Shown piece after piece: positions 1 to 36,588 of a stretch of 36,588 nt of DNA (within the stretch, counting starts at the first letter, position 1; each line of letters starts with the position of its first letter). Made by a program: the position numbers and the translations under genes. The notes under the pieces are model-generated. The model saw only the letters and a list, made by a program, of their open reading frames with translations, was not told the DNA's origin and searched no databases. The DNA is from Natrinema gari JCM 14663 (lineage in GTDB: Archaea > Halobacteriota > Halobacteria > Halobacteriales > Natrialbaceae), in assembly GCF_000337175.1 (NCBI RefSeq), contig NZ_AOIJ01000035.1, positions 51,417-88,004 of the forward strand, read 5' to 3'.

Positions 1-226
1 GCTATGCTTGACAGTGTTCTATGAAAGTATGTAATAGAAAACCTACAGCTACCTTTAGACAATCCAATTATAGATTAGAAGATTCGGTAGATCGGTTAAG
101 CGTAGTTTTTTGTACCTACAGTGGAATTATCTATCCGGGAAACGTGGCGGCCAGACGAGATGAGCCGAAGAACTCGAGGTCGATGCCCGGTTGTCAGCCC
201 GTACGTTTCCATCCCCACGACGACCA
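1..226. other. AT-rich left edge, no gene seen
   Basis: The first roughly 130 bases are clearly more AT-rich than the coding DNA that follows, with short runs of A and T and no reading frame with haloarchaeal codon bias. This may be the tail of a foreign segment or an intergenic region continuing outside the window. I see no terminal inverted repeat or transposase remnant that would identify it. Confidence 0.4.
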
Positions 227-628
227 ATGCCAACCGACGACTCGCGGGGGTCCGACGCCCCCGACCGACCGGACGAATCGACCGCAACCGACACGCAAAC
301 GGCGTCGCTCGCGGGCTACGGCGAACGCCTCGGGGCGATCGAAGCGATCAGTCGCGACCTGCTGGCGGCAGTCGAGGCGACTGCCGACGCCGACGACTGC
401 GACCTGGAGTGGCGACGGGACGCCGCCCGGCACCTGCGGGAGATCCGCGCTGAAGCCGTGTTCGCCCGCCGAGCACTGGCGGGCCGCCCCGTCAACGAGG
501 GCGTGACAACCGACCGGGACGACGGGTCCGTGCCGATGGTCCGGACCAGCGGCGGCGGGGGCACCGTCGTCCACGGCCCCGACCCGATCGCGTTCCACCG
601 CCACCGCGGCGACGCCGACGAGCAGTAA
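227..628 (+). CDS. small acidic hypothetical protein
   Basis: A 133-residue acidic protein in a frame with strong GC third-position bias. I do not recognise the family. The N-terminal 30 residues are low-complexity (Asp, Thr, Ser, Pro). Residues 33-85 look helical and charged, with a run beginning YGERLGAIEA and continuing through RRDAARHLREIRAEAVFARR, so a short helical bundle or coiled coil is likely. The C-terminal part is Gly-rich and disordered-looking. No signal peptide or membrane segment is present. The ATG at 227 is preferred over an upstream TTG at 191 because haloarchaeal acidic character starts there. It lies 108 bases upstream of dacZ on the same strand, but dacZ has its own TATA-like element, so co-transcription is uncertain. 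Confidence 0.6.
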   Translation: MPTDDSRGSDAPDRPDESTATDTQTASLAGYGERLGAIEAISRDLLAAVEATADADDCDLEWRRDAARHLREIRAEAVFARRALAGRPVNEGVTTDRDDGSVPMVRTSGGGGTVVHGPDPIAFHRHRGDADEQ

Positions 629-703
629 TCCGCCCGCCGCCACCGATCGTTTCGAGCCACGGCCGCCGAGCAAAACGACAGACACGCGTCAGACGCTCCA
701 TAA

Positions 704-712
704 CGCTTATTC
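704..712 (+). promoter_or_regulatory. TATA-like element for dacZ
   Basis: The segment reads CGCTTATTC, with its centre about 28 bases before the ATG at 737. That spacing would place the transcription start at or next to the start codon, as expected for a leaderless haloarchaeal mRNA. It is inferred from position and AT-richness only. Confidence 0.5.
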
Positions 713-736
713 GAGCAGGGCCGGGTTGTAGTATCA

Positions 737-1549
737 ATGGCTGGGTTAGACGACGTGTTTGGGGACCTCTTCACGAGTGTGGACGCAGTCGTGCTCTTTT
801 CACCCAGCGGCTCGTACTACGAGCGGTTCATGGCCGTCGACGAACTCGACCTCGTCGTCGTCGGCACCGAAAACGACGTCGGCGCGGAGACGTTCGTCGA
901 ACTCCCCCTCGAGTTCGCGGCCATCACCGACCGGATTCGCTTCGGTCTCGAGGGTGCCCTCGATCAGGGTGTCATCGAGGACGGGGACGACCTCGCGTGT
1001 GCGACGAGCGTCTTCAGCGACGAAATCGATACGGTCTCCCGCGTCCGGGCGGACGCGGAGACCCAGACGGGGATCTACGACCTGTTCGCCAAATCCCGGG
1101 CGGACCCGGAGGTCGTCAAGGCAGTTCTCGAAGTGGCGATCGAACTCGGCAAGAAGGGCCAGAAGGGCAAGCCCGTCGGCGCGCTGTTCGTCGTCGGCGA
1201 CGCGGGCAAGGTGATGAACAAGTCACGGCCGCTCTCGTACAACCCCTTCGAGAAGTCCCACGTTCACGTCGGCGACCCCATCGTGAACGTCATGCTAAAG
1301 GAGTTCTCGCGACTCGACGGGGCGTTCATCATCTCCGACGCGGGCAAGATCGTCTCGGCGTATCGCTACCTCGAGCCGTCCGCGGAGGGGATCGACATTC
1401 CGAAAGGACTGGGTGCGCGACACATGTCCGGCGCTGCGATCACGCGAGATACCAACTCGATTTCGATCGTGCTCTCGGAGAGCGACGGGCTCGTCAGGGC
1501 GTTCAAGGCCGGTGAACTCATCCTGGAGGTCGATCCGGAGGCGTACTGA
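737..1549 (+). CDS. dacZ: DacZ diadenylate cyclase (c-di-AMP synthase)
   Basis: Makes the second messenger c-di-AMP from two ATP. The 270-residue length fits archaeal DacZ. The DAC domain occupies roughly residues 115-265. The signature DGA is at residues 194-196 (LDGAFIISDAGK) and the partner motif RHMSGAA at 228-234, followed by TRDTNSISIVLSESDG, so both halves of the active site are intact. The N-terminal ~110 residues form the DacZ-specific alpha/beta domain in place of the DNA-binding domains of bacterial DisA. Established knowledge: DacZ is the c-di-AMP synthase of Haloferax volcanii, where c-di-AMP levels are linked to osmotic adaptation. The next gene, one base downstream, encodes an MscS-type channel, so the pair is almost certainly one transcript and points to osmotic or ionic signalling. 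Confidence 0.95.
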   Translation: MAGLDDVFGDLFTSVDAVVLFSPSGSYYERFMAVDELDLVVVGTENDVGAETFVELPLEFAAITDRIRFGLEGALDQGVIEDGDDLACATSVFSDEIDTVSRVRADAETQTGIYDLFAKSRADPEVVKAVLEVAIELGKKGQKGKPVGALFVVGDAGKVMNKSRPLSYNPFEKSHVHVGDPIVNVMLKEFSRLDGAFIISDAGKIVSAYRYLEPSAEGIDIPKGLGARHMSGAAITRDTNSISIVLSESDGLVRAFKAGELILEVDPEAY

Positions 1550-1550
1550 T

Positions 1551-2318
1551 ATGGTCGCATGGCAGTCACTCCTCGACGAGCCGACCGTCATCGCGGCGGC
1601 GGTCCTGGCGCTCGGTCTCGTCGTCGGTTATCTGGTCGGCCGGCTCAACGAGGAGTTGCTCTCGGCTTCGGGCGTTCCGGAGACCGTCGAGGGGACCCCC
1701 TTCGAACGGACGGCCCAGTCGATCGGGACCTCGACGGTCGAGATCGTCGCGCGGCTGAGTTCGTGGTTCATCTACGGGATCGCGGTGTTGACCGCGATCC
1801 ACATCGCGCAGTTGCTCGACACGGACGCGTTCTGGCTGCGGGTCACGGAGTTTATCCCGCAACTGTTCATCGCCGTCCTCGTGCTCATTCTCGGGTTCGT
1901 CATCGCGGACAAGTCCGAACTGGTCGTCAGCGAGTATCTCCGGGGCGTCAAACTCCCCGAAGTATCCGTCATCCCGAAACTCGTCAAGTACTCCGTCCTC
2001 TATGTCACCTTCATCATCGCGCTTGGACAGGTCGGCGTTCACGTCCTCGCGTTGCTGATCCTGCTGACGGTCTACGCCGTCGGCATCGTCATCGTCGGCA
2101 CCGTCGCGTTCAAGGACTTCCTCGTCTCGAGCGCCGCCGGCATCTACCTGTTGCTCAACCAGCCCTACGGGATCGGCGACGAGATCCGGGTCGGCGACCA
2201 GACGGGGATCGTTCAGGAGGTCGACCTGTTCGTCACGAAGATCGAGGACGACTCCGAGGAGTACATCGTTCCGAACCGGAAGGTCTTCGAGGACGGCATC
2301 GTCCGGATGCGGGACTGA
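1551..2318 (+). CDS. MscS-family mechanosensitive channel, short form
   Basis: A 255-residue membrane protein starting at the ATG one base after the dacZ stop. There are about five hydrophobic segments: near residues 12-30, 60-85, 98-120, 140-160 and 165-190. The last is followed by AFKDFLVSSAAGIYLLLNQP and YGIGDEIRVGDQTGIVQEVD, which match the MscS pore-to-beta-domain junction. The beta domain ends with EEYIVPNRKVFEDGIV, the usual IPN motif. The protein stops there, so the C-terminal vestibule domain of classical MscS is missing. The likely role is a small-conductance channel releasing solutes on hypo-osmotic shock. Co-transcription with dacZ suggests a c-di-AMP-linked osmotic function, but no known c-di-AMP-binding domain (for example RCK_C) is visible. 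Confidence 0.9.
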   Translation: MVAWQSLLDEPTVIAAAVLALGLVVGYLVGRLNEELLSASGVPETVEGTPFERTAQSIGTSTVEIVARLSSWFIYGIAVLTAIHIAQLLDTDAFWLRVTEFIPQLFIAVLVLILGFVIADKSELVVSEYLRGVKLPEVSVIPKLVKYSVLYVTFIIALGQVGVHVLALLILLTVYAVGIVIVGTVAFKDFLVSSAAGIYLLLNQPYGIGDEIRVGDQTGIVQEVDLFVTKIEDDSEEYIVPNRKVFEDGIVRMRD

Positions 2319-2330
2319 CGCGGCCGCGGG

Positions 2331-3152
2331 CTACTCGAGCGACAAGCCGGCGTGCCAGCGGTCGACGCCGGCCTCGCGTTTGACGGCGTCCATCTTCGCG
2401 AGGAGGTGTGTCGCGAGCGTCGCGGTCTCGGCGGCGCGGGACTCGCCGTCGGTGCGGAAGGTCCCGGTCTCGCGGTTGGCGTAGACGGTACAGACCGCAC
2501 CCGCCCGGAGCCCGTAGAGGTTCGCGAGCGTCAGGATGGCGCTGGCCTCCATCTCGATGTTCTTGACGTTCGCCGCTTTGAGTTCGTCGACCAGGTCGTC
2601 GGCGCCGGCAGCTTCGAAACCGTCGACGCCGGGCCGTCCCTGGCCGGCGTAAAACGAGTCGGCACTCATCGTCACTCCAGTGTGGTAGTCGTAGCCGAGT
2701 CGTTCGGCGGCGGCGATCAGCGCCGAGACGACCTCGTGGTCGGCTGTTGCGGGGTAGTCCTCGCGGACGTACTCGTCACTGGTCCCCTCCTGTCGGACCG
2801 CACCGGTGGTAATGACTAGGTCGCCGATGTCCATCTCGGGTTGGATCGCGCCACAGGAGCCGACTCGGATGAAGGTATCGACGCCGACGCGGGCCAGTTC
2901 CTCGACGGCGATCGCGGCCGACGGACTCCCGATGCCCGTCGACGTAACCGAGATCGGCGTTCCCTCGTACGATCCCGTCGCCGTTCGGTACTCGCGGTGG
3001 CGGGCTCGGAGTTCGTGGTCGTCCCAGAAGTCGATGATCGTCTCGAGGCGCTCGGGGTTGCCGGGGAGCAACACGGTGTCGGCGACGTCCGCCGAGTCGA
3101 TCCCGAGATGATACTGTACGTCGGCGTTCGGGTCTTCGCTGTCGCGGGTCAT
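2331..3152 (-). CDS. udp: uridine phosphorylase-type nucleoside phosphorylase
   Basis: Splits a nucleoside with phosphate to give a free base and ribose-1-phosphate. The 273 residues carry PNP/UDP family marks in order: LLPGNPERL near residue 31, STGIGSPSAAIAVEEL near 71, FIRVGSCGA near 94, and NIEMEASAILTLANLYGLRAG near 200, where the Glu contacts the ribose. The ATG at 3152 was chosen because it gives the usual short N terminus and lies about 30 bases from a TATA element. In haloarchaea, ribose-1-phosphate from such enzymes enters the non-carboxylating pentose bisphosphate pathway. The neighbouring nucleoside transporter and cytidine deaminase support pyrimidine nucleosides as substrates, although purine nucleosides cannot be excluded. 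Confidence 0.88.
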   Translation of the reverse strand: MTRDSEDPNADVQYHLGIDSADVADTVLLPGNPERLETIIDFWDDHELRARHREYRTATGSYEGTPISVTSTGIGSPSAAIAVEELARVGVDTFIRVGSCGAIQPEMDIGDLVITTGAVRQEGTSDEYVREDYPATADHEVVSALIAAAERLGYDYHTGVTMSADSFYAGQGRPGVDGFEAAGADDLVDELKAANVKNIEMEASAILTLANLYGLRAGAVCTVYANRETGTFRTDGESRAAETATLATHLLAKMDAVKREAGVDRWHAGLSLE

Positions 3153-3180
3153 CGATGAGCGGCGGTTCGGGGCGGCGCGG

Positions 3181-3188
3181 TATATAAA
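3181..3188. promoter_or_regulatory. shared bidirectional TATA box (udp / DUF488-like gene)
   Basis: The element TATATAAA reads as TTTATATA on the other strand. It sits 20-28 bases before the plus-strand ATG at 3209 and 29-36 bases before the minus-strand ATG at 3152. Both distances fit leaderless haloarchaeal transcription, and no second TATA-like element lies in the 56-base intergenic gap, so one TBP site probably serves both directions. Confidence 0.65.
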
Positions 3189-3208
3189 TGCTGGACGGAC
3201 GCGAACGC

Positions 3209-3736
3209 ATGGCACGCGGGACGCTTACGGACACTTCCGTCAGGGCGATCCGACACGGGCTGGCTGCCGGCACGTCGGCCGCGACGCGAATCGGCGTACT
3301 GCGACGGCCGCCGTCTCGGGCCCGTGCGGTCGTCGACGAGACCGTGCCGGAACTGGGGCTGCCCGACGACCTACTCGCGTCGATGCGCGACGCCGCGGCG
3401 GAGAGACTGCGGGGGCTCTGCGACGAGGGGGCTCACAACGCCGCGTGGGAGCGGGTCGGGGTCGGCGAGGCCTACCGAAACCACCTCGAGACGGACGCCG
3501 ACGCGCGACCCGCGCTCGCGGCGCTGGACGACAGGCTGGCAGCCGGCGGGTCGTTCGTGCTCGTCTGTGTCGAGAATACGGAGACGAAACGCTGTCACCG
3601 GACAATTCTCAGGGCGGCGCTCGAGGGAGCAGAGTTCTGCCGGCGATCGCTGTCGGCCTGTCCCGCAGACGAGCCGACCGCCCTCCCGGGCCGACTCCGG
3701 ACCTGCGGCGACCTCACTCGAGCGTTGCCTGACTGA
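3209..3736 (+). CDS. DUF488-like protein
   Basis: A 175-residue soluble protein. The segment FVLVCVENTETKRCHRTILR near residue 112 resembles the Cys/His signature of DUF488 proteins (C-x(n)-CHR). The N-terminal MARGTLTDTSVRAI and the central GLCDEGAHNAAWERVG look like the divergent haloarchaeal version of that family. The biochemical role is unknown. The ATG at 3209 is chosen over an earlier in-frame start at 3188 because it lies about 25 bases downstream of the TATATAAA element, whereas 3188 overlaps that element. Its 3' end overlaps the convergent cytidine deaminase gene by 23 bases. The C-terminal ~35 residues are Cys/Arg/Pro-rich and may be a drifted tail. Confidence 0.7.
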   Translation: MARGTLTDTSVRAIRHGLAAGTSAATRIGVLRRPPSRARAVVDETVPELGLPDDLLASMRDAAAERLRGLCDEGAHNAAWERVGVGEAYRNHLETDADARPALAALDDRLAAGGSFVLVCVENTETKRCHRTILRAALEGAEFCRRSLSACPADEPTALPGRLRTCGDLTRALPD

Positions 3737-4106
3737 TCGTGTTCGGCAGCAGCTCGTCGAGCGTGTACTCGGTTACCGCATCGCCCTCGTCACAGAGCAC
3801 GACGAGATCGCCGTCGCAGAACTCCGTGAGCGTCTGCCGGCACATGCCACAGGGGGTGACGCCGTCGCGCCGGTCCGAACTGACCGCGAGCCGCGAGAAC
3901 TCGCGGTGACCGTTCTTGACCGCCTCCGCCACCGCGACCTCCTCGGCGTGGAGGCTGTTGCTGAAGTTGGCGTTCTCTAAATTACAGCCGACGAAGACCG
4001 TGCCGTCGGCGGTCTCGAGGGCCGCACCGACCCGGTACTCGGAGTAGGGCACGTGTGCGCTGTCCTGGACGTCGCGGGCGGCGTCGATGAGATCGTGGTC
4101 GGTCAC
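3714..4106 (-). CDS. cdd: cytidine deaminase
   Basis: Deaminates cytidine or deoxycytidine to uridine, feeding the uridine phosphorylase encoded nearby. The 130-residue length is that of the short homotetrameric class. The zinc site is visible: HAEE with His53 and the proton-shuttle Glu55, and PCGMC with Cys86 and Cys89. The substrate motif GCNLENANF precedes them. The first ligand is His, as in the long dimeric enzymes, where short tetrameric enzymes usually have Cys. No ATG fits the family N terminus, so the GTG at 4106 is chosen. It begins VTDHDLIDAARD, just before the conserved helix. It is the last gene of the transporter operon, 61 bases after the permease stop. Confidence 0.9.
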   Translation of the reverse strand: MTDHDLIDAARDVQDSAHVPYSEYRVGAALETADGTVFVGCNLENANFSNSLHAEEVAVAEAVKNGHREFSRLAVSSDRRDGVTPCGMCRQTLTEFCDGDLVVLCDEGDAVTEYTLDELLPNTISQATLE

Positions 4107-4167
4107 GAGCGGTGGTTCCGCAAGCGTGTGCAAGAAGCCATCGACCGGTCGGTCTCGAGGGTGGGGG

Positions 4168-5214
4168 TCAGTCCTCGCCGGACTCGTAGTGGTCGCCGGC
4201 GGCGTCGGGCAGTCGGGTACGCCCGACGAGCACGAGGACGACGATGACGGACATGTGCGGGATCGTCCGGATGAGTTCCGTTGGGATGGCGTATCCCGCG
4301 GCCTGTAGCCCGCTTTGCATCGAGTTGAGCCCCGCGAAGAGGAACGATCCGAGGAGGGCACCGATCGGGTGGTAGTTCGCGAGCAGATAGGTCGCGATCG
4401 CGATGAACCCGCGACCGTTGATTACGGTGTCGCCGGTGCCGGCGAACGTCCCGAGGGTCCCGAGACCGAACCCTGCACCGCCGAGTCCGGCGAAGACGCC
4501 CGAGAGGAGGACCGCGGCGTAGCGAACCTTGCGAACGTCGACGCCGGCCGTATCCAGCGCCTTCGGGTTCTCGCCGCTGGCGACGACCCACCTGCCGAAG
4601 GTCGTCCGGGAGAGGAGATACCAGCCCGCGACGGCCCCGGCGAGCATGATGTACACCTGCGGTTCGGTGTCGAACAGGAGGTAGCCGACGACCGGGAGCT
4701 CCGACAGTACCGGGACAGTCACGTTCTCGAACCGCGTGATGTTTGCGGTGTTGGGACTGTCGAAGAGGATTCGTGAGGCAAACGGCGCGAGGCCGAGCGA
4801 GATGAGCCAGACCGCGAGGCCGGCGATGATTTGGTCGGCCTCGAACTCGAGGCAGACGATCGCGAAAAGCAGCGCGAAGAGGACGCTGACGAGGACGCCG
4901 ATCAGCATGCCCCACCACAGGTTCGGCACGCCGGCCGTCGCGCCGCCGTCGCCGAGCCAGTCGACGACGACGATCGCGCTGAACGCCGAGACGATCAGCA
5001 GTCCCTCGATGCCGATGTTGATGACGCCGCTCTTCTCGGCGAAGATGCCGCCGATCGCCGCGAGCGCGATCGGGACGGCGAATCGAAGCGTCGACGTCTG
5101 CCAACTCGCCGGCGTCGCCCAGAGGACGACCAGGACGGCGGCAACGCCGCCGACGGCCGCCGCAAGCGGGCGCTGTTCGAGGGCCGCCCGTGCTCGATGG
5201 AGCGAGTTACGCAT
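4168..5214 (-). CDS. nucleoside ABC transporter permease (second subunit)
   Basis: A 348-residue polytopic membrane protein of the BPD_transp_2 family (as in NupQ, YufQ and RbsC-like permeases). About nine to ten hydrophobic segments are visible, starting with LAAAVGGVAAVLVVLWATP. The family loop FAEKSGVINIGIEGLLI near residue 63 and the segment NPKALDTAGVDVRKVRYAAVL near 220 are diagnostic. The ATG at 5214 overlaps the stop of the preceding permease by eight bases, indicating translational coupling. It pairs with the larger permease to form the membrane channel for nucleosides delivered by the BMP lipoprotein. A downstream cytidine deaminase supports nucleoside transport rather than sugar transport. 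Confidence 0.92.
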   Translation of the reverse strand: MRNSLHRARAALEQRPLAAAVGGVAAVLVVLWATPASWQTSTLRFAVPIALAAIGGIFAEKSGVINIGIEGLLIVSAFSAIVVVDWLGDGGATAGVPNLWWGMLIGVLVSVLFALLFAIVCLEFEADQIIAGLAVWLISLGLAPFASRILFDSPNTANITRFENVTVPVLSELPVVGYLLFDTEPQVYIMLAGAVAGWYLLSRTTFGRWVVASGENPKALDTAGVDVRKVRYAAVLLSGVFAGLGGAGFGLGTLGTFAGTGDTVINGRGFIAIATYLLANYHPIGALLGSFLFAGLNSMQSGLQAAGYAIPTELIRTIPHMSVIVVLVLVGRTRLPDAAGDHYESGED

Positions 5215-6454
5215 CGTCGTCACCTCCGTCATCGACCCCCGCGTCACCGCCGTCGGCCCGGGCGGGTCTCGCCGCGTCGACGGTGATGTACCGCCGTCCG
5301 AGCAGGCGGAAGAACTCCGGCATCGCGACGAAGAGGATGATGAAGCCGGTCAGGATCCCGACCAACTCCGGCGGAACGTCCGTCGCGGTCTTGATCGAGT
5401 TCCCGCCGCTATCGAAGATGCCGAACAGGAACGCCGCCGCGCCCACGCCGATCGGACTGTTGCCGGCCAGTACTGAGACGGCGATGCCGTCGAACCCGAG
5501 CGACGGCACGTTCTCGAGCCAGCGGCCGTGGACCATCAACACCCAGAAGGCACCGCCGATTCCGCCGAGCGCTCCCGACAGGGTCATGCTGGCGACGGTC
5601 ATCCGTTTCTCGTTGACGCCGCCGTAGGCGGCCGCTCCCGGCTGGATACCGCTCGTCCGGAGTTCGTAGCCGAACGACGTCCGAGCGAACAGCCACGCGA
5701 TGCCGATCATGAGCGCGACGGCGAACGCCAGCGCGAGCAGGGAGAAGTCCATCCCACCGCCGAAGCCGCCCGGGATGGTCGGTATCTCGGCGTACTCCGG
5801 GACCGGTGCCGTCTGCGGGTTGGGGCTGTTGGGGTCCTGGAACTGCCAGGAGAGCAGCGTCGACGTGATACCGACCGCGATGATGTTGAGCATGATCGTC
5901 GTGATGACCTCGTTGGCGTCGGCGTAGGCTTTGAGCGCGCCCGGAATCGCACCGTAAACCCCGCCGGCGAGCGCGCCCGCGAGAACGCCGAGCGGAATGA
6001 GGACGAGGGCTCCGATGAACCCCGTGGGAACGACCGCCGCCGCGTAGACGACGGTAACGGCCGTCGCGAGGCCGCCGACGACCAACTGCCCCTGCGTCCC
6101 GATGTTGAGCAAGCCGGCGCGGAACGCGACGGCGACCGACAACCCCGTGAAGATCAACAGCGTCGTCTGCTGGAGCGTCGTCGCGAGGCTGTAGTTAGTG
6201 AGCGTCCAGCCGCCTTCGAGAGGGTGACCCAAGGCTCCGAGGAACAGTTCGTAGTAGACCTGCATCGGGTTGTAACAGAACGTCGCGCCGCCCAGCTCGA
6301 GGCCGGTCCGACAGGACGCGAACGCCCCGGAGACGAAGACGAGGACGCCGCCGATGAGGACGGCGGTCACCAGCGCCGCGAGGCTGATGACGAGTCGGTC
6401 GACGACCGACGACCGAGCGAGGCGCTCGGCGAGCGACTCGAGTCGGTCCCTCAT
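5207..6454 (-). CDS. nucleoside ABC transporter permease (first subunit)
   Basis: A 415-residue membrane protein, the larger partner permease (BPD_transp_2 family, NupP/YufP type). The N-terminal helix and first membrane segment (LVISLAALVTAVLIGGVLVF) are followed by an external loop with two Cys residues. Then comes AFRAGLLNIGTQGQLVVGGL near residue 110, the hallmark ATPase-coupling region, and GIQPGAAAYGGVNEKRMTV near 270. The C-terminal ~25 residues are a highly acidic Asp/Gly tail, a common halophile feature. The ATG overlaps the ATPase stop (ATGA), so subunits are probably made in fixed proportion. The substrate is inferred as nucleosides from the BMP protein and cytidine deaminase in the same operon. 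Confidence 0.92.
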   Translation of the reverse strand: MRDRLESLAERLARSSVVDRLVISLAALVTAVLIGGVLVFVSGAFASCRTGLELGGATFCYNPMQVYYELFLGALGHPLEGGWTLTNYSLATTLQQTTLLIFTGLSVAVAFRAGLLNIGTQGQLVVGGLATAVTVVYAAAVVPTGFIGALVLIPLGVLAGALAGGVYGAIPGALKAYADANEVITTIMLNIIAVGITSTLLSWQFQDPNSPNPQTAPVPEYAEIPTIPGGFGGGMDFSLLALAFAVALMIGIAWLFARTSFGYELRTSGIQPGAAAYGGVNEKRMTVASMTLSGALGGIGGAFWVLMVHGRWLENVPSLGFDGIAVSVLAGNSPIGVGAAAFLFGIFDSGGNSIKTATDVPPELVGILTGFIILFVAMPEFFRLLGRRYITVDAARPARADGGDAGVDDGGDDDA

Positions 6455-8094
6455 CGTGACTCACCCGGGTTGGGATGGCGGTCGGCTTCTCCATCCGGCC
6501 GTTGGCCGGCCATGCGCAGTCCGAGTTCCTCCTCGGTGACGGCGTCGGGGTCGGTGACGTCGATGAACTCGCCTTCGTACATGACCGCCAGGCGGTCCGA
6601 CAGCGATCGGATCTCGTCGAGCTTCGAGGAGACGAGCAACACGGCGACGCCCTCGCGCCGAAGCTCGAGCAGGCGGTCGTGGATGAATTCGGTCGAGCCG
6701 ATGTCGACGCCGCGGGTCGGATGGGTCGCGACGACGAGCGAGGGGTCGCGCTCGAACTCGCGGCCGACGATGAACTTCTGCTGGTTGCCACCGGAGAACG
6801 ACCGTGCGTCCGCGTTCGCGTCCGGGGGTCGAACGTCGTAGGTCTCGATGATCTCCTCGGCGTGGTCGCGAACGCCGGGCCAGTCGATGCGGCCGCCACT
6901 GGCGAACCGCCCCGATCGCTGACTCCCGAGGACGCCGTTTTCGACGAGGTCGAAGGGCATGACGAGCCCGCGCTCCTGTCGGTCTTCCGGGATGTAGGCC
7001 ATCCCGTTCTCGATGCGGCGGCGGCGAGACCACGTCGTGATGTCGTCTCCCGCGTAATTGATCCTTCCCTCGTCGGGGAGTCTGAGGCCGGTGATCGCCT
7101 CGATCAGTTCGGCCTGCCCGTTGCCGTCGACGCCCGCGATGCCGAGGATCTCGCCGGCGCGTACGTCGAGGTCGATACCGGAGACGACCTCGACCCCGCG
7201 GTCGTCCTCGACGGTGACGTCTCGGGTCGAGAGAACGGTGTCGCCTGTCTCGACCGGGTCTGAGTCGGCCTCGAGGATGACCTCCCGGCCGACCATGCGC
7301 TCGGCAAGCGCCTCCCGGTCCGTCCGGTCTGGATCGACCGTACCGACGGACTCCCCGTCCCGGAGGACGGTGATCGCGTCCGCGGCGTGGGTCGCCTCCT
7401 CGAGTTTGTGCGTGATGAAGATGATCGTCTTCCCCTGGGCGGTGAGTTCCTCGAGGACGTCGTAGAGGCCCTCGACTTCCTGGGGCGTGAGGACGGCGGT
7501 CGGTTCGTCGAGAATGAGCACGTCCGCACCGCGGAACAGCGCCTTGAGGATCTCGACGCGTTGCTGGACACCGACGCTCACGTTTTCGACGGTGGCGTCC
7601 GGGTCGACCTCGAAGCCGTATCGGTCACAGAGGTCGCGAACCTCGCGGTCGATACGGTCCCGATCGACCGCCATCCCGAACCACTTCGTCGGTTCGTTCC
7701 CGAGTGCGATGTTCTCGGCGACCGTCATGGGATCGACCAGCATGAAGTGCTGGTGGATCATCCCGATACCGGCGTCGATGGCGTCCCTGGGCGAGTCGAA
7801 CGTGCGTTCCTCGCCGTCGATAACGACCCGTCCCTCGTCGGGCCGGTAGAGCCCGTACAGGACGTTCATCAGGGTCGTCTTGCCGGCACCGTTCTCCCCG
7901 AGTAAGGCGTGTACGGTTCCGCGCTCGACGCGGAGATCGACATCGTCGTTCGCGACGACGCCGGGGAAGCGCTTGGTGATGCCGTCGAGGTGGACGGCGA
8001 GGTCACTGTTCGTCCCGTCGAGAGCGGCAGTATTCGTCTCCACCGCTGCGGTCGGTCCAGTCCCGTCAGTCGTTCCCGGTTCGGGCTCACTCAT
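6451..8094 (-). CDS. nucleoside ABC transporter ATPase with two NBDs
   Basis: A 547-residue ATPase with two nucleotide-binding domains in tandem, as in RbsA/NupO-type importers. Domain 1 has Walker A GENGAGKT (residues 66-73), signature NVSVGVQQRVEILKAL and Walker B VLILDEPTAVLTPQE. Domain 2 has an altered Walker A (GVDGNGQAEL), a good signature (FSGGNQQKFIVGRE) and a Walker B region LVVATHPTRGVDIG lacking the catalytic Glu, so it is probably a degenerate site. That asymmetry is normal for the family. The first ~30 residues are a Thr/Ala/Gly-rich halophilic extension. It starts four bases after the lipoprotein stop and overlaps the next permease. Confidence 0.94.
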   Translation of the reverse strand: MSEPEPGTTDGTGPTAAVETNTAALDGTNSDLAVHLDGITKRFPGVVANDDVDLRVERGTVHALLGENGAGKTTLMNVLYGLYRPDEGRVVIDGEERTFDSPRDAIDAGIGMIHQHFMLVDPMTVAENIALGNEPTKWFGMAVDRDRIDREVRDLCDRYGFEVDPDATVENVSVGVQQRVEILKALFRGADVLILDEPTAVLTPQEVEGLYDVLEELTAQGKTIIFITHKLEEATHAADAITVLRDGESVGTVDPDRTDREALAERMVGREVILEADSDPVETGDTVLSTRDVTVEDDRGVEVVSGIDLDVRAGEILGIAGVDGNGQAELIEAITGLRLPDEGRINYAGDDITTWSRRRRIENGMAYIPEDRQERGLVMPFDLVENGVLGSQRSGRFASGGRIDWPGVRDHAEEIIETYDVRPPDANADARSFSGGNQQKFIVGREFERDPSLVVATHPTRGVDIGSTEFIHDRLLELRREGVAVLLVSSKLDEIRSLSDRLAVMYEGEFIDVTDPDAVTEEELGLRMAGQRPDGEADRHPNPGESR

Positions 8095-8098
8095 GCGA

Positions 8099-9148
8099 TT
8101 AGAGTTCGCTTGGGACGTCTATCTCGCCGTCGATGAGTGCTTGTTTAGACTCCGCGAGGGCGTCTTTGATGTCCTGGGGGATTTCGGCACCGAGTTCGTC
8201 GCCGTAGACGGCACCGACCCCGTCCTGCTCGAGTCCGAGAGCTTCGACCTTGCCGCCCTCGAACGCCCCGTTGACGCCGGATCTGATGGCGTTGTAGACC
8301 GCAGTATCGACGCGCTTGACCATGCTCGCGAGGATGACATCGGCGAAGTCCGCGTTGGAAAGCGACTGGTCCTTGTCGACGCCAATCGCGAATCGGCCCT
8401 CGTCCCGGGCGGCCTGAAAGACGCCGACACCGGTGCGGCCGGCCGCGTGGAAGATGATGTCCGCATCGTTGTTCTGGTACATCGATCGGGCGGTCGACTG
8501 CCCGCGGCCCGTCTTGTTGAAGTTACCGACGTACGACGAGACGACCTCGGCGTCGTCGTTCGCGTACTCGACGCCGGCGCGGAAGCCGGCTTCGAACGAC
8601 TCGATCAGGGGCGTTTTGGTCCCGCCCACGAAGCCGACGGTGCTGGCATCGGGGTTCGTTTCGCCGGCACCGGCGGCGAACTCGCGATCGGTCAGGAGGC
8701 CGGCCAGGTGACCGACCTGAAACGACCCCTCCGGCTCGTTGAACGTGTAGCTCCGGACGTTGTCCGCATCGACGACCTCATCGACGATAATGAAATTCTG
8801 ATCGGGATACTCGGGGGCGTTTTCCCGCAGGGCTTCCGCTTGCGCGTAGCCGATGCAGTTGATCAGGTCGAAGTCGCCCTCGGCGAAGGTACGCTGTGCG
8901 TTCGGGAACTCGCCTTCGTTGCCCGGCTCGGTCTTTTCGTACGAGAGATCGAACTCCTCGAGCGCCTTTTCGAGTCCCCGCTTGGCCATGTCGTTGAACG
9001 AGTCGTCGCCGGTCCCGCCGGTCGCGTACACCATGCCGACTCGATACTCCGCGCTGCCAGCGTCGCCGAACCCGTCCACGCAGCCGGCGATACCGGCGAG
9101 CCCGACTGCGCTTGCACCCTCGAGAAATCGTCGTCGGTTTCGCGTCAT
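8099..9148 (-). CDS. BMP-family substrate-binding lipoprotein
   Basis: The solute receptor of the importer, 349 residues. The N terminus reads MTRNRRRFLEGASAVGLAGI then AGC: a twin-arginine motif (RRRFL) followed by a lipobox ending at Cys23. It is therefore exported folded by Tat and lipid-anchored, as usual in haloarchaea. The mature part is a BMP/PnrA (Med) domain, with YRVGMVYATGGTGDDSFNDM near residue 35, VGFVGGTKTPLIESFEAGF near 175 and IIFHAAGRTGVGVFQAA near 230. Members of this family bind purine or pyrimidine nucleosides. It is the first gene of the operon, with a TATA element at 9172-9179. Confidence 0.93.
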   Translation of the reverse strand: MTRNRRRFLEGASAVGLAGIAGCVDGFGDAGSAEYRVGMVYATGGTGDDSFNDMAKRGLEKALEEFDLSYEKTEPGNEGEFPNAQRTFAEGDFDLINCIGYAQAEALRENAPEYPDQNFIIVDEVVDADNVRSYTFNEPEGSFQVGHLAGLLTDREFAAGAGETNPDASTVGFVGGTKTPLIESFEAGFRAGVEYANDDAEVVSSYVGNFNKTGRGQSTARSMYQNNDADIIFHAAGRTGVGVFQAARDEGRFAIGVDKDQSLSNADFADVILASMVKRVDTAVYNAIRSGVNGAFEGGKVEALGLEQDGVGAVYGDELGAEIPQDIKDALAESKQALIDGEIDVPSEL

Positions 9149-9171
9149 GAGGCGGGCTAGCGTAGGGTGTC

Positions 9172-9179
9172 GATATATA
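9172..9179 (-). promoter_or_regulatory. TATA box of the nucleoside transporter operon
   Basis: Read on the minus strand, the segment is GTATATAT, with its centre about 28 bases before the lipoprotein ATG at 9148. This predicts a leaderless operon transcript. No clear operator palindrome was seen next to it. Confidence 0.65.
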
Positions 9180-9267
9180 CCCGTCGAAACAGTAGAAGTC
9201 GACTGGACGGCTGGCGCGACCTTCTTCGGGCTTTCAACCGGCGATCGACAGCTGCTGGCCCAGCCGC

Positions 9268-10671
9268 CTACGCGGTTTCAGTGACCGCCGTCTCGATGAC
9301 GGCACGCGCCTCGGCGACGAGTTCGTCGACGGAGTCACTCTCCGCGTAGAGGCGCACGTAGGGTTCGGTGCCGCTGGGTCGAACCAGCAGCCACGACGCG
9401 TCGTCGAACTCGAGGCGGACGCCGTAGTCCGTGTCGACCGCCGCGTCCGGGAATGCCTCGGGGAGCGCCGACTCGAGCGTGGCCATCGCGTCGGCCTTGG
9501 CGGCGTCCGGGCACTCGACGCTGACCTTTCGGTAGGGGCGTTCGGTGACCGGCGCGCGGAGGCGATCGGTGTCGCCGGCGTCGGCGACGAGGGCGGCGAC
9601 GACCGCGGCGCTAGCGACGCCGTCGATCCAGCCGCCGAAGGCGGTGTGGATGTGTTTCCAGGGTTCGGCGGCGAAGACGATCTCCGTCCCGTCGGCTCCG
9701 GCGGCGCGTTCGCGGGCGATCCCCTCGTGGAGCGCGCCCAGTCGGACGCGTTCGACGCGACCGCCCGCCGCACGGACCCGCTCGTCGATCCGGGCGGAGG
9801 CGTTGGGGGTCGTGACGACCACGGGATCGTCGGCGTCGCTCGCCGCCGTATAGTGAGCCGCGACGACCGCGAGAACGGTATCCTCGTGGATCACGTCGCC
9901 GTCGGGACCGAGGACGACAAGTCGGTCCGCGTCGCCGTCGTGGGCCAGCCCGAGATCGAAGTCGCCGGTCGCGGGTTCGGGTCCCTCCGCGAGGAAGTCG
10001 GTAAACGCCGCAAGCGTCTCCGGCGTGGGCTTGCTCCCACGGCTAGGGAAGTGGCCGTCGACGGAGGCGTTGACCGCGACGACCGTTGCGCCGAGGCGCT
10101 CGAGGACCTGCGGCGTCGCGAGCGCGCCGACGCCGTTCCCGCAGTCGACGGCGATCCGGAGCCCCGCAAGGGGGGCACTCGAGTCGGCGTTCGCGTCTGT
10201 CCCGAACCGTTCCCGAACGTAGTCCTCGACGGCGGACCGGTACGGATCGAGTATCGAGAGGTCCTGTGCGTCGCCCCACTGGTCCCAGCGAGCGAGGCCG
10301 GCGTCGTCGCGTGCCACGTGGTCGTCGATGGCCCCTTCGGCGTCGCTGTCGTACTCGACGCCGTCCGCGAAGAGCTTGATGCCGTTGTCCGCGGGGGGGT
10401 TGTGACTCGCGGTGAGCATCACGCCCCGTCGTCCCTGCGAGGCGAACGCGAGCGCCGGCGTCGGTACCTGGCCGACGCGGCGGACGTCCGCGCCGGCGCT
10501 CTCGAGGCCGGCTGCCATCGCCGCCGCGAGTGCCGGCCCGGTCTCCCGGCCGTCACGACCGACGACGAACGTTTCCCCGGGGTCGCCCGCTGCCTGGCCG
10601 ACGGCAAGCGCCAGCGACGGCGAGACCTCCTCGACCGGGCCACGGATTCCTGCAGTCCCAAAGAGCGTCAT
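9268..10671 (-). CDS. phosphohexomutase-family enzyme (GlmM-like)
   Basis: A 467-residue alpha-D-phosphohexomutase. The phosphoserine loop TASHNPPADNGIK has the catalytic Ser89. The metal loop is AHDGDADRLVVLG, the sugar-binding loop EPWKHIHTAFGGWIDG, and the C-terminal phosphate loop RPSGTEPYVRLYAES. The set is complete, so the enzyme should be active. The most likely role is phosphoglucosamine mutase, supplying GlcN-1-phosphate to the GlmU-type enzyme at 29571-30749. Archaeal phosphopentomutases belong to the same superfamily, and the adjacent nucleoside operon makes ribose-1-phosphate an alternative substrate. Sequence alone does not decide. Its 5' end faces away from the transporter operon, so they are separate transcripts. 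Confidence 0.88.
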   Translation of the reverse strand: MTLFGTAGIRGPVEEVSPSLALAVGQAAGDPGETFVVGRDGRETGPALAAAMAAGLESAGADVRRVGQVPTPALAFASQGRRGVMLTASHNPPADNGIKLFADGVEYDSDAEGAIDDHVARDDAGLARWDQWGDAQDLSILDPYRSAVEDYVRERFGTDANADSSAPLAGLRIAVDCGNGVGALATPQVLERLGATVVAVNASVDGHFPSRGSKPTPETLAAFTDFLAEGPEPATGDFDLGLAHDGDADRLVVLGPDGDVIHEDTVLAVVAAHYTAASDADDPVVVTTPNASARIDERVRAAGGRVERVRLGALHEGIARERAAGADGTEIVFAAEPWKHIHTAFGGWIDGVASAAVVAALVADAGDTDRLRAPVTERPYRKVSVECPDAAKADAMATLESALPEAFPDAAVDTDYGVRLEFDDASWLLVRPSGTEPYVRLYAESDSVDELVAEARAVIETAVTETA

Positions 10672-10750
10672 AGCCGTCCGTTCCGCGAGGAGCCACTTAG
10701 CGATATTGCACTCGTCGCTTGCGGGGCAAAACGGGGGCCCGATGCGACGA

Positions 10751-11389
10751 CTACTCGGCGGGCAGGTCGTCGATCAGGACGACGGCCTCGCCGTCGATCA
10801 CGGTCGCGTCGTCGTCCTCGTCGCGGACGAGCGTCTCGAGTCGATACTGGTCGTTGCCCAAATTCTCGACGATCTCCACGCGGGCGGAGACGCGGTCGCC
10901 GATTCCGACGGGGCCGCTGAACTCGAGGTCCTGGGAGAGGTAGATGGTGAGCCCGGGGAGCCGAGCCAGCGCGGCGCTGATGAGACCTGAGACGAGGGTG
11001 CCGTGGACGATGCGCTCGCCAAAGCGGGTCTCGGATGCGAACTCCTCGTTGAGGTGGAGTCGGTTCGTGTCGCCGCTGACTGCGGCGAATGCCCGGACGT
11101 CCTCGTCGGTGAGGGCCTTCTCGAAGGTGACGGTATCGCCGACGCTGATCCCGTCCGGATCGTCGACGGTCCGGTCGAACTGCCAATCGAGATCGGAGTA
11201 GTCGACCGACGGGATCGGCGGGGCGATCCGGTCGGGCTCCGCGCTGGAGTCGCCGTCGGTCGGCGGAAGCATCGCGGAGACGGCGGCACGGTTCGCCGCG
11301 GTCGCAGTTCGAAGAAACCCTCGCGTCATAGCCGACCACGCGTTCGTCATGGCGGCGAGGTTGTCTTCGCCAGCGTTCTGGTGGGACAT
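10751..11389 (-). CDS. MaoC-family (R)-enoyl-CoA hydratase, PhaJ-like
   Basis: A 212-residue protein with a C-terminal MaoC hot-dog domain. The hydratase motif is visible: VSGDTNRLHLNEEFASETRF followed by ERIVHGTLVSGLISAALARL, with the catalytic Asp and His of the D-x(4)-H motif. The first ~65 residues are a separate extension containing AWSAMTRGFLRTATAANRAA, which could be an amphipathic granule-binding helix. The likely reaction is hydration of trans-2-enoyl-CoA to (R)-3-hydroxyacyl-CoA, supplying monomers for PHA or returning them to beta-oxidation. It is divergent from phaR with a 260-base control region between, the arrangement known from Haloferax mediterranei PHA loci. Confidence 0.88.
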   Translation of the reverse strand: MSHQNAGEDNLAAMTNAWSAMTRGFLRTATAANRAAVSAMLPPTDGDSSAEPDRIAPPIPSVDYSDLDWQFDRTVDDPDGISVGDTVTFEKALTDEDVRAFAAVSGDTNRLHLNEEFASETRFGERIVHGTLVSGLISAALARLPGLTIYLSQDLEFSGPVGIGDRVSARVEIVENLGNDQYRLETLVRDEDDDATVIDGEAVVLIDDLPAE

Positions 11390-11410
11390 CTACGAGCGGC
11401 TAGGCGTGGT

Positions 11411-11418
11411 GCGTATAT
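11411..11418 (-). promoter_or_regulatory. TATA box of the MaoC/PhaJ gene
   Basis: Read on the minus strand it is ATATACGC, centred about 26 bases before the ATG at 11389. This matches the leaderless pattern seen for other genes here. Confidence 0.6.
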
Positions 11419-11568
11419 GACTTCTTTGGCTCGCTCAAGAGCGTTTTACCGCACGACAGAGCCAGTAATACCGTATTAGTGCCTCTCTTCCGACCCCGTT
11501 CGTACTTCAAATTGAACTGTCACGTCCGGCAGTCGGTCTCGCCTGCCGGCCGATCGATCGAGGCGGCC

Positions 11569-11585
11569 TGGTACACCCTGTACCA
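11569..11585. promoter_or_regulatory. perfect inverted repeat, candidate PhaR operator
   Basis: TGGTACA-CCC-TGTACCA is a perfect 7-base inverted repeat with a 3-base spacer, in the divergent region between the MaoC gene and phaR. It lies 65-81 bases upstream of the phaR ATG, upstream of its TATA element. A related half site, TGGTATC, lies at 11601-11607. PhaR of haloarchaea is a DNA-binding AbrB-type regulator that acts on its own locus, so this is a reasonable target. The assignment is inference. Confidence 0.5.
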
Positions 11586-11617
11586 TCTCGTGGTCTCAAA
11601 TGGTATCTAGTGGAAAG

Positions 11618-11625
11618 TCTTATTA
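11618..11625 (+). promoter_or_regulatory. TATA-like element of phaR-phaP
   Basis: The segment TCTTATTA is centred about 28 bases before the ATG at 11650. It also argues for that start over an in-frame GTG at 11641. Confidence 0.55.
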
Positions 11626-11649
11626 TGTCTGCGAGCCAACGTGCTGTTG

Positions 11650-11970
11650 ATGACGGACGACTCCGACCGGTCGACCTGGTTCCCACCTGCGATGTTCACG
11701 GAACAGATGCAGGAAGCGGGCGAGCAGGTCGCCGAATCCCAGCAGGAGATGATGAAACAGTTGCTGCAGGCCACGTCGGCGAACCCGCTCGAGAACACGT
11801 CGGCGTTCGGGCCGATGAACATGGGCACGGCGACGTTCAAGGCCCGCGTTCAGAGCGGCGGTCGGATCAGCATTCCCGGTCCCGAACGGGAGGCCCTCGA
11901 CATCGAGGAGGGCGATATCGTCCAGACGATCGTCGTCCCCGTCAAACGTAACCGAGAGGATCACTCATGA
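11650..11970 (+). CDS. phaR: PhaR, AbrB-type PHA regulator
   Basis: A 106-residue protein with a swapped-hairpin AbrB/SpoVT DNA-binding domain at about residues 60-101 (FKARVQSGGRISIPGPER then EALDIEEGDIVQTIVV). The N-terminal half, WFPPAMFTEQMQEAGEQVAE followed by a Gln/Met-rich helix, resembles phasin-like granule-contact helices. In Haloferax mediterranei PhaR represses its own operon and binds PHA granules, linking transcription to granule surface. Here it is the first gene of the PHA block, and its stop overlaps the phaP start (ATGA). The ATG at 11650 is preferred over GTG at 11641 because of TATA spacing. Confidence 0.88.
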   Translation: MTDDSDRSTWFPPAMFTEQMQEAGEQVAESQQEMMKQLLQATSANPLENTSAFGPMNMGTATFKARVQSGGRISIPGPEREALDIEEGDIVQTIVVPVKRNREDHS

Positions 11971-12452
11971 CGCAGAACCCATTCACCGCAGTACTCGACG
12001 CACAGCGCACCGCACTCGAACAGTCCCAGCGCCTGACCCACGACGCGCTCGAGGCCCAGCGGACCTCGATCAGCGCCTTCGCCGACGCCGTCGAAACCTC
12101 GAGTTCGCTGGCCGAATCCAACGCCGAGTTGACCAAGGGCACGATCCACGCCTCCCTCGATGCGCTCGAGGCGTCCCTGCCCGAGGAGGCCGCCGACTTC
12201 GGCGAACTCCGCGACCTCGTCGACGACGGCTTCGACTCGGCCACCGAGGCCCAGTCGCAGTCGATCGACGCCTACCTCGAAGCACTCGAGGAGTCGGAAG
12301 TCGCCTACGAGGAGTTCGCCGCCAGCTACTCCGAGGTCATCGATACCTCCTTCGACGCGGCACTGGAAGCCCACGAGCAGGTTACCGAGAACGTCAATGC
12401 CGTCGCCGAAAACGTCGACGAGGCCGCCGACGAGTTCGACGTCTCGGCGTAA
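11967..12452 (+). CDS. phaP: PhaP phasin
   Basis: A 161-residue, strongly acidic, almost wholly helical protein with no signal peptide, membrane segment or Cys. It begins MTQNPFTAVLDAQRTALEQS, an amphipathic helix, and continues with heptad-like Ala/Leu/Glu repeats to the end. Phasins coat PHA granules, control their number and size, and shield the polymer from cytosolic proteins. The position between phaR and phaE and the four-base overlap with phaR give the identification. The sequence alone is low-complexity. The start MTQNPF is similar to MNNPFA of PhaC downstream, suggesting a shared granule-contact N-terminal motif. Confidence 0.88.
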   Translation: MTQNPFTAVLDAQRTALEQSQRLTHDALEAQRTSISAFADAVETSSSLAESNAELTKGTIHASLDALEASLPEEAADFGELRDLVDDGFDSATEAQSQSIDAYLEALEESEVAYEEFAASYSEVIDTSFDAALEAHEQVTENVNAVAENVDEAADEFDVSA

Positions 12453-12463
12453 ATCCGGGCCCA

Positions 12464-12471
12464 GCTTTTTA
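12464..12471 (+). promoter_or_regulatory. internal TATA-like element before phaE
   Basis: The segment GCTTTTTA lies about 27 bases before the phaE ATG at 12495, in the 42-base gap after phaP. It suggests that phaE-phaC can be transcribed separately from phaR-phaP as a leaderless message. A run of T could also act as a partial terminator for phaRP. Confidence 0.5.
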
Positions 12472-12494
12472 TCGTTCACCGCCAATTTTCACCC

Positions 12495-13040
12495 ATGTCA
12501 GATTCACAACCCCCGATGCAAGACTGGAACGCGTTCGCCGAACAGTGGAACGAACAGTTCCTCGACGCGCTCGAGGACAATATGGAAGCCCAGGCACAGT
12601 TCGTCGAGAGCTGGTCCGAAACCGTCGGCGAGGTCAGCGAGGATACCGAACTCTCCGACGGCGTCGAGGGGTACGCCCGCGCCTACGAGACATGGATGAA
12701 CGCCTCCCAGCAGATGGTCGACCGGATAAACGACCAACTCGAAGGCGAGGACGTCGACATCGAGGAGTTCCGCGATATCTGGCTCAACACCGCCAACGAG
12801 GCGTTCAAAGACGTCATGTCGACGACCGCGTTCGCCAAGATGACTGGCGAAACCGTCGGCGACGTCCTCGAGTTGCAACAACAGGCCGACGAGGCAGCCC
12901 AAGAAACGCTGCACTCGCTTGGCTTCGCGACGCAAGACGATGTCGTCGAGATCGGTGACCGCCTCGTCGAACTCGAACGCCGCCAACACGCCGTCGAACA
13001 GAAACTCGACCGCGTTCTCGAGCACCTAGACGAGCAATGA
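12495..13040 (+). CDS. phaE: PhaE subunit of class III PHA synthase
   Basis: A 181-residue acidic helical protein, the haloarchaeal short form of PhaE. It is the non-catalytic partner that activates PhaC. Visible marks are the N-terminal [20 protein letters not shown], a central [20 protein letters not shown] and a C-terminal coiled coil from about residue 150 ([20 protein letters not shown]). It overlaps phaC by four bases (ATGA), consistent with equal production of the two subunits of a complex. PhaE is recognised mainly by this pairing and the WNEQF-type N terminus, since the family is poorly conserved. Confidence 0.9.
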
Positions 13041-14392
13041 ACAACCCCTTCGCAACCGCACTGACCATGCAACGACAGGCCTGGGAGGCGACCGCCGACT
13101 TGGCCGAGAAAACCCGGATCGCCCCCGACCGAACCGACACCGTCGAGAACGTCGACGTTGGGCAGACGCCCAGCGAAGTCGTCTACGAGGAGAACAAACT
13201 CGAACTCCTCCACTACGAGCCGATGACGGAGGAGCAATACGACATCCCGATCCTCATCGTCTACGCGCTGATCAACAAGCCCTATATCCTCGATCTGCAA
13301 CCCGACCGCTCGGTGGTCCAGACGCTGCTCGAGGCCGGCTTCGACGTCTACCTGATCGACTGGGGTGAGCCGTCCACACTGGACCGCTCGCTGTCGATCG
13401 ACGACTACGTCACCCGGTACATCGACAACTGCGTCGACGTGGTTCGGGAGCGATCCGGGCGGGACTCGATCAACATCCTCGGCTACTGTATGGGCGGCAC
13501 GATGTCGGCCATGTACGCTTCGCTGTACCCCGACAAGGTCGAGAACCTGGCACTGATGGCCTCGGGACTGTGCTTCGCCGGCGACGGCGGCGTCCTCGAA
13601 CTCTGGGGCGGCGAGGAGTACTACGATCCCGAAGTCGTCACCGAGACGTTCGACAACGTCCCCGCCGGGTTCTTGGATGTCGGCTTCGCGTTGATGGACC
13701 CCGTCGCGAACAACGTGACGAAGTACGTCCGCTTTTACGACAACATGGCGGACGAGGACTTCGTTGAGAATTTCGCGCGCATGGAGCGATGGCTCGACGA
13801 GGGGATCGACATGGCCGGCGCGGCCTACGAGGAGTTCATCCGCGACGTCTATCAGGACAACAAACTCTACGAGAACGACCTCACTCTGGACGGGGACCAC
13901 GTCGACATCAGCAACATCGACATGCCCGTCTTACAGATCGTCGCGGAGTACGACCACCTCATCCCACCGGCGGCCTCGAAACCGTTCAACGACGTGATCG
14001 CCTCCGAGGACACCGACATCCTCGAGTTCGCGACGGGCCACATCGGAATGTCCGTCTCCTCGCGCAGCCACGAGGAACTCTGGCCGCAGGTCTGTGCGTG
14101 GTTCGCGGAGCGCTCGAACGGGACCGAAGGCGAAACCGACTCGGAGACGCCCGACCCCACGACACCGGACGAGATGACCGTCGACGAGGCGGCCGCATCC
14201 GGGATCGACACCGAACCCGCCGATCTCACCGAGCTGCGGGGCGTCGGACAGGCGTACGCCGAAACGCTCACCGCGGCCGGGATCGAGACGATCGACCAGC
14301 TCGCCACAGCCGACGCCGCCGACCTCGCCACCGAGACCGACATCTCGCCGAGCCGACTCGAGGACTGGATCGAGCAGGCACGGGAGCGGTAG
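13037..14392 (+). CDS. phaC: PhaC, class III (haloarchaeal) PHA synthase catalytic subunit
   Basis: Polymerises (R)-3-hydroxyacyl-CoA into PHA at the granule surface. The 451 residues form an alpha/beta hydrolase fold with lipase-like box GYCMGG (nucleophile Cys151), Asp306 in AEYDHLIPP and His335 in TGHIGMSVS, so the triad is complete. The conserved [11 protein letters not shown] lies at residues 103-113. After about residue 360 comes an acidic Thr/Asp/Pro linker, then a separate helix-hairpin-helix-like domain at 395-451 ([20 protein letters not shown]). Haloarchaeal synthases are known to have a C-terminal extension lacking in bacterial class III enzymes. Here its likely fold is readable. 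It is co-translated with phaE. Confidence 0.95.
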
Positions 14393-14472
14393 TCGAGTCG
14401 AGGCGACCGTCGGCTGTGGGCTCGGGACCGCGGGTTCGTATCGGACGGACAGGATGGATAACTAACAGGTCG

Positions 14473-14480
14473 TTATTTAT
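14473..14480 (+). promoter_or_regulatory. TATA box of phaB
   Basis: TTATTTAT is centred about 29 bases before the phaB ATG at 14505, in a 112-base gap after phaC. phaB is thus probably a separate leaderless transcript. Confidence 0.65.
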
Positions 14481-14504
14481 CATCGGACGTTGAACGTGTG
14501 AACT

Positions 14505-15248
14505 ATGTCCATGGATGGTCGTACCTGCGTTATTACGGGCTCGGCGAAGGGTATCGGTCGCGGGATCGCCGAGTACCTCGGCGAAGAAGGGGCAAACGTC
14601 GTGGTCAACTACCGGACTTCCGAGGGTGCCGCCCACGACGCCGTCGACACCATCGAGTCCGCCGGCGGCTCGGCCGTCGCCGCACAGGCGGACATCTCCG
14701 ACCGTGCCGACGTCGAGCGGATGGTCGAAGTCTGCCACGACTCCTTCGGCCCGGCGGACGTCCTCGTGAACAACGCCGGCATCACCGCCGACAAACAGTT
14801 CACCGAAATGTCCCGCGAGGAGTGGGACCGCGTGATGGATGTCAACCTCGGCGGCATGTTCAACTGCACCCAACTGTTCTACGACGACATCTGGAACGCC
14901 GAGGAGGGCCGGCTGATCAACATCTCGAGCGTCGTCGGGAAACAGGGCAACTACGGCCAGGCCAACTACGCCGCCGCGAAAAGCGGCATGTTCGGGTTCA
15001 CGCGAACCATCGCCCTCGAACTCGCCAAGGGCGGCTCGACGGCCAACTGCGTCGCGCCCGGCTTCACCGCCACCGACATGCTCGAGAGCGTCCCCGACAA
15101 AGTACTCGATCGGATCATCTCGGGCATCCCGCTCGAGCGGCTGGCGGAAGTCGAGGACATCGCCGCAGTCGTCCGGTTCCTCGCGAGCAAGGACTCCTCG
15201 TACGTGACCGGCGAAGTGATCGACGTCAACGGCGGGATGGACCTCTAA
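14505..15248 (+). CDS. phaB: PhaB, acetoacetyl-CoA reductase (SDR)
   Basis: Reduces acetoacetyl-CoA to (R)-3-hydroxybutyryl-CoA with NADPH, the monomer step before PhaC. The 247 residues form a classical short-chain dehydrogenase: cofactor loop TGSAKGIG (residues 11-18), NNAG at 89-92, catalytic Ser142 in INISSVVG, Tyr155 and Lys159 in YAAAKSG, and PGFTATDM after it. The NYRTSE segment at residues 35-40, at the end of the second strand, fits NADPH-type FabG/PhaB proteins. FabG-like reductases cannot be separated from PhaB by motifs alone. The assignment rests on position directly after phaC. The first ATG is used because of TATA spacing, although Met3 is possible. Confidence 0.9.
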   Translation: MSMDGRTCVITGSAKGIGRGIAEYLGEEGANVVVNYRTSEGAAHDAVDTIESAGGSAVAAQADISDRADVERMVEVCHDSFGPADVLVNNAGITADKQFTEMSREEWDRVMDVNLGGMFNCTQLFYDDIWNAEEGRLINISSVVGKQGNYGQANYAAAKSGMFGFTRTIALELAKGGSTANCVAPGFTATDMLESVPDKVLDRIISGIPLERLAEVEDIAAVVRFLASKDSSYVTGEVIDVNGGMDL

Positions 15249-15388
15249 CGCGGGCCGCCGTCAGCCGCCGACTACGCCACAACGGCTGTCGCTCGCGTCG
15301 CTCCCGAGGCGGTCGGCCATCATCACGGTCGCCACAGAGCCACAATTACTATATAGCCGCTCGTCGTCGCAACAGCAGTTCCAAAGGG

Positions 15389-15394
15389 TATATG
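15389..15394 (+). promoter_or_regulatory. TATA-like element of the sugar transferase gene
   Basis: TATATG lies about 30 bases before the ATG at 15422. It is framed by an AAAGGG (15383-15388) and CCCTTT (15406-15411) pair. The rest of the 173-base gap after phaB holds another AT patch at 15346-15356 and no gene. Confidence 0.45.
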
Positions 15395-15421
15395 ACCGTG
15401 TAGTTCCCTTTCGATTACCAG

Positions 15422-16891
15422 ATGCTTACCGGCTGGCGGTATCGGCTCGCAAGCGCGACCGGGACGGCGGCACTCGTCGTCATCGCGGTGCTCGTCGCGA
15501 ACCACCCGGTCTCTCAGAGCGCGTTCACGACGGTCGTTCCCCTGTTCAATCGGTTAGAACCGACGATCCTCGATGGCCCGTCGCTGCGACGGGCCATCGC
15601 GCTGAGCGTCTTCGCGGTCGGGGGCGCGGCGTGGCCACTCTATAAACCCCGCCCTCGACGAATCCTCGATACAGTCGTCCTCGTCCAAAAACGGGTCTTC
15701 GTCGGGGGCTTCATGCTCGCGACGCTGGGCTACTTCAAGTGGTCACACCGGCTTCCCCGGGCGACGCTCGTGATGACCGTCGGTCTGGTGGCGGTCGTTC
15801 TCCCCGTCTGGTTTCTGCTGATTCGCGCCAGACCGACCGACGACGACGGCCGGATCGTGATCGTCGGCGACGACCCCGCACAGATCGCGCGGGTCACGCC
15901 GGCCGTGGACGCGCCCGTGATCGGCTACCTCTGCCCGACGGTCGCCCGACTCGCGACATCGGCGGCACCCGCGGACAGTCCCACCGAGCCAATCGCCGAC
16001 GGTGGGGTCGAACTCCGCCACGACGACCCCGAATTCGCGGACGAAGCCGTCCAGTCGACCGTTCTCGACTCGATGACGCGTCTCGGCGGTCTCTCCCGAC
16101 TCGAGGACGCGCTGGTGGCACACGATATCGACACGGTCGTGCTGGCGTTTCGCCACGCCGACCGCGCCGAATTCTTCGGCGCGCTGGATGCGTGTCACGA
16201 ACACGGCGTGGACGCGAAAGTTCACCGCAAGTACGCCGACAGCGTGCTGGTGTCGGAGGGAGATGTCGGCGCACTCGTCGACGTCGATCTCGAGCCGTGG
16301 GACCCGCTGGATCATCTGTTCAAGCGGCTTTTCGACGTGGCGTTTGCCGGTGTCGGGTTGCTCGTGTTTGCGCCGTTGATGACAGTGATTGCAGTCGCGA
16401 TCAAGCTCGACAGTCCCGGACCAATATTCTACAATCAGGACCGTACCGCTGGATTCGGGGATACCTTTCCCGTGTACAAATTCCGCTCGATGATTCCTGA
16501 AGGGGAATCGGCCATACCCATCACCGACACGGAAAACGATCGAATCACACGCGTCGGGTACTTCCTTCGAAAGACACATCTGGACGAACTCCCGCAGTTG
16601 TGGTCGATTCTCGTCGGGGATATGAGCGTCGTCGGCCCGCGAGCCGTCTGGACCGAAGAGGAATTGCTTCTCGAGGAGGACGCCCCAGCGTGGCGCAAGC
16701 GCTGGTTCGTGAAACCCGGACTGACCGGCCTCGCACAGATCAACGACGCGAAAAGCACCGATCCGAACGCGAAATTACGCTACGATCTTGAGTACATTCG
16801 ACGGCAGTCGTTCTTGGTCGATGTGAAAATCGTCATTCGGCAACTCTGGAAAGTCGTATCCGATCTCTTCAAATTGGCTTCTGACGACTGA
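15422..16891 (+). CDS. polyprenyl glycosylphosphotransferase (initiating sugar-phosphate transferase)
   Basis: Attaches the first sugar phosphate to a membrane polyprenyl phosphate, starting a lipid-linked glycan. In 489 residues it has four to five N-terminal membrane segments (residues ~10-140) and a soluble central region (~145-290) with a Rossmann-like piece, [18 protein letters not shown]. Next is the bacterial sugar transferase domain (about 295-489), entered by the membrane helix [20 protein letters not shown]. Its diagnostic motifs are [44 protein letters not shown] and [11 protein letters not shown]. Length and layout match WbaP/WcaJ-type enzymes. The sugar is not predictable. It opens the glycan region and lies in normal GC-rich DNA. 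Confidence 0.93.
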
Positions 16892-16920
16892 ATTCCCAGG
16901 CCGATCTGCCGTACCCGCTA

Positions 16921-17811
16921 AGTATTCACCTTCTCGTCGCTGGCGATGTCGGCTCTCTCGGATGTAATATCTCGAGTGCCCTCGTCGCCGACAACGAGGT
17001 CCGCATCCTCGATGATCTCTCGACCGGTTCCCGATCAAACGTCCCCGAGGGCGCGACGTTGATCGAGGGTGATATCAGAGACGATGACGCGCTCGACCGA
17101 GCCACCGCTGATATCGACATCATCTTTCACCACGCAGCGCTGATCAGCGTCGAAGCGTCCATCCGCGATCCCGAACGAACCCACGATGTCAACGTCACCG
17201 GGACCGTGAAGCTACTCGAGCGCGCACGCGACGAATCCGCGCGGTTCGTGTTCGCCTCGAGTGCAGCTGTCTACGGCCACCCGGACACGGTGCCGATTTC
17301 GGAAGACGCGCCCCTCGAGCCGACGTCACCGTACGGTCTCTCGAAGCTTGCCGCCGAGCGGTACGTCCGACTATACGCCGATCTCTACGACCTCAGTGCC
17401 GTCGCACTTCGCTACTTCAACGTCTACGGTCCGGGACAACTGGACGGCGATTACAGTGCCGTCATCAGTGTCTTCGTCGATCAGGCAGCGGCCGGCGACC
17501 CGATCACCGTGGAGGGAGACGGCTCGCAGACGCGCGACTTCGTCCACGTCGACGATGTCGTCCAAGCGAACCTGTTGGCGGCGACAGCTGAAGAGACAGG
17601 GACGTTCAACGTCGGCACAGGCGAGAGCGTTTCCATTCTCGAACTCGCCGAAATCGTTCGGGACCTTTCCGGTTCGGACCCGGAAATCACCTACACGGAA
17701 GCCCGTGCCGGAGACATTGATCGGAGTCGAGCCAGTGTTTCTAATATCGAGTCGAGTCTCGGGTTTGAGCCGTCACTTTCGCTCGAAGATGGATTAAGAG
17801 AAATAATCTAA
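16921..17811 (+). CDS. NAD-dependent sugar-nucleotide epimerase/dehydratase with damaged N terminus
   Basis: An extended SDR enzyme of the UDP-glucose 4-epimerase type. The body is intact: FASSAAVYGHP, the catalytic pair in SPYGLSKLAAERY, LRYFNVYGPGQ, and a normal C-terminal end (SLEDGLREII). Family-like sequence begins near 16921, but the frame is closed by a stop at 16882-16884. There is no ATG, GTG or TTG before a TTG at 17059, which would remove the whole NAD-binding loop. Only CTG codons (16888, 16906) are available. The loop reads LLVAGDVGSLGCN where relatives have GGAGFIG, keeping the three glycines but losing flanking residues. It begins about 30 bases after the sugar transferase. It may be a decaying gene or use a non-standard start. 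The coordinate given marks recognisable homology, not a proven start. Confidence 0.7.
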   Translation, partial: SIHLLVAGDVGSLGCNISSALVADNEVRILDDLSTGSRSNVPEGATLIEGDIRDDDALDRATADIDIIFHHAALISVEASIRDPERTHDVNVTGTVKLLERARDESARFVFASSAAVYGHPDTVPISEDAPLEPTSPYGLSKLAAERYVRLYADLYDLSAVALRYFNVYGPGQLDGDYSAVISVFVDQAAAGDPITVEGDGSQTRDFVHVDDVVQANLLAATAEETGTFNVGTGESVSILELAEIVRDLSGSDPEITYTEARAGDIDRSRASVSNIESSLGFEPSLSLEDGLREII

Positions 17812-17916
17812 CTCATTGAATGATAAATTCTCTGTCGGTGACACTACAGACATTAGTTTGGGGATTAAGACTACCCATATCATTGCCCATAATTGAGATA
17901 AATAGTCTGATTAGGT

Positions 17917-19017
17917 CTATTCATACACGTCTTCATAAATATCCTGCATGTTCTTGAGCATTTTTCCACGGGAGAAAAGCCTCTCCACACGCTCTCGTGC
18001 CTGTTCCCCGTATAGTTGACGAAGATTTTCATTTTCGATGAGTGTATTCATTGCCGTGGCTAATGCTGGAGTGTCACGCGGTGGAACTGTAATGCCTGTT
18101 TCACTATCTTGGCTCACCCATGGCACTCCTGTCGGAAGCGATGTGTTCACAACTGGTGTCTTCCGTGCCATTGCTTCAAGTTGAACGATACCAAACGCTT
18201 CACTTGCTTCTACAGAAGGGAGGACAAAGATATCCGAAGAACGGTATGCGCTTGCGAGATGAGCATCCGAGAGACGTCCAAGAAACTGTATCCGATCGTC
18301 GACGTTTTGGTCTCGGGCCCGCTGTTCAAGTTCTGATCGACGCTCGCCGTCTCCAACAATGAGCAATGTTGCATCAACCGACTGCATCGCATCAACAAGA
18401 TATTCTACCCCTTTGTAGTAATTGAGACGGCCTACAAATAGGATAATTGGTTCTTCTGAAGCAATGTTTAAGTCTGCGGGGTTTTCAGTGTCGATAGCAT
18501 TAAGATCGACTGACAGAGGAACGATCTTACACTTTTCTTCGTAGGGCTCAAGCACGGTGGAGTTGTCAAGCAATCGCTGTGAAGTGACGAGAATACGATC
18601 AACTCTATTAAGAAAACGTCTGAGGATGGGGAGATATACTTTTAGTGCCGTCTTTTGACGGATAATATCGCTATGATAGGTAGCAATAATTGGCTTATCA
18701 CCGGTACCAATAGTGAGTTGCGAGACAGTCGAAAGCGGATTTGGGAGATGATGATGGACAATATCTGTATCACGAATGGCTGTTCGAAGTCGTAATGGAA
18801 ACGATGGTGCAATTGGAACTGATTGTACGACTCCAAGACTTGATGTTTTTGTTACTTTCACTCCGTTGTGCTCTCCCGAACCTCCAATACCTCGCGGCTG
18901 TGCTGCTAGAACGCGAGTTGTGTATCGTGGAGGAAGTCCTTCAGCGATATTCTTAACGACCTGCTCGATACCTCCAATTTGCGGATAGTAGAATTTATTG
19001 ACCTGTAATATATCCAT
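17917..19017 (-). CDS. GT4-family glycosyltransferase
   Basis: A 366-residue retaining glycosyltransferase of GT-B fold. The N-terminal acceptor domain starts VNKFYYPQIGGIEQVVKNIA. The donor domain has ILFVGRLNYYKGVEYLVDAM near residue 190 and the nucleotide-sugar motif EASEAFGIVQLEAM near 285 (the E-x7-E pair). No membrane segment is visible, so it acts on the cytosolic face on a lipid-linked acceptor. The donor sugar cannot be read from sequence. It is the last gene of the minus-strand glycan block, separated from the polymerase-like gene by 99 bases, so it may have its own promoter. Codon use is AT-rich, unlike genes outside the island. Confidence 0.92.
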   Translation of the reverse strand: MDILQVNKFYYPQIGGIEQVVKNIAEGLPPRYTTRVLAAQPRGIGGSGEHNGVKVTKTSSLGVVQSVPIAPSFPLRLRTAIRDTDIVHHHLPNPLSTVSQLTIGTGDKPIIATYHSDIIRQKTALKVYLPILRRFLNRVDRILVTSQRLLDNSTVLEPYEEKCKIVPLSVDLNAIDTENPADLNIASEEPIILFVGRLNYYKGVEYLVDAMQSVDATLLIVGDGERRSELEQRARDQNVDDRIQFLGRLSDAHLASAYRSSDIFVLPSVEASEAFGIVQLEAMARKTPVVNTSLPTGVPWVSQDSETGITVPPRDTPALATAMNTLIENENLRQLYGEQARERVERLFSRGKMLKNMQDIYEDVYE

Positions 19018-19116
19018 GGTTGGTGAATTTACGGAACTAACTCCTATTAGATAGACAATCTACAAAAAGAATTCGATATGCGTGGTTATTTCGGAATTAT
19101 CCAACGGAACACTATG

Positions 19117-20709
19117 CTATTGGTCACCATTGACCAATGTTGCACAAATCGTGTAGAATGTGAAAGACCCCACAATAGAATTAAAAAGAAGGTGGTCCCA
19201 GAACATGAACCCAAGGTAACCAAGAACTCCTGCAAGAACGGCGATTTGGAGTGGAATTGTGTCTGTTGTGATAACCACCTTTTGCATTCCTTGCCATAGA
19301 ATCGTAGCCAAGAAACTCATATAAAGAACGAAACCGACGAATCCAGTTTCGGTAAGTAAGGAGAGATAGATATTATGTATCGGCAACCCGTCAGTAAGGC
19401 CATATTTTTGGCTGGTATCTGCAAAGTTTGCACCACCAATCCCAAATATCGGTTGTTCAATAAAAAGTGAGATTCCTGTTGTATACTGTTGAAGCCGCGG
19501 GCCAAGGTTTGATAGATCGAACATTGGAATCGAAATGTCAGATGGTTCTACTGCTGAACTACTTTCTGTTGACTCTTTTTGAGCAGTTTGTTCTTCCGTA
19601 GATTGAGAGCCTTGTTGGGGTAGTTGCTCACTCGGTGTGCCAGACATAGTCGATGGGAAAAGAACAATACCTGTACACAGAATCATAATCGTAAGAAAAA
19701 TCGCTAATGTGCGGCGGTTCGTACTGACATTCTCCTTTATTAACATGATTAGCGTTAGTGTGGAAAACACACCTATAGCTAATAATGCTCCCCCTCGTGC
19801 AGCATCACTAGCAGTAAATCGGAGTACGAGGATAAGAATCAATGCTGAGGCCGCACCTATAATTTGAATACGCAGGGATCCCCCTAACAGGGATGACAGT
19901 ACGAACGGTAATACCAGTATAATTATACTCGCAAGGATAAACGACATACCCGAAAACCCAGAAACAAATGTACCGACTGGTAACGTAATCGATCCAAACG
20001 TAATTTCCGCGATTTGGTCAGTATACTCCGGCGATAATTCACCAAGATTTGTAAGTCCATAGGAGTCCCCGTGAAAGATCTCCGTAAGGGCGAACACTGA
20101 GTTAGCTAAGACAGAGATAGATACGAGAATCATTGTTGTTCTTGGAGAGACTGGAAGCATCTGATGAACACGTCTTACGGCCGCAAATACAAGTCCCCCC
20201 CAAAAGACAAACAATGCAAAATATAGGGCAGTATCAAGGCGAGTAGGTTGCGTTACCACAGATGCAAGGATTACCCATCCAACGAATATTCCAAGGAATA
20301 ATTCACTTTTGTGTACTTGAAGGAACTGCTCTTTGTCTCGAACAAAGAGCACAAATAGGAGTATAAAGAGAGGTATATGAGCAAACCAGATACTAGGTCC
20401 GATATCCCTTGTCATGCTCATTAGGTATCCGCGTGAGGACAGAGGGATATTTGCAGCAAACATCATAGATACAATCAATGAGACATACACTCCAATGGCC
20501 ACCCTCCCGATAACGAGCGCAGTCACACCGTAAATAAGACCAATAATTACTACCCAACCAAGTGTTGGAAGTGGTGTTACTAATGAGAGAAATGGGGTAA
20601 ACACAGTTAACCCGATTGAGAGAATAATGCAGAGAGTATACGCATCTCGCTCTGCTGTTTGGTGGGTATTAAATAGCGGAAAGCGATCCAAGTACTCAAT
20701 TTTCATCAT
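19117..20709 (-). CDS. O-antigen ligase/polymerase-like membrane protein (Wzy_C family)
   Basis: A 530-residue polytopic protein with about ten to twelve hydrophobic segments. A large external loop (roughly residues 355-395) is rich in Ser, Thr, Gln and Glu. After the loop comes the family signature region: TTGISLFIEQPIFGIGGANF and then LPIHNIYLSLLTETGFVGF, where the HN-x-(Y/F)-L and following E-x-G residues are characteristic of WaaL/Wzy proteins. The role is joining or polymerising lipid-linked oligosaccharides on the outer face of the membrane. Whether it is a polymerase or a ligase cannot be decided. The first of two adjacent ATGs overlaps the upstream glycosyltransferase stop by four bases, so they are co-translated. 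Confidence 0.88.
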   Translation of the reverse strand: MMKIEYLDRFPLFNTHQTAERDAYTLCIILSIGLTVFTPFLSLVTPLPTLGWVVIIGLIYGVTALVIGRVAIGVYVSLIVSMMFAANIPLSSRGYLMSMTRDIGPSIWFAHIPLFILLFVLFVRDKEQFLQVHKSELFLGIFVGWVILASVVTQPTRLDTALYFALFVFWGGLVFAAVRRVHQMLPVSPRTTMILVSISVLANSVFALTEIFHGDSYGLTNLGELSPEYTDQIAEITFGSITLPVGTFVSGFSGMSFILASIIILVLPFVLSSLLGGSLRIQIIGAASALILILVLRFTASDAARGGALLAIGVFSTLTLIMLIKENVSTNRRTLAIFLTIMILCTGIVLFPSTMSGTPSEQLPQQGSQSTEEQTAQKESTESSSAVEPSDISIPMFDLSNLGPRLQQYTTGISLFIEQPIFGIGGANFADTSQKYGLTDGLPIHNIYLSLLTETGFVGFVLYMSFLATILWQGMQKVVITTDTIPLQIAVLAGVLGYLGFMFWDHLLFNSIVGSFTFYTICATLVNGDQ

Positions 20710-21863
20710 GATACCACCTCGTCAGTAATTTGCTTAATTTCGTACTGGAATCGAGATCGTCCGAAGTTCTCATCAATATTTGGTAATTTTTGTTGAACGC
20801 TCTTCTGCTTCTCTTCACTTCTCAAAATAGATTCTATCTTTTGGACCGCATCGTCAACCGAATCGTACATGACATCATCACAGTGACCAACGACCTCCTG
20901 TTGTCCACCCCCCTGAGGCACAAACGGAATAGTTCCACCAGCAATAAGCTCGGCGACGGCGATACCGAAGTGCTCATGATCCATTCCGTGGAGACCATAT
21001 TTATGTGTCGATATTAATTCAATCAGTCGGTCACGACTTACCTCACCTTCGTGGTGGATAAACTCATACTTTTCACACTTTCTCATAACTTTGTCACAAT
21101 AGCTTTCTGAAAAAGGTGATGAATACCTATCCATTTTAGGGCCAATTATATGATAATGTACATCATCATTCCTCTTATGTAGTTTTGATATTATATTTAT
21201 ATTTCTCAATATGTTCTTTTCTGGACTGATTCTTCCTACGGTTACAAAGCCGTTCTCGCGACTTTCCCAGTCTAGTGGATCAAAGTCAGAAGTATCTACT
21301 GGTGGATATACCGTCCGCGAATTCACACCTAGTGCCTTATCCACCTTATCCCCAGTCCAATCAGAATTAGATAAATATTCTGTATTTTCTTTATTCCCTT
21401 GTAGTGAGGGTCCAACTACGTCACAGACCCAGTCATAAGCAGAATAAATGGATGTTGAAAAATCATCTGCGTTCGGATGAACATTTCTATCAGTGTATGG
21501 GAAATGTATATATTGAATAGATTTGCAAGGAACTCGTAGCTCATTATATGTGCTGAAGAGTAAATCGTATTTATCTCCTAAATTATTATTAATAATATAT
21601 GATTCTAAAAATGCCATTTTTAGTTTCCCAAACCGGTTTTTTGGTAACCGATGTGAAATTGCACTTAGACCATCAATCAACCGTATATTTATATTGGTAA
21701 CAGATGTAGCATAGTACTTGTTCAGATCAGTGAAATCTGGGTCGCTGACCGTAAGAAGATCCACATCATGCTTTTCTTGTAGCGCTTCTAAAACATTCAT
21801 GCAAACTAATTCACCTCCACCTTTCGCCATTAATGTGGGGTGAATGATGAGTATCCTAGCCAT
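20706..21863 (-). CDS. GT4-family glycosyltransferase, ALG11-like
   Basis: A 385-residue GT-B glycosyltransferase resembling the ALG11 type of mannosyltransferase. It begins ILIIHPTLMAKGGGELVCMN, the Gly-rich acceptor loop. The middle has SIQYIHFPYTDRNVHPNADD and NSDWTGDKVDKALG. The donor half has GRISPEKNILRNINIISKLH near residue 213 and HEHFGIAVAELIAGGTIPFV near 305, typical of ALG11-like enzymes. No transmembrane helix is seen. It starts one base after the flippase stop and overlaps the Wzy-like gene, so these three form one operon. Strongly AT-biased codons mark it as part of the island. The sugar is unknown. Confidence 0.9.
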   Translation of the reverse strand: MARILIIHPTLMAKGGGELVCMNVLEALQEKHDVDLLTVSDPDFTDLNKYYATSVTNINIRLIDGLSAISHRLPKNRFGKLKMAFLESYIINNNLGDKYDLLFSTYNELRVPCKSIQYIHFPYTDRNVHPNADDFSTSIYSAYDWVCDVVGPSLQGNKENTEYLSNSDWTGDKVDKALGVNSRTVYPPVDTSDFDPLDWESRENGFVTVGRISPEKNILRNINIISKLHKRNDDVHYHIIGPKMDRYSSPFSESYCDKVMRKCEKYEFIHHEGEVSRDRLIELISTHKYGLHGMDHEHFGIAVAELIAGGTIPFVPQGGGQQEVVGHCDDVMYDSVDDAVQKIESILRSEEKQKSVQQKLPNIDENFGRSRFQYEIKQITDEVVS

Positions 21864-21864
21864 A

Positions 21865-23319
21865 CTAAATTATCGCGTTGAGCATCTTTCTTACCCGTAC
21901 TACTTCACCACTTCGGAACTCACCGAAGGCTAAAAGGACCAAGAAATAGATAATTCCTCCGATAATACCAACAAGACATAGAAATATGTCTGATAAATTT
22001 GATATGTATCCAAAATATCCGATGAACGACATAATACTGCCTGCGAAAAAGACACGAATAATTGTGTTTCGTGGAATAGTCCAGGAAACTGTTTTTCTTG
22101 ACATTACGTATGCAAAGCCGACGTAGATCCCCGAGCTCAAGACTGTAGCGAATGCAGCACCCACGTACTCATATGGCGGAATCAGGAATATATTTAGGAC
22201 TATGTTCGAAGTCACAGCAAGTATGACTCCGCCAGTCATAATGCCTGTTGACTCATACAATTCTAACCCCTTATGGCCAATCATAGCAAGATTCCAAAGG
22301 AATAATGACACTCCGATTATTGGAATGATAACAAATCCTGATTGAAAGGATTCTCCAAGTACAGTTCTACTAAGTGGGCGGCTAATAATACCAGCAAAAA
22401 TGGTAGCGGCAACCCCGAGTATTAAATAATATCTACTGTATTCTGCGATCAATGATGAAACCGTTTCATGATTTTCTCCATCCCATTTATCCATAATAAT
22501 CGGATGCAGAGTTTGGATGACTGGTGAAAGTACTAAGGGAAGCCCAGTTTGTACAAGAGAGTAATTGGATGAATAGATTCCAACATCCGATGTCGTGGAC
22601 AGCAGTTCAATCAAGGCTCGATCTGCAAATGTAAGTAATGTCAATCCGAATAACCATCCAACCATTGGAAGTCCATACCAAACTAGTCGGCGAGCAGTAT
22701 TGGAACTAACAGTCAATTCATCTATATCGATCTTGATGAACATAACAAGAACAGCGATAATGCTCCCTATTGCACTACCCCAGATCCATCCAACAATATT
22801 GTCAAAAACATATATAGAAAGGACGATTCCAATACTAAGTTTAAGTACTGCCTTCAATAATGAATACAGACTAACCTGTTTTGACTTTAACTGTGCTTGG
22901 AACACTGATTTTAGTACACGGAATGCCCCAATACCGATAGTTGCAGCAACCGCGGCTAGGTAGAAAGTCCGGTAGGACCTCAAATATCCTCCAAAGAATA
23001 CGAATAGAACCACTCCAATTGTGAGAATAATACCTGAAATAAGAACAAGAATAGTGATTGCGACTGGAACAACTTTCTTTGAGTCAGATTCAAACCGCAG
23101 TACGGCTTGTTCAAGCCAACCAAACACTGCTGTCGAAACGACTGTAACAAAAACAATTGTTAATTAATATTGGCCATATGCAACAGTACTAAAGATTCTA
23201 GTGTAAATCACGAGGGAAACCAAACCAAGGGCTGCTGGAATGAACTCAGCTAGTGTATAAAAACCAAAATCTTCTATAAACTGGGATATAATATTCGAAT
23301 TCGAACTCTCGTCGCTCAT
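21865..23319 (-). pseudogene. Wzx-type polysaccharide flippase interrupted by an in-frame TAA
   Basis: A flippase (MATE/MurJ-like polysaccharide exporter family) of 484 codons that should flip lipid-linked glycan outward. From the ATG at 23319, the first 51 codons encode a normal first helix, including FIEDFGFYTLAEFIPAALGL and IFSTVAYGQY. The next codon is TAA (23164-23166). In the same frame the sequence then continues without gap into VFGWLEQAVLRFESD and about 12 further hydrophobic segments to the end. Relatives have an unbroken AYGQY-to-FGWLEQ stretch. A GTG at 23127 could give a 420-residue protein lacking the first helix. Either the gene is inactivated by one nonsense mutation, the internal start suffices, or this is a sequencing error. 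Confidence 0.85.
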
Positions 23320-23383
23320 TGTAGATATATATTGAGGGGGTGTCTTACGATTATCTGTTGGGAGTAAGACTACGGTTAGACGG

Positions 23384-23647
23384 TCATTCTTTATCTAATT
23401 TAAGTGCACTACCATCAAGATCACCGTTGAGATACGCACGGCCAGTATCAGTAAGCCGGTATAGTCCAGTCGTGACTGACTCAAGTAATCCAGCCTCGGA
23501 TAATTTCCCGCACCGTTTGCTCACGTACTGGCGATCGTAATCGATGTTGGCGGCCAACACTCGCGGAGAAGTTTGGATGTCGTGCTCGTCAAAGAACAGC
23601 ATAATCTCGTAATCAACCGGTGCCATCCAGGAAACCCGCTCAACCAT
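23384..23647 (-). CDS. small winged-helix regulator, PhiH1-repressor-like
   Basis: An 87-residue protein with a winged-helix domain of the kind found in many haloarchaeal PhiH1 phage repressor-like proteins. The typical start is WMAPVDYEIMLFFDEHDIQT, the recognition helix region DYDRQYVSKRCGKLSEAGLL, and the wing TTGLYRLTDTGRAYLNGDLD. It probably binds DNA as a dimer. The start could be ATG 23647 or Met8 at 23626. Composition is intermediate. It lies at the upstream edge of the AT-rich glycan block on the same strand and may regulate it, or be a leftover of a mobile element. No operator could be assigned with confidence, although a 15-base inverted repeat lies about 55 bases upstream. Confidence 0.85.
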   Translation of the reverse strand: MVERVSWMAPVDYEIMLFFDEHDIQTSPRVLAANIDYDRQYVSKRCGKLSEAGLLESVTTGLYRLTDTGRAYLNGDLDGSALKLDKE

Positions 23648-23702
23648 CTTTTGCAGTTATCCAGACCCAGGAGGGAAAATTGGTACTATCCCTGGGGAAC
23701 AT

Positions 23703-23741
23703 AACCATGTACGTAGAGAAATAGAATCTACGTACGTGGTT
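23703..23741. repeat. 15-base inverted repeat (hairpin or operator)
   Basis: Left arm AACCATGTACGTAGA (23703-23717), loop of nine bases, right arm TCTACGTACGTGGTT (23727-23741). The arms match at 14 of 15 positions, and the single C/T difference still allows a G-U pair in RNA. It lies between the PhiH1-like regulator start and the GC boundary. It could be a regulator operator, a terminator-like hairpin or the end of a former mobile element. Confidence 0.7.
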
Positions 23742-24000
23742 GAGATTGTATTGGTGTGATGGATAACTGAAAAATATGAGTACTGTGATCTGGAATCGAT
23801 TGAATTCCGAAAATACACTTCAAAGACGTGTTGTGCTAGTTATCGACACACCCGCTTCTTCGTTGCAGACGATGACTGATAACAATTCTCGAGATCATAA
23901 CGATCCCGACCGATCGAACGAACCGCCAACCGACCAGCCCGACCGCGCGACATGATCATCGTCGACCGACCGCTCTGACAACCGTACGGCCGGCTATTGT

Positions 24001-24285
24001 ATGGCCCTGATCCGGACCAATCACCTGGTGAATGGCTTACTTACCCATCTCGAGCGGGACGCCGACCTCGACGACGAGGCGACCAGGCGCTGCAAGCGCC
24101 ACCTATGCGAGAGCAGGGCCGAGGCGACGCGGTGCGCGTGCTGGTGGCCGTCGAGCCGCGGCCGGAAATTGAAGCCGTGCCGATGGTCGTCGATCGGGGA
24201 ACGGGGACAGTTGTCCCATCGCGGGCCCGAGCCGGACGCGTTCGAGCGCCGACGGGAGCGGTCCGAGTCCGACAGACCCGAGTGA
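24001..24285 (+). CDS. doubtful 94-codon frame, possibly a decayed gene
   Basis: The first ~43 codons (MALIRTNHLVNGLLTHLERD, then ADLDDEATRRCKRHL) have good haloarchaeal codon bias and a plausible acidic helix. After that the frame turns Cys/Trp/Arg-rich, while the frame starting one base earlier reads AVRVLVAVEPRPEIEAVPMV, which looks more protein-like. Near the end the first frame again looks natural (PEPDAFERRRERSESDRPE). This is what two compensating frameshifts would give. I do not recognise the family. The frame could also be chance in GC-rich DNA. Confidence 0.3.
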   Translation: MALIRTNHLVNGLLTHLERDADLDDEATRRCKRHLCESRAEATRCACWWPSSRGRKLKPCRWSSIGERGQLSHRGPEPDAFERRRERSESDRPE

Positions 24286-24297
24286 GAAAGCGGCCGC

Positions 24298-26754
24298 TTA
24301 CGCGCCAACTGCGACCGAGCGTCCGTCCAGCACGTCGCCCTTGGTGACGGTCGCCGTTCGGTTGCCGATCGCGTACTCGCCGGCGTACGGGACCGTTACC
24401 GTCGCCTGTCCGCCGTCGTCGATCGTCGCCCGTCGTTCGTACGTGATCGTCTCACCCGAGACGGAGACGGTCGTCTCGACGGTCACGGTCGTCCCTGGCT
24501 CACCGGGCACTGTGAGCGTCGCCCCGGGGACGACGGCGAACGCTGCGACATCGTCGGCGACGGAGAGCGCCTGGTAGTGGACGACCCCGTCGGTGTCGGC
24601 CCCGCCTGCGCCCTGATTCTCGAGCAAGCGCGCCTGTGCACTGTCGGCCGGGACGTCTTCGTCATTGGACTCGGTTACGACGACGTAGCCGACCCGCCCA
24701 TTGAACGTGTCGTACCAATCATCCGGATCGGTACCGGTGACGAACGCTTCGTAATTGTTCTGGGCATACGAGTATCTCTGCGACTCGCCGTTGACGAAGT
24801 GGTTGTACATCCGGTTGTCGCCCCACTCGCTCAGGACGTAGGTTTTCGGATAGGTACGGTCCGCGGCCTCGGCGTGGTCGTCGATCGCGTCGACCGCCTC
24901 GAGTTGGGCTTCGCTGTAGGTCACGTCCGCCGTCAGGCTGGGGACGTAGACGAGACTCAGCCCGAACACAAGCAGGCCGATGCCGAGCAGGTAGGCGATC
25001 CGTCGGCCGTCCGGTATCGCAATTGCCGGCTCGAGCCCGCCGTCGGCGGCCACCGCCGGTTCGGCGTCGGAGCGATCCAACGGACCCGGTTCCGAATTAC
25101 CGACCGAAACGGGCGGCCGGGCCAGGTCGACGACTGCGAGCAGTCGGACGAGCCCCAGGCCGGTGAGGACGGCCAGCGGAATCGCGAGCTGGCCGGCGAA
25201 TCGCACTTGGATGGCCGCGAGTCCGAGGAGGGACCCCGCGTAGGTACCGACGAGCAACCAGCCGGGTTCGTACCGCCGGGAGACGAGCCACGCGACCCAG
25301 CCGAGCACCGCCAGCGCGATGTAAAACCCCATCCCGAGCTGGTAGAGCGGCCCGAAGATGACGAAGTACTCCGTCGAGAACAGCGAGGCCGTCTCGGTCG
25401 CACCCTCACGGAAGAACAGATCGTCGGCGCGGGCCATTGCTTCCACCCAATCCTCGGGTTGCAGTCGTCGAAACGCGAGCAGCCCCGCGACGGCGACACC
25501 CCCTTCGAGGGCGAGCAGTCCGCCGAGATGAACGGATAGCCGCCGCCACAGTTCGCCGAGCACGGCCACGGCGATCGACCCGGCGAGCACCAGCGTGGGC
25601 GTCGTCGCGACGAACTCCGCGTGCCAGCCCCAGCGGTGGTGCAGGACAAGCGAGAGGACGCTCCCGACGGCCAGCCCGGCGAGCAGCGGTAGGTTCGCGC
25701 GCATCGGTGAGAGACCGGCTCGAGCGTCCATCGCGACCCGTAACGCGACGTAGCCCGCGAGCGGGACCAACAGGAGCGGCGAGCCGCCCCAGGCGTGAAC
25801 CCCGGCGGTCACCGAGAGCCCGAAGGCCGCGGCGACGAGCCACGTCGCGGGTGCCCGGAGGTGGTCGCGAACGGCTGCCCGCCCGTCATCACCGGTCTCG
25901 AGTCGCCGCTGGAGGTCGACGGCGAGTCGCGTCAGTGTCAGGATCGTAATCCCGAGCCAGAAGTATTGATGGAGTTGGTGATCCAGAAAGCCGAGTCCCG
26001 TGTAAACCGCGTTGATCGGCGTGACGGCGAAGACGAGGACGGACGCGACCCCGACGCGAGCGTCCCGGGTCAGCGAGACGGCACACGCGTAGATCGCGAC
26101 GCCGAGCGCGACCGACGCGACGACGGGGAGCCACGCCGCGACGGTGTCGGCTGCCCCCTGTCCGCCGCCGAGCAACTCGGCGACGATCCAGTTCGTCGCA
26201 TGTGCGAAGGGGCGCGTCCCGAAGACACCGGCCGGCGAATCCACGAGGACGCCGTAGTCCAGCGGTCCCGAGGAGTCCGCGACCAGCGTTTCCATCCAGT
26301 AGCGGAAGTAGTAGGGATCGTTACCGGGCGAGACGACGCGGCCGCGCTGAAAAACGGCCCGAAACGCCGTCGCTCTGGCACCGGCGACGACGACCAGTGT
26401 CCCGAGCAGCGCGATCATCGCTCGCGGATCGATGGCCGTCCGGACCCATTCGAGTCCGCCCGCGCGGTCGGCCGGCTCCGGCTCGCGGTCCGCCGTGAGT
26501 TCGTCCCCGGTCAGGGCTGCCTCGACGACCGCGGGGTCCGCAACGCGATACCCATCGGCGGCGTTTTCGACGATGCCGCTCGAAACGAGTTCGCCGAACG
26601 TCCCCGAGTCCAGCTCGATGTCGTCGAACGTCCAGGTATCGTGTTCGCCGTCGGTCGCGAGGACGGTCTCGAGCACGTGGTCACCGTCCTCTCGGGCCTC
26701 CAGGAAGGCCCTCGTCGCGTCGGCGATCGCCCTCGAATCGCTGTCCTCGGCCAT
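24298..26754 (-). CDS. STT3/AglB-type oligosaccharyltransferase with extra N-terminal domain
   Basis: Transfers lipid-linked glycan to Asn of exported proteins. In 818 residues, positions 1-85 form a soluble domain (TWTFDDIELDSGTFGELVSS then IVENAADGYRVADPAVVEAA) that looks winged-helix-like. The first membrane segment is at ~112-134, followed by the DxD-like motif GNDPYYFRYW (Asp146) and about eleven more segments. The C-terminal domain has VLSEWGDNRMYNHFVNGES, with Trp644 in the place of the WWDYG motif, so the canonical motif is replaced. This variant form seems related to the archaeosortase-system-associated STT3 family rather than classical AglB, though I could not test that. It is the first GC-rich gene after the island and probably uses glycans made there. 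Confidence 0.88.
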   Translation of the reverse strand: MAEDSDSRAIADATRAFLEAREDGDHVLETVLATDGEHDTWTFDDIELDSGTFGELVSSGIVENAADGYRVADPAVVEAALTGDELTADREPEPADRAGGLEWVRTAIDPRAMIALLGTLVVVAGARATAFRAVFQRGRVVSPGNDPYYFRYWMETLVADSSGPLDYGVLVDSPAGVFGTRPFAHATNWIVAELLGGGQGAADTVAAWLPVVASVALGVAIYACAVSLTRDARVGVASVLVFAVTPINAVYTGLGFLDHQLHQYFWLGITILTLTRLAVDLQRRLETGDDGRAAVRDHLRAPATWLVAAAFGLSVTAGVHAWGGSPLLLVPLAGYVALRVAMDARAGLSPMRANLPLLAGLAVGSVLSLVLHHRWGWHAEFVATTPTLVLAGSIAVAVLGELWRRLSVHLGGLLALEGGVAVAGLLAFRRLQPEDWVEAMARADDLFFREGATETASLFSTEYFVIFGPLYQLGMGFYIALAVLGWVAWLVSRRYEPGWLLVGTYAGSLLGLAAIQVRFAGQLAIPLAVLTGLGLVRLLAVVDLARPPVSVGNSEPGPLDRSDAEPAVAADGGLEPAIAIPDGRRIAYLLGIGLLVFGLSLVYVPSLTADVTYSEAQLEAVDAIDDHAEAADRTYPKTYVLSEWGDNRMYNHFVNGESQRYSYAQNNYEAFVTGTDPDDWYDTFNGRVGYVVVTESNDEDVPADSAQARLLENQGAGGADTDGVVHYQALSVADDVAAFAVVPGATLTVPGEPGTTVTVETTVSVSGETITYERRATIDDGGQATVTVPYAGEYAIGNRTATVTKGDVLDGRSVAVGA

Positions 26755-26860
26755 TGGAACTCAAATTCGGGCAGATGGCCATGATAGTTACGCTCTCTTC
26801 GAGCCGTCGACCGACGGAGGGCGGACGGGTCCTCGAGTCGCGGCGGCTCCGTGCCGGCGC

Positions 26861-27688
26861 TCAGACGAACGCGGAGATGACGCCGCCGCCGACGATCGCG
26901 AGTCCGCCGAGGCCGAAACAGACGACCCAGAAGGGCACCCGGTCGACGACCCGCATGAGGGCGTCGATCGTCCAGTAGCCGACGACCGAACTGACGCCGA
27001 GCGCCACGAGGGCTGCCCCCGGTGAAATGCCCGGCAGGCCGCCGGCTTCTGTGACGGTCAGCGCGGCCGCGCCGAGGCTTGCGGGGATCGACAGCAGGAA
27101 CGAGAGCCGGAACGCCGCCGGCGGATCGTAGCTCCGGAACAGCAACGCGCTCGTCGTCGTCCCCGAGCGGGAGATACCCGGCAGGATCGCGACGCCCTGG
27201 ACGGCCCCGACCAGGATCGAGTCGAGCAGCGTCGGCGCGTCCCGGCCGCCCATCGAGACCGACTCCGAAACCAGTTGGAGGAGTCCCGTAAGGACCAGCA
27301 GGACGCCGATGAGCGCGATGAAGACGCCGCCGGAGACCCGGCCGGCCAGATCGACCGCGGTCAGGTACAACGGGATGCCGACCACTCCCGTCATGAACGA
27401 CGCCACGACGACGTACGAGGGGATGGCGTTCTCGCCGCTGTAGGCCGTTCCGGGCCGCCACCCGGGCACCGCTCGGAGAGCCGTCGCGATGTCGTCCCGG
27501 TAATAGAGCGTCGCCGAGAGCGTCGTCCCGACTTGTAGGAACAGCGCCAACTGTACCGCGTTCGCGGGGTCGGTCCCTGCGAGCGTCAGAAACAGCGAGA
27601 GGTTCCCCTGGCTCGAGACGGGGAGCCACTCGACGATTCCCTGGACGATGCCGGCGAGTATCGCGACGATGAACTCCGCGCGGGTCAC
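26861..27688 (-). CDS. uppP: UppP-type polyprenyl-diphosphate phosphatase
   Basis: Removes a phosphate from polyprenyl diphosphate so the glycan carrier can be reused. In archaea the carrier is likely dolichyl. The 275-residue membrane protein has about eight segments. Motif 1 reads QGIVEWLPVSSQGNLSL, with Glu20 of the (E/Q)-x3-E motif present but the usual Thr-Gly-His replaced by Gln-Gly-Asn. Motif 2, AILPGISRSGTTTSALL, is intact with the essential Arg. The GTG at 27688 is chosen because the protein then begins VTRAEFIVAILAGIVQGIVE, the normal family start, and a TATA element lies 28 bases upstream. Its neighbours STT3 and GlmS fit a glycan-recycling role. Confidence 0.88.
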   Translation of the reverse strand: MTRAEFIVAILAGIVQGIVEWLPVSSQGNLSLFLTLAGTDPANAVQLALFLQVGTTLSATLYYRDDIATALRAVPGWRPGTAYSGENAIPSYVVVASFMTGVVGIPLYLTAVDLAGRVSGGVFIALIGVLLVLTGLLQLVSESVSMGGRDAPTLLDSILVGAVQGVAILPGISRSGTTTSALLFRSYDPPAAFRLSFLLSIPASLGAAALTVTEAGGLPGISPGAALVALGVSSVVGYWTIDALMRVVDRVPFWVVCFGLGGLAIVGGGVISAFV

Positions 27689-27712
27689 TGGTGGAACTGG
27701 GAGAACGCGACC

Positions 27713-27720
27713 ACATAAAT
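27713..27720 (-). promoter_or_regulatory. TATA box of uppP
   Basis: Read on the minus strand it is ATTTATGT, about 28 bases before the GTG start at 27688, supporting both that start and a leaderless transcript separate from glmS. Confidence 0.6.
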
Positions 27721-27765
27721 CGGACCGATTCGACGTGCGACTCGACGACTGTACGCTCGCACGGC

Positions 27766-29568
27766 TCACTCGACGGTGACGCTCTTCGCCAGATTCCGCG
27801 GTTTGTCGATCGAGCGGCCGAGCAGGTTCGCGACCCAGTAGGCGACGAGTTGGAGTTGCACGTTCGCAAGCACCGACGCGCCGAGGTCGTCGACGGCGGG
27901 AAGCTCGAGGACGTGGTCCGCGTATCGCGCCACGTCGGACGTGCCGTCGGTAATCGCCACGACGGGCGCATCGCGAGCTTCGACCTCTTTGACGTTCCCG
28001 ATCGTCTTCCGCGCGGTCTCGCCAGCACCGGTGACGACGGCGAACACGGGCGTCTGCTCGGTCACGAGCGCGAGCGGCCCGTGTTTCAGTTCCCCGGCGG
28101 CGAACCCTTCGGCGTGCCGATAGGTGATCTCCTTCATCTTCAGCGCGCCCTCGAGCGCGACCGGGTGGTGATACCCCCGACCGATGAAGAAGTAGGCGTC
28201 CGCATCGACGAACGTCTCGGCGACCGCTCGAGCGTCCGTCGTTTCGAGGATCGTCTGGACCTGGCCGGGGATGTCCCGAAGCGCCTCGAGTTCCCCACGC
28301 GTCGGCCCGTCGCCGAGTTCGAACGCCAGCAGCGCGAGGGCGAGTTGCTGGCTCGCGAACGTCTTCGTCGCCGCGACGCCGATTTCGGGACCGGCACGGA
28401 TGTAGAGGGTGTGATCGCACTCCCGTGCGGCGGAACTCGCGACCGTGTTCGTCACTGCGAGCGTCGTCGCACCGGCGCGGTCGGCCTCGCGCAGTGCACG
28501 CAACGTGTCGGCGGTCTCGCCGCTCTGGGTGACGCCGACGACGAGCGTGTCCTCATCGACCGGGACGCGATCGCTCGCGTACTCGCTTGCGAGAAACGCG
28601 TGTGCGTCCATCCCGCCCGTTCGCAGTCGTTCCGCCCCAAACAGCGCCGCGTGATACGATGTTCCACACGCGACGAACTGAATCGGACCGTCGTGGTCGA
28701 TGGTATCGAGCTCCGGAAGATCAACTGTCCCCTCGAGTTCGTCGATCCGACCGCGGAGACACTGCCGCAGGGAGGACGGCTGCTCGTGGATCTCCTTGAG
28801 CATGTAGTGGTCGTAGCCGCTTTTCTCCGCGTCTTCGGCATCCCACGCGACCGTTTCCGTCGCCCGATCGACGGGACGACCCTCGACGTCGGTGACGGCT
28901 ACTGAATCGGCGCTCAGCCGGGCGATGTCGCCGTCCTCGAGGTAGCGGACCCGGTCAGTGTGCTCGACGAACGCGGGGACGTCGCTCGCGAGATACGTCC
29001 CGTGGTCGCCGAGGCCGACGACGAGCGGGGAGTCCTGGCGTGCCGCGTACACCGTCTCCGACCCCTCGACGACCGCGGCGATCGCGTAACTGCCCTCGAG
29101 ATGGTCGACCGCCAGCCGGAACGCCTCCTCGGGGTCCGCGCCGCGATCGAGATAGCGCCCGATCAGGTGAGGGATGACTTCGGTGTCGGTCTCGCTGCGG
29201 AACGCGACACCCGCGTCGACGAGATCGTCGCGCAGTCGCTGGTAGTTCTCGATGATCCCGTTGTGGACGACGGCGACCCGACCCGCCTCGTCACAGTGTG
29301 GATGGGCGTTGTCGTCCGACGGCGCGCCGTGCGTACTCCAGCGCGTATGCCCGATCCCGACTGCTTCGCCGGCGAGTTCGTCCCGCGAAACCGTTTCCTC
29401 GAGCGCCGACAGTTCGCCGGCGGCCTTGGCGACCGTCATCTCGGGGGTCGGGATGGCCACCCCGGCGGAGTCATACCCGCGATACTCGAGCGCCGAGAGA
29501 CCATCGAGGACGACATCGATGGCGTCGTTTCCGCCGATCGCGCCGACGTAGCCGACGATTCCGCACAT
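27766..29568 (-). CDS. glmS: GlmS, glutamine--fructose-6-phosphate aminotransferase
   Basis: Makes glucosamine-6-phosphate from fructose-6-phosphate and glutamine, the entry to UDP-GlcNAc. The 600-residue length is standard. The N-terminal glutaminase starts MCGIVGYVGA with catalytic Cys2 (after Met removal), followed by GIGHTRWSTHGAPSDDNAHP and HNGIIENYQRLRDDL. Two SIS sugar-isomerase domains follow, with FVACGTSYHAALFGAERLRT, VGVTQSGETADTLRALREAD, and the C-terminal closing segment IDKPRNLAKSVTVE. All main features are intact. It starts two bases after the stop of the GlmU-type gene, so both are one transcript. Its product may feed the glycan genes upstream and the cell's general amino-sugar pool. 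Confidence 0.97.
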   Translation of the reverse strand: MCGIVGYVGAIGGNDAIDVVLDGLSALEYRGYDSAGVAIPTPEMTVAKAAGELSALEETVSRDELAGEAVGIGHTRWSTHGAPSDDNAHPHCDEAGRVAVVHNGIIENYQRLRDDLVDAGVAFRSETDTEVIPHLIGRYLDRGADPEEAFRLAVDHLEGSYAIAAVVEGSETVYAARQDSPLVVGLGDHGTYLASDVPAFVEHTDRVRYLEDGDIARLSADSVAVTDVEGRPVDRATETVAWDAEDAEKSGYDHYMLKEIHEQPSSLRQCLRGRIDELEGTVDLPELDTIDHDGPIQFVACGTSYHAALFGAERLRTGGMDAHAFLASEYASDRVPVDEDTLVVGVTQSGETADTLRALREADRAGATTLAVTNTVASSAARECDHTLYIRAGPEIGVAATKTFASQQLALALLAFELGDGPTRGELEALRDIPGQVQTILETTDARAVAETFVDADAYFFIGRGYHHPVALEGALKMKEITYRHAEGFAAGELKHGPLALVTEQTPVFAVVTGAGETARKTIGNVKEVEARDAPVVAITDGTSDVARYADHVLELPAVDDLGASVLANVQLQLVAYWVANLLGRSIDKPRNLAKSVTVE

Positions 29569-29570
29569 CG

Positions 29571-30749
29571 TTACTGCACCTCGGTCCCGGTTTCGATCGT
29601 CCCCCGAACGGTCGTCCCGGCGTTGATAACGGCATCAGAGCCGACGACCGTTCCCGGCGCGTAGGTTACGCCGCCGCCGTCGCGAACGCGGTCGGCGAGC
29701 AACGCGCCCAGTCGCTCGGTTTCGTGAACACGGTCACCGACGCGGACGTCTCCGGGGCCGCCGACGACGGTCGAGCCGGGGCCAACCCGAACGTTGCGAC
29801 CGGTAACGCAGTCGATGAGCGTCGCTCCCGACCCCACGCGCGTATCGGCGTCGACGACGCTGTCCTCGACGACGGCGTTCGCCCCGACCGTCGCGTTCTC
29901 GCCGAGTGCGACGTTCGGGCCGACGACGGAGTCGGGGCCGACGACGCAGTCCGCCGAGATCGCGACCGGTTCGACGATCGTCGCCGACTCGTGGACCCGC
30001 GCGTCCGCCGAGACCGAACTCCCGACGCCGTCCGCGTGCTCGAGGAGCGTCGCCGTCACCTCGAGGAGGTCCCACGGGTACGTCGCGTCGATCCAGATGC
30101 CGTCGGAGGTGACGCCGCGGACGGCCGCCCCGGCGTCGATCGCGTTCGCGATGCCGTCGATGAGCGAGTACTCGCGCAACTGCGGTTCCGGGCCGCGGAG
30201 GTACTCGAACAGGGCCGGTTCGAACGCGTAGACGCCCGCGTTGAGCTGATAGGTACGGTCGTCGCGGGGGTGCTCGACGATCTCGGAGATGTGGCCGTCG
30301 TCCCCGCAGATCACGCCGCCGTACTCGGCGACGTTCTCGTCTCGAATGAGTCCGAGCGTGGCGATGGCATCGCCGTCGTCGTGAGCGGTGCGGACATCCT
30401 CGACGAGTCGCGAGGCTACGAGCTGATCGCCGTTGAGGACGAGTCGCGGCTCCGAGACTTCGGATTCGGCCGCCAGCAGGGCGTGTCCGCTGCCGAGTTG
30501 CTTGTCCTGTCCGACGTACTCGAGGCTCGCGTCGCGGTACGTCGACCCGAAATGGGACTGGACGTGCGTCCGTCCGTAGCCGACGACGACGGAGATCTCC
30601 GTGATGCCGGCCTCGACGAGCGCATCGAAGACGTATTCGATGATGGGCTTGGTCGCTGCGGGCAGCATCGGCTTCGGCCGATACTTCGTCAGCGGCCGGA
30701 GGCGAGCCCCCTCTCCCGCCGCGAGGACTACCGCAGAACGGATCGTCAT
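29571..30749 (-). CDS. bifunctional sugar-1-phosphate nucleotidylyltransferase/acetyltransferase (GlmU-like)
   Basis: A 392-residue two-domain enzyme. The nucleotidyltransferase half opens with VVLAAGEGARLRPLTKYRPK and PMLPAATKPIIEYVFDALVE, and has GSGHALLAAE and RLVLNGDQLV for substrate and metal binding. From about residue 250 a left-handed beta helix follows, with hexapeptide repeats such as CVVGPDSVVGPNVALGENAT. This architecture matches archaeal enzymes that acetylate GlcN-1-phosphate and join it to UTP, giving UDP-GlcNAc. Some relatives act as glucose-1-phosphate thymidylyl- or uridylyltransferases. Co-transcription with glmS favours the UDP-GlcNAc role. Confidence 0.92.
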   Translation of the reverse strand: MTIRSAVVLAAGEGARLRPLTKYRPKPMLPAATKPIIEYVFDALVEAGITEISVVVGYGRTHVQSHFGSTYRDASLEYVGQDKQLGSGHALLAAESEVSEPRLVLNGDQLVASRLVEDVRTAHDDGDAIATLGLIRDENVAEYGGVICGDDGHISEIVEHPRDDRTYQLNAGVYAFEPALFEYLRGPEPQLREYSLIDGIANAIDAGAAVRGVTSDGIWIDATYPWDLLEVTATLLEHADGVGSSVSADARVHESATIVEPVAISADCVVGPDSVVGPNVALGENATVGANAVVEDSVVDADTRVGSGATLIDCVTGRNVRVGPGSTVVGGPGDVRVGDRVHETERLGALLADRVRDGGGVTYAPGTVVGSDAVINAGTTVRGTIETGTEVQ

Positions 30750-30771
30750 AGCGAGACTGAGAGTAATCGAG

Positions 30772-30779
30772 TCTTATGA
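30772..30779 (-). promoter_or_regulatory. TATA-like element of the glmU-glmS operon
   Basis: Read on the minus strand it is TCATAAGA, about 26 bases before the ATG at 30749. The remaining sequence to moaC (30780-30931) shows no gene. Confidence 0.5.
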
Positions 30780-30931
30780 GTCTTGTGTCTCGATCGGCGG
30801 CGTCCGACGTCAGCACCTCGATATCGCCGTCGTGACGCCACGTCGTCGCGCTGCGATCGGTGCCTAGATGATCGGTGTCTCGCTGGCCAGCACTTCAAGA
30901 GTGGGGTCCGTAGCGTCGTCGTCCACCCGGA

Positions 30932-31438
30932 TCAGGCTCGTCGTTTCTCCTTCTCGAGGACGCGGACATTTTCGATCCCCGTGTCCGGGTACTGCCCGTC
31001 GTCGTCCTTTTCGATGGCCTTCACCATGTCCCAGACGACGTTCAAGCCGGTCGTCACGCCCTCGAGGGCCTCCATCTCACAGCCCGTTTTGCCGGTGGTT
31101 TCGACGTCGACGCGGAGTTCGATCCGGTCGTCGGCAAGCGAGAAGTCGGTGTCGACGTTCGTGATCGGGATCTGGTGGCACATCGGGATCGTCTCCCAGG
31201 TGTGCTTGACCGCCTGAATCGCGCCGACGCGGGCGGTCGCGAGCACGTCGCCCTTGCCCACCCGATCGTCTTGGATCGCTTCGATCGTCGACGGCCGGAG
31301 GTGAACCTCTCCGACGGCGACGGCACGGCGTTCGCTGTCCGGTTTGTCACCGACGTCGACCATCTGGACATCGCCGTCGGCCGTGGTATGGGTCAGTTCG
31401 TCGGCGGTCGCCGACTCGTCCTCGGACTCCTCACGCAT
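30932..31438 (-). CDS. moaC: MoaC, cyclic pyranopterin monophosphate synthase
   Basis: Catalyses the second step of molybdenum cofactor synthesis, forming cyclic pyranopterin monophosphate. In 168 residues, the family motifs are present: MVDVGDKPDSERRAVAVGEV near the N terminus, KGDVLATARVGAIQAVKHTW, the active-site MCHQIPI, and KTGCEMEALEGVTTGLNVVW with the catalytic Lys/Glu region. The C-terminal MVKAIEKDD is also typical. The ATG at 31438 is used because an earlier in-frame start would intrude far into the upstream gene. From 31438 the overlap is only eight bases. The N-terminal ~22 residues are an acidic halophilic tail. Confidence 0.94.
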   Translation of the reverse strand: MREESEDESATADELTHTTADGDVQMVDVGDKPDSERRAVAVGEVHLRPSTIEAIQDDRVGKGDVLATARVGAIQAVKHTWETIPMCHQIPITNVDTDFSLADDRIELRVDVETTGKTGCEMEALEGVTTGLNVVWDMVKAIEKDDDGQYPDTGIENVRVLEKEKRRA

Positions 31439-32858
31439 CGCGATCACCCCAGAGGACCGCCGGCAGTTCCTCGACGACATCCGACGCGAGGAAACCGAAC
31501 TCTTGGGACTCCGCGAGGCGTTCGCCCGCGATACCGTTGACCTGTGCGCCCGCCGCGGCGGCCTCGAGCGGCTCGGCGTGTTCCAGCAGCGCCGCGACGA
31601 CGCCGGCGAGCGTGTCGCCTGTCCCCCCGGCTTTCATCCCGGGAGTTCCGGACCGGCTGATCCGCGTCCGTTCCCCGTCGGTAATGACGTCGGCTGCGCC
31701 CTTCGCGAGGACGACGTGGCCCAACTCGGCCGCAAACGACTCGATCTCGTCGGCCGCCGCAGCCAGCTCGTCGGTGTCCGGGCCGCCCATCCGCGCCAGT
31801 TCGGCCCGGTTTGGCGTACAGACCAGCGTGGCGTCGGTCTCGACCGACGGCACGACCTCGAGGGCATCCGCGTCGACGACCGCCTGCCCCGTGTACGAGG
31901 CGAGGAACTGCCGGACGGCCTGGCGGGTCTCGTCGGCGGTGCCGAGTCCGGGGCCGATGACGACGACGTCGTCGTAGCGTTCGGCGGTCTCGAGGAGGTC
32001 GTCGGCCACCGCGGGCGTGAGCACGTCGCTCTCGTAGGGCTGGACGATCAGGTCCTCGCCGTAGCCCTGAATCTCGCCGGCGACGGTGTCGGGTGCGGCG
32101 ACGAAGGCGAGTTCCGCGCTGGCACGCAGCGCAGCCTGGGCGGCCAACGCTGGCGCGCCGGTGTAGGGACCGCCGCCGATGACGTACGGCCGCCCCTCGC
32201 GACCGTCGGGCCGCGCGAGGGCGATATCGCCGGGCCCGACGAACCGCTCCGCCGCGGCCGGGATGCCGATGTCCGCGACGGTGACGTCGGCGTCGAGGTC
32301 CGCGAGTCCTGGTTTCGCGTCGTGGAAGGTGACGACGCGGTCCGCCTCGACGCCGTTGGCCGCGTGGTCGCCCCCGTCGGCATCGAAGCCGGAGGGAACA
32401 TCGACTGCCACGACGGTCGCGTCGGCCGCGTTGATTTCCGCGGCCGCGGTCGCCGCTGGCTCTCGGAGGTCGCCGCTGAGCCCCGTGCCCAACATCGCGT
32501 CGACGACGACGTCGCAGTCGGGGAGATCGACGCCGCTCGAGTCGGTGATCTCCCGGGTTTCGTAGCCGGCTCGCTCGAGGGCGGCCCAGTTCTCGCGGGC
32601 GATCTCGGTTCCGATCAGGTCCGCGCGGCCGAGCAGCAGCGTCGTCACGTCGTAGTCGTCCAGAAAGCGGGCCGCAACGAAGGCATCGCCGCCGTTGTTC
32701 CCACGACCTGCGACGATGACGACCCGAGCGCCGGAATCGGCGATCGCACGGATCGCTCGCGCCACCGCGTGCCCGCTCGACTCCATCAACTGCTTTCGCG
32801 CCACGCCAAGCGCCGCGGCGTTCGCGTCGACGGCGGCCATTCGCTCGCCTGTGATCAT
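31431..32858 (-). CDS. nnr: bifunctional NAD(P)H-hydrate epimerase/dehydratase
   Basis: Repairs hydrated NADH and NADPH, which form spontaneously. The 475 residues comprise an N-terminal epimerase domain (about 1-210: MITGERMAAVDANAAALGV, VVIVAGRGNNGGDAFVAAR, VVDAMLGTGLSGDL, AVDVPSGFDADGG). A C-terminal ribokinase-like dehydratase domain follows (about 225-475: VVIGPGLGTADETRQAVRQF, LVCTPNRAELARMGG, MKAGGTGDTLAGVVAALLEH). Both active sites look complete. The ATG at 32858 gives the standard haloarchaeal N terminus. A longer in-frame start at 32909 adds 17 residues without family resemblance. It overlaps moaC by eight bases. Function links to moaC are not evident. Confidence 0.95.
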   Translation of the reverse strand: MITGERMAAVDANAAALGVARKQLMESSGHAVARAIRAIADSGARVVIVAGRGNNGGDAFVAARFLDDYDVTTLLLGRADLIGTEIARENWAALERAGYETREITDSSGVDLPDCDVVVDAMLGTGLSGDLREPAATAAAEINAADATVVAVDVPSGFDADGGDHAANGVEADRVVTFHDAKPGLADLDADVTVADIGIPAAAERFVGPGDIALARPDGREGRPYVIGGGPYTGAPALAAQAALRASAELAFVAAPDTVAGEIQGYGEDLIVQPYESDVLTPAVADDLLETAERYDDVVVIGPGLGTADETRQAVRQFLASYTGQAVVDADALEVVPSVETDATLVCTPNRAELARMGGPDTDELAAAADEIESFAAELGHVVLAKGAADVITDGERTRISRSGTPGMKAGGTGDTLAGVVAALLEHAEPLEAAAAGAQVNGIAGERLAESQEFGFLASDVVEELPAVLWGDRDA

Positions 32859-32955
32859 GGCTGGGCGTTCGACGGGCCGTCCGTTCAACGTTGCGGACAC
32901 CACCGGCAACCATCGTAGGCAGCAGACCCAATTCCCTCGGGTCCCGTGCTCCGGT

Positions 32956-33453
32956 ATGAACGTCTTCTGGCTCGACGAGGACCCGCGACTCGCCGCACGC
33001 TATCACTGCGACCAGCACGTCAACAAACTGTTGCTCGAGGCCGCACAGGTCCTCTGTACCGCGGCCAGGGAGAACGACCACGAGGCCGACTTCCTATACC
33101 GGGCGACCCACGTCGACCACCCCGTCACGAGGTGGGCCACCGAATCCCGCGCGAACTGGCTCCGTCTGCGGGAGCACGCCGCGGCACTGAACGCGGAGTT
33201 CGTCGAGCGCTACGGGAAAGACGACGACCACGCCTCCTGGCAGGTGATCGAGCGCATCGATCCCGCCGCGATTTCGTTTCCCGCCGACGAGCCGACACCC
33301 CGTCCGCAGGCGATGCCCGACCAGTACAAGCAGGCCGACGACCCTGTCGCCGCCTACCGCGCCTACTACGCCGGCGAGAAGGCCGACTGGGCCGAGTGGA
33401 AGTACACCGACGAACCGCCGTGGCTCGAGGCCTTGCTCCCGGAGCGCGAGTGA
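32956..33453 (+). CDS. conserved hypothetical protein with YHCDQHVNK motif
   Basis: A 165-residue soluble protein of a conserved family I recognise by its pattern but cannot name by function. The start MNVFWLDEDPRLAARYHCDQ is followed by HVNKLLLEAAQVLCTAAREN, HVDHPVTRWATESRANWLRL and PTPRPQAMPDQYKQADDPVA, then YRAYYAGEKADWAEWK. Similar sequences occur in bacteria and large DNA viruses. The fixed His, Cys, Asp and Lys residues suggest an enzyme or metal site, but nothing in the sequence proves this. The ATG at 32956 starts exactly at the conserved N terminus. It is divergent from nnr, with 97 bases between them. Confidence 0.85.
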   Translation: MNVFWLDEDPRLAARYHCDQHVNKLLLEAAQVLCTAARENDHEADFLYRATHVDHPVTRWATESRANWLRLREHAAALNAEFVERYGKDDDHASWQVIERIDPAAISFPADEPTPRPQAMPDQYKQADDPVAAYRAYYAGEKADWAEWKYTDEPPWLEALLPERE

Positions 33454-33675
33454 GAGGCACCCGACTCCCACGCGGCTTCTCGTCCGATCACGGCCGGACG
33501 TGGGGTTCCTGATCCTTCGATGCACGCCACAGCGGCCGGTTCGAGAGTCGGCTGGAATACCCGGAACTTGAAATCGCCGTGTGCAACGCCGCCGGTTCCG
33601 GTTCCGATTACATCGATATTCCGTCAGGACGCTGTTCCGCCGAGGTGGCGATAGTCGTCTCGAGCGATGGCTGAC

Positions 33676-33954
33676 TCAGTACCTGATCTCGAACCCGTCC
33701 TCGCCCCGGGGCTCCTCGTAGTCGACCGTGACGTCTTCGACGTCGGCCGCGGGACTGCCCGTGTAACACCACTCGACCATCCCTTCGACGGCGTCTTTTG
33801 GGCCCTCGAAGATCGCTTCCACCCGTCCGTCGTTCAGGTTCTTCACCCAGCCGTCGACGTCCATCTCATCGGCCGTATCACGGGTGTTCGCGCGGTAGTA
33901 GACGCCCTGTACCGTCCCCGAAACGAACACGTGTGCGCGGGTTCGTGTTGCCAT
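33676..33954 (-). CDS. acyP: acylphosphatase
   Basis: Hydrolyses the carboxyl-phosphate bond of small acyl phosphates. The 92-residue length is typical. The active-site loop reads VSGTVQGVYYRANTRDTADE with catalytic Arg21, and the second motif GWVKNLNDGRVEAIFEG contains catalytic Asn39. Both are intact. The ATG at 33954 gives the family N terminus (MATRTRAHVFVSGTV). An upstream frame extension has no resemblance and was left out. It is a single gene. The 222 bases before the neighbour on its 3' side hold no gene that I can see. Confidence 0.95.
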   Translation of the reverse strand: MATRTRAHVFVSGTVQGVYYRANTRDTADEMDVDGWVKNLNDGRVEAIFEGPKDAVEGMVEWCYTGSPAADVEDVTVDYEEPRGEDGFEIRY

Positions 33955-34209
33955 GTGAGCGGCATCGACCGCGACCGTGAAAAATCCGCTTCCGATCACC
34001 AGCCGGCGGAAGTATCGGCGATGCTTCGAACGGCCATTCAGTAACGGGACGGCATCGACATGGAGTTCGTTGCGAACGGCACGGTCACCGGCAGCCTCTC
34101 GACGGTGGCGATCACTCCCGTCTCGGATTCTCCAAAACCGGATACGGGGAGTACGACGAGTAGCGTTCCCTGGGATTTGACCCGTCGCAAGCGACGGACG
34201 CACTCGCGT
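33955..34209. other. intergenic region between acyP and the secreted-protein gene
   Basis: No gene is seen. Near the right end CCGTCGC-AA-GCGACGG (34182-34197) is a perfect short inverted repeat. The segment before it, CCCTGGGATTTGACCC (34168-34183), loosely resembles a tRNA T-arm read in reverse but lacks a full tRNA. The operator pair begins at 34210. Confidence 0.5.
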
Positions 34210-34260
34210 TTTAGGCCAGCCTAAATAGTAAGACGTAAGTTGTTTTAGGCGGGCCTAAAA
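34210..34260. promoter_or_regulatory. two tandem DtxR/IdeR-type operator palindromes
   Basis: Site 1 is TTTAGGC-CA-GCCTAAA (34210-34225) and site 2 is TTTTAGGC-GG-GCCTAAAA (34243-34260). Both are perfect inverted repeats sharing the core TTTAGGC-NN-GCCTAAA, with centres 34 bases apart. They resemble the TTAGG...CCTAA palindromes bound by DtxR/IdeR-family metal-dependent repressors, a family that haloarchaea encode as SirR, Idr and TroR. Site 1 overlaps the AT-rich CTAAATAG stretch that is the best TATA candidate, and site 2 covers the expected transcription start just before the ATG at 34266. Metal-dependent repression is inferred. Confidence 0.8.
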
Positions 34261-34265
34261 GTCGT

Positions 34266-35480
34266 ATGCCACGATCGAAACGAAGCGGTTCGACTCGATT
34301 ACTGACGGTGCTCGTTGCTGGACTGCTCTGCTGTTCGCTGCTCGGCGGGGTGGGAGCCGTCACCGCCTCCCCTTCGGACGTCTACGTCACCGTGTCGGAT
34401 ATCGCCGTCTCGGACGACGAGCCGACGACCGACGACGCCATCACGGTCACACCGACGATTCGACACTCAAGCGGACACGACGGCGGATTCCAGGTCACGC
34501 AGGTCGTGCTGGAGGCCCCTGACCGAGGCAAGGTCGACGAAGCCGACGCCCTCGGCGCGATCGCCTCCGGGGAGACCATCGACGTCCCCCTCCAGACGAC
34601 GTTCGACACGGCGGGCGAGAAGCGACTCACCGTCAAAGTACGCGGTATCAAGGAAGACGCCGACGGGAACACCCAGCAGGTCGGTGTCATCGAGCGGCCC
34701 GTGTACGTCAGCGTTTCCGAACCCTCGTCGGACTCGGAGCCAGACCCGCGGCTCCGAATCGACGCCGACCGCGCGGTCGCCGGCACCGAGGTCCCGGTTA
34801 CGGTCACGGTCTCGAACGGCGACGACGAGGCCCTGACCGACCTCGTCGCTCACCTCGACAGCAACGGCACCGTCGAAGAACCGACTCGAATCCGCCCGAC
34901 GCTCGAGGCCGAGAACATGACCACCTTCGAGTTCCAGGTCCGAGCCGATGAACCCGGTCCGGACCGCCTCGAAGCCGCACTGGAATACGACGACGGCAAC
35001 CGAGTGGAGACCGTCCAACCCATTCGAGTCGAACCGCTGCGCGAAGACGTCGATCTGTACGTCTCGGTTCTCGAGCACAACGAATCGACGGCGCTGCAGT
35101 ACCGCGTCACCAATCGGGGGAACGCACCGATCGACGACGTAAGCATCTCGGGGCAAACGGAGAGCGAGCAGTTGCCGGGCGCGACGATCGCGACCGTCGA
35201 CGCCGCTTCGGCCGAGACGGTGTCCATTCCCATCGACGAGGCGCTGACCGGGACTGCTGAGATCGAGGCGGCGTACACGATCGACGATCGCAGAAATCGG
35301 ACGACTCGGATGATCGACCTCACCGAAACGACCGTGACCGAGTCCGGCGTCGGTCTCGGCGGCGGACAATCGATCATCGCCGCCGGCGTGTCGAGCGCGG
35401 GATCGCTGTTCGGGGCCGTGATCGTCCTTCTCGGCCTCGGTGGGATCTCGTTCCTGGGCTATCGCCAGTGGAACCGGTAA
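34266..35480 (+). CDS. secreted, C-terminally anchored CARDB-like surface protein
   Basis: A 404-residue exported protein. The Sec-type signal peptide spans residues ~1-36 (basic MPRSKRSGSTR, then LLTVLVAGLLCCSLLGGVGA). The body is all-beta, acidic and Thr/Val-rich, with two to three repeats resembling CARDB/COG1361 domains, for example EVPVTVTVSNGDDEALTDLV and LYVSVLEHNESTALQYRVTN. Near the end AGSLFGAVIVLLGLGGISFL forms a transmembrane helix, followed by the short basic tail GYRQWNR, so the body faces outside. It lacks a PGF-CTERM motif. Several Asn-x-Ser/Thr sites exist. The function is unknown. The two metal-repressor-type operators before it suggest a role under iron or manganese limitation. 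Confidence 0.88.
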   Translation: MPRSKRSGSTRLLTVLVAGLLCCSLLGGVGAVTASPSDVYVTVSDIAVSDDEPTTDDAITVTPTIRHSSGHDGGFQVTQVVLEAPDRGKVDEADALGAIASGETIDVPLQTTFDTAGEKRLTVKVRGIKEDADGNTQQVGVIERPVYVSVSEPSSDSEPDPRLRIDADRAVAGTEVPVTVTVSNGDDEALTDLVAHLDSNGTVEEPTRIRPTLEAENMTTFEFQVRADEPGPDRLEAALEYDDGNRVETVQPIRVEPLREDVDLYVSVLEHNESTALQYRVTNRGNAPIDDVSISGQTESEQLPGATIATVDAASAETVSIPIDEALTGTAEIEAAYTIDDRRNRTTRMIDLTETTVTESGVGLGGGQSIIAAGVSSAGSLFGAVIVLLGLGGISFLGYRQWNR

Positions 35481-35516
35481 GCAAGCCGGAGATACTCGAC
35501 CCTCCGCCGCCCCGCA

Positions 35517-36398
35517 CTATGTGCCGGTTCTGAGGTGGTGAAAAACGTACGTCTGTGCGTAGCCGGCGTACTCACCGCCGAGTCGGCCGCGAAGTGCCCG
35601 CGAGGTCTCGGCGTAGGAGCCGCGATCGCACTCGGGATAGTACTCCTCGATCGCCGACTTGATCCACGTATCCAGCGGAACGGCCTCGTCGAAGCCCAGC
35701 GAGAACAGGAGCACGCAGTCGGCCACCTTGTCGCCGACGCCGACGAACTGCGTCAGGAACTCCCGCGCGGCTTCGTACTCGAGATCGCGTGCGTCGGCCG
35801 GATGGGCGTTGCCGTCCGCGACCATTTCGGCAGTTCGGACGACGTAGGGAGCACGATACCCCAAGCCGAGGTCGCGGAGTTCGGCTTCGGTGGCAGTCGC
35901 GAGCTGGTCCGGCGTCGGAAACGCGTGATAGGTCGCCCCGTCGAACGCGATCGGACTGCCGTATTCCCGCGCCAGCGCCGTGACCATGGTGTGAATGCGG
36001 CCGACCCGCATCTGCGCCGAGCAGATAAACGAGATCAGACAGCCAAACGGCGGGTCCCGAACGAGTCGCATCCCGGGGTGGGCCTCGTAGGCCTCCCGGA
36101 GCAACGGATCGTCCGGCCCGGCCGCGGCGATCGCCTCGAGGTCGTCCTCGAGGCGCAACAGTCGACGAACGGTCGACCCGGCGTCGGCCGTCGATTCCCA
36201 TTCGAGGCGGCCGTCGCGGGTCCGAACGCGAATCACTTCGCCGTCGACGACCGTCGCGTACCACGCGTCGGGGGCCGGCGTGTCGGTATACATCTCGCCG
36301 TCCCCGCGCTGCCAGAGATAGCTCTGGCCGCTCTCGAGCGTTCGATACAGGTCGAGTCCGCCACCGAGATCGTCGATCGGGATGGTCCCCGTCTCCAT
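35517..36398 (-). CDS. OGG-type HhH-GPD DNA glycosylase
   Basis: Removes 8-oxoguanine or related bases and probably cuts the abasic site. In 293 residues, an N-terminal OGG_N-like domain (about 5-115, including TLESGQSYLWQR) precedes the HhH-GPD core. The hairpin reads FLTQFVGVGDKVADCVLLFS with the catalytic Lys in GDKVADC. The catalytic Asp is in AVPLDTWIKSAIEEYYP. LISFICSAQMRVGRIHTMV matches the usual helix before the hairpin. The ATG at 36398 gives the standard start. An earlier frame extension to 36521 looks non-coding. It is convergent with the secreted-protein gene, 36 bases away. The remaining 190 bases to the window end show no gene. Confidence 0.92.
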   Translation of the reverse strand: METGTIPIDDLGGGLDLYRTLESGQSYLWQRGDGEMYTDTPAPDAWYATVVDGEVIRVRTRDGRLEWESTADAGSTVRRLLRLEDDLEAIAAAGPDDPLLREAYEAHPGMRLVRDPPFGCLISFICSAQMRVGRIHTMVTALAREYGSPIAFDGATYHAFPTPDQLATATEAELRDLGLGYRAPYVVRTAEMVADGNAHPADARDLEYEAAREFLTQFVGVGDKVADCVLLFSLGFDEAVPLDTWIKSAIEEYYPECDRGSYAETSRALRGRLGGEYAGYAQTYVFHHLRTGT

Positions 36399-36588
36399 TC
36401 GGTCGGTCCTTCGGGCGTGTGGGTCCTTTGCCTTTCGAAGCGATCCGCCGTGGGGCAGCCCCCGAACGGAGATGGCCCGTAGCGACGGCCCGGCCACACG
36501 GTCGTGTTTAGTTTGTAGCATTGTGCCAGACAGCGAAGGCTTGAAGCCAGGATTCTGCTGTTGACGGTTGTACGTGACTAAAGCAGTT

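Follow-up and report, generated by a model that had tools for sequence, protein, structure and literature searches.

The described proteins with which the flippase analysed here can be compared are the lipid II flippase MurJ (6NC6, 5T77) and the ECA flippase WzxE (9G9N) and, among haloarchaea, Agl15 and AglR of Haloferax volcanii. The latter two are predicted or proposed to be flippases of N-glycosylation and are likewise flippase-type proteins of a variable glycosylation cluster (PMC5867893). The likeness to Agl15 and AglR is one of type and locus, and the cluster described here differs from theirs in containing a Wzy_C protein and in having a divergent STT3-like neighbour. Comparable variable loci are the alternative glycosylation clusters of Haloferax (PMC5867893) and the cell-wall island of Haloquadratum (PMC4535781).

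Organization of the surface-glycan cassette

The DNA originates from Natrinema gari JCM 14663 (GCF_000337175.1), the assembly of which is a draft of 88 contigs. The window, which is the whole stretch analysed, has a length of 36,588 nt and corresponds to positions 51,417-88,004 of contig NZ_AOIJ01000035.1. It contains a cassette (about 17900-23650) with a GC content of ~37-46%, in contrast to mostly 61-71% in the surrounding chromosome. Four genes are encoded on its minus strand in the order Wzx, GT1, Wzy-like protein, and GT2. The Wzx-type flippase gene (21865-23319) has one in-frame TAA inside. It is followed by an intact family-4-type glycosyltransferase GT1 (20706-21863), the start codon of which is adjacent to the stop codon of wzx, an intact Wzy_C or O-antigen ligase-like polymerase or ligase (19117-20709), which overlaps GT1 by four bases, and a second intact glycosyltransferase, GT2 (17917-19017). 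Because GT1 starts immediately after the wzx stop and overlaps the wzy gene, it is possible that the TAA in wzx has a polar effect on GT1. Upstream of the cassette, on the same strand, lies a gene for a small putative winged-helix-type regulator (23384-23647), which has weak Pfam matches below the cut-off, and DNA similar to it is present in many haloarchaea of the family.

The cassette is bordered on the left by genes for a Bac_transf initiating glycosyltransferase and a sugar epimerase, and on the right by a gene for a divergent oligosaccharyltransferase paralogue of the STT3/AglB-like type (24298-26754, minus strand), which is 90% identical in the sister species G001. The STT3/AglB-like protein does not reach the cut-off of TIGR04154, the archaeal STT3 model, and the canonical AglB of the same genome is encoded on contig C39. 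In G001, these three flanking genes are the same (81-90% identity to those of the window), and the low-GC cassette between them is another one, which contains an intact Polysacc_synt flippase of its own. The cassette thus occupies a surface-glycan locus of variable content.

The flippase frame contains a single premature stop codon

The frame running from 23319 to 21865 on the minus strand comprises 484 codons: 51 residues, a TAA, and 432 residues, after which codon 485 is TAG, the natural stop. Its translation contains a single premature stop and no frameshifts. In 484 random codons with the base composition of the flippase gene, ~29 stops are expected, and the probability of finding one or fewer is ~2e-12. 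The remaining five frames across the region contain 13-42 stops each, which together with the chance expectation identifies the frame as that of a real gene. The translation bears out the first-pass annotation of this DNA, which described an in-frame TAA at 23164-23166 after 51 codons, with flippase sequence resuming in the same frame, and GTG 23127 as the first in-frame start beyond it. The N-terminal fragment (23167-23319) gives no Pfam match when scored alone. The part encoded downstream of the GTG (21865-23127, 420 residues) matches the Polysacc_synt model PF01943 with 37.3 bits (curated cut-off 28.2) and the Polysacc_synt_3 model PF13440 with 33.4 bits (curated cut-off 23). According to these Pfam scores and the predicted MOP fold of the read-through protein, the gene encodes a Wzx polysaccharide flippase (Polysacc_synt) of the MOP superfamily. 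However, its open reading frame is not complete across both lobes, and the gene is, as sequenced, a broken member of the superfamily.

Predicted structure of the flippase

The AlphaFold model of the read-through protein, which was folded with an alignment, has a mean pLDDT of 87.6. For this read-through protein, AlphaFold and Foldseek predict the many-helix MOP fold, which is a fold of 12-14 transmembrane helices. MurJ and WzxE match the fold over its full length with TM-scores of about 0.7-0.8, while having merely 13-17% sequence identity to it, and a sequence-level search of the PDB with the flippase gave no match. The Wzx-type identity proposed previously is corroborated by the Pfam scores, the alignment of relatives, and the MurJ/WzxE-like predicted fold. 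Archaeal systems differ from those of MurJ and WzxE in their lipid carrier, which is dolichol phosphate.

In the model, helix 2 is formed by residues 45-75, and the premature stop at codon 52 is located within it. The 51-codon fragment thus covers the first transmembrane helix and the beginning of the second. The GTG corresponds to residue 65, 13 codons beyond the TAA, so that a protein restarted there would be missing the first transmembrane helix and most of the second. Judging from the model, such a product, if made, is most likely inactive, and the function of the flippase is likely lost.

Comparison with relatives and the age of the lesion

The flippase was aligned with 19 full-length relatives, from 15 other genomes and including the paralogue on contig C21 of the same genome. 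All 19 read without interruption through the position of the stop, and the aligned column contains only the small residues alanine, serine, and threonine. This indicates that the ancestral flippase had a sense codon there and that a substitution, not an insertion or deletion, created the TAA. Before and after the stop, the homologues can be aligned in one and the same frame, with no indel nearby, in agreement with the previous proposal that one base change suffices, and the comparison at the stop position supports a single nonsense event well. An intact frame across the lesion, as in all 19 relatives, is one of the features expected for a recent nonsense pseudogene. The alternative that the sequence before the stop encodes a conserved short protein is rejected, since each of the 19 relatives is one continuous protein.

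No close orthologue of the flippase was found in the genus. Its nearest relatives, with 45-52% identity, are from other haloarchaeal families and include that of Halolamina salifodinae; the C21 paralogue is 46% identical. A search of genome contigs with the flippase protein alone found no relative, a search with a reduced alignment recovered relatives from Halolamina and Bacillales, and a search of plasmids returned distant matches only.

Apart from the stop, 49 residues are shared by at least 90% of the relatives, and the flippase retains 48 of them, on par with intact relatives; it contains no other stop. The earlier suggestion that the undamaged remainder of the gene points to a recent event or a sequence error therefore holds. 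In a simulation of neutral substitution, the observed state, defined as no second stop and at most one conserved residue lost, had a probability of 0.29 with 10 substitutions, of 0.08 with 20, and of 0.03 with 30. The lesion, if real, is accordingly younger than ~2% neutral divergence (~30 substitutions). The same preservation equally fits a base error, a mutation in culture, or a gene that is still used through a restart.

The reading that we favour, with a probability of about 0.74, is that the flippase was recently inactivated by a single nonsense substitution and that its loss is tolerated. The cassette-specific Wzx would carry a lipid-linked oligosaccharide through the membrane to supply the neighbouring Wzy-like polymerase or ligase. 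With codon 52 changed to a stop by one nonsense substitution, ribosomes starting at the ATG would produce the 51-residue peptide. The loss could be tolerated owing to the presence of several glycan clusters, a substitute flippase, or low expression of the cassette. The gene is probably a very young dead copy, produced by an ordinary kind of event.

The epimerase gene and a probable recombination tract

The NAD-dependent sugar epimerase gene (16889-17811, plus strand) has no ATG, GTG, or TTG at the start position of its relatives, where the five or six nearest of them have an ATG. The Rossmann motif is also altered, to GDVGSLG from the GGAGFIG of the relatives. Past codon 26, the gene is strongly conserved up to 17565, with nine amino-acid-changing and 29 silent codon differences from that of G001. 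Its sequence suggests that the epimerase may be another gene of the locus that has been disabled, or that it may use a rare or alternative start codon.

A sharp-edged tract from 16382 to about 16963 covers part of the Bac_transf gene as well as the first epimerase codons, and the start of the epimerase is located at the right edge of the tract. The tract differs from both sister species in ~18-48% of bases per 60-base block. In contrast, the two sister species differ from each other by 0-17% across it, and the flanking blocks mostly differ by less than 17%. Up to about 16855, which is most of its length, the tract is closest to a gene of another species of the genus (82%). The pattern of divergence points to a recombination mosaic.

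It is possible, although unlikely, that the stop in the flippase belongs to a wider decay of the glycan locus, which would overlap with the favoured inactivation rather than exclude it. The epimerase without a usual start codon, with its altered Rossmann motif and its position next to a foreign recombination tract, is consistent with such decay. However, the other genes of the cassette are intact, and the strong conservation of the epimerase from codon 26 to 17565 indicates that it may start at another codon.

In bacteria, a stall in a pathway of this kind can do harm because lipid carrier becomes trapped (PMC11813082). Such trapping would favour, in a strain tolerant of the stop, low expression or a second, upstream lesion. 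A link between the two lesions, in which the loss of sugar supply relieves the trapped carrier and recent selection, for example by a virus, acts against the glycan, is very unlikely.

Alternative explanations of the stop codon

It is improbable that the stop is an error of sequencing or assembly, or a mutation of the laboratory culture, and that the natural gene is intact. The stop is a lone difference in an otherwise intact gene, the assembly of 88 contigs is a draft, and the gene is located in AT-rich DNA, all of which would fit an error. However, isolated wrong bases are uncommon in assemblies of normal coverage, and the cassette contains no cluster of other broken frames.

Continued use of the gene, with a shortened or scarce flippase produced by restart at GTG 23127 or by read-through, is very unlikely. 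The GTG is close behind the stop, and the 420 codons from there onwards are well preserved. However, the restart product would be deprived of the membrane segments described above, the whole N-terminus is kept in all relatives, and no ribosome-binding motif is apparent directly before the GTG when the sequence is read by eye. Read-through is opposed by the nearby genes supported by homology (SDR, epimerase, STT3-like, and nucleotidyltransferase), which terminate in TAA, indicating that TAA acts as a normal stop here. Recoding of TAA is rejected on the same grounds, and to our knowledge none is known in archaea. In annotation, the locus should be entered as a pseudogene of a flippase, or the base checked for error; a natural protein of 420 residues beginning at GTG 23127 should not be annotated.

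A reversible phase-variable switch of the surface glycan, which the first-pass annotation had considered, can practically be dismissed: although phase variation commonly affects the genes of surface glycans, 17800-24300 was found to contain neither repeats, whether tandem, direct, or inverted, nor an invertible segment, and a lone TAA without an indel is not a slippage site but a substitution that would revert only by chance.

A second, intact cassette in the same genome

The Wzx-GT1-Wzy unit is present again in the genome, on contig C21, where the three genes are open and encode 490, 381, and 554 residues. This cassette (L052, 10842-17224) and that of Halolamina salifodinae (L095/L099) have the three genes in the same order as the window, with identities to it of 45-47% for the flippases, 44-46% for GT1, and 36% for Wzy; unlike in the window, all three genes are open in both. 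The genome also encodes at least three more distant flippases. The effect of the stop may therefore be limited to one glycan. Wzx proteins are described as having a strong preference for their own substrate (PMC6436433), and rescue by the 46% identical C21 paralogue is thus possible but not assured. We infer only that the strain might export a different glycan, as had been suggested.

The locus provides one more example of the fast turnover of haloarchaeal surface-glycan cassettes, through the exchange of cassettes, recombination, and the simple loss of genes. The flippase of Halolamina salifodinae is 86% identical to that of C21, even though Halolamina belongs to another family, which indicates that the Wzx-GT1-Wzy unit is passed from one haloarchaeon to another. 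The C21 cassette is flanked by two transposase genes and, judging from its sequence, is probably a horizontally transferred unit.
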